A stretch of DNA of 64,000 nucleotides from Flavobacteriia bacterium (lineage in GTDB: Bacteria; Bacteroidota; Bacteroidia; Flavobacteriales; Flavobacteriaceae). Positions 1 through 64,000 of the stretch are shown in pieces; the first letter of the stretch is position 1, and each line of letters begins with the position of its first letter. A model generated the notes under the pieces. It was given only the letters and a program-made list of their open reading frames with translations. It had not been told where the DNA came from and ran no database searches. The stretch is taken from the NCBI GenBank assembly GCA_013298525.1, contig JAAFHW010000001.1, positions 1 through 64,000 on the forward strand, written 5' to 3'. The position numbers and the translations under genes are program-made.

Positions 1-2
1 AT

Positions 3-116
3 TTGACTTTAGAATTTACGAAATTTCTAGAAAATGGTTTGTCTAAAAGAGGAATTCCTGAGCTTTGGGACGGAAAAGCATCAGAGAGAATTATTGATAT
101 TTTGCTTTCAAAATAA
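3..116 (+). CDS. C-terminal end of a UDP-GlcNAc 2-epimerase-like protein (truncated by window start)
   Basis: Frame 3 reads LTLEFTKFLENGLSKRGIPELWDGKASERIIDILLSK*, similar to WecB C-termini; stop overlaps the next ATG (TAATG). Confidence 0.55.
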   Translation: MTLEFTKFLENGLSKRGIPELWDGKASERIIDILLSK

Positions 117-1300
117 TGGAAGAAATTCTAATTATATCTAATTATTATCCGCCTGAAAAAGGTGCTGCTGCCAATAGAATTGAACAGTTGGCTTTGAAGT
201 TGCATCAAAATAATTATAAAGTTTCTGTAATTTGTCCGCTTGGAAATTATCCAAAAGGAGAATTGTTTCCTCAATATAAAGGAAAGTTTTCAGTTACAGA
301 AAATCGAGATAATATTGCTGTAAAACGTCTTTGGATTTATCCGAGTGTTAGCAAAAATTTGGTTGTTCGAATAATTTCTGTTTTGTCTTTTTCGTTGAGT
401 TTGTTTTTCTATTTACTATTTAAAAAGACTCCTAAAAAAGTGGTGGTTCAATCTCCGCCTTTATTACTTTCTTTTATCTCTGTTTTTGTATTGTCGTTGA
501 AAAATAAAAAGATAATTCTCAACATTTCAGATCTTTGGCCATTGGCAGCAATTGAATTGAAAGCGCTGAAAGAAGGCTCTTTTTCACATAAATTCTCTTT
601 GTTTTTAGAACGATTTATTTATAAAAAAGCAACTTTAATAATTGGTCAATCTAACGAAATTATCACTCACGTAAAATCATTGTTTCCTGAAAAAAAATGT
701 TATTTATACAGGAATTTCCCAGATCATAAAGTTGAAGAATTTGATTTAACGTTTGAAAAAAATCAACCTATAAAAATATTTTATGCCGGTCTTTTAGGAA
801 TTGCGCAAGGTGTTTTAGAAATGTGTGAAAAAATCAACTTAAACGGCTTAAATATTGAACTACACCTATTTGGTGATGGTGCTGAAAAAAGTCAAATTGA
901 AGCTTTACTATCCTCTGAAAAAGGAAAACACATTTTTTTCCATGGTATGATGGAACGCAACGAATTACATGAAAAACTTAAAACATTTGACATTGCTATT
1001 GTTCCATTAAAAGTTCGAATTTATGGTTCTGTTCCTTCTAAGATTTTCGAGTATGGTGCACTTGGATTTCCGATTTTATACTTTGGAGGTGGCGAAGGCG
1101 AAACTATTGTTGAAGAAAACAATATGGGTTGGATTGCTCCAGTTGAAAATTATTCTGAACTAAATCATCAGATACAATCGATTTCTAAAATGAGTAAATC
1201 AGAGTTTTTTGAAATGAAAAAAAGAATTTTTATTACATCCCAAACCAATTTTAATTTAGATTTTCAGATGAATACTCTAATTAAAAAGGATGTTTTTTAG
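116..1300 (+). CDS. Glycosyltransferase family 4 (WbuB-like)
   Basis: ORF 394 aa; N-term ISNYYPPEKGAAANRIEQLALKL and C-term SVPSKIFEYGALGFPILYFGGGEGE typical of GT4. Confidence 0.85.
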   Translation: MEEILIISNYYPPEKGAAANRIEQLALKLHQNNYKVSVICPLGNYPKGELFPQYKGKFSVTENRDNIAVKRLWIYPSVSKNLVVRIISVLSFSLSLFFYLLFKKTPKKVVVQSPPLLLSFISVFVLSLKNKKIILNISDLWPLAAIELKALKEGSFSHKFSLFLERFIYKKATLIIGQSNEIITHVKSLFPEKKCYLYRNFPDHKVEEFDLTFEKNQPIKIFYAGLLGIAQGVLEMCEKINLNGLNIELHLFGDGAEKSQIEALLSSEKGKHIFFHGMMERNELHEKLKTFDIAIVPLKVRIYGSVPSKIFEYGALGFPILYFGGGEGETIVEENNMGWIAPVENYSELNHQIQSISKMSKSEFFEMKKRIFITSQTNFNLDFQMNTLIKKDVF

Positions 1301-2664
1301 TAAGCTTTATCTTCTCCTTTGAAAATATTTATGACCGTTTGAATGATGATTTTTAGATCCATTACAATTGACCAATTTTCGATGTAGAAAACGTCAAATT
1401 TAATTCGATTAATCATGTCTTCATCGGTTTCAATTTCACCACGATATCCTTTTACTTGAGCAAGTCCTGTTATACCTGGTTTTACATAGTGACGAACCAT
1501 ATACTTTTTTACCTTACTTGCATAAGATTTATTTTGCGACCATAAGTGTGGTCTTGGTCCAACAACTGACATGTCACCTAATAGCACGTTGAAAAATTGT
1601 GGCAATTCATCAATACTGGTTTTACGCATAAACTTACCCATTTTGGTAACTCTTGGATCATTTTTAGAAGCCTCTTTTTCGGTGGTTTCATTTACCTGCA
1701 TTGATCGAAATTTGTAACAAAAAAATTCATTTTCATCCAATCCTGGGCGACCTTGTTTGAAGAAAATTGGACCTTTAGATTCTAATTTGATTAAAAAAGC
1801 TATTAATGGCATTAACCATGAAAGAATAAAAATAATTACTAATAGTGAGAAGACAATATCAAATCCTCTTTTGATTCCTTTAATCGTTGGATTGTGAAGT
1901 TGTGTTTTTTGAAGTGATAATACAGGAAATAATTCGTAGTAATCTATTTTTAGATTCTTAGAAAATATCTCTTTCGTATCGGGAATAAACTTAATTGTCT
2001 TATTATTTTCGTCCGAAAACTCGACTAAATCTTTAAGTTTTTCGTTTGAAATTTCATTCAAAGAACAATATATTTCATCTGTTTTATGTTCAATCACGAA
2101 GTTTTTAATGTCTTCTATTTTACCTATTACTTCAGGATTTTGTTTTTTATCTGAAAAATAACCCTGAAATCTGTAACCATAATCTTGTCTACTGTCAAAA
2201 ACATCTTTAAGACGAATCGCTTCTGGTGTAAAACCGATTATGATTGCATTTCTAAAATTATTTTTAGTTGCAATTCTATACTTTTTTAAATAATAAAACA
2301 GGAAATACTTAATTCCAGCAATTAAAAAAAAGCTAATAGTTATCATTATAGCAATTGCTTTCCCACTAAAAATAACGGTTTTTGCAAATGGAAAAAAAGC
2401 AATAATTACTAGAAGAAATATACTAAACTGCTTGAAGAGTTTTGTTATAATTTCTACTGGAGTTGTAAACCTATATACTTCATAAAACTTTACTAAAAAA
2501 GCAATAAAAATCCACGCAATAGTTTGATATACAATATAATAAGTCATATTAAGATTTAATTCCCTAAAGAAATATAAACTTAATAAAGTAATGACCAAAA
2601 TATCTATAGTGATACTTATTGGTCTAATATATTTTGAATATCTACCTGTTTGCTGTGCAACCAT
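1297..2664 (-). CDS. Undecaprenyl-phosphate sugar phosphotransferase (polyprenyl glycosylphosphotransferase, WcaJ-like)
   Basis: C-term bacterial sugar transferase signature GPIFFKQGRPGLDENEFFCYKFRSM...DELPQFFNVLLGDMSVVGPRP...KPGITGLAQVKGYRGE. Confidence 0.93.
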   Translation of the reverse strand: MVAQQTGRYSKYIRPISITIDILVITLLSLYFFRELNLNMTYYIVYQTIAWIFIAFLVKFYEVYRFTTPVEIITKLFKQFSIFLLVIIAFFPFAKTVIFSGKAIAIMITISFFLIAGIKYFLFYYLKKYRIATKNNFRNAIIIGFTPEAIRLKDVFDSRQDYGYRFQGYFSDKKQNPEVIGKIEDIKNFVIEHKTDEIYCSLNEISNEKLKDLVEFSDENNKTIKFIPDTKEIFSKNLKIDYYELFPVLSLQKTQLHNPTIKGIKRGFDIVFSLLVIIFILSWLMPLIAFLIKLESKGPIFFKQGRPGLDENEFFCYKFRSMQVNETTEKEASKNDPRVTKMGKFMRKTSIDELPQFFNVLLGDMSVVGPRPHLWSQNKSYASKVKKYMVRHYVKPGITGLAQVKGYRGEIETDEDMINRIKFDVFYIENWSIVMDLKIIIQTVINIFKGEDKAY

Positions 2665-2667
2665 ATA

Positions 2668-3651
2668 TTAATGGATGTAACCTTTAAAATCTTTGTGTTC
2701 TTCTTTTAGTAATTCTTCTGATGATAAAGATTTGAAATAATCATATGTTAATTTCATGCCTTCTTCTCTGTTTACTTTAGCTTCCCAACCTAGAATTTCT
2801 CTAGCTTTAGTAGTGTCTGGTTGACGTTGTAGAGGATCGTTTATTGGTAATGGATGATAAACAACTTTTTGTTCAGTTCCTGTTAGTTTAATAATCTCAT
2901 CAGCAAAATCTTTAATTGTGATTTCATCTGGATTACCAATATTCACAGGATAAATATAATCGGAATGTAATAGTCTGAAAATTCCTTCAACTTGGTCGGT
3001 AACATAGCAAAAAGATCTTGTTTGACTTCCGTCACCAAAAATAGTTAAATCTTCACCACGTAAAGCTTGTCCGATAAAAGCTGGAATTACACGTCCATCA
3101 TTTAATCGCATTCTTGGTCCGTAGGTATTAAAAATTCTAACTATTCTTGTTTCCACACCATGAAAAGTATGGTAAGCCATTGTTATTGATTCCTGAAAAC
3201 GTTTCGCCTCATCATAAACACCTCTTGGACCAATGGTATTTACATTTCCATAATATTCTTCTGTTTGTGGGTGAATTAATGGATCTCCATATATTTCTGA
3301 AGTTGATGCAATAAGAATTCTAGCTTTTTTTACTCTAGCCAATCCTAAAAGATTATGAGTTCCTAAAGAACCTACTTTTAAGGTTTGAATAGGAATTTTT
3401 AAGTAATCAATTGGAGATGCAGGAGACGCAAAATGAAGAATATAGTCTAATTTTCCTGGAACGTGAACGAATTTAGTTACATCGTGATGGTAAAATTCGA
3501 AATTTTCGAGTTTAAATAAATGCTCAATGTTTTTTAAATCTCCAGTAATCAGGTTATCCATTCCGATAACAAAGTATCCTTCTTTGATAAAACGATCACA
3601 AAGATGAGATCCTAAAAAACCTGCCGCTCCTGTTATTAATATTCTTTTCAT
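2668..3651 (-). CDS. UDP-glucuronate decarboxylase / SDR family NAD-dependent epimerase
   Basis: [60 protein letters not shown]; typical of UXS. Confidence 0.9.
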
Positions 3652-4988
3652 AATTTTGTTTCTATATTAATTGATTCTTTGGGGCTTATTGAATTGAAAA
3701 TACAAAATAATAACGTAAAAAAGACAACGCCTCTTTGCCTGCAAAGAAAAGATTCTGTCAAAAATAAACTTATCATTAGAACTGCAAAAGAAAAATGCAT
3801 AAAATCTTTGTTATTTATTGCTTTTTTTAATGTTTGAAACAGCATAATGACTAAAAGTAGAAATCCAACTACGCCAATTTCGGCAAAATTCTGGATGTAT
3901 TGATTGTGAAAGTTAAATCTTCCATACCCATGATATAGATTATATTTCTTTTCTTTTTCTAATAATTTAATTTCGGAAGCATTTAAACCAAATCCTTTAA
4001 GGAAAATCGATTCTTCTTTTAAAAGTTCCAAAAACATTCTTGCTTGATAAACTCTTAAAGCAGTTCCTGGAAAATAATCATTAGGAGAAAACTTTTTATT
4101 GTTCCATGCTTCATAGATACTAACGTTGTGCACACCATTCTCAAAAGTTGCTGAAACATCTGGGCTTATACTATTTGGTGCATTATTTCTAAACTCTTCT
4201 TGGAAACGTTGTTTAATCTTGCCAAAAGACAATCCAATCACAATAATCCCTCCAAAAATTATAAGATTCCTTAGTCTCATTTTGTTAGTTGCTTTTGAAT
4301 AGTAGAAAAAGTAAAATAAAATTAAAACAACAACAACTAGAATTATATTTTTGGAAGAAAGTAAAATAATAAATCCTGCGAGAAGCAATGAGAGTGCTAT
4401 ATCAATTTTGGATTTAATTTCTTTTGTGAAAAAATAAAAAAAAGCTAATGCGACAAAAACAGAAACATGAATTGCATTTAATAGATTCGGTACTAATCCA
4501 TAATCATCATCGTTTTCTCCATGGTAGAAAAAGCTCCGTGTGTCTTGACTTATTAAATATCTAATTATTGCTCTTAAAAGGAAAAAAACTACAATTAATA
4601 CCATTGAAAAGCTATAATATTTCAAAAGTTTTTCTTTTTCTGTTTTGGAAATTTGTACTTTCATGAACACCAATGGCAGTAGTAGTAAAGTAATTCCTTT
4701 TGGAATAGCTTTTAAGGTTTCATGTTTATCAATACTCCAAAAATAGGATACAGACATCCATAAAAACAATACTATTGGAAAGAAAAAAAGTAGATTTATA
4801 TTAAAATTGGTCTTATTGAAATTTATAAGAACCGATAAAATTAATAGTATTAATGCAATATTGTTTACAGCTAATGAAAATGGAATAGTAACAAGTAATA
4901 CTAAGGTGAAAATAAAAGAACTATTCTTATTGCTTTCTTGTTTTATGTCTTGAATAACACTCTTCAAAAAGTTGTAAATATTGACCAT
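3648..4988 (-). CDS. O-antigen ligase/polymerase family membrane protein (WaaL/Wzy-like)
   Basis: Polytopic 446 aa protein, [24 protein letters not shown] and late [19 protein letters not shown] motif. Start overlaps the upstream CDS by about 60 nt, so a later start is possible. Confidence 0.8.
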
Positions 4989-6036
4989 TTATTTTCTCCC
5001 AATTAAAATCTTTAATTATTGCTTGATAGTTATTTTGAACTTTCTGCAAGTTATCAATTTTTTTGACAGATTCTAAAATATTTTTTACTTCAGAAGGATT
5101 AGAAAAATAGATTCCATTTTCTTTCAAAATCCCTTTATTGAAATCATTATGGTGTGCAATAACTAATGCTTGCGAAGCCATAGCTTCTAAAAGTGATGGA
5201 TTGGTTCCGCCAACAGAATGACCATGAAAATATAATTTTGAAAAATAACGAAGGTTATTTAAATGCTCCAGATTATAAATTCCTCCTAGAAATCTAATAT
5301 TATCATGACTTTTAAATTTATTTTTTAAATATTCACCATATTTTGTTTCGTGTTTTCCTATGACTAAAATTGGTGTTTTATCGTTGGATTGAGCAACACC
5401 TTCGAGAACCATATCAAGATTGTTTTCTGGTTCAAAACGCGCCATAATCATGTTGAAATTTTGCTTTTCAACATTGTATTCTTTTAGAAAATCTTCATTA
5501 GGTGAATCAAACGGATAAGCTCCATAAGCAATATAGGTTGACTCTTTTTTGTATTTTTCTTTCAAAAATTTTTCAATTCCAATAGAATCGGAGACTAAAT
5601 AATCACTTGAATTCGCTGCAAGTCTTTCGGCAAATTTTAAAAATTGTTGAACTGGTTTAGAATACTTAGTTCTTTTCCACTCTAAACCATCCATATTTGT
5701 GATAATGATTGGCTTTTTTGGAAGAAGAAAAAACCAAATTGAATTACTAGTATAACCTAATTGAAGGATAATATCAAAATCTCTTTTGCGAGAATCCATG
5801 ATGCAATTGTAGTCATAAATAAACTGCCCAAACGTTCCAAATTTGTGTTCGGGATCATTTTGATGAATAATATTTACTCCGTGAAAAGTTTTTTCTTGAA
5901 ATTTGTGATTATGAGAGTTATAGCAATATACTTCATGCCCTTTTTCTACAAGATAAACCGAAAAAAATTCAGCAAATTGTTCAAAACCTCCGTAATGATT
6001 TGGAATTCCTCTTGTTCCTAAAATGGCTATTTTCAT
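4927..6036 (-). CDS. DUF1972-type glycosyltransferase (rhamnosyltransferase-like)
   Basis: MKIAILGTRGIPNHYGGFEQFAEFFSVYLVEKGHEV.. signature of DUF1972/GT4 proteins. Confidence 0.88.
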   Translation of the reverse strand: MKIAILGTRGIPNHYGGFEQFAEFFSVYLVEKGHEVYCYNSHNHKFQEKTFHGVNIIHQNDPEHKFGTFGQFIYDYNCIMDSRKRDFDIILQLGYTSNSIWFFLLPKKPIIITNMDGLEWKRTKYSKPVQQFLKFAERLAANSSDYLVSDSIGIEKFLKEKYKKESTYIAYGAYPFDSPNEDFLKEYNVEKQNFNMIMARFEPENNLDMVLEGVAQSNDKTPILVIGKHETKYGEYLKNKFKSHDNIRFLGGIYNLEHLNNLRYFSKLYFHGHSVGGTNPSLLEAMASQALVIAHHNDFNKGILKENGIYFSNPSEVKNILESVKKIDNLQKVQNNYQAIIKDFNWEKINGQYLQLFEECYSRHKTRKQ

Positions 6037-6107
6037 TTAATTACTTCTTTTCGTGGGCAAAAATAGGGAAATTTAGTAATGTTTTTAAAAATAGATTTGG
6101 TTTGTTT

Positions 6108-7253
6108 TTATAACATTTCAGAAAAAACAGTTTCAAAACTTTGAACGTATTTGTCTACAGAAAACTCTTTGATGGCTCTTTGATATCCTTTTTCTCCAAA
6201 ACTTTTTCGCAACTCAGAATTATCTATTAATTTAGAAAGTGCCTCAGAAAGCGCTTCAACATTGTTTGGTTCAACCAAAAAACCCGTTTCATCATTTATA
6301 ATTATTTCTGTTAAACCTCCATGATTAGATCCAATAACAGGTTTTTTTGCTAACATAGCTTCAACCGCAACTAATCCGAAAGATTCTGCCTCTGAGGAAG
6401 GCATTATTGCAATATCTGTTAACTTCCAAACTTTAGATAAGTTTTTGGTGAAAGAAATTATTTTTACTCTATGTTCTAATTTATTTTGAATAATAAACTG
6501 TTCTATTTCCGTTAAATAATATTCTTGTCCTTCAACCGGAGAACCTACAAATAGCAACTTGGCATTAGTGTTTTGGTTAAAATGTTTTAAATATGTACTT
6601 AACAACCATTTATGTCCTTTTAATCTACTTATTCTTCCTACCAAAGTAATTATAATGTCTTGGTCATTATATCCAAAATCTTCTCTTGAGCAAGTTGTCA
6701 CTTCAGGTTTTTCTGTTTCAATTCCGTTATAAATTACAATAGATTTTTTTTCTAATTCTCTTTTTCTTTCAACTAAATTTTTCATAGTTGCTAATGAATT
6801 ACAAATTACAATATCAGCATATCTATTTAACAATTTCGGGAAAGACGAAGCAATAACTTTTGGATGAACAATAATTTCGTGAACATGCCATATGTGTTTT
6901 ATTTTTCTTTTTTTAGCATAAATCATTCCCAACAAAACAGCTAAAGTATTGGAATAAATTAAATCGAAATTGTATTGTTCGTTGAGATTATCTAATATAG
7001 AAACAGATTTTCTAATGTCTCTAAAAAACTTTGAAAGATTCTTAGGAGTAAACATTTTACGATACAATTTTAAAACTGGAGCTATTACAACTTTAATATC
7101 TTCTTTTTCAAGCTCTTTTTTTAATGGTCCATCAAATGGAAGAACAACAAGAGGTGAATATTTGGTTTTATCGAGATACTTCAACAATAACAAAAGCGTC
7201 TTGTCAGAGCCATAAAGTTCGGCAGATTGATGTATGAAAAGAATATTTTTCAT
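6108..7253 (-). CDS. Glycosyltransferase family 4
   Basis: LVGRISRLKGHKWLL...MPSSEAESFGLVAVEAMLAKKPVIGSNHGGLTEIIINDETGFLVEPNN. Confidence 0.92.
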   Translation of the reverse strand: MKNILFIHQSAELYGSDKTLLLLLKYLDKTKYSPLVVLPFDGPLKKELEKEDIKVVIAPVLKLYRKMFTPKNLSKFFRDIRKSVSILDNLNEQYNFDLIYSNTLAVLLGMIYAKKRKIKHIWHVHEIIVHPKVIASSFPKLLNRYADIVICNSLATMKNLVERKRELEKKSIVIYNGIETEKPEVTTCSREDFGYNDQDIIITLVGRISRLKGHKWLLSTYLKHFNQNTNAKLLFVGSPVEGQEYYLTEIEQFIIQNKLEHRVKIISFTKNLSKVWKLTDIAIMPSSEAESFGLVAVEAMLAKKPVIGSNHGGLTEIIINDETGFLVEPNNVEALSEALSKLIDNSELRKSFGEKGYQRAIKEFSVDKYVQSFETVFSEML

Positions 7254-8479
7254 TTTAATGTATTTTCAAAAGATAGCGCTCCACCTAAAATAAATAGTAT
7301 GACATCTTTTGGAATATAAATTCCCGTAATAATTATTGATGTAAGAAGAAAGTAAACACCTATTGTAGATATTAAAATCTTAAAAAACATAACTTGCTTA
7401 TTCTGATTAACAGAATACACCCTAAGATAAAGATTAATTAAAAAAAACAAGTAAAAAAGAATTCCTATTAATCCTGTTTTATACAAAATAAAAACGTATC
7501 CGTTATGAAGTACAGATATAAATTTCATGCCATTTTCACCCAGAGGTGCTTTAAATTTTAAATTGACCAATGATCCGTAGCCATTTCCAATAACATAGGA
7601 TGATGGATTTTCATTCATTAATGCAAATGCTCTTTTTGCCTCATAAGCTCTCCAGTGATCCCACAACTCTCTATCGTTTTCTCTGTCTATTTTTGAATTG
7701 AAAATTTCACCAGGTGCAATCTTAATTTTATACATTAAAGCCTCTATTCCTTTAGAATTTCTCTCTAATTTTATAGTGCCTAAATAACCATAAAATAAAA
7801 ATAGAATTAATAAAAGAGAACCAATAACTTTAATAGATTTAGAAGTTAACTTAGCAAATCCATAAAATGAAAAACCTAATATAATAATCATTCCTAACAT
7901 AGTTCTTGAAAAATAGAACACAATAGAGACTGCTAAAATTATAATTATAATTTTCTTGTAAATGGACCTTTCAAATAAATAAATATCATACTTTGAACTA
8001 AGTATAAGCATATAAAGTGCGTAGATTTCTATAAAATTATCAAGACCAAATTCTCTAGCTTCTTGTATTGAACCTTTTATCAAGTTTGAAAATCCAAAAA
8101 CACCAATTAAATGAATAATTGCTGTAATAACAGCAACAACTATTATAGTTTTTAAAAATGACGAGGCATCATTTATTGATTTAAAAGTTAAATAACCAAC
8201 TGTTATAGCAATTAAAGGTTTTATAAAATGAGAAAAGTCTTTTATAAAATCTACTATTAAATAATTATTCCAAAAAAAACCAAAAAAACCAACAATAAAA
8301 ATAATAAATATTGGAAGGAGTGTTTTCAGGAGCTGTTTTGAAACAATTCCTTTTCCAGAAACAATTAGAAGTGAAAGAAAAGCAAACTGAATCAATAGAT
8401 TAGTTCTAAATGAAACTATATAAATCTCACATAAAACAACAATTGAAAACAGTAGAGAAATATTTATTTTAGACTTCAA
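7250..8479 (-). CDS. O-antigen polymerase-like membrane protein (Wzy candidate)
   Basis: Polytopic 409 aa protein; YVIGNGYGSLVNLKF...SVLHNGYVFILYKTGLIGILFYLFF as in Wzy-C proteins. Confidence 0.75.
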   Translation of the reverse strand: MKSKINISLLFSIVVLCEIYIVSFRTNLLIQFAFLSLLIVSGKGIVSKQLLKTLLPIFIIFIVGFFGFFWNNYLIVDFIKDFSHFIKPLIAITVGYLTFKSINDASSFLKTIIVVAVITAIIHLIGVFGFSNLIKGSIQEAREFGLDNFIEIYALYMLILSSKYDIYLFERSIYKKIIIIILAVSIVFYFSRTMLGMIIILGFSFYGFAKLTSKSIKVIGSLLLILFLFYGYLGTIKLERNSKGIEALMYKIKIAPGEIFNSKIDRENDRELWDHWRAYEAKRAFALMNENPSSYVIGNGYGSLVNLKFKAPLGENGMKFISVLHNGYVFILYKTGLIGILFYLFFLINLYLRVYSVNQNKQVMFFKILISTIGVYFLLTSIIITGIYIPKDVILFILGGALSFENTLK

Positions 8480-8588
8480 ATTCTTTTTTTGCCAAATATA
8501 ATTTATAATTTTTGTTTGAATAAATAAAGTTGAATAAATATATTTCTATAATAAAACATATATTTGTCGTTGCAATAAAAAATTTGAA

Positions 8589-9674
8589 ATGAAGAAAGCT
8601 TTAATTACTGGAATTAATGGACAAGATGGTTCTTATTTAGCTGAATTTTTACTTGAAAAAGGCTACGAAGTTCACGGAATCATTAGGAGAAGTTCTACTT
8701 TTAACACTGAAAGAATTGAACATTTATATATAGAATCCTTAATTCGTGATTTACATCAGTCAAAAAAAATCCAACTACATTATGGTGATATGACTGATTC
8801 TACTAATTTAATTCGATTGGTTCAACAGGTCCAACCTGACGAAATTTATAATCTTGCAGCACAATCTCATGTTAAAGTTTCATTTGACATGCCAGAATAT
8901 ACAGCTGAAACTGATGCTGTGGGAACCTTACGATTACTAGAGGCTGTCAGAATTTGTAATTTAGTTGAAAAAACTAAAATATATCAAGCTTCAACTTCTG
9001 AGTTATACGGCAAAGTTCAAGAAATTCCTCAAAAAGAAACCACTCCTTTTTATCCACGTTCTCCATATGGTGTTGCTAAATTATATGCATTCTGGATTAC
9101 AAAAAACTACAGAGAATCTTATAATATTTTTGCAGTAAATGGGATTTTATTCAACCATGAATCTGAACGAAGAGGTGAAACTTTTGTAACAAGAAAAATT
9201 ACTCTCTCAGCCTCAAGAATTGCTCATGGTTTACAAGAAAAATTATATTTAGGAAATCTAAATTCTCTAAGAGATTGGGGTTATGCAAAAGACTATGTAG
9301 AATGTATGTGGTTAATGCTACAACAAGAGACTCCAGAGGATTTTGTTATTGCAACAGGAATTCAACATTCTGTGAAAACGTTTTGTGAGCTTGCTTTTCT
9401 TGAAGCAGGAATTGAACTTGAATGGCAGGGTGAGGAAGAACTTGAAAAAGGTATTTGTAAAAAAACTGGTAAAGTTTTAATTGAAGTCGATGAAAACTAT
9501 TATCGTCCAGCTGAAGTTGAAAGCCTTCTTGGTGATCCAACCAAAGCAAAAACAATTTTGGGTTGGAATCCGAGTAGAACTTCAATAAATGAGCTGGTAA
9601 AAATTATGATGAAACATGATTTAGAATATGTTGTAAGGTTTAAAGATAGGGACTCGTTAAAATTATTTGAATAA
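8589..9674 (+). CDS. gmd: GDP-mannose 4,6-dehydratase
   Basis: [68 protein letters not shown] diagnostic for Gmd. Confidence 0.97.
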
Positions 9675-9700
9675 TATATCTATTTTAATAAACCATTATT

Positions 9701-10621
9701 ATGAAGATTTTTTTGACAGGAGGAAACGGCATGGTTGGAAAAAATATTCTCAACTATTCTGAAGCCAAAAATTTTACCTTTATTCATCCTTCTAGTAAAG
9801 AATTAAATTTACAAGATTATAATGCGGTAGATGAATTTATAAAAATTAACAAACCCGATTTTATAATTCATGCTGCCGGTTTAGTTGGAGGGATTCATGC
9901 CAATATTGCCAATCCTGTCAACTTTTTAATGGTTAATTTAGACATTGGAAGAAATATAATTTTAGCGGCTAAAAATAACAATGTAAAACATTTTATGAAT
10001 TTAGCAAGTTCATGTATGTACCCAAGAAATGCAAAGAATCCACTTGCAGAAGAATTAATTTTACAAGGAGAATTAGAGCCAACAAATGAGGGTTATGCCA
10101 TTGCTAAAATTGTTTCAACGAGATTATGCGAATACATTTCCAAAGAAGATAGCAGTTTTATATACAAAACTATAATTCCTTGTAATTTATATGGAAAATA
10201 CGATAAATTTTCGCCTGAACATTCTCATATGGTTCCTGCTGTAATCAATAAAATTCAAGATGCTATTATAAACAATAAATCGGAAATTGATATTTGGGGT
10301 GATGGCTTATCAAGAAGGGAATTTATGTATGCTGAGGATTTAGCAAATTTTGTTTTTTATGCTATTGCAAATTTTGAAAAAATGCCACAGAATCTAAATG
10401 TAGGTTTAGGATACGATTACACCATTAATGAATATTACAGCGTAATTGCAAAAGTTTTAGGTTACAAAGGTAAATTTGTTCACGATTTGACTAAACCTGT
10501 TGGAATGAGACAAAAATTAATTGACGATACAAAACTGAAACAATTTGGATGGAAACATTCGACTTCCCTTGAGGAAGGAATTGAAAAAACTGTTGACTAT
10601 TTTAAAAAATACGTTTTATAA
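9701..10621 (+). CDS. GDP-4-keto-6-deoxymannose epimerase/reductase family: GDP-L-colitose synthase (ColC-like) or GDP-L-fucose synthase
   Basis: GGNGMVGKNIL; AAGLVGGIHANIANPVNFLMVNLDIGRNII; NLASSCMYP; EGYAIAKI. ColC suggested only by adjacency to colD. Confidence 0.85.
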   Translation: MKIFLTGGNGMVGKNILNYSEAKNFTFIHPSSKELNLQDYNAVDEFIKINKPDFIIHAAGLVGGIHANIANPVNFLMVNLDIGRNIILAAKNNNVKHFMNLASSCMYPRNAKNPLAEELILQGELEPTNEGYAIAKIVSTRLCEYISKEDSSFIYKTIIPCNLYGKYDKFSPEHSHMVPAVINKIQDAIINNKSEIDIWGDGLSRREFMYAEDLANFVFYAIANFEKMPQNLNVGLGYDYTINEYYSVIAKVLGYKGKFVHDLTKPVGMRQKLIDDTKLKQFGWKHSTSLEEGIEKTVDYFKKYVL

Positions 10622-11787
10622 TGATAAAATATCCATTAGCATCCTCAACTTGGGATGAAAAAGAAATTGAAGCGATACAATCTGTAATTGCCAAAGACAT
10701 GTACACCATGGGAGAAGGTGTAAAACAGTTTGAAGAGAATTTTGCAAAATTTGTAAATTCAAAATATGCAGTGATGGTAAATTCAGGTTCATCAGCTAAC
10801 TTATTAGCTGTTGGAGCATTGTTTTACACCAAAAATCCTAAATTAAAAAGAGGTGACGAAGTAATTGTCCCTGCTGTTTCTTGGTCTACAACCTATTATC
10901 CGTTATATCAATACGGATTAAAATTAAAATTTGTTGATGTTGATTTAGAAACGCTAAATTTTGATTTAGTACAACTTGAAAAAGCAGTAACGGATAACAC
11001 AAAAATGATTTTAGCTGTGAATTTATTGGGTAATCCTAATGATTTTGATGCCATAAATAAAATTATAAATGGTCGCGATATCCTGTTAATGGAAGATAAT
11101 TGCGAATCTATGGGTGCAGAATACAAAGGGAAACAAACTGGAACATTTGGAATTGTTGGAACCTATTCTACTTTCTATTCACATCACATGGCGACCATGG
11201 AAGGTGGTATTGTTGTTACAGATGATGAAGAACTTTATCATGTCTTAATTTGTATTAGAGCCCATGGCTGGACGAGACATTTACCAAAAGAAAATAAAGT
11301 GTCTAATAAAAGTGATGATTGGTTCGAAGAATCATTTAGATTTATTTTACCTGGTTACAATTTTAGACCAGTTGAAATGAGTGGCGCCATTGGAATTGAA
11401 CAATTAAAAAAACTTCCAGATTTTTTGGCTAAAAGAAGAGAAAATGCAGTTCTTTTTAATTCATTGTTTGCTAATCATAAAGACTTTTATATTCAGAAAG
11501 ATATAGACAACAGTAGTTGGTTTGGGTTTAGTTTTATTATCAAACCAGAATCTACTTTGAAAAGAAGCGATATTGTAAAAAAACTAGAAGCTAATGGTAT
11601 CGATTGCAGACCAATTGTAACAGGTGATTTTACTAAAAACGAAGTACTTCGTTTCTTTGACTATGAAATTTTTGGAGAAATGAAAAATGCTCAATATTTA
11701 GACAAAAACGGTTTTTTTGTTGGTAATCATCAAGTTACATTAACAGAAGAAATTAAACATTTGTATGATGTTTTAAGTTCGATATAA
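10621..11787 (+). CDS. colD: GDP-4-keto-6-deoxy-D-mannose 3-dehydratase (ColD-type, PLP-dependent, DegT/DnrJ family)
   Basis: 388 aa; SGSSANLLA; YSTFYSHHMATMEGG with His at residue 188 in place of the usual PLP lysine. Confidence 0.87.
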   Translation: MIKYPLASSTWDEKEIEAIQSVIAKDMYTMGEGVKQFEENFAKFVNSKYAVMVNSGSSANLLAVGALFYTKNPKLKRGDEVIVPAVSWSTTYYPLYQYGLKLKFVDVDLETLNFDLVQLEKAVTDNTKMILAVNLLGNPNDFDAINKIINGRDILLMEDNCESMGAEYKGKQTGTFGIVGTYSTFYSHHMATMEGGIVVTDDEELYHVLICIRAHGWTRHLPKENKVSNKSDDWFEESFRFILPGYNFRPVEMSGAIGIEQLKKLPDFLAKRRENAVLFNSLFANHKDFYIQKDIDNSSWFGFSFIIKPESTLKRSDIVKKLEANGIDCRPIVTGDFTKNEVLRFFDYEIFGEMKNAQYLDKNGFFVGNHQVTLTEEIKHLYDVLSSI

Positions 11788-11793
11788 ATAAGC

Positions 11794-12741
11794 ATGAAAA
11801 AATTTACACTTATAAAAACCAATTTCAACAATCATGTTTCGATGGATTTATACCATGAATTCGAACATAGAATTATTGAGAAGAAAAATTGGGAAATTAT
11901 AAATGGTGTAAACGGATGGATGGCATTCATAATTAGACAATATTTGAAAGTTTTTGCGCCAATAAAACTTCCTTTTTTTAGCAAAAAAAATTATGTGATT
12001 ATTGGTTATCAAAAAGAAAAGTTTTTTCCATTTTTTAATTACAAATCCAATCTCAAAACACTTTGGATGTATGATGCTTGGGAACCATTGTTTGACGATA
12101 TAGAAAAGACGATTAAACAATACAACATCAATTTACTTTTTACAGCAAGTAAGCAATCGGCTGAATATTTTAACTCACTTGAAATAAAAAAATTTAGGGC
12201 TGAATGGATTCCTGAAGGTGTCGAATCAGAAAATTATAGATTTATAGACTATAATAAAAGAACGACTGATATCTTACAATTAGGTAGAAAATGGAATGAA
12301 TATCACAATTCAATTAAATCAATTGAAAATAAGTATGTCTATAAATACGAAAAGCAAGCAGGGCAAATTATTTTTAAAACAAGAGAGGAATTTTTAGAAG
12401 GATTGGCCAATTCCAAAATATCAATATGTGTTCCATCAGATATTACACATCCTGAACGAACTGGTAAAATTTCTACTTTAACCAACAGGTATTTACAATC
12501 AATGGCTTCAAGGTGTTTAATTTTGGGTAAATTACCGCACGACATGCGTTTTCTCTTTGATTACAATCCCATAATAGAGATTGATGAAGAAAATCCGATA
12601 GAACAAATCAATAGCATTCTTGAAAACTTTTCTTCTTACATTCCTTTAATTGAGAAGAATTATGAAATAGTCGTAAAATATCATAATTGGAATGACAGAA
12701 TAAACCAAATGGAAAATTATATTTCTGATATAAAACTCTGA
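11794..12741 (+). CDS. Putative glycosyltransferase (CgeB-like)
   Basis: ISICVPSDITHPERTGKISTLTNRYLQSMASRCLILGKLPHDMRFLFDYNPIIEID resembles the nucleotide-sugar binding half of GT-B proteins. Confidence 0.65.
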   Translation: MKKFTLIKTNFNNHVSMDLYHEFEHRIIEKKNWEIINGVNGWMAFIIRQYLKVFAPIKLPFFSKKNYVIIGYQKEKFFPFFNYKSNLKTLWMYDAWEPLFDDIEKTIKQYNINLLFTASKQSAEYFNSLEIKKFRAEWIPEGVESENYRFIDYNKRTTDILQLGRKWNEYHNSIKSIENKYVYKYEKQAGQIIFKTREEFLEGLANSKISICVPSDITHPERTGKISTLTNRYLQSMASRCLILGKLPHDMRFLFDYNPIIEIDEENPIEQINSILENFSSYIPLIEKNYEIVVKYHNWNDRINQMENYISDIKL

Positions 12742-12743
12742 TT

Positions 12744-14240
12744 TTGCAGAAAAATAAAATAATAAAAAACTCTCTTTCGGCAATTATTCAAGTAATAGTT
12801 GTTGGTTTAATTTATCTATTATTGTATCGCTATTTGTTGGATACTATAGGTATAAAACTATTAGGGGTTTGGTCATTAATAATAGCAACAACTTCGCTTG
12901 CTCTTATAGCAAATTTTGGTATTAGTACCAGTATTATTAAGTTTGTTTCAACTTATTACACACGAGGTGATTTTGAAAGTCTCAAAAAATTAATCTTTAC
13001 ATCTTGTGTTTTTATATTAGTAACATATATATTAATTTCTGTTGTAATATTAATTTTAGGAAATTATATACTGCCCTATTTTATAGAAAAAAACTATATT
13101 AAAGTTGCTTTGGAAGTCCTTCCTTACTCTTTAATAAGTCTTATCATAAATGCTGTAAGTGGAGTAATAAGCAGTTGCCTTGACGGTATTCAAAAAAATT
13201 ATATTAAAAGCTATATCTTAAGTTTTAGTTCTATTTTATTATTTGGATTGAGTTTACTACTGACGCCAAATTATGGATTAAAAGGTTTAGTATTTGCACA
13301 AATATTCCAAGGTGTTTTAGTCCTTATTTTATCCTTTTACTTTATTTCTAAGCACCTTAAAAATGTGCTTTCTTTTCGTTGGAATTGGTCTAAAGAATTG
13401 TTTAAAGAAATCATTAACTATGGATTAAAAATGCAGGCTCTATCATTTATGCAAATGTCTTTTGAACCTGTAACTAAAGCCTTTTTAAGTAAATTTGGCG
13501 GACTTGCTATGGTTGGTTACTACGAAATGGCCAGTAGGTTAGTTTCACAATTTAGAGGGTTAATAGTAAGTGCCAATCAAGTTATAATACCGGTTGTTGC
13601 TGAAGCTAAAGAGCGAAATGATAATTCGGTTAAAACATTGTATGAAAAAACATTTTCTGTAATTTTATTTGTCAATGTAATTATTATTTCAGGAATTTTA
13701 GTCTTTGCACCTATTATCTCTCAAATCTGGATAGGGAAAATTATACCATTCTTTTTGTTTGCTGTATGTGTTAATTCTGTAGCTGTGTTTATAAACATCT
13801 CAAGTAATCCTGCTTATTTTAGTTATCTTGGTGAGGGAAAATTAAATTGGTTAATACTATCTTATTCAGCAATTGTAATTATCAATTCTGTGATGGGCTT
13901 TTTTTTAGGAAAGCTCTTCAATGGATATGGTGTTGTTATTGCTTGGAATTTAGCTTTTATGGTTGGCTCTTTGATAATTGTTTTTTCATTCCAAAAATTG
14001 AGCAAAATTGAATGGAAAGAAGTTATTAGTAAAAACGATGTGCAGCTTATTTTAGTTGCCTCATTGTTCTCCTATTTTGGATTTCAAACTGCTATGAATT
14101 ATGTAGAAAATACAATTAATTTATTGTTTATTTGCATATTGATAATGACCTTTTGTTTTTATTTAATTACAATATACAGAAACAAAAATTTTATTTTCAT
14201 GAGAAATGAAATACTTAAGCTTTTAAAAAGAAATGGATAA
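12744..14240 (+). CDS. Polysaccharide flippase (Wzx-like, MATE/MOP superfamily)
   Basis: 498 aa polytopic protein; LRYLLDTIGIKLLGVWSLIIATTSLALIANFGISTSIIKFVS type N-terminus. Predicted TTG start. Confidence 0.88.
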   Translation: MQKNKIIKNSLSAIIQVIVVGLIYLLLYRYLLDTIGIKLLGVWSLIIATTSLALIANFGISTSIIKFVSTYYTRGDFESLKKLIFTSCVFILVTYILISVVILILGNYILPYFIEKNYIKVALEVLPYSLISLIINAVSGVISSCLDGIQKNYIKSYILSFSSILLFGLSLLLTPNYGLKGLVFAQIFQGVLVLILSFYFISKHLKNVLSFRWNWSKELFKEIINYGLKMQALSFMQMSFEPVTKAFLSKFGGLAMVGYYEMASRLVSQFRGLIVSANQVIIPVVAEAKERNDNSVKTLYEKTFSVILFVNVIIISGILVFAPIISQIWIGKIIPFFLFAVCVNSVAVFINISSNPAYFSYLGEGKLNWLILSYSAIVIINSVMGFFLGKLFNGYGVVIAWNLAFMVGSLIIVFSFQKLSKIEWKEVISKNDVQLILVASLFSYFGFQTAMNYVENTINLLFICILIMTFCFYLITIYRNKNFIFMRNEILKLLKRNG

Positions 14241-15000
14241 ACCTTTTTTTTCAATAGTAACTGCCTCATACAATAGTGAAAAAACAATTTTTGACACTAT
14301 ATCTTCTGTTTTAAATCAAGGGTTTTCTGATTTTGAATACCTAATAATTGACGGAAATTCTACCGATAAAACATTGCAAATTATACAATCATTTGAATCG
14401 TCATTTGAAGAAAAAAACATAAAATACAGTTACATTTCTGAAAAAGACAATGGAATTTATGATGCATGGAACAAAGGAATTAAACTAAGCTCTGGAAAGT
14501 GGATTAGTTTCCTTGGTTCTGATGACGAATATTTACCAGATGCATTAGAGCAGTATTATTTTTATTTAAAGAATGATGCCAATTCAAATTATATTTCATC
14601 AAAAGTTGAACTTATTAACAGCAAAAAAGAAGTTTTAACTGTTATAGGAAAACCCTTTGTGTGGAAAAAAGTAGTAAGAAATATGGAAATTGCTCAAGTA
14701 GGTTCGTTCCATAAAAAAGAGCTATTTGATGATGTCGGATTGTTTAATGATAATTACAAAATTGTTGGTGATCTTGATTTTTACATAAGATGCAAAGATT
14801 TCATAAAGCCTATATATTTTGAAAAGATAACTGCAAAAATGCTCAATGAAGGTGTTAGTAATCAAATTTACAAAGCACTTAAAGAAGCTTTAGATGTAAA
14901 GCTAATAAATAAAAGTAGCACCTTACCTTTAGTACCTTATTATGATTTTACAACTATACTTTTAAAGTGTTATTACAATAAATTAATTAAAAAAAAATAG
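14233..15000 (+). CDS. Glycosyltransferase family 2
   Basis: FSIVTASYNSEKTIFDTISSVLNQGFSDFEYLIIDGNSTDKTLQII...DNGIYDAWNKGI...FLGSDDEY. Confidence 0.95.
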   Translation: MDKPFFSIVTASYNSEKTIFDTISSVLNQGFSDFEYLIIDGNSTDKTLQIIQSFESSFEEKNIKYSYISEKDNGIYDAWNKGIKLSSGKWISFLGSDDEYLPDALEQYYFYLKNDANSNYISSKVELINSKKEVLTVIGKPFVWKKVVRNMEIAQVGSFHKKELFDDVGLFNDNYKIVGDLDFYIRCKDFIKPIYFEKITAKMLNEGVSNQIYKALKEALDVKLINKSSTLPLVPYYDFTTILLKCYYNKLIKKK

Positions 15001-15088
15001 TTGATTGTGTCATTGAACACTTTTAATATTTGTTGTATGTATTAATAGAACACGTTTGTTCTTTTTTGATACTAACTTAAAAACAATA

Positions 15089-15973
15089 TTAATAAACTGA
15101 AATTATTTTAAATTCTCCATTTGTTACTGTGACTACATCTGAAGAATTATTTGGATTAACTCCTGTAAAACTATATTCTCCTTTTATTTGCGTTTGAAAT
15201 ATGTTTAATATTTTTAATTGTCCTGTACAATTATAGTTTATATATGAATTTGTTATCAAGTCATACTTAGAAATTTCAACTTTGTTTATTTGATCCGTTG
15301 AAGTAAAATTATAAGTTCCAACAGATGTTATGCCAATTCTATAGAAGATTCTAATTCTATATTCTTTATCATTATACTCGTTTTGAATTGTAGCTGAAAC
15401 TCCATTTTCTTGAACAGAATTTGTTCTAGTCCAATTTTGACCATTAATTTTAGCCGTGTTCTTTAATCCGAAAACTGCAGGAATAACATCTATATAATCA
15501 GCTACAATTCTTCCATTCACATATTTTCCTTCAGATTGAAGGCTGTTAGGATCTCCATACATTTCTCCGTTAAAATTAATTTTAATCTTTTTGTTAACTT
15601 CATCAATTTCTTCAATATTCAATCTAAAAAAATGGGAACTGAAAGGGTTGTAGGAATAAAAAACTTTGTATGTATTTGTTTGATTATTTAAAAAATTCCA
15701 ACTAAATGATCCGAATTCACCATTTTTATTAAAACTAATTAATTTGTTAATTTCTAAACCATCTATAATGTAAAACTCATCTTCAACTTTGTAAAACTTT
15801 TTATCAACAAAATAATTATTTGCAACCAATTCACCATTTATTTTAACTTCTGCAATGTTATTATTATTGTTATTATTAGATGGCTGCTCAGCGGATTGAT
15901 TATCTGATTCATCATTACTGCATGAATAAAAAATCAAAAAACATAAACACAAAAGAAAACTTACTGGCTTCAT
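15089..15973 (-). CDS. Putative lipoprotein (paralogue of the 15975-16916 product)
   Basis: LLCLCFLIFYSCSNDES lipobox; C-term GVNPNNSSDVVTVTNGEFKIISVY matches the next gene. Confidence 0.75.
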   Translation of the reverse strand: MKPVSFLLCLCFLIFYSCSNDESDNQSAEQPSNNNNNNNIAEVKINGELVANNYFVDKKFYKVEDEFYIIDGLEINKLISFNKNGEFGSFSWNFLNNQTNTYKVFYSYNPFSSHFFRLNIEEIDEVNKKIKINFNGEMYGDPNSLQSEGKYVNGRIVADYIDVIPAVFGLKNTAKINGQNWTRTNSVQENGVSATIQNEYNDKEYRIRIFYRIGITSVGTYNFTSTDQINKVEISKYDLITNSYINYNCTGQLKILNIFQTQIKGEYSFTGVNPNNSSDVVTVTNGEFKIISVY

Positions 15974-15974
15974 A

Positions 15975-16916
15975 TTATTGATAAGGATTTAAAGTTCTAA
16001 ATTTACCATCTGTTACATTAATTACTTCGTTAGGATTATTTGGATTAGTTGCTGTTAGATTAAAAGTTCCGAAGAAAGAATATGTAGATAATTGTTGGCT
16101 CATACCGTGGAATTCCTTGTAGTACATATTAACATTCCCTGAAACATTAAATTCATCATATTGAAATGTTAAGACATTAAATTTATAAAACTTAATACAA
16201 TTGCTGTTTTCGATATTTGTGAATGAATAAATTCCTACAGGTGTTGAAGAATTAAAAACAACTTTAATCTTATAGGGGTCATAATTAGTAAATGAACCAT
16301 TTTCATATTGCTTCATTGCTGTCCAAATATTAGAATTAAATTTAGCACTGCAATAATCTAATCTATCACTAAGTAAGAAGTTTTCTGTATTTGGCTTAAT
16401 TTCATAACTGCCTAATAAATACATTTCTGTATCAATGTTTTCAGATTGCAAATTAGATGAGTCAATATATAAATTTGCTTTTAATTTTAATTTAAACGTT
16501 TTTAATTCATTATTAAAACTAAACTCTAAAACATTAACAAAATTATCTGGATAATATCTATAATTATAATAATCTCTATTGTAATAACTTGCTGATATTG
16601 AATGATCCTTTATAAAAACAACTTTTCCTTCCTCTGTTATTTGCACATCAAAATAATGTTTAAGTGAATTCACTCCACATGAGAAAATTATTGAAAAAAC
16701 ACCGTTTTTTTTAGTAGCATAAGGTGCTGAGTTATCTATAATTCCAGTTTTTGCTTTTATATTGTTAACAATAACGTAAGAAGATTCTTGAGAACTTATT
16801 TCTTCATTTGAACTTATTTCTTCATTTACATTATTTTCAGAACAAGAAAAAATTATAAATGTAAATAGAATAAAAAAGTGTTTTATAGATTTTAATTTTA
16901 AAATACTCATAATCAA
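15975..16916 (-). CDS. Putative lipoprotein (tandem paralogue)
   Basis: FILFTFIIFSCSENN lipobox; C-term ATNPNNPNEVINVTDGKFRTLNPYQ. Confidence 0.75.
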   Translation of the reverse strand: MIMSILKLKSIKHFFILFTFIIFSCSENNVNEEISSNEEISSQESSYVIVNNIKAKTGIIDNSAPYATKKNGVFSIIFSCGVNSLKHYFDVQITEEGKVVFIKDHSISASYYNRDYYNYRYYPDNFVNVLEFSFNNELKTFKLKLKANLYIDSSNLQSENIDTEMYLLGSYEIKPNTENFLLSDRLDYCSAKFNSNIWTAMKQYENGSFTNYDPYKIKVVFNSSTPVGIYSFTNIENSNCIKFYKFNVLTFQYDEFNVSGNVNMYYKEFHGMSQQLSTYSFFGTFNLTATNPNNPNEVINVTDGKFRTLNPYQ

Positions 16917-16967
16917 TAAATTTATATAAAGATAATTATAAATTTTTAAAGATAATTATAATATTTT

Positions 16968-18947
16968 TTATTTAATTACTAATGTTTTATCGGTTATCAA
17001 TAGTCCTTCTTTATTTGTTTCTTCATCTTTTAGATATACTGCAATTTGATAGGTGCCTTTTTTTAAATTTGAACTATCAAGAGTTGCTGCATATCCACAA
17101 TTATCAACATTATAATCTAATTTAAAAGCTGCTGTTACATCTGGTCTAATCACTTTTAAAACATTAAATTTTGTTGCTTTTACATCTTTTAGTAACAATA
17201 AAATAATCCTTGTCTTGTTTGTCGATTGATTTTTAAAAAAAGCCCATCCAGAAACTTTTATTAAATTATTATTATTGTCTATGGTTTCTAGATTGCCCAT
17301 AAAAGAATCTCCATATGAAATTTCATTAGGTTTGATTTTTGAGATTATTTGATTGATGTCAGCTGCTTCTTGTTTGTTGTTTTGTTCTACAAATTTAGCC
17401 TTACTTTCCTCCACTATTTTTTTATCCAATTCTACCTCATCTTCTGGGAAAATATCTTCTTTTGTTTTTATTCGTTCGTCGCCTCGCCATACAAAACCTC
17501 GAAGTTTTCTTGCGTTTTCGGGTAAATCTTTTTCTGGATAAATATCACCATCTACATTGTTGAAAAAAGTAATTGTTTCTACTTTACTTTTATCATCCAT
17601 TATCATATTAATCTTGCTACTAACGTTTTTATTGATACCTATAAGTTCATTCTTATCATTTCTCATAAAATAAACAACCTCTGTATTCTTAATAACATCG
17701 ACTTCATGAAGTTTATTTTCTAGAAATTTTCCATAAAGATTTAAACCTTTTATCTGGTTAAAACCATCACCAATAGTATCTTTTGAAATAATAAAAGTAT
17801 TGTTTAACACTTTAAGCGAATCTAATTTTTCTGTTTTATTATCACCTATCAAATGCATTACATCACCTGTAAGTTGGTTTTCAAAATTCCAAAGAATTGG
17901 TTTTCCAATAAGTTGTGTTAAAGCTCTCTTTTGATCGGAATGAATTGAGTCACATTTACCGCTTAAATCTGTTTTGAAAAATCTAACGTTTTTTTGTCCT
18001 CTCACAATTCGTTCGCCTGTTTTCCCGGTTAAATACAACTTTTTAGCGTGAACAAACATCGAATCGTTTTCAACTTTATAGCGTATTGAGGCGTGCTTAG
18101 TCATGTAAACAGAATCCTTTTGTTTAAAAACTTCGCCATAATGGCCTTTGATGATGGCTTTGTTAATGGAATCTGTAATTTTTACATTATTAGTTCCAGA
18201 GGCATATTCAATTTTTCTATCGTAATATAAACTGTCTCCTTCTATCAATCTGTCTTTGTATTTTATATACGATTTTTGAAGAAAATGTCCTGTATTGTTC
18301 TTGCTGTTATAATGTCCGTTTTCTGTATAAATAAAGGTTTCTTTACTAACAATAGTAGACGGTCCTTTTAAATCGGAATTTCCTTGAGTTGTTTTATAAT
18401 CTAAATGATTTGTCTTTATAGTATATTCTGGGTTTTTTAACTCAACAGCAGATAAAAATTGGTATTTTTTTTCCTTTAAATAATAACGTCCTGCTTTACT
18501 TTTTAAAGTGTTGTTTTTATTTACAATGGTTCCGTTTGAATTAAAATAAGCTACTTGAGTGTTTCGGTCAAAATAAATAGTATCGGTAGTCATTGTTGAC
18601 TCTGGTGAAGTCATAACCACATTTCCTGCTGCAAATGCTTTTTTGACATTTCCATTATACTCGGCATATTTACTGTTTAAATAAAGTGTGTCGCCTTGCA
18701 CCATTTGAACATCTCCAAATGCTTTTATGTAGTTTTCTTTTTGATAATAATAGGCTTTGTTGCAAGTCATTGTTGCTCCATCATGACTAAGTCTCACATT
18801 ACCTGTTAAAAGTACAGCGTCTGGAACTTCAAATTGATTAATGTCTGAGAAATCAGAATTTTCAATAACAATTGTTTTTGCTTTTTGGGCAAATACAAAT
18901 GCAATGTTTATCATTAGAAAACTCAGTATAAATATCGTCTTTTTCAA
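16968..18947 (-). CDS. OstA/LptA-like organic solvent tolerance protein with extra C-terminal domain
   Basis: Signal peptide; repeated beta-strand pattern VLLTGNVRLSHDGATMTCNKAYYYQKENYIKAFGDVQMVQGDTLYLNSKYAEYNGNVKKAFAAGNVVMTSPESTMTTD. Confidence 0.88.
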   Translation of the reverse strand: MKKTIFILSFLMINIAFVFAQKAKTIVIENSDFSDINQFEVPDAVLLTGNVRLSHDGATMTCNKAYYYQKENYIKAFGDVQMVQGDTLYLNSKYAEYNGNVKKAFAAGNVVMTSPESTMTTDTIYFDRNTQVAYFNSNGTIVNKNNTLKSKAGRYYLKEKKYQFLSAVELKNPEYTIKTNHLDYKTTQGNSDLKGPSTIVSKETFIYTENGHYNSKNNTGHFLQKSYIKYKDRLIEGDSLYYDRKIEYASGTNNVKITDSINKAIIKGHYGEVFKQKDSVYMTKHASIRYKVENDSMFVHAKKLYLTGKTGERIVRGQKNVRFFKTDLSGKCDSIHSDQKRALTQLIGKPILWNFENQLTGDVMHLIGDNKTEKLDSLKVLNNTFIISKDTIGDGFNQIKGLNLYGKFLENKLHEVDVIKNTEVVYFMRNDKNELIGINKNVSSKINMIMDDKSKVETITFFNNVDGDIYPEKDLPENARKLRGFVWRGDERIKTKEDIFPEDEVELDKKIVEESKAKFVEQNNKQEAADINQIISKIKPNEISYGDSFMGNLETIDNNNNLIKVSGWAFFKNQSTNKTRIILLLLKDVKATKFNVLKVIRPDVTAAFKLDYNVDNCGYAATLDSSNLKKGTYQIAVYLKDEETNKEGLLITDKTLVIK

Positions 18948-19005
18948 AAGTACTATTTTGTTGGTAAAATTATATTTTATGAATTGATAAACTCCTAAAT
19001 AAAAT

Positions 19006-19866
19006 TTAAATTTTACATGTTCTTAAACTTTCTTTCCAATCCTTAATTTCAACTTGAAAAAACTTTTTTATTTTAGTTTTATCTAATACGCTATAAGCAG
19101 GTCTTTTTGCAGGTGTTGGAAAACTTGTTGTTGGAATTGGGTTTAAATTTATATTGACATTATTTATTTCAAATATTTCCTTAGCAAAATCATACCATGA
19201 ACATTGTCCTTCATTACTGAAATTGTATATACCAAATACTTCGACAGGCTCAGTCTGACAGTTATGAGTTGTGCAGATTTTAATCAAAGCTTCCGCTAAA
19301 TCTACTGCGTTTGTTGGTGTGCCTATTTGGTCATTTACTACTGATAAACTATCTCTTTCGGAAGCTAAACGAAGCATGGTTTTCATGAAATTATTTGCGA
19401 ATTGCGAATAAACCCAAGAGGTTCTTATAATGAAATAATTATCAAATGTTTCTTGAATCGCTTTTTCTCCTTGTAATTTTGTCAAACCATAAACTCCTGT
19501 TGGATTTGGTGAGTCTTCCTCTTTATAAGCTATTTTATTACTTCCATCGAAAACAAAATCAGTAGAAATGTGAAGTAAAATAGTGCCATATTCTTTGCAA
19601 ACCTCAGCTAGATTTTTTGCTCCTTTAACATTGATTAAATATGCTTTTTCGGGTTCGCTTTCTGCTTTATCAACTGCTGTGTAAGCTGCTGCGTTTATGC
19701 AATAGTTTGGTTTGTACTTTAAAAAAACCGCTTCACAACTTTCCTTTTTAGTAATATCTAAATCTGAAGAAGAGCAAAAAATAAAATCTATTTCTGGATG
19801 ATTTCCTGAAATAGATTGTAACGCTTGTCCTAGTTGTCCGTTTGCTCCTGTAACTAAAACTACCAT
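19006..19866 (-). CDS. rfbD: dTDP-4-dehydrorhamnose reductase
   Basis: VLVTGANGQLGQALQSISG; ISTDFVFDG; YGLTKLQGEKAI; RTSWVYS. Confidence 0.96.
   Translation of the reverse strand: MVVLVTGANGQLGQALQSISGNHPEIDFIFCSSSDLDITKKESCEAVFLKYKPNYCINAAAYTAVDKAESEPEKAYLINVKGAKNLAEVCKEYGTILLHISTDFVFDGSNKIAYKEEDSPNPTGVYGLTKLQGEKAIQETFDNYFIIRTSWVYSQFANNFMKTMLRLASERDSLSVVNDQIGTPTNAVDLAEALIKICTTHNCQTEPVEVFGIYNFSNEGQCSWYDFAKEIFEINNVNINLNPIPTTSFPTPAKRPAYSVLDKTKIKKFFQVEIKDWKESLRTCKI
19238..19262. repeat. REP-like palindromic element inside rfbD (ACTTCGACAGGCTCAGTCTGACAGT)
   Basis: Matches the recalled dispersed CTTCGACAGGCTCAGTCTGACA-type element; reads in frame as QTEPVEVF. Confidence 0.6.
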
Positions 19867-20435
19867 ACTTTTTTAGCGTTTTTTAAATTGGGAAGTAGTT
19901 GGTCTTTTTCAGAAATTATTAATTCATCAACATCAAATTGCCAATCAATATTGATCTCTGAATCGTTATATTTTATTCCGCCTTCGCTTTCTTTATTGTA
20001 AAAATTATCGCATTTATAAAAGAAGTTGGCTTTTTCACTCAAAACCAAAAATCCATGAGCAAATCCTCTTGGAATAAAAAACTGTTTTTGGTTATCGCCT
20101 GAAAGTAAAACAGCAATATGCTGTCCAAACGTTTCAGAATCTGGTCTTATGTCTACGGCAACATCAAGTACTTCTCCATTTAAAACTCTAACTAGTTTTG
20201 CCTGAGCATGTTCACCTATTTGATAATGCAATCCTCTAAGTACTCCTCTCGAAGAATAAGATTGATTATCTTGAACAAAATGTACTTTTTCACCTGTTCC
20301 TTTTTCAAAAGTTTGTTCATTAAAACTTTCCATAAAAAAACCTCTTTCGTCTTTTATAATTTTGGGTTCTATAATAAAACAACCTTTGAGTTTAGTTTCT
20401 GTAAAAATCATGTTCAATAGCAATTTCAATAGCAA
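19860..20435 (-). CDS. rfbC: dTDP-4-dehydrorhamnose 3,5-epimerase (true start probably the internal Met, MIFTETKLKGCFIIEPKIIKDERGFF)
   Basis: DERGFFMESFNEQTFEK; VHFVQDNQSYSSRGVLRGLHYQ; FFIPRGFAHGFLVLSE. Confidence 0.96.
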   Translation of the reverse strand: MLLKLLLNMIFTETKLKGCFIIEPKIIKDERGFFMESFNEQTFEKGTGEKVHFVQDNQSYSSRGVLRGLHYQIGEHAQAKLVRVLNGEVLDVAVDIRPDSETFGQHIAVLLSGDNQKQFFIPRGFAHGFLVLSEKANFFYKCDNFYNKESEGGIKYNDSEINIDWQFDVDELIISEKDQLLPNLKNAKKVW

Positions 20436-20487
20436 AAATCAAAGTCAATTTCTAAAAAATCAAACTTCATTTAAACTTAAATTAATT

Positions 20488-21351
20488 TTATTCTTCTAAT
20501 AAACTCATTAAATGTAATCCGTAACCGCTTTTAAGTAATGGTATTGCAAGTTCTTTTAATTGTTTAGTGTCTATAAATCCCATTTTGTATGCTGCTTCTT
20601 CTATTGCTCCAATTTTCAATCCTTGGCGCTCTTCGATTACTTGTACAAACTGTCCTGCTTGCATTAATGATTGGAAAGTTCCTGTGTCTAACCACGCGGT
20701 TCCTCTATCGAGAATACTAACTTTTAGATTTCCTCTTTTTAAATATTCTTTATTAACGTCTGTTATTTCAAGTTCACCTCGATGACTTGGTTTTATATTA
20801 GCTGCCACTTCAATAATGGAATTATCATAGAAATAAATTCCAGGAACTGCAAAATTTGATTTAGGTTTTTCGGGTTTTTCTTCTATTGAAAGAACGTTTC
20901 CGTCTTTATCAAAGTCAACCACTCCATATCTTTCTGGATCATGGACATGATATGCATAAATAATTCCTCCATCAGGATTACTATTGGCTTGTAACAATTC
21001 GGCTAAACCTGTTCCGTAGAAAATATTATCTCCAAGAATAAGTGCTGCTTTATCTTTTCCAATAAATTCTTTTCCAATAATAAATGCTTCCGCAAGACCG
21101 TTAGGGTTTTCTTGAACGGCATATTCAAAACGACAACCAAATTTTTTTCCATCACCTAATAATTGTCTAAATAAAGGTAAATCGTGTGGCGTTGAAATGA
21201 TTAGTATTTCATTAATTCCTGCCCACATCAATGTTGAAAGTGGATAGTAAATCATTGGTTTATCATAAATTGGCATTAACTGTTTACTTACAGCAAGAGT
21301 CAATGGGTGTAATCTAGTTCCTGAACCTCCAGCTAAGATAATTCCTTTCAT
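20488..21351 (-). CDS. rfbA: Glucose-1-phosphate thymidylyltransferase
   Basis: [42 protein letters not shown]. Confidence 0.98.
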
Positions 21352-21358
21352 AAAATTT

Positions 21359-22354
21359 CTATTTTGTTTTAGTTAACTGATTTTTATAAAAAGCTAGAAA
21401 TAGAGAAATAAACACAAATAAAGAAATAAATAGTATCGGTAAAATCAATTTCATCTTTCCATTTGTTCCTTTATTATTTATAATATTTGGAGTTATACTA
21501 ATATCTTTTATAAAAGTATCAATTTTAACTAATTGTATTTTTTGAGAAGCAATTTCACTAATTAGTTTATTTTTTAATTCAAACATTCCGTTTATCTCGC
21601 TGTTTTCATTGTTGTATATTAGATTATTACCTTTATTGTTTTTAGATATGTTTTTAGATATTACACTAATAAGCGAATCTATTTGAACGATTTCTTCTTC
21701 GTTCTTCTTCATTTTTATTAAAATATTCTCCTTATTAATTTTTGAAATCTGATTCATGTAGTCGTCAGTATTCAAGTATTTCAATAAAGGTTTAATAATA
21801 TCATCTGATTCTATTCTACCGTTTGATGATATAAGTAAAGAATGATAAGGATAGTTTTTACTAGTAAGTTCATCTTCAATTACTTTATTAATATCATTAC
21901 TTTCTGCTAGTAATTTTATTACTTCAAAGTTTTGAGTGTTTTGAGCATTTGAAGCGATTGCAGTATTATTATTTACAAAATTATATAGATCAACAATTGG
22001 TTCAATTTTTATATTTTGAATTTTATCTGAATTGGTAATCCCAATACTTTTAAAAAATTTCTCGTCTTTTTCAGATAGTCTTGATTTAATCAAATCTATT
22101 TTTGAGTATAAATAATCAACTCCTCCACTTGGCGCAACAATTATTTGACTATTATAATTTTTATTTGAATCTAAAAAATAACCTAATCCAGCTCCAATTA
22201 TAAATAATAATCCTAGAATTAAGGCTTTTCTTTTAAAAAACAAAATCAAATTAAAAATCGACATTAAAACAGCGTCATATAATCCACCAATTTTTTTTGA
22301 AATATCAGATAAATCAATTTCTTGATTGTCATTATTTTGAGAATTTGTACTCAT
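21359..22354 (-). CDS. Wzz-like chain-length determinant membrane protein
   Basis: Two TM segments flanking a coiled periplasmic region; located beside rfbA. Confidence 0.65.
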
Positions 22355-22363
22355 AGAAATATG

Positions 22364-24052
22364 TTATTTTACGTTGAAAATTTGTTCTAATATTTTGATT
22401 GTAATCAAATACGTTGGTTTTACTCCTGTTGTTCCTAATCCTCCAGAAGCTAATGTACTTCCTGTTTCTAAAGGATTATCTGAAGCATAATAGGCATAAC
22501 GAACTTTTACATTTGGATTAATGCTTTTTCTAATTTTAGATGCTGATTGAATCGCTTTTTGATAATAAGCACCTTCCATTTCTAGACCAATTACGCTCCA
22601 AGTTGACTCGTGGAAAAATTTCAATAAATCTTTATTTTGAAGTGATGTTCCTAAAACAGTAATCATTGGTCCGGCAAAAACAGGAATTCCGTTTCCTTCA
22701 AGCATTTCGGCAGTTAATTCATTTTCAAAGAAATAATTATCTGCTGTTCCTTCGTTAATATGAGCGTTTGGAATCATGATGTCGCCTTTTCCGCCTTCTA
22801 AAATTCCTGCTTTACCCATAATGGAAACCGATTCTACATTAAGTAAAATTTTCTCTTTTCCGTTTTTGTAAGGTTTCAATAATTCATCAATAGTTTCGTA
22901 AGCTTGTTCTCCAAAAGCATAATCCATCACAATTATAACTGGATTGTCTTTTCCAACTTTTGCATTTGGAAATGCCGATTTTATCCAATCAATTTTTGAA
23001 GTGTCAAATATTTGAACATCAATGTTAGTTCCAGATTGGTCTGGAAGCGAAATCATTCCGTGTTTAATTGCAAATTCTTCTACTTTATCACGAACATCAT
23101 GCGCACCTTGACGACTCAATTCTTCAAAAATATCAAAATCTGATTTTCCTTTGAATTTTGGTCCTAAAACATGCGTAGCAAAAATCGAATTCATAACACT
23201 GTGCATGTTTGCACTAATAATATGAATTGGTCTTCCTAGTAAATTGTTTTCTTTTAAAACTTCTTTGATATTGGTTGCCCAAATTTCACCGTGAATGTGG
23301 TGTCCAAGACGTTCTCTCAAAATTGGACTAAAAGTAATTGTTCTTTTGTTATTGTCAACCACTTCTTCAATGGCAAGTTTTCCTAACCAGTAAATTACGT
23401 GAAGAAATCTGTCTGGTTTTTCTTTAGTTCCAAAAGAATCATAAATATCTAAAACCTCAACAAACGTTCTTCCCAACACATTTGCGGCGTGAGAAATGGC
23501 TTTCTCCTTTTCAATTTGAGTTAGTTTTTTGATTTGTAAAGCGGCTTGTTCTAATTTTTGCCAATCGCGTGAAATTCTTCCTTCTTCATCAATTAAAACT
23601 CTGTCTTTAATTTTGTGAGATTCGATGAAAATGAAAGTCAAATGCGTCAAAATATCATAAATATCGGAACGTCCGCGAGTAATTTCTACATTCATTTGTT
23701 CTTCATCAATTCTGTAGCAATTTCTTCTACGTTTTGGTGGAACAATGGCTTGAAAATGTGATTTTGAATACCCTTCATCCGAAGTTAAATTGATGTAACG
23801 GCATTCTTCAATTCCTACTGGAAGTCTTTCTATTACGTAAAGTAAACCGTTAAGTTCTACTTTTTCTTCTGCAATACTTCCGTAAATTTCTGGTCGAAGC
23901 TCTAATAAAGCTTCTCTTAAAGTTTCTCCTGAAACACCCATTGGTTTGTAAAAACCTCTGTTAAATAAATGTCTCATGGTAATGTACAATCGTTCGATAG
24001 CTGCCGACGATTCTTGCGCTCTTGAGCGCGAAATGTTTTTAATTTCTTTCAT
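22364..24052 (-). CDS. DUF6909-type uncharacterised protein with nucleoside-phosphorylase-like C-terminus
   Basis: 562 aa; GPMITVLGTSLQNKDLLKFFHESTWSVIGLEMEGAYYQKAI resembles the EMEGAA motif of MTA/SAH nucleosidase/phosphorylases. Confidence 0.7.
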   Translation of the reverse strand: MKEIKNISRSRAQESSAAIERLYITMRHLFNRGFYKPMGVSGETLREALLELRPEIYGSIAEEKVELNGLLYVIERLPVGIEECRYINLTSDEGYSKSHFQAIVPPKRRRNCYRIDEEQMNVEITRGRSDIYDILTHLTFIFIESHKIKDRVLIDEEGRISRDWQKLEQAALQIKKLTQIEKEKAISHAANVLGRTFVEVLDIYDSFGTKEKPDRFLHVIYWLGKLAIEEVVDNNKRTITFSPILRERLGHHIHGEIWATNIKEVLKENNLLGRPIHIISANMHSVMNSIFATHVLGPKFKGKSDFDIFEELSRQGAHDVRDKVEEFAIKHGMISLPDQSGTNIDVQIFDTSKIDWIKSAFPNAKVGKDNPVIIVMDYAFGEQAYETIDELLKPYKNGKEKILLNVESVSIMGKAGILEGGKGDIMIPNAHINEGTADNYFFENELTAEMLEGNGIPVFAGPMITVLGTSLQNKDLLKFFHESTWSVIGLEMEGAYYQKAIQSASKIRKSINPNVKVRYAYYASDNPLETGSTLASGGLGTTGVKPTYLITIKILEQIFNVK

Positions 24053-24094
24053 TAAATTTTATTTTCTAACCTGCAAATATACTGATTTTATGCT

Positions 24095-24976
24095 TTAGTT
24101 GGTTAGGATAAGGTTAATTGCCGGCTCATTTATCATCATTTTACTCACTGAACCATCAAGATTGAATTTTTGTTGTTTGCACCATTTTCCGCCAGAATAT
24201 TCAAATTGAAAATCTTTTTCAACAAAATTATATAGTAAGAATGGGTAATACTTTCTTTGGATTTTTGTTGTGTTCGAATTAAAATCTGTAATTGTTGTTT
24301 CAAGTTTATTTTTCTCAATAAGTAATTTTTCAAATCCCACAAAAAGTCCTGATTTTGGCATAGTTAGATTCAAATCTGAAATATCAAAAGCATGATTGTT
24401 TACACCTTTTTTTACAGTTAGTATCAAATCTTTTTTTAACAACTCTTTTGATGGAAAACCTAAAGAATCAACAGCATAAAAATGTAATTTTATCGTGGCG
24501 TTTTCTATTTTGCTATCAGTTAAAACAGTAACTTTTTTTATATATTTTGTTGCTTTATAGGACGATTTGTACGGGAAAAATTTAGCAACAATTTTAGGAC
24601 CATTATCAAATGCTTGTGAAATCGAATTTTTGGTTTTGCCTATTTCAATTTGTTTGGTTTCTTTACTATTAGAAAGCACTATTTCATCTAGTAAATATTC
24701 TACCGCCTTTAATTTTACTTCTTTACTTTCTGATATTTTTACAATTTTTTTCTCAAAACCTATTGCTGTAAATATCAAGTTTTTACTCTTTTCTGAAGTA
24801 TAAATTTCAAAAGTTCCATTTTCTTCTGAGCTTGCTCCAATATTCTCATTCTCAACCCAAATATTTACAAAAGGAATTGGATTTCCTGTCAAACTATCTT
24901 TTACAACGCCTTTAATTTGAGAAAAAGTAAATTGTGAAATTAAAAGTAAAACCCAAACCAGTCTTTTTTCTATCAT
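24095..24976 (-). CDS. Carboxypeptidase-like regulatory (CarboxypepD_reg-like) domain protein
   Basis: IKGVVKDSLTGNPIPFVNIWVENENIGASSEENGTFEI. Confidence 0.85.
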   Translation of the reverse strand: MIEKRLVWVLLLISQFTFSQIKGVVKDSLTGNPIPFVNIWVENENIGASSEENGTFEIYTSEKSKNLIFTAIGFEKKIVKISESKEVKLKAVEYLLDEIVLSNSKETKQIEIGKTKNSISQAFDNGPKIVAKFFPYKSSYKATKYIKKVTVLTDSKIENATIKLHFYAVDSLGFPSKELLKKDLILTVKKGVNNHAFDISDLNLTMPKSGLFVGFEKLLIEKNKLETTITDFNSNTTKIQRKYYPFLLYNFVEKDFQFEYSGGKWCKQQKFNLDGSVSKMMINEPAINLILTN

Positions 24977-26481
24977 CTTTTTTCTATTTTCTGAAAAAAA
25001 TCAGCAATTTTTCTATCGTTAGAAAGTCTTGGTAATTTATTTTGACCTCCTAATTTTCCTATAGATTTCATGTATTCTTGGAATCCGTTTTTTGAAACTT
25101 TTGTTATTACTAATGTTCGCAACACTTTTCCAACAATTAAATCATCATAATAAACGTTTTGCTTTCGCATTGCGTTGTCAATTTTTAACGCAAATTCATA
25201 CAGATTATTGGGTTCTTCCGAAACTTCGGAATCAAATTCAATAAACCATTCGTGATAAGGTAAACCATCCCTTGGTGCAATTTGTGGCGCAACTGTAAAC
25301 TCATTAACACGGATATCTGTATTTTCCATAGCTTCCTGTAAAGCATGTTCGACTTCTTTACCAATTACATGTTCACCAAACGCAGAGATATAATGTTTAA
25401 TTCGACCCGAAACGATAACTCGATAAGGTTTTAAACTTGTAAATTGAATCGTGTCACCAATATTATAAGCCCAAAGTCCTGCGTTGGTTGAAATGATTAA
25501 AACGTAGTTTATATTTAGTTCAACTTCACCAATAGTATATCGTTTGGGATTTTCTGTGAAAAATTCGTCGGCTTTTACAAATTCGTAGAAAATTCCTGAA
25601 TTCAAAAGCAACAACATTCCTTTTTCTTTTTGAGAATCTTGGTAGGCAAAAAATCCTTCAGAAGCCGGAAACAATTCAATAGAATCTACTTTTCTTCCAA
25701 TTAAATTTTCAAATTTGGCACGATAAGGTTCATAATTTACTCCACCATAAATAAATAAATTGAAGTTTTTAAAGAGTTCTCCAACTGGCTTTTGAGCTTT
25801 TTGATGCAATTTTTCGAAATACATTTGCACCCAAGAAGGAATTCCTGAAATCACTGCCATATCTTCCTTGAAGGTTTCTTCAACAATAGCGTCAACTTTG
25901 GTTTCCCAATCGTCAATGCAATTGGTTTCCCAACTTGGCATTCGGTTTTTCTGTAAATATTTTGGAACAAAATGCGCAACAATTCCGGAAAGACGACCTA
26001 ATTTAATTCCGTTTTTTTCTTCCAATATCGGACTTCCTTGTAGAAAAATCATTTTACCATCAACAAAATCGGCTTTTCCTGTTTCGTGAATGTAACTCAA
26101 AATCGCATTTCGCGCAGCTTGAATATGAAAAGGCATCGATTCTTTAGTAAGTGGAATGTATTTTGCGCCAGAAGTTGTGCCCGATGTTTTGGCAAAATAA
26201 AGAGGCTTTCCTTTCCAAAGAATATTTTCTTCGCCTTTTACAACTCGGTCAACATATGGTTTTAATTCCTCATAATCTCTTATTGGAACTTGATTGGCAA
26301 AATCTTCAAAAGTTTTAATTTCAATGAATTTGTGATCTTTTCCAAACTGAGTTTCTTTCGCTTGACGAATTAAATCATTAAAAACTTTTTGTTGCGTTTC
26401 AACAGGATTTGAAGCCCATTTTTGAGTTTTATTATGAATTGACTTAGCAAATAGCTTGGCTGCTATAGATTTTATTGACAT
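24973..26481 (-). CDS. GH3 auxin-responsive promoter family protein (acyl-adenylate forming)
   Basis: FAKTSGTTSGAKYIPLTKESM; YEPYRAKFENLIGRKVDSIELFPASEGFFAYQD; LWAYNIGDTIQFTS. Confidence 0.94.
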   Translation of the reverse strand: MSIKSIAAKLFAKSIHNKTQKWASNPVETQQKVFNDLIRQAKETQFGKDHKFIEIKTFEDFANQVPIRDYEELKPYVDRVVKGEENILWKGKPLYFAKTSGTTSGAKYIPLTKESMPFHIQAARNAILSYIHETGKADFVDGKMIFLQGSPILEEKNGIKLGRLSGIVAHFVPKYLQKNRMPSWETNCIDDWETKVDAIVEETFKEDMAVISGIPSWVQMYFEKLHQKAQKPVGELFKNFNLFIYGGVNYEPYRAKFENLIGRKVDSIELFPASEGFFAYQDSQKEKGMLLLLNSGIFYEFVKADEFFTENPKRYTIGEVELNINYVLIISTNAGLWAYNIGDTIQFTSLKPYRVIVSGRIKHYISAFGEHVIGKEVEHALQEAMENTDIRVNEFTVAPQIAPRDGLPYHEWFIEFDSEVSEEPNNLYEFALKIDNAMRKQNVYYDDLIVGKVLRTLVITKVSKNGFQEYMKSIGKLGGQNKLPRLSNDRKIADFFQKIEKR

Positions 26482-26990
26482 TATTTCTGCTTCTTTTTAG
26501 AAGTTTTACTTTCTTCTTTAGCTTTCTTTTCCTCCTCGGCAACTTGTTTTCTCAGATTCATTTCGGCTTCAGTCGCTGTTAATTGTAAATCTGGTAATGT
26601 ATCAACTGATATTGCTAAAATGGAATCTTTATTGACTTTAGCGTATTCTAAATTACCATTTAAAACTTTTTTAATCGACTCTAGATAAGCTTCATTTTTC
26701 TTAATAGCAAACTCCAATGAATCTGATTTTAGAGCTAATTCTGTAGCGTCTTTTTTAAGCTTTGTTGAAGTATAACCTGGAATATATTCTCTTAAAGGAG
26801 TAAAAGCAATAATAAAAGTAGTCACAAAAATGATTAAAATAGCTCCAATTGAGGCAAAAACAAAGACATTCATCAAGGTTAATCTCAATGAAAAAACTTC
26901 TTCAAAAGTCTCATCATTTAAAATTACTAAACGATTTTTAGTGAAAAGATGTTTCTTTAATTTTTGCTTTTTGAGGCGCTTTTCAGACAT
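26481..26990 (-). CDS. Membrane-anchored protein resembling the N-terminal part of M23 metallopeptidases, lacking the peptidase domain
   Basis: FEEVFSLRLTLMNVFVFASIGAILIIFVTTFIIAFTPLREYIPGYTST matches recalled flavobacterial M23 protein N-termini; ends in a Lys/Glu-rich tail at 169 aa. Confidence 0.7.
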   Translation of the reverse strand: MSEKRLKKQKLKKHLFTKNRLVILNDETFEEVFSLRLTLMNVFVFASIGAILIIFVTTFIIAFTPLREYIPGYTSTKLKKDATELALKSDSLEFAIKKNEAYLESIKKVLNGNLEYAKVNKDSILAISVDTLPDLQLTATEAEMNLRKQVAEEEKKAKEESKTSKKKQK

Positions 26991-27199
26991 GTTTTTTTAT
27001 TATTATACAAATATAGAAAATTTGTTGAATTGCTATGTTTATTAAGGTTTTTGCTTTTTAAAAAAATAAAATGAATAACTAAAAACTATATTAAACTTAA
27101 ATTAATTGTAAAAATTTTTAGTAATCACAATTCACGACCATTTTATTTTTACATTTGCATATTGTAAATAACTGAATTTAATTTTTAATAAATAAAAAA

Positions 27200-27403
27200 A
27201 TGAATTTTTTAACTATATTTTTAGGGTTTATGCCAGGAGGATCTGAGTGGATACTTATCATTGTAGTGGTATTATTACTTTTTGGAGGTAAAAAAATTCC
27301 TGAACTAATGAAAGGTTTAGGTTCTGGAATAAATGAATTTAAAAAAGCCTCAAAAGGTGAAGATCAACCTGCTGATTCTAAAAAAGAAGAAACTAAAGAG
27401 TAA
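27200..27403 (+). CDS. tatA: Twin-arginine translocase subunit TatA/TatE family
   Basis: [36 protein letters not shown]. Confidence 0.95.
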
Positions 27404-27423
27404 TCTTTCAAGTTTAAAATAAA

Positions 27424-27463
27424 AAAATCCCAAATTCTAAATTGTTTTAGAGTTTGGGATTTT
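27424..27463. terminator. Bidirectional intrinsic terminator between tatA and tex
   Basis: AAAATCCCAAATTCTAAA-TTGT-TTTAGAGTTTGGGATTTT, 18-bp stem with one G-T wobble, between convergent genes. Confidence 0.85.
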
Positions 27464-27467
27464 ATAT

Positions 27468-29597
27468 TTACAGTATCATTGTAAGTTGTATTCTCTTCCT
27501 ATCCTCATCAACCTCAACGACCTTTACTTGAACGTGTTGGTGAAGTTTTACGACTTCATTTACATCACTAACAAATCCTGCTTTTAATTGGGAAATGTGA
27601 ACCAAACCACTTTCTTTTACTCCAATATCTACAAAACATCCAAAAGCGGTGATGTTGTTTACAATTCCAGGTAAAATCATTCCGGTGCGAACGTCTTTTA
27701 TGGTTTTAACATTTGGGTCAAATTCGAAAACTTTTGCCGCTTTTCTTGGATCTAATCCTGGTTTTACTAATTCTTTCAGAATGTCTTTTATACCAAGAAT
27801 TCCGATGGTTTCATTGGTGTAACTTTCTGGTTTTATTAAGGCAATTTTTTCTTTGTTGGCTATTAATTCGTTAACCGAAATTTTTAAATCTTTTGCCATT
27901 TTCTCCACAATTGGATAAGCTTCTGGATGTACCGCCGAATTATCTAAAGGATTTTTTCCATTGTGAATTCTAACGAAAGCTGCAGCTTGTTGATACGCTT
28001 TTTCACCAAGTCTTGGCACTTTTTTAATTTGTTTTCTATCTTCAAACGGACCATTTTCTTGACGATAAGCAATAATGTTTTCGGCCATCTTCTCTCCTAT
28101 TCCACTGACATAACTCAACAATGATTTACTTGCTGTATTGATGTTAATTCCGACCGAATTCACACATCTAATTACGGTGTTGTCCAATTCTTCTTTCAAT
28201 TTTGTTTGATCTACATCGTGCTGGTATTGACCAACTCCTATTGACTTGGCATCGATTTTTACCAATTCTGCTAAAGGATCTGAAAGTCGTCTTCCAATAG
28301 AAACCGAACCTCGAACCGTTACATCATAATTTGGAAATTCGTCGCGAGCAATTTTACTTGCTGAATAAATGGATGCTCCAGCTTCTGAAACCACAAAAAC
28401 CTGAACTGGTTTATCGAAAGCAATTTTCTTGATGAAAAATTCGGTTTCGCGACTTGCGGTTCCGTTTCCTATAGAAATGGCTTCGATGTTGTAAGCATTT
28501 ACCATCGATTTTATCTTTTTCATCGCCATTGCTGTTTCATTTTGTGGCTGATGTGGATAAATGGTTTCGTTATATAATAAATCACCTTTTTCATCTAAGC
28601 AAACCACTTTACAGCCACTTCTGTAACCTGGATCAATAGCTAAAATTCGTTTTTCTCCTAAAGGTGGCGCAAGTAAAAGCTGACTCAAGTTTCCGGCGAA
28701 AACATCTATCGCTTTTATGTCGGCTTTGGCTTTGGCTTCTTGTAACGTTTCATTCGAAATGGCAGGATGAAGTAATCTTTTGAAACTATCTTCAATGGCC
28801 AATTGAACATGATTAATAGATGGGCTATTACCATTTTTGATTATGATTTCATCTATCAAATCGTAAGTTTCATCAATATCGGTTTCTATTTTTAGTTTTA
28901 TAAAACCTTCATTTTCTGCACGAAGCATTGCTAATAATCTATGTGAAGGTGCTTTTGACAAAGGTTCTGCCCAATCAAAATATTGTTTGAATTTTTGAGC
29001 GTCTTCTTCTTCGGCTTTCTTTTTTACAACTTTGGTTTCGATAACGGCTTTTCGGTTGTACAATCGTCGTAAACTTTGACGCACGGCAATATTTTCGTTT
29101 ATCCATTCGGCAACAATATCTCTTGCGCCTTGCAACGCTTCTTCTTCATTTTCAACATTTTTATTAATGTATTGTGTTGAAAGAAAATCTACATCATCAT
29201 TTTTTTGAGCTAAAATCAAAGTTGCTAATGGTTCTAATCCGTTTTCGCGAGCAACATCAGCACGCGTTTTTTTCTTCTTTTTATATGGTAAATACAAGTC
29301 TTCAACTTCTTGTAAATCAAAAGATTTTTCAATTTTCGATTTTAAATCTGGCGTAAGCTGACCTTGTTCTTCAATGGTTTTTAGGATGCTTTCTTTTCGT
29401 TTTACAATTTCGTCATATTGCTTAGAAAGTTTGGCAATATTTTCCACTTGAACCTCATCAAGATTTCCGGTTTGGTCTTTTCGGTATCGAGAAATAAATG
29501 GAATGGTACAATCTTCTGAAAGCAATTTTAAAGTTGCTTCAATGTTTTTAGGAGTTGTGTTTACTTGGCTTTGAATGAATTGAATGTTAGTCATCAA
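27468..29597 (-). CDS. tex: RNA-binding transcriptional accessory protein Tex
   Basis: IPFISRYRKDQTGNLDEVQV; AIDPGYRSGCKVVCLDEKG; S1 domain GMILPGIVNNITAFGCFVDIGVKESGLVHISQL. Confidence 0.97.
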   Translation of the reverse strand: MMTNIQFIQSQVNTTPKNIEATLKLLSEDCTIPFISRYRKDQTGNLDEVQVENIAKLSKQYDEIVKRKESILKTIEEQGQLTPDLKSKIEKSFDLQEVEDLYLPYKKKKKTRADVARENGLEPLATLILAQKNDDVDFLSTQYINKNVENEEEALQGARDIVAEWINENIAVRQSLRRLYNRKAVIETKVVKKKAEEEDAQKFKQYFDWAEPLSKAPSHRLLAMLRAENEGFIKLKIETDIDETYDLIDEIIIKNGNSPSINHVQLAIEDSFKRLLHPAISNETLQEAKAKADIKAIDVFAGNLSQLLLAPPLGEKRILAIDPGYRSGCKVVCLDEKGDLLYNETIYPHQPQNETAMAMKKIKSMVNAYNIEAISIGNGTASRETEFFIKKIAFDKPVQVFVVSEAGASIYSASKIARDEFPNYDVTVRGSVSIGRRLSDPLAELVKIDAKSIGVGQYQHDVDQTKLKEELDNTVIRCVNSVGININTASKSLLSYVSGIGEKMAENIIAYRQENGPFEDRKQIKKVPRLGEKAYQQAAAFVRIHNGKNPLDNSAVHPEAYPIVEKMAKDLKISVNELIANKEKIALIKPESYTNETIGILGIKDILKELVKPGLDPRKAAKVFEFDPNVKTIKDVRTGMILPGIVNNITAFGCFVDIGVKESGLVHISQLKAGFVSDVNEVVKLHQHVQVKVVEVDEDRKRIQLTMIL

Positions 29598-29606
29598 TAA
29601 AATTTA

Positions 29607-29942
29607 TTAATTTGGATTGGAATGTGAATATATTTTTAAACCAATTTCTACATATAGATATCCTATAGGAATGTTTAATAACATAATTCCAAGAGTTAGA
29701 AGAATTTGATTTGTTATTTGCTTTTGTTTTAATTGAAAAAATAATGTAACAAACTGATAAGTATTAACAAAAAAAGCAGCTACAATAAAGAGTAAACTAA
29801 AATAAATCATTCCGTTAAACTCTGTGAAATAAAATATTAGCAACAAAATAGAGGCAACCAAAAAAGTTAAAAAAGCAACTTTTTTAGAGTTAGAAATGGT
29901 TTGATTTATATGAATTAGATTGTCTTTCAAATTTATATGCAA
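29607..29942 (-). CDS. Small hypothetical membrane protein
   Basis: 111 aa ORF with three predicted TM stretches. Confidence 0.65.
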   Translation of the reverse strand: MHINLKDNLIHINQTISNSKKVAFLTFLVASILLLIFYFTEFNGMIYFSLLFIVAAFFVNTYQFVTLFFQLKQKQITNQILLTLGIMLLNIPIGYLYVEIGLKIYSHSNPN

Positions 29943-30364
29943 CTAATTTTATCAACTCTTGTTGCGTGTCTTCCTCCTTCAAAATCAGTATTTAAAAAAG
30001 TATCAACAATTTCAATCGCTTGCTGGATAGATGTAAATCGCGCTGGAATACTTACTACATTTGCATTATTATGCTGGCGCGCAAGCGCCGAAATTTCTTT
30101 GGTCCAACAAAGAGCTGCTCTAATTCCTTGATGTTTGTTGGCAGTCATTGCAATTCCATTACCACTTCCACAAATAACTATTCCTAAATCGGCTTTTCCT
30201 GATTCAACATCGGTAGCAACTGGATGACCAAAATCTGGATAATCAACACTATCAAAAGTATCGGTTCCGTGGTTTAAAATTTCGTGTCCTTTTGATGTTA
30301 AATAATGAACAATTGCTTTTTTATAATCTGGTCCTGCGTGATCGTTTCCGATTGAGATTTTCAT
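29933..30364 (-). CDS. rpiB: Ribose 5-phosphate isomerase B
   Basis: MKISIGNDHAGPDYKKAIVHYLTSKGHEILNHGTDTFDSVDYPDFG; internal Met preferred over the ORF-track start at 30421. Confidence 0.95.
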   Translation of the reverse strand: MKISIGNDHAGPDYKKAIVHYLTSKGHEILNHGTDTFDSVDYPDFGHPVATDVESGKADLGIVICGSGNGIAMTANKHQGIRAALCWTKEISALARQHNNANVVSIPARFTSIQQAIEIVDTFLNTDFEGGRHATRVDKISCI

Positions 30365-30421
30365 ATTAATTTGAGTTGTAGTTGTGGAAACAAATTTAGT
30401 TAATCTTATTTGTATTTCCAT

Positions 30422-31036
30422 TTGATTTTTATAAAAATATAACTGCTTGATTTGCTTACGTTAAGGAAATATTGTTAATAAGATATATTTATAAGTAGCT
30501 GTAAATCATTACATTTTATTTAATTCAAATGTTAAAATTTTACATTGTTAATAGTGATTTGTAATTCGTTGATAATCAGTTAACGTTAAGTTAACATCAA
30601 TTGTTAACAACTTAAGATAGAAATTTAGAAGTTTTTCTTGGTTGTATGTAAATTAATTGTAATCAAAAATTGGTATTAAAAATCCAAATTTAGTTTCGTG
30701 AATTTTTAGAAAAGTTATCAATATAAAAAAGTACTTTTTCAACAGAAATTAACAATCAAAGTTATCTACAAAATGTTTGCTTTTTTACTTGTTAACAACT
30801 GTTAATGAAATCTAAAAATTACTTCAAAATGAAGGATTTACTTTCTTAAAACTATGTTGATAAATCGGTATAAAAAAGTATAACTTGAAAATCAACTTTT
30901 AAAAATTAAAGTTATTGTACAAATTAACACGCTATAATAACCATCATAAATTAATTTAAATTTAAATTTTCTTTTTGTTGTTTTTAATAGATGTTGAAAA
31001 CTTTCAAATTTTAGAAAATAGAAAAGAAAATATATT
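30422..31036. other. Candidate chromosomal replication origin (oriC) region
   Basis: 615 bp non-coding and AT-rich; DnaA-box-like TTATCTACA (30762-30770), TTATCAACA (rev, 30855-30863), weaker TTATCAATA (30715-30723) and TTATCAACG (rev, 30567-30575); four GTTAAC palindromes; gene-strand bias flips here. Confidence 0.65.
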
Positions 31037-31294
31037 TTATACTATTTCTAAATTTGTATTTAAGTTATTTAAAATCTCTTTTACTTTTTCAATATCGTTT
31101 GGATGTACTTTTAAATCAATTCCGCCGTAAGCATAACTTGCTAATGGATCAACAGCTATTAAATTTTCATTTTGAAATAAATACGGAATTCCTTCATGGT
31201 CTAAAATAGATTTTAAAACCATGATTTCGTGAGCAAAATTAAATGTAGCAACAGTTATGAATTCAGACATTTCTATTTTTTTATAAAGATACAA
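31037..31294 (-). CDS. DUF2007-type putative signal-transducing protein
   Basis: TVATFNFAHEIMVLKSILDHEGIPYLFQNENLIAVDPLASYAYGGIDLKVHPNDIEKVKEIL. Confidence 0.85.
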   Translation of the reverse strand: MYLYKKIEMSEFITVATFNFAHEIMVLKSILDHEGIPYLFQNENLIAVDPLASYAYGGIDLKVHPNDIEKVKEILNNLNTNLEIV

Positions 31295-31379
31295 AAGTTA
31301 TATTTTCGATAAATCTATTCGCTATTTTCTATTTTCTATTTTCTTCTTCGTAATTTTAAACTTTATTAGAAAAAAGATT

Positions 31380-33560
31380 ATGAGTAAATTCCCAAAAAAG
31401 TTTGGAAAAAAAGAGAAAACTTTCTCTGAAAAGATTTTAAAAATACTATCACAAAACGCAAATAAACCATTCAATTACAAGCAAATATGTGCTGTTCTTG
31501 AATTGAACGATACAAAAAGTAGAAACGAAATTATTAAAGATTTAAAAATTCTTACTGCTCAAAAAGTAATTATTGAAAGTGAGCCAGGAAAATATTTAGT
31601 AAAAGCAGTTTCGCAAGATTACTACGAAGGAACGATTGATATGACTTCTCGAAGAACCGCATATTTTATTTGCGACGAGTTTGAAGATGATGTTTTTATT
31701 CCAACGAATAATTTGAATCACGCGTTAGATAAAGACAAAGTTAAGGTTTATGTTTATAACCGTCGTCGTGGTAAAAAACCAGAAGGTGAAGTAATTGAGG
31801 TTCTTGAAAGAGCTAAAACAGAATTCGTTGGAGTAATTGACATTCAAAAGAATTTTGCTTTTGTAACTACTGCCAATGCTAAAATGTACACCGATATTTT
31901 CATTCCAAAAGATAAATATAATGGAGCTGAACAAGGCGATGTTGTTGTTGTAAAAATTGAAGATTGGCCAAAGAAAGCCGATTCACCTTTTGGTTCAGTA
32001 ATCAATGTTTTAGGAAAACCAGGAGAACATGATACTGAAATTCACGCGATTCTTGCTGAGTATGGTTTGCCTTATGATTTTCCTGTAGAAGTGGAAGTTT
32101 TTGCACAAAAATTAGATACGGCGATTCATCCGGAAGAAATTGCAAAGCGTCGTGATATGCGTGATACTTTGACGTATACTATTGATCCAAAAGATGCTAA
32201 AGATTTTGATGATGCTTTATCGTTCAAAAAATTAGAGAACGGAAATTATGAAATCGGAATTCACATTGCCGATGTTTCACATTATTTGCAAGAAGGAACA
32301 ATTCTAGATGATGAAGCTTACAACAGAGCGACTTCGGTTTATTTAGTTGATAGAGTTGTGCCAATGTTGCCTGAAGTTTTATCCAATTTTGCTTGTTCAC
32401 TTCGTCCGAATGAAGAAAAATATACGTTTTCAGCCATTTTCGAAATTGATAATAAAGCAACTGTTTTAAATCAATGGTTTGGTAGAACGGTAATTAATTC
32501 TGATCAACGTTTTGCTTATGAAGAAGCTCAAGTGATTATTGAAACCAAATCTTCTACAATTCCAGCTGAAATTTCATTAACTGGAAATGAGTATAAAGCT
32601 TCTGATGAAATTACAGAAGCTACTTTAAAATTAGATGAATTAGCAAAAATTCTTCGTAGAAAAAGAATGAATGAAGGTGCTATTTCATTTGATAAAGTGG
32701 AAGTAAAATTCAACTTAGATGAAAATGGTGAACCAGAAGGTGTTTATTTCAAAGTTTCAAAAGATGCTAATCATTTGATAGAAGAATTCATGCTTTTAGC
32801 GAATAGAAAAGTAGCAGAATTTATTGGAAAACAAAAGAAAACATTTGTATATAGAATTCACGATGAACCTAATGAAGACAAGCTTTTTGCAATGCAAGCT
32901 TTGATTTCAAAATTTGGTTACAAAATGGATTTACGTGATAAAAAAGATATTTCAAAATCATTGAATAAATTAATGGAAGATGTCAATGGTAAGAAAGAGC
33001 AAAATCTAATAGATACGTTAGCCATTAGAACAATGAGTAAAGCTAAATACTCAACAGAAAATATTGGTCACTACGGATTAGCTTTTGATTATTACAGTCA
33101 TTTTACATCGCCAATTAGACGTTATCCTGACGTTATGGTACATAGATTACTTCAATATTATTTAGATGGCGGAAAATCGGTTTCTGCAGAAGAATTTGAA
33201 GAAAAATGCGAACATTCAAGTAATATGGAAAGTTTAGCCACAAATGCCGAACGTGATTCGATTAAGTACATGCAAATTAAATACATGCAAGATCACAAAG
33301 ACGAAGAGTTTTTGGGCGTAATTTCTGGTGTAACCGAATGGGGAATTTATGTAGAAATCATTTCTAATAAATGCGAAGGAATGTGTAGAATTCGTGAAAT
33401 AAAAGATGATTATTACACGTTTGATGAAAAACAATATGCTTTAGTTGGCGAAATTTCTAAAAGTTTACTACAATTAGGTGACGAAGTTTACGTTAAAGTT
33501 AAAAATGCCGATTTGGTTAAAAAACAATTAGATTTTACTTTTTTAAGAAAGAATGAATAA
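31380..33560 (+). CDS. rnr: Ribonuclease R
   Basis: RRDMRDTLTYTIDPKDAKDFDDALSF; YSHFTSPIRRYPDVMVHRLL; C-term S1 domain. Confidence 0.98.
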   Translation: MSKFPKKFGKKEKTFSEKILKILSQNANKPFNYKQICAVLELNDTKSRNEIIKDLKILTAQKVIIESEPGKYLVKAVSQDYYEGTIDMTSRRTAYFICDEFEDDVFIPTNNLNHALDKDKVKVYVYNRRRGKKPEGEVIEVLERAKTEFVGVIDIQKNFAFVTTANAKMYTDIFIPKDKYNGAEQGDVVVVKIEDWPKKADSPFGSVINVLGKPGEHDTEIHAILAEYGLPYDFPVEVEVFAQKLDTAIHPEEIAKRRDMRDTLTYTIDPKDAKDFDDALSFKKLENGNYEIGIHIADVSHYLQEGTILDDEAYNRATSVYLVDRVVPMLPEVLSNFACSLRPNEEKYTFSAIFEIDNKATVLNQWFGRTVINSDQRFAYEEAQVIIETKSSTIPAEISLTGNEYKASDEITEATLKLDELAKILRRKRMNEGAISFDKVEVKFNLDENGEPEGVYFKVSKDANHLIEEFMLLANRKVAEFIGKQKKTFVYRIHDEPNEDKLFAMQALISKFGYKMDLRDKKDISKSLNKLMEDVNGKKEQNLIDTLAIRTMSKAKYSTENIGHYGLAFDYYSHFTSPIRRYPDVMVHRLLQYYLDGGKSVSAEEFEEKCEHSSNMESLATNAERDSIKYMQIKYMQDHKDEEFLGVISGVTEWGIYVEIISNKCEGMCRIREIKDDYYTFDEKQYALVGEISKSLLQLGDEVYVKVKNADLVKKQLDFTFLRKNE

Positions 33561-33852
33561 AATTAAAAGTTATATAAAAAATAATATTTCAGTATTTTCT
33601 ATCACAGGAATACTTGTGTTGGTAGTATTTTTGCTTTTTAATATAAATTATCAAAGAACTGAAAACGAAAGAGATATTGTATTGGTGTATAATTTAATAT
33701 TAATTCCAATTTTTATTTTATTCTTCCTATTTGATTTTTTAATTAAAAAATGTATCTATTCAAGATTAAAATTAAATCTTTTTCAGTTTTTTGTTTTGTT
33801 AATTATCTCATTATTTTTTTATTATAAATTTTATCAATTATGTCAAGATTAA
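33553..33852 (+). CDS. Small hypothetical membrane protein
   Basis: 99 aa ORF with three TM stretches, overlapping both neighbours slightly. Confidence 0.6.
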   Translation: MNKIKSYIKNNISVFSITGILVLVVFLLFNINYQRTENERDIVLVYNLILIPIFILFFLFDFLIKKCIYSRLKLNLFQFFVLLIISLFFYYKFYQLCQD

Positions 33853-34508
33853 TTTTTTTATTTTTTTTTATTTTTTCAATTTCTTTTGCACAAACCGAAA
33901 AAAATGTTGGTGATTTTAATAAAGTAACTTCTTTTGATCAAATTGAAGTTTTACTAATTCCTTCTGATGAAAATAAAGTGGTTCTTGACGGTTCAGGTTC
34001 AGAAGATGTTGAAATTGTTAATAAAAATGGAGAGTTAAAAATTAGAATGCGTTTAACAAAAATGCTATCTGGAGATAATATTTCAGCTACAGTTTATTAC
34101 AAAAATATAGATGCAGTAGAAGCTAATGAAGGATCAAGAATTTCTTCTGAAGCTACATTTAAAGCTACCACTTTTGATATCATTGCAAAAGAAGGATCGC
34201 AAATTAAAATCAAAATAAATGTAGATAGATTAACAGTAAGAGTTGCTAATGGTTCTACTATTTCAATCTCTGGAACTGCTAAAAATCAAGATGTTTTAAT
34301 CAATTCTGGTGGAATTTATGAAGCTGAAAGACTTAAAACTAGTCAAACTATAATTACTGCAAATGCTGGTGGAGATGCCGATGTTTATGCAACCGATTTG
34401 GTTGACGCAAAAGTTCGTGCAGGCGGTGATATTAGAATCTACGGTAAACCAAAACAAATCAATCAAAAAATTGTTGCAGGCGGAACAATTAAAGAAGGAA
34501 ATGATTAG
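33840..34508 (+). CDS. GIN domain (DUF2807) protein
   Basis: Signal peptide; FNKVTSFDQIEVLLIPSDENKVVLDGSGSEDVEIVNKNGELKIRM; repeated beta-helix pattern. Confidence 0.88.
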   Translation: MSRLIFLFFFIFSISFAQTEKNVGDFNKVTSFDQIEVLLIPSDENKVVLDGSGSEDVEIVNKNGELKIRMRLTKMLSGDNISATVYYKNIDAVEANEGSRISSEATFKATTFDIIAKEGSQIKIKINVDRLTVRVANGSTISISGTAKNQDVLINSGGIYEAERLKTSQTIITANAGGDADVYATDLVDAKVRAGGDIRIYGKPKQINQKIVAGGTIKEGND

Positions 34509-34592
34509 TACTTTTTGTTTTTCAGAATAAAAGTTAGATATTTGATGAAGCAAAGTTTATTCTTTTAAACTTCAAATCCATAAACTTTTTAA

Positions 34593-35276
34593 ATGATAAA
34601 CGATATATTATCTGCCATACCTTGGGGAATTTTACTTGCATTTACTGTTGGTCCAGTATTTTTTGTACTTCTTGAAACTAGTATTACTAAAGGATTTAGA
34701 GCAGCTATGGTTTTTGACTTTGGAGTAGTTTTTGCCGATTTTGTATTCATTCTTATTGCTTATTTTTCTACCAATCAAATACTTGAAAAACTTAAAGACG
34801 ATCCAGGATTATTTATCTTTGGTGGCGCTGTAATGTTGGTTTACGGAATCATTTCATATGTAAAAGAAAAAAAGAGTTACAAAAAGCAACTTGATGAAGA
34901 ACTTGAAGATGATAATATCCAAAAAAACAACTACTTAGGTTTATTTTTTAAAGGATTTCTTTTAAATTTCATCAACATTGGAGTCTTAGCTTTTTGGATG
35001 GGAATCATCATTGTTTTTGGTCCAAAATTAAATATGGAAACAAACAGAATTGTTCTTTTCATAGCTTGTATTATCCTTACTTATTTCGCTGTTGATATCA
35101 TAAAAATCATGGTTGCCAAACAACTAAAATCAAGAATGACACCACACAATATTTACAAGATAAAAAGAGTTATCAGTATTATTCTAATGATTTTTGGTGG
35201 TTTTTTAATGGCGCAAGGTTTCTTCCCAAAAGAAAAAGAAATGATAAAAGAGAAGTTAGAGCAGTTGAAGGATTAA
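34593..35276 (+). CDS. LysE family transporter
   Basis: IPWGILLAFTVGPVFFVLLETSITKGFRAAMVFDFGVVFADFVFI. Confidence 0.9.
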   Translation: MINDILSAIPWGILLAFTVGPVFFVLLETSITKGFRAAMVFDFGVVFADFVFILIAYFSTNQILEKLKDDPGLFIFGGAVMLVYGIISYVKEKKSYKKQLDEELEDDNIQKNNYLGLFFKGFLLNFINIGVLAFWMGIIIVFGPKLNMETNRIVLFIACIILTYFAVDIIKIMVAKQLKSRMTPHNIYKIKRVISIILMIFGGFLMAQGFFPKEKEMIKEKLEQLKD

Positions 35277-35345
35277 TGCCAGTAATTTATTATTTTTATG
35301 CTATTGATGAAAAACGGAAAGAATTCATAAAAAATTAAAACAAAT

Positions 35346-35840
35346 ATGAAAAATATTTTATTGATATTTTTTTTGTCATCGCTTAATATGTATAGTGTTT
35401 TTGGACAAAAAAACATATATAATTTAAGCAATCAAATTCATATAACTAACATACGCCTGGAAAGATCAACAGGAAATGTTTATTCAAAAATTCCTGAAAG
35501 AAAACTTGTAGAATTAGACTTCTTAAGAGAAAATGATAGTGTTAGTTTAGTCACTAAAATTTATAATACAGATTCCGAAAAATCTAAAATTCACAAAGTT
35601 CCATCCATAATAAAAACATCAATTTTTGACAGTATTGTCGGAAAATTAAACAAACTTAATATCGAAAAAATAGAATATGATTTTAACATAGCCGATGGAA
35701 TTTCCTATAATTTATTTTTTGGTAACTCAAAATATTCCATAAACTTATCAATTCATACAATCGGAATTGATGATGAAAAAACAGAATACGAAGAGTTTTT
35801 AAGAACATTCAATTATGTGTGGAAACAGTTTGAAGAATAG
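35346..35840 (+). CDS. Hypothetical protein with signal peptide
   Basis: 164 aa ORF, N-term MKNILLIFFLSSLNMYSVFGQ. Confidence 0.6.
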   Translation: MKNILLIFFLSSLNMYSVFGQKNIYNLSNQIHITNIRLERSTGNVYSKIPERKLVELDFLRENDSVSLVTKIYNTDSEKSKIHKVPSIIKTSIFDSIVGKLNKLNIEKIEYDFNIADGISYNLFFGNSKYSINLSIHTIGIDDEKTEYEEFLRTFNYVWKQFEE

Positions 35841-35986
35841 TCGCCTAAAAGCTTTTTAAAGTAATGGTGAGTCTCGGAATTTTTTGAAATTAGAAAAGGT
35901 ATTTAATTTAATATTTAAACTTTAGTAGAATTCTTTTTTTATGAGATTATTCATTTCCATGAAAGAAAAATAATGTTTTAAGGAAA

Positions 35987-36265
35987 GGATTCGAACACAA
36001 CTTTAATTAATTTTTTCTAAAAATTTAATATAAAAAAAGAGACACATTTCTGTATCTCTTCTTGAGGCATCGTCCGGATTCGAACACAACTTTAATCAAT
36101 TTTTTCTAAAAATTTACAATAAAAAAACCTCCAAGTTTCCTTGAAGGTTTTAGAGGCATCGTCCGGATTCGAACATATCTTTAATTAATTTTTTCTAAAA
36201 ATTTATAATAAAAAAAACCTCCAAGTTTCCTTGAAGGTTTCAGAGGCATCGTCCGGATTCGAACC
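35987..36265 (-). repeat. Tandem array (~89-90 bp period) of tRNA-Cys 3'-end fragments, each with AT-rich linker and terminator hairpin
   Basis: GAGGCATCGTCCGGATTCGAAC at 36064-36085, 36153-36174 and 36243-36264 (the last inside tRNA-Cys), plus truncated GGATTCGAAC at 35987-35996; linker ACTTTAATTAATTTTTTCTAAAAATTTA conserved. Confidence 0.9.
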
Positions 36266-36314
36266 GGAGTAGGAGCTTTTGCAGAGCCCAGCCTAGCCGC
36301 TCGGCCACGACGCC
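36244..36314 (-). tRNA. tRNA-Cys (GCA)
   Basis: Reverse complement GGCGTCGTGGCCGAGCGGCTAGGCTGGGCTCTGCAAAAGCTCCTACTCCGGTTCGAATCCGGACGATGCCT: 7-bp acceptor stem, anticodon loop CTGCAAA, TTCGAAT loop, U73; CCA not encoded. Confidence 0.95.
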
Positions 36315-36331
36315 AATTATTTATTGGATTG

Positions 36332-36362
36332 CAAATATAAAACAAAAATCCCAAAAAGCAAA
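36332..36362 (-). promoter_or_regulatory. Bacteroidota-type promoter for tRNA-Cys (TTTG-N19-TATATTTG)
   Basis: Minus strand TTTGCTTTTTGGGATTTTTGTTTTATATTTG fits the TTTG / TAnnTTTG (-33/-7) consensus just upstream of the tRNA. Confidence 0.55.
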
Positions 36363-36414
36363 TTCCAAATTCCAATTTAAAAAATATACTTCTTAAGCTT
36401 GGAATTTGGAATTT
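36360..36414. repeat. 16-bp perfect inverted repeat AAATTCCAAATTCCAA / TTGGAATTTGGAATTT
   Basis: Arms 36360-36375 and 36399-36414 with a 23-nt spacer, between tRNA-Cys and folB. Confidence 0.85.
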
Positions 36415-36429
36415 CTACCATTGGAATTT

Positions 36430-36789
36430 CTAATTTCTATATTCTTCCATTTCAATAGTAACAGCTTCAACATCACCACCAATAGGCGGATTTAGTTTAG
36501 AAACTGCCAACACAATTCTAGAAACAGAAGGGATTTCTTTAAAGATTCTTGTGATGATTCGATGAGCAACATGTTCTAAAAGTTTGGCTCTAATATCCAT
36601 TTCTTCTACTACAATTTGATTTAAAAGTACATAATCAACCGTATCTTTCAATTCATCTGTGAGTGAAGACTTTCTTAAGTCGGTTTTAATTTCTAAATCA
36701 ACTCTATAATCTGAACCAATTTTTCCTTCCTCTTCAAGACATCCATGAAAGGAAAAAGTTCTAATATTCTGTAATTTAATTGTTCCCAT
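36430..36789 (-). CDS. folB: Dihydroneopterin aldolase
   Basis: IKLQNIRTFSFHGCLEEEGKIGSDYRVDLEIKTDL; ISRIVLAVSKLNPPIGGDVEAVTIEME. Confidence 0.93.
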   Translation of the reverse strand: MGTIKLQNIRTFSFHGCLEEEGKIGSDYRVDLEIKTDLRKSSLTDELKDTVDYVLLNQIVVEEMDIRAKLLEHVAHRIITRIFKEIPSVSRIVLAVSKLNPPIGGDVEAVTIEMEEYRN

Positions 36790-36914
36790 TTTTTTAGTAT
36801 TCAGTGTTCAGTAAACAGTTTTCAGATAAAAAAGTAAATAAAAGCACATCTATTTTCTATTCGTCTATTATCTATCATCTAAATTTTTATCTTTGCTAAA
36901 ATTACGAAATAATT

Positions 36915-38600
36915 ATGTCAACAGAAGAAAAGTCTCTGAATTTTATTGAACAAATCATAGAAGAAGATTTAAAAAACGGATTATCACAAGATAAACTTCG
37001 TTTTCGTTTTCCGCCTGAGCCAAATGGATATTTACACGTTGGTCATGCGAGTGCTATTTGTTTAAATTTTGGTTTAGGAATTGATTATCAAGCGCCAGTT
37101 AATTTGCGTTTTGATGATACCAATCCTGCTAAAGAAGAACAGGAATTTGTTGACGCAATCAAAAAAGATGTTGAATGGCTTGGTTTCAAATGGGATAAAG
37201 AATGTTATGCTTCTGATTATTTCCAAGAATTATACGATTGGGCAGTTCAGTTTATTAAAGATGGAAAAGCCTATGTTGATAGCCAATCTTCTGAAGAAAT
37301 GGCTATTCAAAAAGGAACACCAACAACTCCAGGAACCGATTCACCATATAGAAATCGTTCCGTTGAAGAAAATTTAGACTTATTCGAACAAATGAAAAAT
37401 GGTGAATTTCCAAACGGAACACATATTCTTCGTGCTAAGATAAGTATGGGCGCTAATAATATGTTGATGCGTGATCCAATCATGTATCGAATTTTACATG
37501 CTCATCATCATAGAACTGGTGATAAATGGTGTATTTACCCAATGTACGATTGGGCTCATGGAGAAAGTGATTATTTAGAACAAATTTCTCATTCGTTTTG
37601 TACACTTGAATTTTTACCTCACAGAGAATTATATGATTGGTTTTTGAATCAAATTTATGATAGTTCTAAAGTACGTCCAAAGCAACGTGAATTTGCTCGT
37701 AGAAATCTTTCACATACTGTGGTTTCCAAAAGAAAATTATTGCAATTAGTTCAAGAAAAGCATGTTACCGCTTGGGATGACCCTAGAATGAGCACCATTT
37801 CTGGGATGAGAAGACGTGGTTATACGCCAGCATCGATAAGAAATTTTGCTAATACAATTGGAATTGCAAAACGTACAAATTTAATTGATGTTTCGCTTTT
37901 AGAATTCTGTGTTCGCGAAGATTTAAATAAAACTGCTCCAAGAGTTATGGCGGTTTTAAATCCTGTGAAATTAGTAATTACAAATTATCCAGAAGGAAAA
38001 GAAGAAAGTTTAGAAGCTGAAAACAGTCAAGAAGACGCGAGTTTAGGTTTCCGTCAAGTGCCTTTTTCTAGAGAATTATACATTGAAAGAGAAGATTTTC
38101 AAGAGGAAGCCAATAAGAAATTTTTCCGTTTGACTTTAGGAACTGAAGTTCGACTTAAAAACGCTTATATCATTAAAGGAGAATCAGTTGTAAAAGATTC
38201 GGAAGGAAATATTACTGAAATTCATTGTACTTACGACGAAGATTCTCGAAGCGGAAGTGGAACAGAAGCTAGCCAAAGAAAAGTAAAAGGAACGATTCAT
38301 TGGGTTTCAATTAATCACGCTATTGAAGCTGAAGTTCGATTATATGACAGACTTTTTACTCATGAAAATCCTGATGGTGATAAAGAAGTAGATTTTAAAG
38401 AATACATTAATCCAAATTCATTAGAAGTTATTACTGGATATCTTGAACCAAGTTTAGCAACTGCAAAAGATGGTGAAAGATTTCAATTTCAACGATTAGG
38501 ATATTATTGTGTTGATAAAGATTCATCTTCAGAAAAATTAGTTTTTAATAAAACAGTTGGCTTAAGAGATACTTGGGCAAAAGTTGAAAGTAAAGAATAA
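36915..38600 (+). CDS. glnS: Glutamine--tRNA ligase
   Basis: RFRFPPEPNGYLHVGHASAICLNFGLG; LRFDDTNPAKEEQEFVDAIKKDVEWLGF; VVSKRKLLQLV. Confidence 0.98.
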   Translation: MSTEEKSLNFIEQIIEEDLKNGLSQDKLRFRFPPEPNGYLHVGHASAICLNFGLGIDYQAPVNLRFDDTNPAKEEQEFVDAIKKDVEWLGFKWDKECYASDYFQELYDWAVQFIKDGKAYVDSQSSEEMAIQKGTPTTPGTDSPYRNRSVEENLDLFEQMKNGEFPNGTHILRAKISMGANNMLMRDPIMYRILHAHHHRTGDKWCIYPMYDWAHGESDYLEQISHSFCTLEFLPHRELYDWFLNQIYDSSKVRPKQREFARRNLSHTVVSKRKLLQLVQEKHVTAWDDPRMSTISGMRRRGYTPASIRNFANTIGIAKRTNLIDVSLLEFCVREDLNKTAPRVMAVLNPVKLVITNYPEGKEESLEAENSQEDASLGFRQVPFSRELYIEREDFQEEANKKFFRLTLGTEVRLKNAYIIKGESVVKDSEGNITEIHCTYDEDSRSGSGTEASQRKVKGTIHWVSINHAIEAEVRLYDRLFTHENPDGDKEVDFKEYINPNSLEVITGYLEPSLATAKDGERFQFQRLGYYCVDKDSSSEKLVFNKTVGLRDTWAKVESKE

Positions 38601-38634
38601 TCCAATTTTGTCTTTTCGACAAAGGAGAAATCTC

Positions 38635-38665
38635 AAAAACTATTTTATTTTTAAAATAGTTTTTT
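38635..38665 (+). terminator. Intrinsic terminator after glnS
   Basis: AAAAACTATTTTA-TTTT-TAAAATAGTTTTTT hairpin. Confidence 0.75.
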
Positions 38666-38927
38666 ATTATAAAACCCAATAGAAATGTTGGGTTTTTCTA
38701 TTATTGAAAAAACTTATAATAAAATAAAAAGTATATTTTTTTACTATTAAAATCGACCTTTATATTTTAATTTTAATCAATTTTTAAAAATTCACCAACA
38801 TAATTCACCAAACCATCAATAAACGTTGGTTATTTGGCTTTAAAATGGTTTTTACTTCTTTAACGACGATTTAACACTACGACACGATAAAATTTCGTAA
38901 CTTTAGTATAAACAAAATTTAAAAGTT

Positions 38928-39257
38928 ATGTCAAGTAAAAATGGAAATAGCATTTTAGCAATTTTAGCAGGTGCTGCAATCGGAGTTGGATTAGGAATTT
39001 TATTTGCACCAGACAAAGGTTCAAAAACTAGAGAAAAAATAAAAGATGGTTTTGATGATCTAAAAGGAGAAGCCAAAACAAAATGGGATGCACTAGAAGA
39101 AGACACCAAAGAGAAATTTTCTAAAACCAAAGATGAGTTAAAAGAAACTGTTGAGGATTTACTTTCTAGTTCAAGTTACAAAGCAGAAGAAGCAATTACT
39201 TTTCTTGAAGAAAAATTGGCTGAGTTAAAAAAGCAAAACGCTAAACTTCAGAAATAA
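38928..39257 (+). CDS. YtxH domain-containing protein
   Basis: ILAILAGAAIGVGLGILFAPDKGSKTREKIKDGFDDLK. Confidence 0.9.
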   Translation: MSSKNGNSILAILAGAAIGVGLGILFAPDKGSKTREKIKDGFDDLKGEAKTKWDALEEDTKEKFSKTKDELKETVEDLLSSSSYKAEEAITFLEEKLAELKKQNAKLQK

Positions 39258-39607
39258 TGGCTTTTGAAGAATTAAAAGAAAATACTGAAGCAATTCAAGA
39301 AAATGCCAAAGCTTATGTAGAAAGCAGTTTAGCTTACTATAAACTTTGGGGTTTCAAAGTGGCTATGAAATCAACAACTCTAATGCTCAAGTTTTTCTTG
39401 ATAGCATTGTGTTTAATGATTGTTTTACTTTTTATTTCTATTGCTGGAGCAATGGCCTTAGGACAATTATTTCAAAGTTATCCACTAGGATTTCTTGCTG
39501 TTGCAGGAATCTATTTGATATTAGCTTTGTTATTATTTTTAGTAAAAGATAAAATAGTAGAAGGACCTATTTTAGAGAAATTTTCAGAAATATTTTTTAA
39601 CGACTAG
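39257..39607 (+). CDS. Holin-superfamily-III/competence-like membrane protein
   Basis: Two long TM helices; start overlaps the upstream stop, in operon with YtxH. Confidence 0.7.
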   Translation: MAFEELKENTEAIQENAKAYVESSLAYYKLWGFKVAMKSTTLMLKFFLIALCLMIVLLFISIAGAMALGQLFQSYPLGFLAVAGIYLILALLLFLVKDKIVEGPILEKFSEIFFND

Positions 39608-39610
39608 ATT

Positions 39611-39865
39611 ATGGAAACAAAAAAATATTCGTCCTATGCAGCAATAGAGCAGGATTTAGAAATTCTGAAATTAGAAAAAGAACTCTATTATCAAAAGATG
39701 CTTTTAAGTATTGATAAAACTAAAGAAAGTATTTTGCCCTCTAAATCAGTTTCTTTTATTGGAAATCTGTATCAAAAGGTATTTTCAGGAACTTACGGAA
39801 CGCTTTTAAAAATAGCAATTCCTTACATCATCAATTGGTATATAAACAGAAAAAGAGGCGATTAA
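39611..39865 (+). CDS. Hypothetical protein of the YtxH operon
   Basis: 84 aa, tight spacing with the preceding genes. Confidence 0.65.
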   Translation: METKKYSSYAAIEQDLEILKLEKELYYQKMLLSIDKTKESILPSKSVSFIGNLYQKVFSGTYGTLLKIAIPYIINWYINRKRGD

Positions 39866-39877
39866 GCCTCTTTTTTT
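39852..39877 (+). terminator. Intrinsic terminator of the YtxH operon
   Basis: AAAGAGGC-GATTAA-GCCTCTTTTTTT, overlapping the stop codon of the last gene. Confidence 0.8.
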
Positions 39878-39892
39878 ATCTGAATAACTTCA

Positions 39893-40879
39893 TTAAACTT
39901 CCTCACTTGGATTTGAAGTATCACTTGGATTAAAATCTGTTGAAGTGTGATCATTTTTTGTTTTCACACGCTTTGGTTGATTTTTCATCGTTTCACCAAT
40001 TTGGTTACTTGCAGAAAAACTAGCTACCATATTATTCAACATGTCGCTTCCAGCTTGAGGTGAATTTGGTAATAAAATTAAGTTTGAATTTGTATCTGCA
40101 CCAATAGCTTGTAATGTATCGTAATGTTGTGTGACAACAATCAATGCCGAAGCTTCTTGCGAGTTAATTCCAACAGAATTTAATACTTCAACACTTTCTA
40201 CCAATCCACGAGCAATTTCTCTTCTTTGGTCGGCAATACCTTGACCTTGAAGTTTTTTACTTTCAGCTTCAGCTTTTGCTTTAGCCACAATTCTAATTCT
40301 TTGTGCTTCACTTTCAAATTCTGCAGCCGTTTTTTCTCTATCAGCAGCGTTGATTCTGTTCATCGCATTTTTAACTTGAATATCTGGATCAATATCGGTT
40401 ACTAATGTGTTGATAATATCATATCCGTAAGTTGTCATCGCTTCGTTCAATTCACGTTTTACAGCAATAGCAATATCATCTTTTCTAACGAAAACATCAT
40501 CCAAAATTAATTTAGGAACTTCAGCACGAACTACGTCAAAAACATAAGCTGTAATCTGATCGTGTGGATATTCTAGTTTATAAAATGCTTCATAAACTTT
40601 GTCTTGAATTACTTTAAACTGAACCGAAACTTTCATTTTGATAAACACGTTATCTTTAGTTTTGGTTTCAATTAATACGTCCAATTGTTGAATTCTTAAG
40701 TTTACTCTTCCAGCAACTCTGTCAATAATTGGAATTTTAAGTTGTAAACCTGAGTTTCTAATACTTGTAAATTTTCCAAAACGTTCAATAACTACTGCCG
40801 TTTGTTGCTTTACTGTAAAGAAAGAAGAAAATAAAATAATTAATCCGAAGACTACTAAAACAATCAAAAATGGTCCCAT
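39893..40879 (-). CDS. SPFH/Band 7 (stomatin-like) protein
   Basis: FFTVKQQTAVVIERFGKFTSIRNSGLQLKIPIIDRVAGRVNLRIQQLDVLIETKTKDNVFI. Confidence 0.95.
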   Translation of the reverse strand: MGPFLIVLVVFGLIILFSSFFTVKQQTAVVIERFGKFTSIRNSGLQLKIPIIDRVAGRVNLRIQQLDVLIETKTKDNVFIKMKVSVQFKVIQDKVYEAFYKLEYPHDQITAYVFDVVRAEVPKLILDDVFVRKDDIAIAVKRELNEAMTTYGYDIINTLVTDIDPDIQVKNAMNRINAADREKTAAEFESEAQRIRIVAKAKAEAESKKLQGQGIADQRREIARGLVESVEVLNSVGINSQEASALIVVTQHYDTLQAIGADTNSNLILLPNSPQAGSDMLNNMVASFSASNQIGETMKNQPKRVKTKNDHTSTDFNPSDTSNPSEEV

Positions 40880-40953
40880 GTGTAATATTTAGTTTGTTAA
40901 TACAGTTATTATACGAGAATAATGTATGTTTGTTACAAATAAATATTTTAATA

Positions 40954-41613
40954 ATGAAGAAATTATTTTTTATCCTTGTTTTTTGTGCTTTCACAAATTT
41001 AGCTTTCTCTCAATATAGAAATAGAGATGGAAATAGAATAGGGTTGTCGGCCGGAGTTTCTCAAACAAGTTTATTTACATCAGATTTTGATGCCAAACCA
41101 GGAATGGGTTTTGCAGGTGGACTTTCTGTTAGAGGAAATTATTACAACAATTGGAGTATGATTTATGGAATGCAATTTTTCAGCAATAATTTTAGTCTTG
41201 AATCAACATCATTAACGTCATTAGCTAAAGAAACAGAATTCAATTTACAAGGTGTACAAGTGCGATTATTGTTAAGTTACAATGTTGTTGAAGATCATGT
41301 ATCGTTTGATTTTGGTCCAGTTTTACAAATAAATGGAAAGCTTTCTGTTAACGAAAGAGATCAAAATAATATTTTAAAAGGTACAGCACTTACAGCAAAA
41401 CAAATAGAAGAAGTTTCTACTATCAACGGAAATTTTTATGCTGGCTTTTCAGCAGGAGGTAAAGTTGTTCGTGCAGTGATTTTTTATGAATACGGATTTA
41501 CTAATATCTTCAGTAAATTGAATAAGAATGATGATTTTAAACTACTAACAGGAAACCAAAGTATTAAAGGAAATCTGGGAACTATCAACGGTCAGATTAT
41601 TTTTAACTTATAA
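40954..41613 (+). CDS. Porin family outer membrane beta-barrel protein
   Basis: MKKLFFILVFCAFTNLAFSQ signal; GLSAGVSQTSLFTSDFDAKPGMGFAGGLSVRGNYYNNWSM. Start moved to the Met before the signal peptide. Confidence 0.85.
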   Translation: MKKLFFILVFCAFTNLAFSQYRNRDGNRIGLSAGVSQTSLFTSDFDAKPGMGFAGGLSVRGNYYNNWSMIYGMQFFSNNFSLESTSLTSLAKETEFNLQGVQVRLLLSYNVVEDHVSFDFGPVLQINGKLSVNERDQNNILKGTALTAKQIEEVSTINGNFYAGFSAGGKVVRAVIFYEYGFTNIFSKLNKNDDFKLLTGNQSIKGNLGTINGQIIFNL

Positions 41614-41645
41614 AAAAAAGCCCTGAATTTCAGGGCTTTTTTTTT
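41612..41645. terminator. Bidirectional terminator between porin gene and gltX
   Basis: AAAAAAAAGCCCTGAATTTCAGGGCTTTTTTTTT. Confidence 0.9.
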
Positions 41646-43151
41646 CTATAATGTTGCAATTGCTTTTTCTAATCTCTTTATGGTTTCGTCTTTTCCAATC
41701 AATTCAACAATGTCAAAAAGATGCGGCCCTTTTAAAGCACCAACCAAACTCAATCGGAAAGGTTGCATTACTTTACCCATTCCAATTTCGTTTTTTGTCA
41801 TCCAATCTTTTACAATCGTTTCTATATTTACTGAAGTGAAATCGCCAATATTTTCTAAAACAGAAATTAATTGTTGCATTAAATTTGGTGTTTCTTCTTT
41901 CCAGTTTTTAGCTGCTTTTTCATCGTAAGATGTTGGTGCAACAAAAAAGAAGTCACTCATTTCCCAAAATTCAGAAACAAAATTTGCTCGTTCTTTTATT
42001 AAAGAAACTATCTTAATTAATTTATTATTTTCAAAATTAATACCTTTTTCAATAAGAATAGGAGCGAAGGCTTTTGCCAAACTTTCATCACTTTGCTTTT
42101 GCAAATACTGATGATTAAACCATTTATTTTTCTCAGGATCAAACTTGGCTCCAGCTTTATGAACTCTATTTAAATCAAATTTTTCAGCCAATTCTTTTAA
42201 TGAAAACAACTCTTGATCGGTTCCATCATTCCAACCTAAAAGTGCCAAAAAGTTAATTACAGCTTCAGGAAAAAACCCTTTTTCTCTGTAACCAGATGAA
42301 ACACCTTCTTCCGTTTTCCATTCTAAAGGAAATACTGGAAATCCCATTTTATCTCCATCTCGTTTTGATAATTTTCCGTTTCCAATTGGTTTTAAAATCA
42401 ATGGTAAATGCGCAAATTCTGGAGCTTCCCAACCAAATGCTTTGTATAATAAAACGTGTAATGGCATACTTGGTAACCATTCTTCACCACGAATAACGTG
42501 AGAAGTTTCCATCAAATGATCATCAACAATATTGGCTAAATGATAGGTTGGCATTCCGTCAGATTTGAATAAAACTTTATCGTCTAATAAATTAGTATCA
42601 AATTTTATGTCGCCACGAATAATGTCATTCAAATGCAAAGTTTCATTTACTGGTGTTTTAAATCGGATGACATAATCGGCACCTGATGCAATTCGTTTAT
42701 CGGTTTCTTCTTTAGAAATTACTAATGAAGTATCTAATTTTTCACGATTATGCCAGTTGTAAATGAAGGTTTTTCCTTCTGCTTCGTGCTGTTTTCTATG
42801 CGCATCCAAAGCTTCTGCTGTGTCAAATGCATAATAAGCCCAACCCGAATTAATCAATTGGTCAGCATATTGTTTGTATAAATCTTTTCTTTCAGACTGA
42901 CGATAAGGGCCAAATTTTTCGTTTTTCCCAACGGTTTCACTTGGTGCAATTCCCAACCATTCCAAAGCTTCCATTATGTATTCTTCTGCTCCAGGAACAA
43001 ATCGATTTTGGTCGGTATCTTCAATTCGTAAATAGAAAACACCACCATGTTTTTTAGCAAATAAATAATTAAATAAAGCGGTTCTTACACCACCAATATG
43101 CAATGGTCCAGTTGGACTTGGTGCAAAACGCACACGAACTTGTTTAGACAT
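41646..43151 (-). CDS. gltX: Glutamate--tRNA ligase
   Basis: VRVRFAPSPTGPLHIGGVRTALFNYLFAKKHGGVFYLRIEDTDQNR; GNGKLSKRDGDKMGFPVFP. Confidence 0.98.
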   Translation of the reverse strand: MSKQVRVRFAPSPTGPLHIGGVRTALFNYLFAKKHGGVFYLRIEDTDQNRFVPGAEEYIMEALEWLGIAPSETVGKNEKFGPYRQSERKDLYKQYADQLINSGWAYYAFDTAEALDAHRKQHEAEGKTFIYNWHNREKLDTSLVISKEETDKRIASGADYVIRFKTPVNETLHLNDIIRGDIKFDTNLLDDKVLFKSDGMPTYHLANIVDDHLMETSHVIRGEEWLPSMPLHVLLYKAFGWEAPEFAHLPLILKPIGNGKLSKRDGDKMGFPVFPLEWKTEEGVSSGYREKGFFPEAVINFLALLGWNDGTDQELFSLKELAEKFDLNRVHKAGAKFDPEKNKWFNHQYLQKQSDESLAKAFAPILIEKGINFENNKLIKIVSLIKERANFVSEFWEMSDFFFVAPTSYDEKAAKNWKEETPNLMQQLISVLENIGDFTSVNIETIVKDWMTKNEIGMGKVMQPFRLSLVGALKGPHLFDIVELIGKDETIKRLEKAIATL

Positions 43152-43289
43152 TATGTAATAATTTTTGCAAAGATACAATTTGCTATTGAAATTGTTATTG
43201 TCATTGCTTTTTGTGTTTAATAAAGATTTAACTTTTATCGTAAGTATAAATTTGTATTTTTATCGGTTATAAACATAGTATCAACAATT

Positions 43290-46200
43290 TTGGAACATCA
43301 AAACATTATATTCGATAAACTCGAACAGTTTATTAAGAAGTTTTACACAAACGAATTACTACGTGGAACCATTTTCTTCGTCGGAATAGGTTTGCTTTAT
43401 TTTCTTTTTACGCTTTTTGTAGAATATTTTCTTTGGCTAAAACCTACAGCGAGAACCATTTTATTTTGGACATTCATCGCAGTAGAACTTTTCTTGTTGT
43501 TGCGTTTCATTTTATTTCCACTTTTTAAATTATTTAAACTCCAAAAAGGAATTAATTATGACGACGCTTCCAAAATTATTGGAAATCATTTTAATGAAGT
43601 AGGCGATAAGCTTACCAATTTTTTACAATTATCTCAAGATAAAAACAAATCAGAATTATTAGTTGCTTCAATCGAACAGAAAGCTAATACACTTCAACCC
43701 ATTCCTTTTGGAAATGCAATTAACTTTGGAAGTAATAAGAAATTTTTACCATTAGCAATTATTCCAATTTTGTTTTTTGCGTTTTTCTATTTGTCAGGAA
43801 ATAGTAGTTTTATTTCTCAAAGTTTGAATCGTGTGGTTAATTACAAACAACAATTTTTACCGCCAGCTCCATTTGAATTTCAACTTTTGAATAAGTCTTT
43901 ACAAACCGAACAAAACCAAGATTTTCTTTTGAAAGTTAAAACAGTCGGAAAAATAGTTCCAGAAAATGCTATGATTTTTATTGGTGAGGAAAGTTATTTT
44001 ATGGAAAGCACTAAGCCTGGGGAATTTCAGTTTGTCATTCCTAAACCAAAAGAGAATTTAGAATTTCATATTGAGGCAAATGAGGTTTCGTCTAATGATT
44101 ATGAATTGAATGTTGTGACAGTTCCATCGATTGCAAACTTCGAAATGGTTTTGAATTTTCCTGGGTATTTGAATAAAAAAGCAGAAGTAATTAAAGGAAC
44201 AGGAAATGCTGTCATTCCAGAAGGAACTCATGTAACTTGGAGAATGAATACCTTAGCTACTCAAAAAGTGGAATGGTTGGATGCTTCAGCTAAGTATGCT
44301 TTTACAAAACAAGAAAATCAATTTTTCTTGTCAAAAAATATTGTTCAAAATACAGATTACCAAATCGTTACTTCAAATAATAAGGTTCAAAACTACGAAA
44401 AGTTGAATTATCAGATTTCCGTGGTTAAAGATCAATTTCCAACAATTACTGTAGGAAACGCGCCAGACAGTCTTAAAATTGAAAAAAACTATGTTTTAGG
44501 GCAAGTTTCAGATGATTACGGGCTTTCAAAATTACAAGTAGTTTATTATCCAAAAGACAAACCAAATTTTGCCAAACGTGGAACAATTGCTGTAAAGAGA
44601 GATGTTTATGACCAATTTGTTTTTGCTTTCCCAAGTAATTTACCAGTAGAAGAAGGCGTTTCGTATGAATATTATTTCGAGATTTTTGATAACGATGCTT
44701 TACACAATTTTAAGAGCGCAAAGTCTTCTGTTTTTTCAAACAGAATTGCTACAGAATCTGAAAAGGAAGACCAAGTTTTACAACAGCAAAATGATAATAT
44801 TAATTCTTTAGAAAAGTCTTTAAAAACTCAAGATAAGCAATTAAACGAAATGGAGAAGTTGCAAAAAATGGGTAAAGAAAAAGATAATCTTGAATTTAAA
44901 GAACAGCAAAAGGTTAATGATTTCTTGAATAAACAAAAGCAGCAAGATGAATTGATGAAAAATTTTGCTGAAAAGATGAAAGAGAATTTAGACAAAGTTA
45001 AAACTGAAAAGAAAGATGAAGTAAAAGAGGTTTTAAAAGAACGTCTAGATAAAGTTGAAAAAGATTTAGAAAAAAATAAAAAGCTTTTAGATGAACTTCA
45101 AAAGTTAAATGAAAAACTTCAAAAAGAAGAGTTGTTTGAAAAGATGGATAAGCTCAAACAGCAGAGTAAAAATCAAACAAAGAGTCTTCAGCAATTAGTT
45201 GAATTGACTAAGAAATATTATGTAGAAAAGAAAGCAGAACAAATTGCAGATAAATTAGACAAGCTTTCTGAAAAGCAAGAAAAGTTATCGGATAATGACA
45301 AGGAAAATTCTACTGAAAAACAAGAAGAAATAAACAAAGAGTTCGATAAAATTCAAGAAGAACTTAACGAATTAGAAAAAGAAAATAAAGAATTAAAAAC
45401 GCCTGTTGAACTTCCAGATACAGCTCCAAAGGAGAAAAGTATTGATGAAGATTTAAAGAAAGCTTCAGATGAATTAAAGAAAGATTCTAAGTCAGCAGCA
45501 AAACCAAAACAAAAAAGTGCTTCAAAGAAAATGAAGCAAATGAGTCAAGACATGCAAGCTAGTATGGAATCTGGTGAGATGGAACAAATGGATGAAGACA
45601 TTGCAATGCTACGTCAAATTCTTGATAATCTATTAGCTTATTCTTTTTCTCAAGAAAACGTTATGAAAGAGTTTAGAGGTTTAAAAAGAGGTTCTTTGAG
45701 TTTTAATAAAAACCTTAAAATCCAACAAGATTTAAAACAACAGTTTAAACATGTTGATGATAGTTTGTTTGCACTTTCATTACGTAATCCTAAAATAGCT
45801 GAAGAGGTAACTACTGAGGTTGGTAATGTTCAATACAACGTTGACAAATCTTTAGAAACTTTAGCAGATGCAAATGTGCCAAAAGGAATTTCTCACCAAC
45901 AATTTGCTACAAGTTCGGCTAATAAATTGGCAGACATGTTAGCAGACACCATGAATAATATGCAGATGTCTATGTCAATGTCTGGAGCAGGAAAAGGGAA
46001 ACCAAAACCTGGTGAAGGTAGCGGAATGCAATTGCCCGACATCATTAAAAAGCAAGAAGGTCTTGGTGAAAAAATGAAGAAAGGCATGAAACCTGGTCAA
46101 AAGCCAGGTGATGGTAAAGACGGAAAAGAAGGTGAACAAGGAAGCGGTAAAGAAGGTCAGAAGGAAGGAAAAGATGGTAAAGGAAAATCTGGAAAAGACG

Positions 46201-46676
46201 GAAAAAGCGGCAGTAGCGGAAACAGTCAAGGTGATTCTGATGGTGAAAACGGCGAAGATGGAGAAGGCGATGCAAAAGCAATCATGGAGATTTATAAAGA
46301 GCAACAACAGTTAAGAGAGGCGTTACAAAACGAACTTAACAAACAAGGTTTAGGCGGTCAAGGTCAAAACGCTTTAAATCAAATGAAGCAAATAGAGAAA
46401 CAATTATTAAACAAAGGTTTTAATAATGAAGTGCTTCAAAAGATGCTTAATCTAAAATATGAAATGCTCAAATTAGAAAAAGCAATTCAACAACAAGGTG
46501 AAGAGAAGAAACGTCAGTCAGAGACTAATAAAAAAGAATTTACTAATTCAACGAATGCTTTACCTAAACGTTTGCAAGAATATTTGAATAGCGTTGAAAT
46601 TTTAAACAGACAAACCTTACCTTTGCGCTCCAATTTTAACCAAAAGGTTCAAGAATATTTCAAAACAAATGATTAG
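43290..46676 (+). CDS. DUF4175 family protein (large membrane protein with coiled-coil and Gly/Lys-rich region)
   Basis: 1128 aa, two N-terminal TM helices, long K/E coiled coil, GKDGKEGEQGSGKEGQ low-complexity tract; TTG start. Confidence 0.85.
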   Translation: MEHQNIIFDKLEQFIKKFYTNELLRGTIFFVGIGLLYFLFTLFVEYFLWLKPTARTILFWTFIAVELFLLLRFILFPLFKLFKLQKGINYDDASKIIGNHFNEVGDKLTNFLQLSQDKNKSELLVASIEQKANTLQPIPFGNAINFGSNKKFLPLAIIPILFFAFFYLSGNSSFISQSLNRVVNYKQQFLPPAPFEFQLLNKSLQTEQNQDFLLKVKTVGKIVPENAMIFIGEESYFMESTKPGEFQFVIPKPKENLEFHIEANEVSSNDYELNVVTVPSIANFEMVLNFPGYLNKKAEVIKGTGNAVIPEGTHVTWRMNTLATQKVEWLDASAKYAFTKQENQFFLSKNIVQNTDYQIVTSNNKVQNYEKLNYQISVVKDQFPTITVGNAPDSLKIEKNYVLGQVSDDYGLSKLQVVYYPKDKPNFAKRGTIAVKRDVYDQFVFAFPSNLPVEEGVSYEYYFEIFDNDALHNFKSAKSSVFSNRIATESEKEDQVLQQQNDNINSLEKSLKTQDKQLNEMEKLQKMGKEKDNLEFKEQQKVNDFLNKQKQQDELMKNFAEKMKENLDKVKTEKKDEVKEVLKERLDKVEKDLEKNKKLLDELQKLNEKLQKEELFEKMDKLKQQSKNQTKSLQQLVELTKKYYVEKKAEQIADKLDKLSEKQEKLSDNDKENSTEKQEEINKEFDKIQEELNELEKENKELKTPVELPDTAPKEKSIDEDLKKASDELKKDSKSAAKPKQKSASKKMKQMSQDMQASMESGEMEQMDEDIAMLRQILDNLLAYSFSQENVMKEFRGLKRGSLSFNKNLKIQQDLKQQFKHVDDSLFALSLRNPKIAEEVTTEVGNVQYNVDKSLETLADANVPKGISHQQFATSSANKLADMLADTMNNMQMSMSMSGAGKGKPKPGEGSGMQLPDIIKKQEGLGEKMKKGMKPGQKPGDGKDGKEGEQGSGKEGQKEGKDGKGKSGKDGKSGSSGNSQGDSDGENGEDGEGDAKAIMEIYKEQQQLREALQNELNKQGLGGQGQNALNQMKQIEKQLLNKGFNNEVLQKMLNLKYEMLKLEKAIQQQGEEKKRQSETNKKEFTNSTNALPKRLQEYLNSVEILNRQTLPLRSNFNQKVQEYFKTND

Positions 46677-47088
46677 TTTCAATTACGAATTAGAGTTTCA
46701 ACTTGAAAACGAAGAACAATATTCTTCATGGATTTCAAATGTTATTTCATCTGAAAATAAAAAAGAAGGCGATATTAATTATATCTTTTGTGATGACGAA
46801 TACATCCTTGAAATTAACAAGCAATACCTAGATCACGACTATTATACAGACATTATAAGCTTTGATTATTCTGTAGGAAACGAATTACATGGCGATATTT
46901 TTGTTTCTGTAGAAAGGGTTCGTGAAAACGCTATAGAATTTGAGGTTACTTTTGATGAAGAACTTAAAAGAGTTCTTGCTCATGGTGTTTTACACTATTG
47001 TGGATACAAGGACAAAACCAAAGAAGAGGAGTTGATAATGCGCTCCAAAGAAGATGAGAAAATCAAAATGTTTCACGTGGAACATTAA
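46669..47088 (+). CDS. ybeY: rRNA maturation endoribonuclease YbeY
   Basis: LNKQYLDHDYYTDIISFDY-like core; VLAHGVLHYCGYKDKTKEEELIMRSKED. Confidence 0.95.
   Translation: MISFNYELEFQLENEEQYSSWISNVISSENKKEGDINYIFCDDEYILEINKQYLDHDYYTDIISFDYSVGNELHGDIFVSVERVRENAIEFEVTFDEELKRVLAHGVLHYCGYKDKTKEEELIMRSKEDEKIKMFHVEH
47069..47084. promoter_or_regulatory. parS: parS-like site TGTTTCACGTGGAACA, within the 3' end of ybeY
   Basis: Fits the recalled consensus tGTTNCACGTGNAACa. Confidence 0.8.
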
Positions 47089-47115
47089 TTGTTTTTTATA
47101 ATTTGAATTTACAAA

Positions 47116-47131
47116 CGTTCCACGTGGAACA
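47116..47131. promoter_or_regulatory. parS: parS-like site CGTTCCACGTGGAACA, intergenic ybeY-mnmG
   Basis: 14-bp perfect palindrome GTTCCACGTGGAAC. Confidence 0.8.
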
Positions 47132-47172
47132 ATAAATAAATCGAGCATATAGTTGTCTCGAATCAAAATAAA

Positions 47173-49044
47173 ATGTTTTTAGAAAAATACGATGTTATTG
47201 TTGTTGGTGCCGGTCATGCTGGTTGTGAAGCCGCTGCTGCTGCTGCCAATTTAGGCTGTTCAACCTTGTTGGTCACGATGAGTTTGCAAAACATTGCTCA
47301 AATGTCTTGCAATCCTGCTATGGGCGGAATTGCTAAAGGACAAATTGTTCGTGAAATTGATGCGCTAGGTGGGTATTCGGGAATTGTTTCCGATAAAACT
47401 GCAATTCAGTTCAAGATGCTTAATAAATCAAAAGGTCCAGCAATGTGGTCGCCAAGAGTTCAATCAGATCGAATGCGTTTTGCTGAAGAATGGAGATTAA
47501 TGCTTGAGCGAACTCCTAATGTAGATTTTTATCAAGAAATGGTTTCGGGTTTGAGTATCAAAAACGGAAAAATTGAAGGAATAAAAACTTCTTTGGGAAT
47601 TGAAATTAAAGCTAAAACAGTTGTTCTTACAAATGGTACTTTTCTAAATGGTTTGATTCATATTGGTGACAAACAATTTGGAGGAGGAAGAGCTGGAGAA
47701 AGTGCTGCTTATGGAATAACAGAAGATTTATTAAAAGTAGGTTTTGAATCAGGAAGAATGAAAACCGGAACGCCACCAAGAGTTGATGGTCGTTCATTAG
47801 ATTATTCTAAAATGCAAGAAGAAGCTGGAGATTCAAATCCAGATAAGTTTTCGTATTCAGATGAAACCAAACCATTAATACATCAAAGATCTTGTCACAT
47901 GACTTATACTTCACTTGAAGTTCATGATATTTTGAGAGAAGGTTTTGATAGGTCACCAATGTTTAATGGAAGAATTAAATCACTCGGACCAAGATATTGT
48001 CCGTCTATTGAAGATAAAATTAATCGCTTTGCAGATAAAGAAAGACATCAACTTTTTGTTGAACCAGAAGGTTGGGATACAGTCGAAGTTTATGTAAATG
48101 GCTTTTCAACATCTTTACCAGAAGATGTTCAGTTTAAAGCTTTACGTTCTGTTGCAGGTTTTGAAAAAGTAAAATTCTTTAGACCAGGATATGCCATAGA
48201 ATATGATTATTTTCCGCCAACACAATTAAAGCATACATTAGAAACTAAGTTAGTTAATGGTTTATATTTTGCAGGTCAAATAAACGGAACAACTGGTTAT
48301 GAAGAAGCGGCTTCTCAAGGAATGATGGCTGGTATTAATGCTGCTCTTAAAGTAAAAGAGCAAGAACCAATGATTCTTAAAAGAGATGAGGCTTATATTG
48401 GCGTTTTAATAGACGATTTAATTACCAAAGGAACAGAAGAGCCTTATAGAATGTTTACATCTCGCGCTGAGTTTAGAACACTTTTGAGACAAGATAATGC
48501 CGATTCGCGTTTAACTCCTAAATCATTTGAGATTGGTTTGGCTTCAGAAAAGAGAATGCGTAGAATGGAAGAGAAGTTTGCGAAAAGTGATGCTATGGTA
48601 AATTTCTTTAAAGAAACTAGTGTAACTATCGAAGAAGCAAATCCTGTTTTAGAAGCAAAAGGAAGTTCGCCAATGGTTCAATCGGATAAAATGTTTAAAG
48701 TTTTTTCTCGTCCACAAATTGATTTAGACGATTTCATAAAGTTTGACAAAGTAAAGCAATACATTGAGGATAATAATTTAGATAAAGAAATTATCGAACA
48801 AGCAGAAATTAATGTTAAGTATTCGGGCTATATTGAAAAAGAAAGAAACAATGCCGATAAACTTACACGTTTGGAGGATATGAAAATCCCGGAGGATTTC
48901 GACTACAATAAAATAAAATCGATGTCAATTGAAGCACGACAAAAATTAAGTAAAATTCGTCCTGTAACAATTTCTCAAGCTTCAAGAATAAGCGGAGTTT
49001 CTCCAAGTGATATTTCAGTATTGCTAATTTACATGGGAAGATAA
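47173..49044 (+). CDS. mnmG: tRNA uridine-5-carboxymethylaminomethyl(34) synthesis enzyme MnmG (GidA)
   Basis: YDVIVVGAGHAGCEAAAAAANLGCSTLLVTMSLQNIAQMSCNPAMGGIAKGQIVREIDALGG. Confidence 0.98.
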   Translation: MFLEKYDVIVVGAGHAGCEAAAAAANLGCSTLLVTMSLQNIAQMSCNPAMGGIAKGQIVREIDALGGYSGIVSDKTAIQFKMLNKSKGPAMWSPRVQSDRMRFAEEWRLMLERTPNVDFYQEMVSGLSIKNGKIEGIKTSLGIEIKAKTVVLTNGTFLNGLIHIGDKQFGGGRAGESAAYGITEDLLKVGFESGRMKTGTPPRVDGRSLDYSKMQEEAGDSNPDKFSYSDETKPLIHQRSCHMTYTSLEVHDILREGFDRSPMFNGRIKSLGPRYCPSIEDKINRFADKERHQLFVEPEGWDTVEVYVNGFSTSLPEDVQFKALRSVAGFEKVKFFRPGYAIEYDYFPPTQLKHTLETKLVNGLYFAGQINGTTGYEEAASQGMMAGINAALKVKEQEPMILKRDEAYIGVLIDDLITKGTEEPYRMFTSRAEFRTLLRQDNADSRLTPKSFEIGLASEKRMRRMEEKFAKSDAMVNFFKETSVTIEEANPVLEAKGSSPMVQSDKMFKVFSRPQIDLDDFIKFDKVKQYIEDNNLDKEIIEQAEINVKYSGYIEKERNNADKLTRLEDMKIPEDFDYNKIKSMSIEARQKLSKIRPVTISQASRISGVSPSDISVLLIYMGR

Positions 49045-49138
49045 TTCAAAACAAGATTAATAAAGTTTAGAATAAGACGTAAAATAAATATTGAATTTTA
49101 ACCTTCGTATTTTGTATTTCTAACTTCTAACTTAGAAA

Positions 49139-49154
49139 TGTTCCACGTGAAACT
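49139..49154. promoter_or_regulatory. parS: parS-like site TGTTCCACGTGAAACT upstream of / overlapping a methyltransferase start
   Basis: Core GTTCCACGTGAAAC fits the parS consensus. Confidence 0.78.
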
Positions 49155-49188
49155 AACTTTGTTAACACCTATAAATAAAGAGAATTTA

Positions 49189-50040
49189 ATGAATATTGAA
49201 AAGACAAAACATTTTTTAAACGTAAAAGATCATTCGGTATCAAAAGAAACTTTTGAATTGCTTTATGAAGAAGATTTGGATATGTTAATTACGCATCCAC
49301 AACCTTCTTTAGAAAAACTTCCTAGTTATTATGAAAGTGTAGATTACATTTCTCACACTGATGGGAACAAATCGTTGTTTGAAAAAATGTATCAGTTTGT
49401 AAAAGGAATTGCTTTAAAAAATAAATTAAAGTTAATCAATACAGAATCTGCAAAAGGAAGAATTTTAGATATTGGAGCAGGAGTAGGTGATTTTTTATCG
49501 GTTTGTAAAAATGATGGTTGGGAAACAATTGGAATTGAACCAAGCGATAAAGCTAAAACAATTGCAATCAAAAAAGGAGTTTCATTCGTAGAACATCTTT
49601 CAGAATTAGAAAGTAATTCATTTGATGTAATCACAATGTGGCATGTATTAGAACACGTTCCTGATTTAGAAAACCAGATTAAAGAATTAAAAAGATTAAT
49701 CAAACCAAACGGAACGATTATAATAGCTGTTCCAAATTTTAAATCATTTGATGCAAAACATTATGGAGTTTTTTGGGCTGCATACGATGTGCCAATTCAT
49801 TTGTGGCATTTTTCTAAAACAGCAATTAAAAAATTATTTGCTAAACAAAATTTAGAATTAGTAAAAGTGCTTCCAATGAAGTTTGATAGTTTTTATGTTA
49901 GTCTTTTATCTGAAAAATATAAATCTGGAAAAATGAATTTCATCAAAGCATTTTTCGTCGGATTGAAATCAAATTGGAAAGGAAGTCAAAATTCTGAGTA
50001 TTCTTCGCATATTTATGTGATAAAAAACGCTAAAAACTAA
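49189..50040 (+). CDS. Class I SAM-dependent methyltransferase
   Basis: GRILDIGAGVGDFLSVCKNDGWETIGIEPSDKA; FDVITMWHVLEHVPDLENQI. ORF track starts at 49138; internal Met 49189 favoured because the upstream codons are the parS site. Confidence 0.88.
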   Translation: MNIEKTKHFLNVKDHSVSKETFELLYEEDLDMLITHPQPSLEKLPSYYESVDYISHTDGNKSLFEKMYQFVKGIALKNKLKLINTESAKGRILDIGAGVGDFLSVCKNDGWETIGIEPSDKAKTIAIKKGVSFVEHLSELESNSFDVITMWHVLEHVPDLENQIKELKRLIKPNGTIIIAVPNFKSFDAKHYGVFWAAYDVPIHLWHFSKTAIKKLFAKQNLELVKVLPMKFDSFYVSLLSEKYKSGKMNFIKAFFVGLKSNWKGSQNSEYSSHIYVIKNAKN

Positions 50041-50274
50041 AATAAAAGCGAAATTTTAATCATTTTCAACACAACAATCACTTTGGCTGTCAAAAATGAG
50101 AAGGTTTCTTAAACAGCTTTATTTCGATTCGTTTTTAATAGAGGATTACTATTTAAGTTTATAAAACAATAACAAACACTTATATTATTAAAATTTGGCC
50201 AATTTTATAACTTTTTATCTTTTACGACTAAAATTTTATACTTTTGGCAAATAGAAAAAAATAACACTTTTAAA

Positions 50275-50853
50275 ATGAAAAAAATTATAGTATGTCTTGC
50301 AATGGCAGTTGCAATTGTATCATGTAACAAAACTACAGACGCAAAAGAATTTAAAACAGCTTATATCGATACCAATAAACTTTTGGATGAATCTATAGAG
50401 AAAAAAGATATTGAAGAAAAATACAAAGCTAAAGCTGATGTAATGGATTCAAGATTGAAAGTCGCTGCAGAAAAATTTCAAAGTGAAGCAGCTAGTTTCA
50501 AACAAAATGCAATGGCCAATGGTCAAGCTTGGGCTCAACAAAAAGGTGCAGAATTGCAACAAAGAGAACAAGAATTACAATATGCTCAACAAGGTATGTT
50601 GCAACAATTACAAACAGAAAGCGGAAAAGAAATGGATTCTTTAGTAACTAAATACAAGAAAATTTTCAAAGAATACGGAAAAGACAAAGGATACGACTAT
50701 GTTTTTGGAACAGGTGAAGCTGCTACCGTATTGTATGCTAAAGACAGTTACGATATCACTAAAGAATTAATCAAATTGGTGAATGATAAATACAAGTCTG
50801 AGGGTAAAAAAGAAGAAAAACCTGCAGATAAAAAAGAAGAAGCTAAGAAATAA
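50275..50853 (+). CDS. OmpH/Skp-like periplasmic protein (predicted lipoprotein)
   Basis: VAIVSCNKTT lipobox; AYIDTNKLLDES...helical...YDYVFGTGEAATVLYAKDSYDITKELIKLVNDKY. Confidence 0.88.
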   Translation: MKKIIVCLAMAVAIVSCNKTTDAKEFKTAYIDTNKLLDESIEKKDIEEKYKAKADVMDSRLKVAAEKFQSEAASFKQNAMANGQAWAQQKGAELQQREQELQYAQQGMLQQLQTESGKEMDSLVTKYKKIFKEYGKDKGYDYVFGTGEAATVLYAKDSYDITKELIKLVNDKYKSEGKKEEKPADKKEEAKK

Positions 50854-50874
50854 TTTTAGTTTTTAATTTTAGAT

Positions 50875-50902
50875 AAACGCCTTTCAAAAGAAGGCGTTTT
50901 TT
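50875..50902. terminator. Intrinsic terminator after the ompH-like gene
   Basis: AAACGCCTTTCAAAAGAAGGCGTTTTTT. Confidence 0.85.
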
Positions 50903-50953
50903 CTTTGTATATTGATTAACAAACTTTTATATTTGCTTTTTAAAATATAAGCC

Positions 50954-53224
50954 ATGGAATTTGTATCAGCAGAAGCAAAATATGTTTTGCAATTTATCAA
51001 CCAAACCAACCGTTCCGTATTCCTTACAGGAAAAGCAGGAACCGGAAAAACTACTCTTCTCAAAGAAATTATTAGAACCACTCACAAGAATTGTGTAGTT
51101 GTTGCACCCACAGGAATTGCTGCTTTAAATGCCGGTGGCGTAACAATTCATTCTATGTTTCAATTGCCTTTTGGCGGATTTATTCCAGATAATTCTACAC
51201 CACAATTTGCAGAAAACTCTAAGTTTGAAAGCCGCGCCACACTTCGTAGACACTTCAAAATGAGCGGATTAAAGAAAGCTGTTATTAAAAACATGGAGTT
51301 ACTGATTATCGACGAAGTCAGTATGTTACGTTCCGATTTATTGGATGCTATGGATTTTATGCTGCAGTCAGTTCGTAAAAAAACACAACCATTTGGTGGA
51401 GTTCAAGTACTTTTTATTGGCGATTTACTTCAGCTTCCGCCTGTAATTCGTGATGAAGAATGGCGAACTTTAAAACAATATTACAGAGGAAAATTCTTCT
51501 TCCATTCTCATGTTATTGAGCAATTTCCGCCATTGTACATTGAACTTTCGAAAATCTTTAGACAAACCGATGATCGTTTTATTTCTGTACTTAATAATTT
51601 GAGAAACAATCGAATAACGCAAAACGATATCCAAATTTTAAATGAATTTGTTAAACCAGATTTTGATTTAAAAGTAAATAAAGGTTACATAACACTAACA
51701 ACACATAACGTAAAAGCAGATACTATAAATTCAGAATCTCTCCAGGATTTGGAAGGAAGATCAAAAACTTATTATGCAGAAATAACAGGTGATTTTCCGG
51801 ATAAGATTTATCCAATTGAAGAAAAACTAGAACTTAAAGTTGGTGCTCAAATCATGTTTATTAAAAATGATTTGTCTTTTGAAAAGAAGTTCTTTAATGG
51901 TAAAATGGGTTTTGTAAAATCTATTTCTGAGAAAGAAATAATGATTCATTTTCCTGATGAAAATAAAACCATTGAGGTTGAAAAATACGAATGGCAAAAT
52001 ATTAGATATTCCATAGACGAGAACACAAAAGAGGTTCAAGAAGAGGTTTTGGGCACATTTGTTCATTATCCAATTAAATTAGCTTGGGCAATAACCGTTC
52101 ATAAAAGTCAAGGATTAACTTTTGACAAAGCAGCGCTCGATGTTTCGCAAGTTTTTCTTCCAGGACAAGCTTATGTCGCGCTTTCTCGTTTACGCTCTTT
52201 AAACGGCTTAATTTTACTTTCTCCGTTAAGAATGAACGGAATTTCTAACGATCAAGATGTAATGGATTATTCTTTGAATAAAGCATCTGAAGATCACTTA
52301 GAAAATGCTTTACAAAATGAAACTAAGAACTTTATTCATAATTATTTAATAAACAGTTTTGAATGGACTGAACTTGCTCAAGAATGGCGTAATCATAAAT
52401 TTAGTTACCTTGATAGTGATAAATCTGTAAAGTCTAAATCTGCCAATTGGGCTGCGCAACAGTTAGAACTTTGTGATTCAATTATTGATCCATCTAGGAA
52501 ATTTATTTCTCAACTAAATAAATTATTTTCTCAAGAAACTACAGATTATCAGTTTATTAACGATAGAATTCAAGCAGCTTACAGTTATTTTTTTGATAAA
52601 CTAGATAAGCTAGAATACGAAATTTTATATAAAATTGAAGAAATAAAAAGGGTTAAACAAGTAAAACAATTTTACGACGAATTGCTAGATTTAGAAGATT
52701 TGCAAACCAAAGCAGTATTACGATTAATGAAAGCCAAATTGTTGATGGAAACTATTATGAATAGAAAAACCATTAGTAAAGATAGTTTAAATTCTTCGGA
52801 AATAAAGAATTACAAATTGAACAAAATTGAGAGAGTTGTTGAAGATTTCAAACGAAACAACATTAATTTGATAGAAGATAAAGAAGACGTTAGTTATTAC
52901 GAGCCAAAGAAAAAGAAGTCGGAAAAAACTCCAAAAAAACCAACATCTCAAATCACTTATGAACTTTGGGTAGAAAGAAATACAATAGAAGAAATTGCCA
53001 ATTTGAGAAAGCTTACTGTTGCAACAATTTTATCACATTTTACAAAACTAATTCAAGATAAAGCAGTTAGCATCAACGATATTATGCCAGAAGATAAAAT
53101 TGAAATTTTAACGAAAGCATTTTATGGTTATAAAGAAGAATCATTAACACCAATGAAAGAACAATTAGGCGAGGATTTTTCTTGGGAAGAATTAAGAATG
53201 TTTAAAGCGAGTTTGAATGTTTAG
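50954..53224 (+). CDS. PIF1-like AAA helicase with C-terminal helix-turn-helix region
   Basis: VFLTGKAGTGKTTLLKEIIRTTHKNCVVVAPTGIAALNAGGVTIHSMF; LAWAITVHKSQGLTFDKAALDVS...AYVALSRLRSLNGLILLSP; C-term TYELWVERNTIEEIANLRKLTVATILSHFTKLIQ. Confidence 0.92.
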   Translation: MEFVSAEAKYVLQFINQTNRSVFLTGKAGTGKTTLLKEIIRTTHKNCVVVAPTGIAALNAGGVTIHSMFQLPFGGFIPDNSTPQFAENSKFESRATLRRHFKMSGLKKAVIKNMELLIIDEVSMLRSDLLDAMDFMLQSVRKKTQPFGGVQVLFIGDLLQLPPVIRDEEWRTLKQYYRGKFFFHSHVIEQFPPLYIELSKIFRQTDDRFISVLNNLRNNRITQNDIQILNEFVKPDFDLKVNKGYITLTTHNVKADTINSESLQDLEGRSKTYYAEITGDFPDKIYPIEEKLELKVGAQIMFIKNDLSFEKKFFNGKMGFVKSISEKEIMIHFPDENKTIEVEKYEWQNIRYSIDENTKEVQEEVLGTFVHYPIKLAWAITVHKSQGLTFDKAALDVSQVFLPGQAYVALSRLRSLNGLILLSPLRMNGISNDQDVMDYSLNKASEDHLENALQNETKNFIHNYLINSFEWTELAQEWRNHKFSYLDSDKSVKSKSANWAAQQLELCDSIIDPSRKFISQLNKLFSQETTDYQFINDRIQAAYSYFFDKLDKLEYEILYKIEEIKRVKQVKQFYDELLDLEDLQTKAVLRLMKAKLLMETIMNRKTISKDSLNSSEIKNYKLNKIERVVEDFKRNNINLIEDKEDVSYYEPKKKKSEKTPKKPTSQITYELWVERNTIEEIANLRKLTVATILSHFTKLIQDKAVSINDIMPEDKIEILTKAFYGYKEESLTPMKEQLGEDFSWEELRMFKASLNV

Positions 53225-53604
53225 CTCAACCAAAAAACACCTAAAATAGCTATAACAAAGTAAATAGCTATCGTTCTAGCGCCATCGAAATCTTTTGCCA
53301 ATCGTTGACCAAATAACATCATTAGTAGTGAGATACAAGAAAAAACAGCACCATAAAAACCAAACATTCTACCACCATTAATGTAAAGTTCTATAATTCC
53401 TACAACGCAAGAAATACCAGCTATTAATTCAAAAAAGACCAAAACTCCAAGAGCTTGTGGAACAAAGTTTTTTAGAATAGTTTTTTCAAAATGAGGTTTC
53501 ATCCAAGCCATATTATCATTCCAATGAAAAAGCTTATCATGCGCCGACATTATGAAAGTTATAGTTAGAAAAACCAAAACCAAAACTGATGCTGTATTGT
53601 TCAT
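53221..53604 (-). CDS. DoxX family membrane protein
   Basis: 127 aa, four TM stretches; LGVLVFFELIAGISCVVGIIELYINGG. Confidence 0.75.
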   Translation of the reverse strand: MNNTASVLVLVFLTITFIMSAHDKLFHWNDNMAWMKPHFEKTILKNFVPQALGVLVFFELIAGISCVVGIIELYINGGRMFGFYGAVFSCISLLMMLFGQRLAKDFDGARTIAIYFVIAILGVFWLS

Positions 53605-53607
53605 AGC

Positions 53608-54762
53608 TTATTTTTTGTGAATTAAACGAGTAAGTTTTATTGATAAATCGGTCAATATAATTTTTGCATTTCCGTTGCGTTCAATGTGGTATGAAGCATC
53701 AGATAATTCTTTAAAAATTTCTGTGATATTGTTTCCTGTTACAAAAGGAGCAAAATTCTCTAGTTTAAATTTATCAACTGTTGGTTCCATGTAGACCAAT
53801 TTTTCAGCTTGATAATTCAGCAATAATGCTTGTCGGAACATATCGATACAATAATTTAAAAATTTCTTCTGTGCTTCACGACCTAAACTTGCAATTTGAT
53901 CACTCCAAGCAATTAAATCTTGAATAGCTGCGGCATTTCCTTTTGCTCTAAATGCGGCTCGAACCCAATCGACAAACCATTTTTCAAAAGGCAATTCTTC
54001 ATGGTCTTCTTTTAAAAAGTGCAATGCTTTATTATAATTTCCTTGAGCTTGATGCGCAATTTTGAATGCTAATTTCTCATCAATTTTTTCACGTGAAACC
54101 AAAGCTTCAGAAATCACATTTTCTGGTAATCCGTTAAAATGCAATACTTGACAGCGTGAACGAATGGTTTGAATTATATCTTCTTCATTTTCAGAAATTA
54201 AGATAAAAACTGTTTTATCTGTTGGTTCTTCAAGTAGTTTTAAAAGTTTATTGGATGCCTCTAAATTCATTTTATCTGCCATCCAAATAATCATTATTTT
54301 GTATCCTCCTTCGTGCGATTTCAGTGCTAATGATTTTAATATTTCAGAGGCATCTTCAACACGAATCATCCCTTGCTTATTCTGAACTCCTAATATTTTG
54401 TACCAATCAAACAATCCACCACAAACATTTTCAGTAATGAATTGGCGCCATTCTTGAATAAAATCTAAACTTTTAGGTTTTGTTTTTACATCTTCTGTAG
54501 AAACTGTAGGATATATAAAATGTAAATCAGGATGTTGTAAGTGATTGAATTTTAAATTACAAGCTTCATTCTGTCCAATATTTTCATTTCCAGAATTTTG
54601 GCAAACGATATATTGTGCGTAGGCAATTGCCATTGCTAAAGTTCCACAACCTTCTTGACCAACAAATAGTTGCGCGTGAGGAATTCTTCCAAGGCTTGCG
54701 CTTCTAATTAAGTGGTTTTTAATGTGTTCTTGACCTAAAATTTCTGAAAAAAGCATAAGCAA
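53608..54762 (-). CDS. holB: DNA polymerase III delta' subunit
   Basis: ILGQEHIKNHLIRSASLGRIPHAQLFVGQEGCGTLAMAIAYAQYIVC; MADKMNLEASNKLLKLLEEPTDKTVFILISENEEDIIQTIRSRCQ. Confidence 0.93.
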   Translation of the reverse strand: MLMLFSEILGQEHIKNHLIRSASLGRIPHAQLFVGQEGCGTLAMAIAYAQYIVCQNSGNENIGQNEACNLKFNHLQHPDLHFIYPTVSTEDVKTKPKSLDFIQEWRQFITENVCGGLFDWYKILGVQNKQGMIRVEDASEILKSLALKSHEGGYKIMIIWMADKMNLEASNKLLKLLEEPTDKTVFILISENEEDIIQTIRSRCQVLHFNGLPENVISEALVSREKIDEKLAFKIAHQAQGNYNKALHFLKEDHEELPFEKWFVDWVRAAFRAKGNAAAIQDLIAWSDQIASLGREAQKKFLNYCIDMFRQALLLNYQAEKLVYMEPTVDKFKLENFAPFVTGNNITEIFKELSDASYHIERNGNAKIILTDLSIKLTRLIHKK

Positions 54763-54983
54763 AGATAATAAAAAATAACTTTATTTTTGTTAATAACTTT
54801 AAAAAAGGCGTAAGAAAAAACGTTCAAATTTTTAAAAACAACAAGAAATATATCTCAAAAACAATAAAAAACAGCATTTAATCGGATAAAAAATACATTT
54901 AATCGATATTTGTTATAATTTTGGATTGTTAATAACCATTATTTCAAATGTTTTAAAGACCCCAATCTAAAAAACTTAGAATC

Positions 54984-56945
54984 ATGAATGCTAAAAATAC
55001 TCTTCGAAAAATAGTTTTGCTAACTATGTTATTGGTTAGCACTATCAATTTTGCTCAACTTTCGGTTCCGTTTAAAATTCGTTACCAAGGATTTGTGAAA
55101 GGCGATATGACTATAATTGCCAATAATAGTGTAAACAGAGTTGACTTTACAAGCGGTCCAAACGAACCTTACTATAATCTTACTTCTTATGCAAAATTGA
55201 ATGATGAATTTGATATGGCTTATATTGATATTGATGAAGATGAATCTACTTTTTCTTCAAGTAGTGCAGAGTTATATCTTGAAAATTCAAACAGAAAAAA
55301 AATTGTTTATGCAGGACTTTATTGGTCAGGAACCTATCGTTATAATGCGGGAATTCAAAAATCAGAAAAAAAGTTTATTCCATCAGACGCTTCAAGAGGA
55401 ACTTTTTCTAGTGTAAAATTAAAATTACCTAACAAAGAGAAATACATAGATGTTTCGGGTCAAGTTATATTTGATGGAGCTGGCAAAAATGAGTTTGATG
55501 AAATTGCTCCCTATGCAGTTTACGCTGATATCACAGATTATTTAAAAGAATTATCAAATGCTTCGGGTGTTTATTCAGTTGCTAACGTAAAAGCAACTCA
55601 AGGAATAATAGAAGGTGGAGTTTCTGCAGGATGGACTATTTTTATTGTCTACGAAGACCAAAATATGAGTGGAAAATTTGTATCAAGTTATGATGGTTTC
55701 GCTGGTGTAACAGACAAGTCAACAGATATTGTATTTAATGGATTTCAAACTTTACCAGAAGGAAATGTTAGAGCAAAAATTGCTTGTGCCTCTTTAGAAG
55801 GAGATAACAACCTTTTTGGTGATCAATTACTTTTTAGTTCCAACGAAAGCAAACTTTTCACACCATTAAGCACAAACATTAGAAAAGATAACAACTTTTT
55901 TAATAGTTCGATTACGATAGAAAATCAGAATTTTATTAATAGATATCCTGATAGTAAAAACACATTAGGTTACGACACATGTTTGTTTACAATACCAAAT
56001 CCTAATAATACAATCATTGGAAATAATATCAAAGAAGCTACATTAAGATTAAAATCAGTAGGTGATAGATGTTTTATGTTTTTTACTGCATTTGGAGTAG
56101 AAGTAACGCCATCAATTGGTGAAATTAATTATGCAACAAATGATGACAAACCATTGAAAGTCAATTCAAAAAATAATCTGATAAAATTTATACCAGCCAA
56201 CAAAGATTTTTTAATCGAAGATTATAGAACAAGTTCTTCAATAAACAGAAATAGAAAAAACACTTTTATAGATAGTAAAAATAACATTATTGAAGTACAA
56301 ACTGCATCAATTTCATCTGCAACTACAGGTTATTATATAATAGCTAATATTTTTAAAACAGAACAAAGCGCAATAGAATTTGTAACTTTTCTAAAATCAA
56401 AAGATATCGAAGCCGACTTTTTTACTAATGTTTTAAACAATTATCGATATGTTTATCTAAAGAAAAACAATGATTTAAATGAAATAGTCGATTTATATCT
56501 TTCAAAACTAGATGATACTTACGAAGATAGAATTCAGATTTTAGCAATCAACAAAAACAATAATGATTTGATTGCCGATGCAAGTAAAAAAGAGCAGCCT
56601 ATTAAACAAGAAGTTGCAATAAAAGAACCAAACAAAAAAGAACTTTTTGATGTTCAGATTGTCTCTATACCAAATGAACCAAGAGGATATTATATTGTTG
56701 CCAATGTGTTTTCAGTTTCAGAAAATTCGGTTAACTTTTTCAATTTACTAAAATCAAAAGGATTGACACCAAAAGTGTTAATTAATCCAATGAATAATTA
56801 TAAATATGTTTATTTAAAAAAGGTCGACAATGAGCAAGAAGCGCAAGCATTGTATCTTTCTAAAATAAACAACACCTATCAAGGTAAACTTTGGATTTTA
56901 TCAGTAAACAATAACAACGCACTAATTACAGACAATGACGATTAA
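54984..56945 (+). CDS. Secreted protein with gliding/T9SS-adhesin-like N-terminal region and two SPOR-like C-terminal repeats
   Basis: Signal peptide; VPFKIRYQGFVKGDMTIIANNSVNR; two copies of GYYI(I/V)AN(I/V)F...FLKSKx...NNY(R/K)YVYLKK...LYLSK(L/I)(D/N)(D/N)TY. Confidence 0.72.
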   Translation: MNAKNTLRKIVLLTMLLVSTINFAQLSVPFKIRYQGFVKGDMTIIANNSVNRVDFTSGPNEPYYNLTSYAKLNDEFDMAYIDIDEDESTFSSSSAELYLENSNRKKIVYAGLYWSGTYRYNAGIQKSEKKFIPSDASRGTFSSVKLKLPNKEKYIDVSGQVIFDGAGKNEFDEIAPYAVYADITDYLKELSNASGVYSVANVKATQGIIEGGVSAGWTIFIVYEDQNMSGKFVSSYDGFAGVTDKSTDIVFNGFQTLPEGNVRAKIACASLEGDNNLFGDQLLFSSNESKLFTPLSTNIRKDNNFFNSSITIENQNFINRYPDSKNTLGYDTCLFTIPNPNNTIIGNNIKEATLRLKSVGDRCFMFFTAFGVEVTPSIGEINYATNDDKPLKVNSKNNLIKFIPANKDFLIEDYRTSSSINRNRKNTFIDSKNNIIEVQTASISSATTGYYIIANIFKTEQSAIEFVTFLKSKDIEADFFTNVLNNYRYVYLKKNNDLNEIVDLYLSKLDDTYEDRIQILAINKNNNDLIADASKKEQPIKQEVAIKEPNKKELFDVQIVSIPNEPRGYYIVANVFSVSENSVNFFNLLKSKGLTPKVLINPMNNYKYVYLKKVDNEQEAQALYLSKINNTYQGKLWILSVNNNNALITDNDD

Positions 56946-57096
56946 TATACTTATATACGGAATCTACAAATCAGTTCTAGAAAAGAAAAATATGTTTCCA
57001 GAAATCATTAAAGAAATTGATTTTAAATGTAGTATTTTCGGACGTGAAGGAGTAAAAATTCACTCAGTGCGTGACGAAAAAACAGATAGCGAATAG
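56935..57096 (+). CDS. Small ORF (53 aa) overlapping the preceding stop
   Basis: ATG at 56935 reads MTINILIYGIYKSVLEKKNMFPEIIKEIDFKCSIFGREGVKIHSVRDEKTDSE*; below the ORF-track size cutoff. Confidence 0.35.
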   Translation: MTINILIYGIYKSVLEKKNMFPEIIKEIDFKCSIFGREGVKIHSVRDEKTDSE

Positions 57097-57173
57097 ACCT
57101 GATATTTCTCATTTTTAATAAAAAACAAAATACTTATATTTGCAGATTAATATCAATTAACACTGCAATTTAA

Positions 57174-58361
57174 ATGAAAACCTTAAACGATTTCAATTTC
57201 AAAGATAAAAAAGCTTTAATCAGAGTAGATTTTAATGTTCCGTTAGACGAAAATTTTAATGTTACAGACACCAATAGAATTGAAGCTGCAAAACCAACAA
57301 TTGATAAAATTCTTGCAGATGGTGGAAGTGTAATTCTAATGTCGCACTTAGGAAGACCAAAAGGAAAAGAAGAAAAATATTCTTTAAAACATATCGTTAA
57401 AACAGTTTCAGAAGTTCTTGGAACAAATGTGGAATTTGCTTCAGATTGTAGAGGCGAAGTTGCTTTTAATGCTGCTGCAAATTTACAACCAGGTCAAGTT
57501 TTACTTCTAGAAAATTTACGTTTTTATGCAGAAGAAGAAGCTGGAGATATTGATTTTGCTAGAGAACTTTCTCAACTTGGAGATATCTATGTAAATGATG
57601 CTTTTGGAACTGCCCACAGAGCTCATGCCTCTACAACAATTGTTGCACAATTTTTCCCAAATCAAAAATGTTTCGGATTGCTTTTGGCAAAAGAAATAGA
57701 TAGTTTGAATAGAGTTTTAAATAATTCTGTCAAACCAGTTACCGCTATTCTTGGCGGCTCTAAAGTTTCTTCTAAAATTACCGTTATTGAAAATATTTTA
57801 GATAAGGTAGACCACATGATTATTGGTGGTGGAATGACTTTTACATTCATCAAAGCCTTGGGAGGAAAAGTAGGAGATTCTATTTGTGAAGACGATAAAC
57901 TAGATTTAGCTATCGAAATTTTACATAAAGCTAAAGAAAAAGGCGTTCACATTCATATTCCAGTTGATGTTGTTGCTGCCAATGCTTTTTCAAATGATGC
58001 AGAAACACAAATTGTTGATGTTCGTGAAATTCCTGACGGATGGCAAGGACTTGATGCAGGACCAAAATCATTAGAAAATTTCAAAAAAATTATAATGGAT
58101 TCAAAAACAATCCTTTGGAATGGTCCGTTAGGTGTTTTTGAAATGGAAAAATTTGCTCACGGAACCATTACTTTGGGTGAATATATTGCAGAAGCCACTG
58201 CAAATGGCGCTTTCTCACTTGTTGGTGGTGGCGACTCAGTTTCAGCGGTAAAACAGTTCGGGTTAGAAGATAAAATGAGTTACGTTTCTACTGGTGGCGG
58301 AGCTATGTTAGAAATGCTTGAAGGAAGAGTTTTACCAGGAATCCAGGCAATTTTAGACTAA
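57174..58361 (+). CDS. pgk: Phosphoglycerate kinase
   Basis: [65 protein letters not shown]. Confidence 0.98.
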
Positions 58362-58429
58362 AAAAAGACTTTAACAATAATTAAACATATTGTTGCGTTA
58401 TAGTTAGTAACTTTGCATTTTAGCATAAA

Positions 58430-60799
58430 ATGCTGATTAACAAATTTTTGAGAATACAAAATATGATTATAAAAAATAAATTAACAGCGTTTCTTTTGGT
58501 AGCTTCTTCAGTTGTTTTCGGACAAGAAGTTGCAACACAACAAGATTCGATTGTAAAAAAAGAGACCAAAATTTCCTACTTAGATTCAATAAAAGCAACT
58601 TTCGTTAATGACGAAATGGCTTCATGTATTGATAGTCTTTGGATGAAAGAATTAACCTCTTTAGACGTTTACAGCACACTTCTAGAAGATATAAAAAATA
58701 TTGATATCGATAAACCTGTTGATTACGAATTACCAACAGAATTATTGAAAGAACGTTTAAAGAAATTAGACGAAAAATCACCTTTCAATATTGAGTACAA
58801 CATTGGTTTAGAAAATGTTATTAAGTCATTCTTAAAAAATAGAAAAAAAGGATTTGAACGTTTGATGGGAATATCTCAGTTTTATTTTCCAATATTTGAA
58901 GAAGCTTTAGCGGTTCAAAACATCCCATTAGAAATTAAATATCTTGCTGTTGTTGAATCTGCTTTAAATCCGAGAGCGGTTTCTAGAGTTGGTGCAACAG
59001 GTTTGTGGCAATTTATGTATCAAACAGGAAAACAATATGGTTTGAACATTACTTCCTATGTTGATGAAAGAAGCGATCCACTAAGAGCAAGTCAAGCGGC
59101 AACCCAATACATGACCAATATGTACAAAATTTTTGGTGATTGGGATTTAGTTTTAGCGTCTTATAATTCTGGTCCTGGAAATGTTGCCAAAGCTATTCGT
59201 CGTTCAGGAGGTCAACAAAATTATTGGAACATTAGAAAAAATCTTCCAAAGGAAACTCAAGGATATCTTCCAGCTTTTTTAGCAACAATGTATATTTTTG
59301 AATATCATAAAGAACACGGAATAGTTCCGAATAAAGCTGTTGCCAATCATTTTGCAACCGATACAATAATGATTAAAAACCACATGACGTTTAAGCAAAT
59401 TTCAGATTTGTTAGATGTTCCAGTAGCTGAAATCCAGTTTTTCAATCCTTCGTTTAAGAGAAATGAAATTCCAGCAATTTCTGGTGAAAAAAACTTCTTG
59501 AGATTACCAAAAGATAAGATTGCAATTTTTGCTTCCAACGAAGACAAGGTTTATGCTTATGTAAAATATCAAGCAGACAAAAGAGAACGTCCTTATGAGC
59601 GTCTAGCATCTGTAAAACAAAATGATTCTACTAATGTAGCTTTTGCCGAGAGAGAATTTACCACTAGAACCAAATATCATAAAGTAAGGAAAGGAGATAA
59701 TCTTAGCGAAATTGCAGATAAATATCAAGTTTCAATTGGTGATATTAAAAAATGGAATGGATTAAGAAGCAACAAAGCGCCTTTGGGAAGAAATCTTAAA
59801 ATTGTCTCTACAGAAAGAATAGCTTACAAAGACAAAAAAGATTCAAAAGCCGATTCAGTTGCAACGAAATTGCCTAAAGTAATTTCTAATGAAAACACCA
59901 GCATTGCTTCAAATGAAGTAAAAGCAGAAAAAGTTTTTAAGACAGAAAAAGTAGTAACTTATAAAGATGTTACTAAATATCATAAAGTTAAAAAAGGTGA
60001 TGTACTTGGTGAAATTGCTGATAAATATGAAGTTTCTGTTACCGACATTAAGAAATGGAACAAAATAAAAGGAAGCAATATTGGTCTAGGCGATAACCTA
60101 AAAATTATTAAAAACGAGAAAGTAGTTACAACCGTTAAGAAAGAAGTTAAACAGCCTTTTGCATCTAAAAAAGAAGAAATAGCAACAGTTGAACCAAAAA
60201 TTTCTAAAGCGAAAAAAGAGGAGAAAGTTGATACAACTTCAAAATCTGAAAACTATTATGTTGTAGCTAAAGGTGATAATTTGACAGCTATTGCTAAGAA
60301 AAACAATGTAACAGTTCAAAACATTAAAGAATGGAATAATTTAATTGATACCAATGTAAAAGTAGGAACGCAATTAATTATTTCAGGTGAAAGTTTAGCA
60401 GAAGTTAAAGAGGAATCAATTTCTAAAGGAGAACTAAAAAATATTGAACACGTAGTTGGTAAAGGTGAATATCTTGGAACTATTGCTAGAAAATACAATA
60501 CAACTGTTAATGATTTATTAGAATTAAACTCGCTTTCAGATACAAATATCAAAGAAGGTGACAAATTAATTGTTGGTAAAGAAGAAATTGTTTCTAACGC
60601 TGATAAAAAAGCTAAGAAAAACGATTATGCAGCCAATCAGAAGAAAGCTAAAGAGAAAATGTACCAAGTAAGAAAAGGAGATTCTTTATTTAGTATTTCT
60701 CAAAAATTCCCTGGAGTTACCATTTCAGACATTAAAAAATGGAATAACATTAAAGGCGAAAGCATCCAACCTGGAATGAAATTAAAAATTAACGGATAA
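58430..60799 (+). CDS. Lytic transglycosylase (MltD-like) with multiple LysM domains
   Basis: ALNPRAVSRVGATGLWQFMYQTGKQYGL...VLASYNSGPGNVAKAIRRSGG; five LysM repeats such as YHKVRKGDNLSEIADKYQVSIGDIKKWNGL. Confidence 0.95.
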   Translation: MLINKFLRIQNMIIKNKLTAFLLVASSVVFGQEVATQQDSIVKKETKISYLDSIKATFVNDEMASCIDSLWMKELTSLDVYSTLLEDIKNIDIDKPVDYELPTELLKERLKKLDEKSPFNIEYNIGLENVIKSFLKNRKKGFERLMGISQFYFPIFEEALAVQNIPLEIKYLAVVESALNPRAVSRVGATGLWQFMYQTGKQYGLNITSYVDERSDPLRASQAATQYMTNMYKIFGDWDLVLASYNSGPGNVAKAIRRSGGQQNYWNIRKNLPKETQGYLPAFLATMYIFEYHKEHGIVPNKAVANHFATDTIMIKNHMTFKQISDLLDVPVAEIQFFNPSFKRNEIPAISGEKNFLRLPKDKIAIFASNEDKVYAYVKYQADKRERPYERLASVKQNDSTNVAFAEREFTTRTKYHKVRKGDNLSEIADKYQVSIGDIKKWNGLRSNKAPLGRNLKIVSTERIAYKDKKDSKADSVATKLPKVISNENTSIASNEVKAEKVFKTEKVVTYKDVTKYHKVKKGDVLGEIADKYEVSVTDIKKWNKIKGSNIGLGDNLKIIKNEKVVTTVKKEVKQPFASKKEEIATVEPKISKAKKEEKVDTTSKSENYYVVAKGDNLTAIAKKNNVTVQNIKEWNNLIDTNVKVGTQLIISGESLAEVKEESISKGELKNIEHVVGKGEYLGTIARKYNTTVNDLLELNSLSDTNIKEGDKLIVGKEEIVSNADKKAKKNDYAANQKKAKEKMYQVRKGDSLFSISQKFPGVTISDIKKWNNIKGESIQPGMKLKING

Positions 60800-60821
60800 T
60801 ACAAAAATCTTACATAAATTT

Positions 60822-60858
60822 GGGCTTTATTTCTAATCATGAATAAAGCCCTTTTTTT
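60822..60858 (+). terminator. Intrinsic terminator overlapping the start codon of the next gene
   Basis: GGGCTTTATT-TCTAATCATG-AATAAAGCCC-TTTTTTT: perfect 10-bp stem; ATG of the DUF4837 gene (60839) is in the loop. Confidence 0.75.
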
Positions 60859-61822
60859 ATTTTCTATTGTAGCTATTTTTCTAACTTCTTGCGATTCTAA
60901 AGAAGTTAAAAACACTAGTGAAACTTCTCGAAAAACTAACGAAGTTGCCGTTATTATCGACGACCAACTTTGGAATGGAGAAATTGGTGATAGCGTACGA
61001 AATAAATTTGCATCACCAGTTGTAGGTTTGCCTCAAGAAGAACCTATTTTTACATTGAATCAATATCCAGTAAAACTACTAGAAGGTTTTATGAGCAATA
61101 GTAGAAATATTATTGTTGTTAAAAAAGAAGCTAAAAGTCAGTTTAGAATTGAAAATAATGAATATGCTAATCCTCAAGTAGTTGTTCATGTTTCAGGTAA
61201 AACGGTTCAAGAGATTTTAGATACTATTCAAGCAAATGATTCGCTTATTATTAGCAGAATAAAAACTTCAGAAATCAAGGTTTTTCAAGACAGAATAAAA
61301 AAAGACTCTGTTTTGGATTTCAAAAAAGTAGTAGAAAAATTCAATATCAAGATTAACATTCCTTCTAAATACCGAATGGTAATGCATGGAAAAAAGTTTA
61401 TTTGGTTCAAAAAAGATATCACAAGCGGTAACATGAGTTTGGTTTTTTATCAAGTACCACTTAATAGCATTAAAGACAATGGTAAAGCTGTCAACAGAAT
61501 AATTCAAATTCGCGATTCTATTGGTAGAATTTATATTCATGGAGCTGTTCCAAAAACTAGAATGATTACAGAACCAGCATTTTCACCGTATTTTTCTAAA
61601 ACCAAAATTTTCAATAGAGAAACTTTTGAAACCAAAGGAAATTGGGAATTACTTCACGAGTCAATGAACGGACCATTCATCAATTATGCTATTATTGACA
61701 AAACCAACAACAGAATTTTAATAATTGAAGGATTTTGCTACGCACCATCAAAACAAAAAAGAGATTTAATGTTCGAATTGGAATCCATTATTAAATCGGT
61801 TCAGTTTTTAAAAAAGAAATAA
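60839..61822 (+). CDS. DUF4837 family lipoprotein
   Basis: LFSIVAIFLTSCDSKE lipobox; WNGEIGDSVRNKFASPVVGLPQEEPIFTLNQ. Confidence 0.85.
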   Translation: MNKALFLFSIVAIFLTSCDSKEVKNTSETSRKTNEVAVIIDDQLWNGEIGDSVRNKFASPVVGLPQEEPIFTLNQYPVKLLEGFMSNSRNIIVVKKEAKSQFRIENNEYANPQVVVHVSGKTVQEILDTIQANDSLIISRIKTSEIKVFQDRIKKDSVLDFKKVVEKFNIKINIPSKYRMVMHGKKFIWFKKDITSGNMSLVFYQVPLNSIKDNGKAVNRIIQIRDSIGRIYIHGAVPKTRMITEPAFSPYFSKTKIFNRETFETKGNWELLHESMNGPFINYAIIDKTNNRILIIEGFCYAPSKQKRDLMFELESIIKSVQFLKKK

Positions 61823-61823
61823 A

Positions 61824-62279
61824 ATGGCAGAAAGCATTAAATGGAAAATAAAGCGATTTAACGAACTATCTCTTCAAGAACTATATTCTTTACTGCAACT
61901 TCGCTCTCTTGTCTTTGTAGTGGAGCAAAATTGCGTTTATCAAGACATTGATGGTAAAGATGAAAAAGCATTACACTTACTTGGCGAGTTAGAAGGCAGA
62001 ATTGTAGCCTACGCAAGATTGTTTAATGCTGGAGACTATTTCGATAATGCTTCCATAGGAAGAGTTATTGTTCATCCAGAAGTGCGCGATAAAAAATTTG
62101 GACACGAAATGATGCAGCAAGCAATTTCAGGAATAGAAACGTATTTTAATGAAACCAAAATAACTATTTCAGCTCAATTGTATTTAAAGAAATTCTACGA
62201 AAGCCATGATTTTGTTCAAACAAGCGAAATGTATCTAGAAGACGATATTCCGCATATCGAAATGAAACGAGAGTATTAA
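61824..62279 (+). CDS. GNAT family N-acetyltransferase (ElaA-like)
   Basis: LYSLLQLRSLVFVVEQNCVYQDIDGKDEKALHLLGELEGRIVAYARLF; GRVIVHPEVRDKKFGHEMM. Confidence 0.93.
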   Translation: MAESIKWKIKRFNELSLQELYSLLQLRSLVFVVEQNCVYQDIDGKDEKALHLLGELEGRIVAYARLFNAGDYFDNASIGRVIVHPEVRDKKFGHEMMQQAISGIETYFNETKITISAQLYLKKFYESHDFVQTSEMYLEDDIPHIEMKREY

Positions 62280-63109
62280 ATCTTTGTAATTAAAATCTCT
62301 ACACGTTTATTATCAGATTCAATTCCACCAGGAATAGGAAATTTTCTTCCGTAACCCATGTGAGTCATTCGGTTAGGCGAGATTCCTTTTTCAGTTAAAT
62401 AGTCATATACTTTTTTAGCTCTGGTATGTGATAAGTTATTTTTGCCAGAAAATCGGTCGTGAGCATCGCTATGAGCGCTTCCTATGCAACAAACATGACC
62501 TTGAATTTCGATAGTTGTGTTGGGATTTTCATTTAGATAAACTACTATTTTTTCAAGTTCAATAATTGCCTCTTCTGGATTTTCAAAAATCGTTAAACTA
62601 CCTTTAAAAAGTAGATTTTTGATAATGATTTTATCACCAACAACTAATTTATCTGAAAAGGTTTTGTAATTTTTGTAACGGTTTTCAGAGTCTTTGTTTG
62701 ATACAATATTATCTTCATAACTTTTAGAAAAAGTAATTTCTAGAATAGCTTTTCTATTGTTTTTTCTAGATTCATCAACAGAAGAATTCATCAATGGAAG
62801 TTCACCTTTGCCAAGAATAGAGTTGCAATTCAGATTAAATCCCTTTTTCAAATAATTTGCAACTGATTGTGCTCTATTTGTAGATAAAATCAAGTTGTTT
62901 TCTATAGAGCCAATATCATCACAAAAGCCTTCAATTGAAATTGATGAAATGACTAAAGTTTCATCAGAAAAAAAAGCACTTAAAAATCCTTCAGCTTCAG
63001 AAGATAAAGCGAATTCGTTTGAATTAAATAAAACTACAATTGATTTTTGTTCTTCTTGTGAATAGAGAATGGAACAACAAAAAAGGAACAACAAATAAAT
63101 TCGGTTCAT
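62276..63109 (-). CDS. OmpA-like protein with two OmpA-type domains
   Basis: LSTNRAQSVANYLKKGFNLN...GKGELP and EIQGHVCCIGSAHSDAHDRFSGKNNLSHTRAKKVYDYLTEKGISPNRMTHMGYGRK. Confidence 0.87.
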   Translation of the reverse strand: MNRIYLLFLFCCSILYSQEEQKSIVVLFNSNEFALSSEAEGFLSAFFSDETLVISSISIEGFCDDIGSIENNLILSTNRAQSVANYLKKGFNLNCNSILGKGELPLMNSSVDESRKNNRKAILEITFSKSYEDNIVSNKDSENRYKNYKTFSDKLVVGDKIIIKNLLFKGSLTIFENPEEAIIELEKIVVYLNENPNTTIEIQGHVCCIGSAHSDAHDRFSGKNNLSHTRAKKVYDYLTEKGISPNRMTHMGYGRKFPIPGGIESDNKRVEILITKI

Positions 63110-63112
63110 AAA

Positions 63113-63928
63113 TTATATCTTGGTAATTACCAGCTCAACACGTCGGTCATATTCTGGTTCTTTACCAAGCGGAACAGTATTTCCGTATCCTTTGAATGTC
63201 ATTCTGTTTTTTGGAACTCTTCTAAAAGCCAAATATTTATAGACAGATTGTGCTCTGTTGGTAGATAATTGACGTTTTTTAGTGTCTTTATCAATAGCCT
63301 CTTTTTGATTGGGTGGCGTGCAACAAACATGTCCTTGAATTTCAAACTCAATGTTTTTATATCTCAAACACAAAAGCGCAACTTTGTCTAATTCACTTTT
63401 GGCTTTAGTTGTAAGGTGACTGCTACCTTTATCAAAAAGAATATTTTCAAGATAAATATGATCGCCAACCACATGATTTTTTTGAATCATATTGTAAAAC
63501 CCAGGTAAAACTAATTTAGGAAGTTCTTTGAGGTTTAAAACAACGTCCACACGACGATTTTTAGAGCGTTTTTCGGGAAGATTATCTACAATGTCATCAT
63601 CAATGAGTATCCTTCCTTTTCCTTCAATGGTAACGATGATTTTGTTTTTGATACCATTTTCTATCAGTTTATTTTGAATGGTATTGGCTCTATTGGTAGA
63701 AAGTTTAAAATTATAAGCTTCTTTTCCAATGTCATCGGTGTAACCAAAAATTTGTACCGATTCAATTCTAGTAGAATCCGTATTTTTAATGAAATTGACT
63801 ACCTCTTTAGCTTGTTTATCATCTAAAGAAAATTTATCAAATTCAAAGTAAACAGAATAAACAGCTTCCTCTTGAGCCGAAATAAAACCAAAAAATAAAA
63901 GCGGTAAATATTTTAAAAATCGAAACAT
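63113..63928 (-). CDS. OmpA-like protein with two OmpA-type domains (paralogue)
   Basis: VYFEFDKFSLDDKQAKEVV...FGYTDDIG...LSTNRANTIQNKLIENG and EIQGHVCC...LSTNRAQSVYKYLAFRRVPKNRMTFKGYGN. Confidence 0.88.
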   Translation of the reverse strand: MFRFLKYLPLLFFGFISAQEEAVYSVYFEFDKFSLDDKQAKEVVNFIKNTDSTRIESVQIFGYTDDIGKEAYNFKLSTNRANTIQNKLIENGIKNKIIVTIEGKGRILIDDDIVDNLPEKRSKNRRVDVVLNLKELPKLVLPGFYNMIQKNHVVGDHIYLENILFDKGSSHLTTKAKSELDKVALLCLRYKNIEFEIQGHVCCTPPNQKEAIDKDTKKRQLSTNRAQSVYKYLAFRRVPKNRMTFKGYGNTVPLGKEPEYDRRVELVITKI

Positions 63929-64000
63929 TATTGTAGTATTTTGTTGTACTCAGTTGGGTTAGCCAATATAGAATTCGCTTTAGCAATTTCTGGATTATTT

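Follow-up and report, generated by a model that had tools for sequence, protein, structure and literature searches.

Displaced gene ends beside a constant linker in Flavobacterium: tail repeats behind tRNA-Cys and their possible origin by micro-insertion

The window, a 64,000-nucleotide stretch of contig JAAFHW010000001.1 from a Flavobacterium-like genome of the Flavobacteriaceae (G000; 2.98 Mb in 181 contigs, surveyed by pattern and tRNA searches), carries an intact tRNA-Cys gene with folB as its upstream neighbor and a convergent gene for a LysE-type translocator on its other side (Table 1). A LysE homologue lies no more than 1.5 kb downstream of tRNA-Cys in 108 of 134 loci searched by tblastn. 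Behind the tRNA gene we located an 89-nt direct repeat (copies at 35987-36075, 36076-36164, and 36165-36253), each unit of which is made up of a tail copy, a terminator-like hairpin, and a constant AT-rich linker that we call P (AATTTTTARRAAAAATT-NNN-TAAA, a short AT palindrome plus TAAA). The copied tail, GTTCGAATCCGGACGATGCCTC, is the last 22 nt of the gene. The initial annotation had described a repeated 22-nt tail, a period of about 89 bp, a linker in every unit, and terminators of two kinds, and all of these were recovered: two exact tail copies and a remnant, three copies of the repeat, three P linkers, and three hairpins against a mean of 0.3 in shuffles. Two hairpins have CCTTCAAGGAAACTTGGAGG in common, the distal one is AAGAGATACAGAAATGTGTCTCTT, and the folding energy of either type is close to -15 kcal/mol.

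Table 1. Features of the tRNA-Cys array and its neighboring genes in the window.
Feature	Position	Strand	Evidence
folB (dihydroneopterin aldolase), upstream neighbor	36430..36789	-	Pfam PF02152, E 5.4e-30
tRNA-Cys(GCA), intact gene	36243..36314	-	ARAGORN; Rfam RF00005, 50.6 bits
Terminator-like hairpin 1, CCTTCAAGG type	36214..36241	-	same-type hairpin folds at -15.1 kcal/mol
P linker 1, AAATTTTTAGAAAAAATTAATTAAA	36180..36204	-	exact match; 1 of 4 genome-wide sites
Tail copy 1 (T loop to 3' end), 22/22 identical to tRNA 3' end	36153..36174	-	
Terminator-like hairpin 2, CCTTCAAGG type	36124..36151	-	terminator-hairpin search
P linker 2, one mismatch	36091..36115	-	genome-wide pattern search
Tail copy 2, 22/22 identical to tRNA-Cys 3' end	36064..36085	-	
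Terminator-like hairpin 3, AAGAGATACAG type	36034..36063	-	folds at -14.6 kcal/mol
P linker 3	36002..36026	-	genome-wide pattern search
Truncated tail copy GTTCGAATCC, 10-nt remnant that closes the array	35987..35996	-	
LysE-type translocator gene, convergent neighbor	34593..35276	+	Pfam PF01810

Misassembly, which would have undone the initial annotation, is an unlikely source of the array, because the units differ among themselves and because single-contig genomes of other species (G010, G066, and G133) also have arrays. The linker is rare. When AAATTTTTAGAAAAAATTAATTAAA was searched with up to three mismatches, four sites were found in the 2.98-Mb genome and none with the reversed control. 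Three of the four are those of the tRNA-Cys array, and the other lies behind tRNA-Ser(gga) on contig C105, where P is followed by the tail of tRNA-Ser itself, GTTCGAATCCCAT. Plain simple sequence was considered as an explanation of P and is ruled out by the reversed-pattern controls, which gave zero. As for a promoter, the region has no sigma-70-type match and, by eye, no Bacteroidota -7/-33 motif. A small open reading frame in the unit (ATG TTC GAA TCC ... TAA, open in unit 1) was also rejected; by inspection, its start codon is not kept across species.

The tRNA-tail array is a real, genus-wide phenomenon. Among 134 Flavobacterium tRNA-Cys loci chosen regardless of arrays, 59 carry a unit of linker and T loop and 31 carry at least two units, whereas a reversed tail was found at 0 of 134. 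A strict pattern of linker plus TCGAATC matched in 94 of 300 genomes of the genus, with up to 11 matches in one genome and 0 for the reversed control. The initial annotation had proposed comparing the regions downstream of tRNA-Cys in relatives; this comparison revealed that the copy number of units varies between species. A perfect match to the 17-nt consensus of P was found at 52 of 131 loci, against a maximum of 14/17 in shuffles, and in all 72 loci with at least 15/17 matches P lies 35-42 nt behind the tRNA.

Beyond the genus, the strict pattern was found in no other genus among 301 family genomes searched. A relaxed search retrieved P with tRNA-Cys copies in four genomes from three other genera (L299-L302). 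A search of GTDB species genomes for the exact 25-mer linker gave 58 stretches; those from records that bear a cultured name belong to Flavobacterium or elsewhere in the Flavobacteriaceae. P also occurs on MAG contigs titled Candidatus Nitrotoga, Bifidobacterium breve, and Chitinophaga pinensis (L352, L366, and L384), which are probably mislabelled or contaminated Flavobacteriaceae sequence. No viral contig among 2.9 million contains P. P-like matches at four further loci (L288, L296, L297, and L345) have neither an RNA gene nor a copied gene end and look like chance. Draft contigs L187, L194, and L206 (G101, G071, and G094) stop in or near tRNA-Cys arrays; because draft contigs end in or just behind arrays, short-read assemblies may undercount the units there. 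The open-access literature, with subscription journals mostly outside its scope, yielded no prior description of tRNA-tail tandem repeats in Flavobacterium, and the insertion-like pattern marked by P seems not to have been described before.

The extent of the copied tail differs across species and at times inside one array, and the copy always starts a few nucleotides past P. The starts recorded in tRNA-Cys are positions 32-33 (anticodon loop), 44-53 (variable region, T stem, or T loop), and 58-60 (close to the T/acceptor junction). The observation that the tRNA body is never copied therefore applies to the window but not to other species, in which the copied part may begin in the anticodon loop; no tRNA-Cys copy begins before that loop among the loci examined. 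Starts at 32-33, 50-53, and 58-60 agree with three integrase subsites (Islander, PMC4383910), and starts at 44, 46, and 48-49, in the T stem or variable region, lie outside them. In many tail copies (L110, L201, L299, L319, and other relatives) palindromes such as TCCCGAAGCTTCGGGA are found inside or just behind the T loop. Arrays differ in their terminators, and a single array may combine more than one type; within a genome, arrays have been homogenised. Decay is greater in distal units: the last units are 69% identical to the tail and the others 78%.

P was also found at tRNA-Ser, tRNA-Ala, tRNA-Leu(caa), tRNA-Leu(taa), 5S rRNA (identified by its sequence), and once at ribB, which with tRNA-Cys makes seven gene types. 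When 139 genomes were searched with P only, 16 of the 17 non-Cys sites retrieved lay at tRNA-Leu(taa), tRNA-Leu(caa), tRNA-Ala(ggc), tRNA-Ser(gga), or 5S rRNA. A second P search added further tRNA-Leu sites and one protein-gene site (L338), where the translated start, read by eye, resembles ribB. The units are not confined to tRNA genes, given the sites at 5S rRNA and ribB. At all of these sites P is oriented away from the gene, and what comes after it is a duplicate of the end of that same gene: the 3' end, downstream, for Cys, Ser, Ala, and 5S, and the 5' end, upstream, for tRNA-Leu. Of the 131 loci with a detected copy, 103 have its start 5-7 nt beyond TAAA. G064 provides an empty counterpart of the tRNA-Ser locus of G000. 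P goes with gene ends, whichever way transcription runs, and from this we infer that the underlying process acts at the DNA level.

Three other tRNA genes of G000 have copies of their own ends nearby. At tRNA-Leu(tag) (G000:C90:4339-4420; L066), the tail AGTCCTATTATCCGCAC and a similar terminator are copied about 70 nt downstream, and the tail copy adjoins a different palindrome, CTGAGCGAAGTCGAAG, without P. Downstream of tRNA-Asn (G000:C171:36819-36892; L051) is a copy of the 3' half in which the T-arm region is replaced by the palindromes TCCCGAAAGCTTTCGGGA and TCCCGATAGCTATCGGGA. A tail-like copy (19/23) lies 260 nt downstream of tRNA-Met(cat) (G000:C122:10296-10368; L061) and is followed by a terminator-like hairpin of its own.

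Occupied and empty sites could be compared directly at tRNA-Leu(taa), which is preceded by tRNA-Gly. Of 22 sequences without P, 20 have 6-15 nt between the two genes, whereas all 18 sequences with P have at least 75 nt; the remaining two P-less gaps measure 28 and 76 nt, the latter with decayed P-like sequence. L286 and L344 contain 54 bp and a 12-nt copy of the tRNA 5' end, followed by the spacer AGTATGGTTTT, and this spacer is identical in the P-less loci L419, L425, and L435. Because L286 and L344 keep the spacer of these P-less loci, the occupied and empty sites differ by exactly a 66-bp insertion with a 12-bp direct repeat; that it reflects insertion, as opposed to clean loss, is a reading based on the fact that most loci lack P, and not on a rooted tree. 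The initial annotation had offered slippage-driven decay of an old tRNA-Cys tandem array as one origin. Neither the 54 bp gained at tRNA-Leu(taa) and absent from the empty site nor the presence of the same P at unrelated genes fits that origin, and, unlike a decayed tandem tRNA array, the Flavobacterium tRNA-Cys copies examined are without the tRNA 5' half. Decay and unequal recombination of the units are likely to have occurred later.

We tentatively propose, as the most plausible of the accounts considered, that the array arose from very small, non-autonomous insertions stacked at the 3' end of tRNA-Cys and multiplied by unequal recombination. Each insertion would have P as a constant right end, 5-6 nt before the displaced copy of the gene's own end, and a locus-specific left part, with a terminator behind 3' ends and other sequence ahead of 5' ends. 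The insertion would be made in DNA by a trans-acting site-specific recombinase or nuclease, after which unequal homologous recombination between the direct repeats would multiply and homogenise the units. That P accompanies duplicated ends of the adjoining gene at seven gene types argues for insertion, as do the near-constant distance from P to the copy, the occupied and empty sites at tRNA-Leu(taa), and the empty tRNA-Ser site in G064. It is possible, if doubtful, that P marks a new class of micro-element of about 45-70 bp. Such elements would be placed in trans at the exact ends of tRNA and 5S rRNA genes and, now and then, of protein genes; they would restore the gene by duplicating its end and build up into cassette-like arrays whose terminators can be exchanged. 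Counting against insertion are the viral contigs without P, the copy starts outside the integrase subsites, and the negative integrase search at the loci without LysE. A classical attP does not fit, because one element cannot bear matching ends for so many targets; the left parts are not conserved between targets. The direct repeats, which range from about 12 to about 90 nt, are too variable for an ordinary transposase.

The same copies could instead have formed without a mobile element, P being a duplication-prone DNA site at which breaks or template switches, arising as DNA next to highly transcribed genes is replicated, fuse P and about 5 nt with a position within the gene; local tandem duplications would then be amplified by unequal recombination. 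The end copied is invariably that of the neighboring gene, and the copy frequently continues into the same terminator and P again; this favors duplication, as do the variable copy number, the greater decay of distal units, and the homogenisation of arrays per genome. At tRNA-Leu(tag) in G000, tail and terminator are copied beside a palindrome other than P. We nevertheless consider this explanation rather unlikely: the tRNA-Leu(taa) insert holds 54 bp that are not present in P-less loci, the same P occurs at unrelated genes, and G000 has no other P site to act as a source.

The initial annotation had also raised att-site footprints left by integrations at the tRNA 3' end. In Islander, an intact tRNA gene is accompanied by a displaced fragment, crossovers lie in the anticodon loop, the T loop, and the T/acceptor junction, and both 3' fragments and rarer 5' fragments occur (PMC4383910). 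The Flavobacterium loci resemble such islands in having an intact gene with a fragment in the same orientation on the correct side (3' downstream for Cys, Ser, and Ala, and 5' upstream for Leu), and the tRNA-Leu(taa) pair also speaks for footprints of an att type, as do the copy starts at the three subsites, although other starts lie outside them. They differ in that a single constant P is shared by many targets, 5S rRNA and ribB among them, and in that the inserts are only about 45-70 bp, with no island and no integrase gene recognised within 1.5 kb, where the Islander filter is 2 kb. The search for integrases within 1.5 kb of tRNA-Cys covered the loci without LysE, with part of the open reading frames scanned against Pfam and the rest read by eye. 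Among these loci, G060 has an IS21-type IstB gene and G014 a Fic gene. Gaps of 1.7-1.8 kb in the arrays of L110 (G318) and L111 (G296) were considered as cassettes between units and proved to be IS insertions, of IS3-type rve and DDE_Tnp_1_6/DUF772 types. Large islands or prophages that were later deleted, leaving attL/attR pairs, would produce the same signature of gene, displaced fragment, and subsites, which here match in part. This origin is very improbable, as an identical residue of P plus 5 nt would have had to remain in many species and at seven gene types; no partial island genes came to light, and the two large array gaps examined are the IS insertions.

Alternatively, the units may be kept because they serve a function, either as rtT-like repeat RNAs or as back-up terminators in series after tRNA-Cys; we regard this as improbable. 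Every unit has a strong hairpin, and the perfect matches to the P consensus are compatible with selection of this kind. The outer pair of the P palindrome, A-T in most variants, is also found as C-G in five and T-A in one, and is mismatched in 8 of 83. In clade A, identity to the tRNA is 95% for the T-loop copy and 71% for the acceptor copy (91% versus 76% without the last units, with 26 of 33 species favoring the T loop and one the acceptor), and in single-unit loci of species whose LysE fourfold sites are 37% identical, the values are 89% for P, 93% for the T-loop copy, 52% for the acceptor copy, and 52% for downstream DNA, but all of these figures are inflated, the loci having been picked by P and T-loop matches and the species being non-independent. 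Moreover, units are absent from more than half of the tRNA-Cys loci, some species keep the acceptor part only, without the T loop, and the tRNA-Leu copies are antisense and upstream of the gene. As RNA, the P hairpin is very weak (-0.2 kcal/mol) and could equally be a DNA site. Functional tail transcripts, suggested by the initial annotation, have in their favor that P and the T-loop copy are better conserved than the acceptor copy in this clade, a difference inflated by the selection of loci. The copies, however, face outward from the gene whether its 5' or its 3' end is duplicated, so transcription direction is not the common denominator.

The closest known analogue is the set of repeats at tyrT in Escherichia coli. 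In E. coli K-12, tail copies lie at +156, +334, and +512 after tyrV, with a period of 178 bp; they start in the T loop and match at 19 of 22 nt. The tyrT/tyrV repeat region also holds an annotated small RNA, rttR. As in Flavobacterium, these are tandem units behind a tRNA gene with a tail copy from the T loop. They differ in the 178-bp unit, the lack of P, the unrelated lineage, and a reported RNA product, rtT, described as arising from tRNA operon processing (PMC4986893). An Rfam scan of the Flavobacterium units at E values up to 10 gave no match to the RtT family, returning tRNA and, below cut-off, other families only. REP and BIME elements are short, non-coding palindromes in intergenic DNA, and P resembles them in these respects. 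Unlike these repeats, of which a genome has many dispersed extragenic copies, P is rare, keeps to gene ends, and precedes a duplicate of the neighboring gene's end.

These findings turn one tRNA oddity into a repeated, testable pattern in a large genus. Searches such as Islander filter out inserts of less than 2 kb at tRNA genes, which calls for caution where small insertions are concerned. One constant sequence stands at a near-fixed distance from the displaced ends of six stable-RNA genes, and occupied and empty sites are available for comparison. The origin of tRNA-tail repeats such as those of E. coli tyrT becomes directly testable, and the pattern may expose a new recombinase or duplication mechanism.
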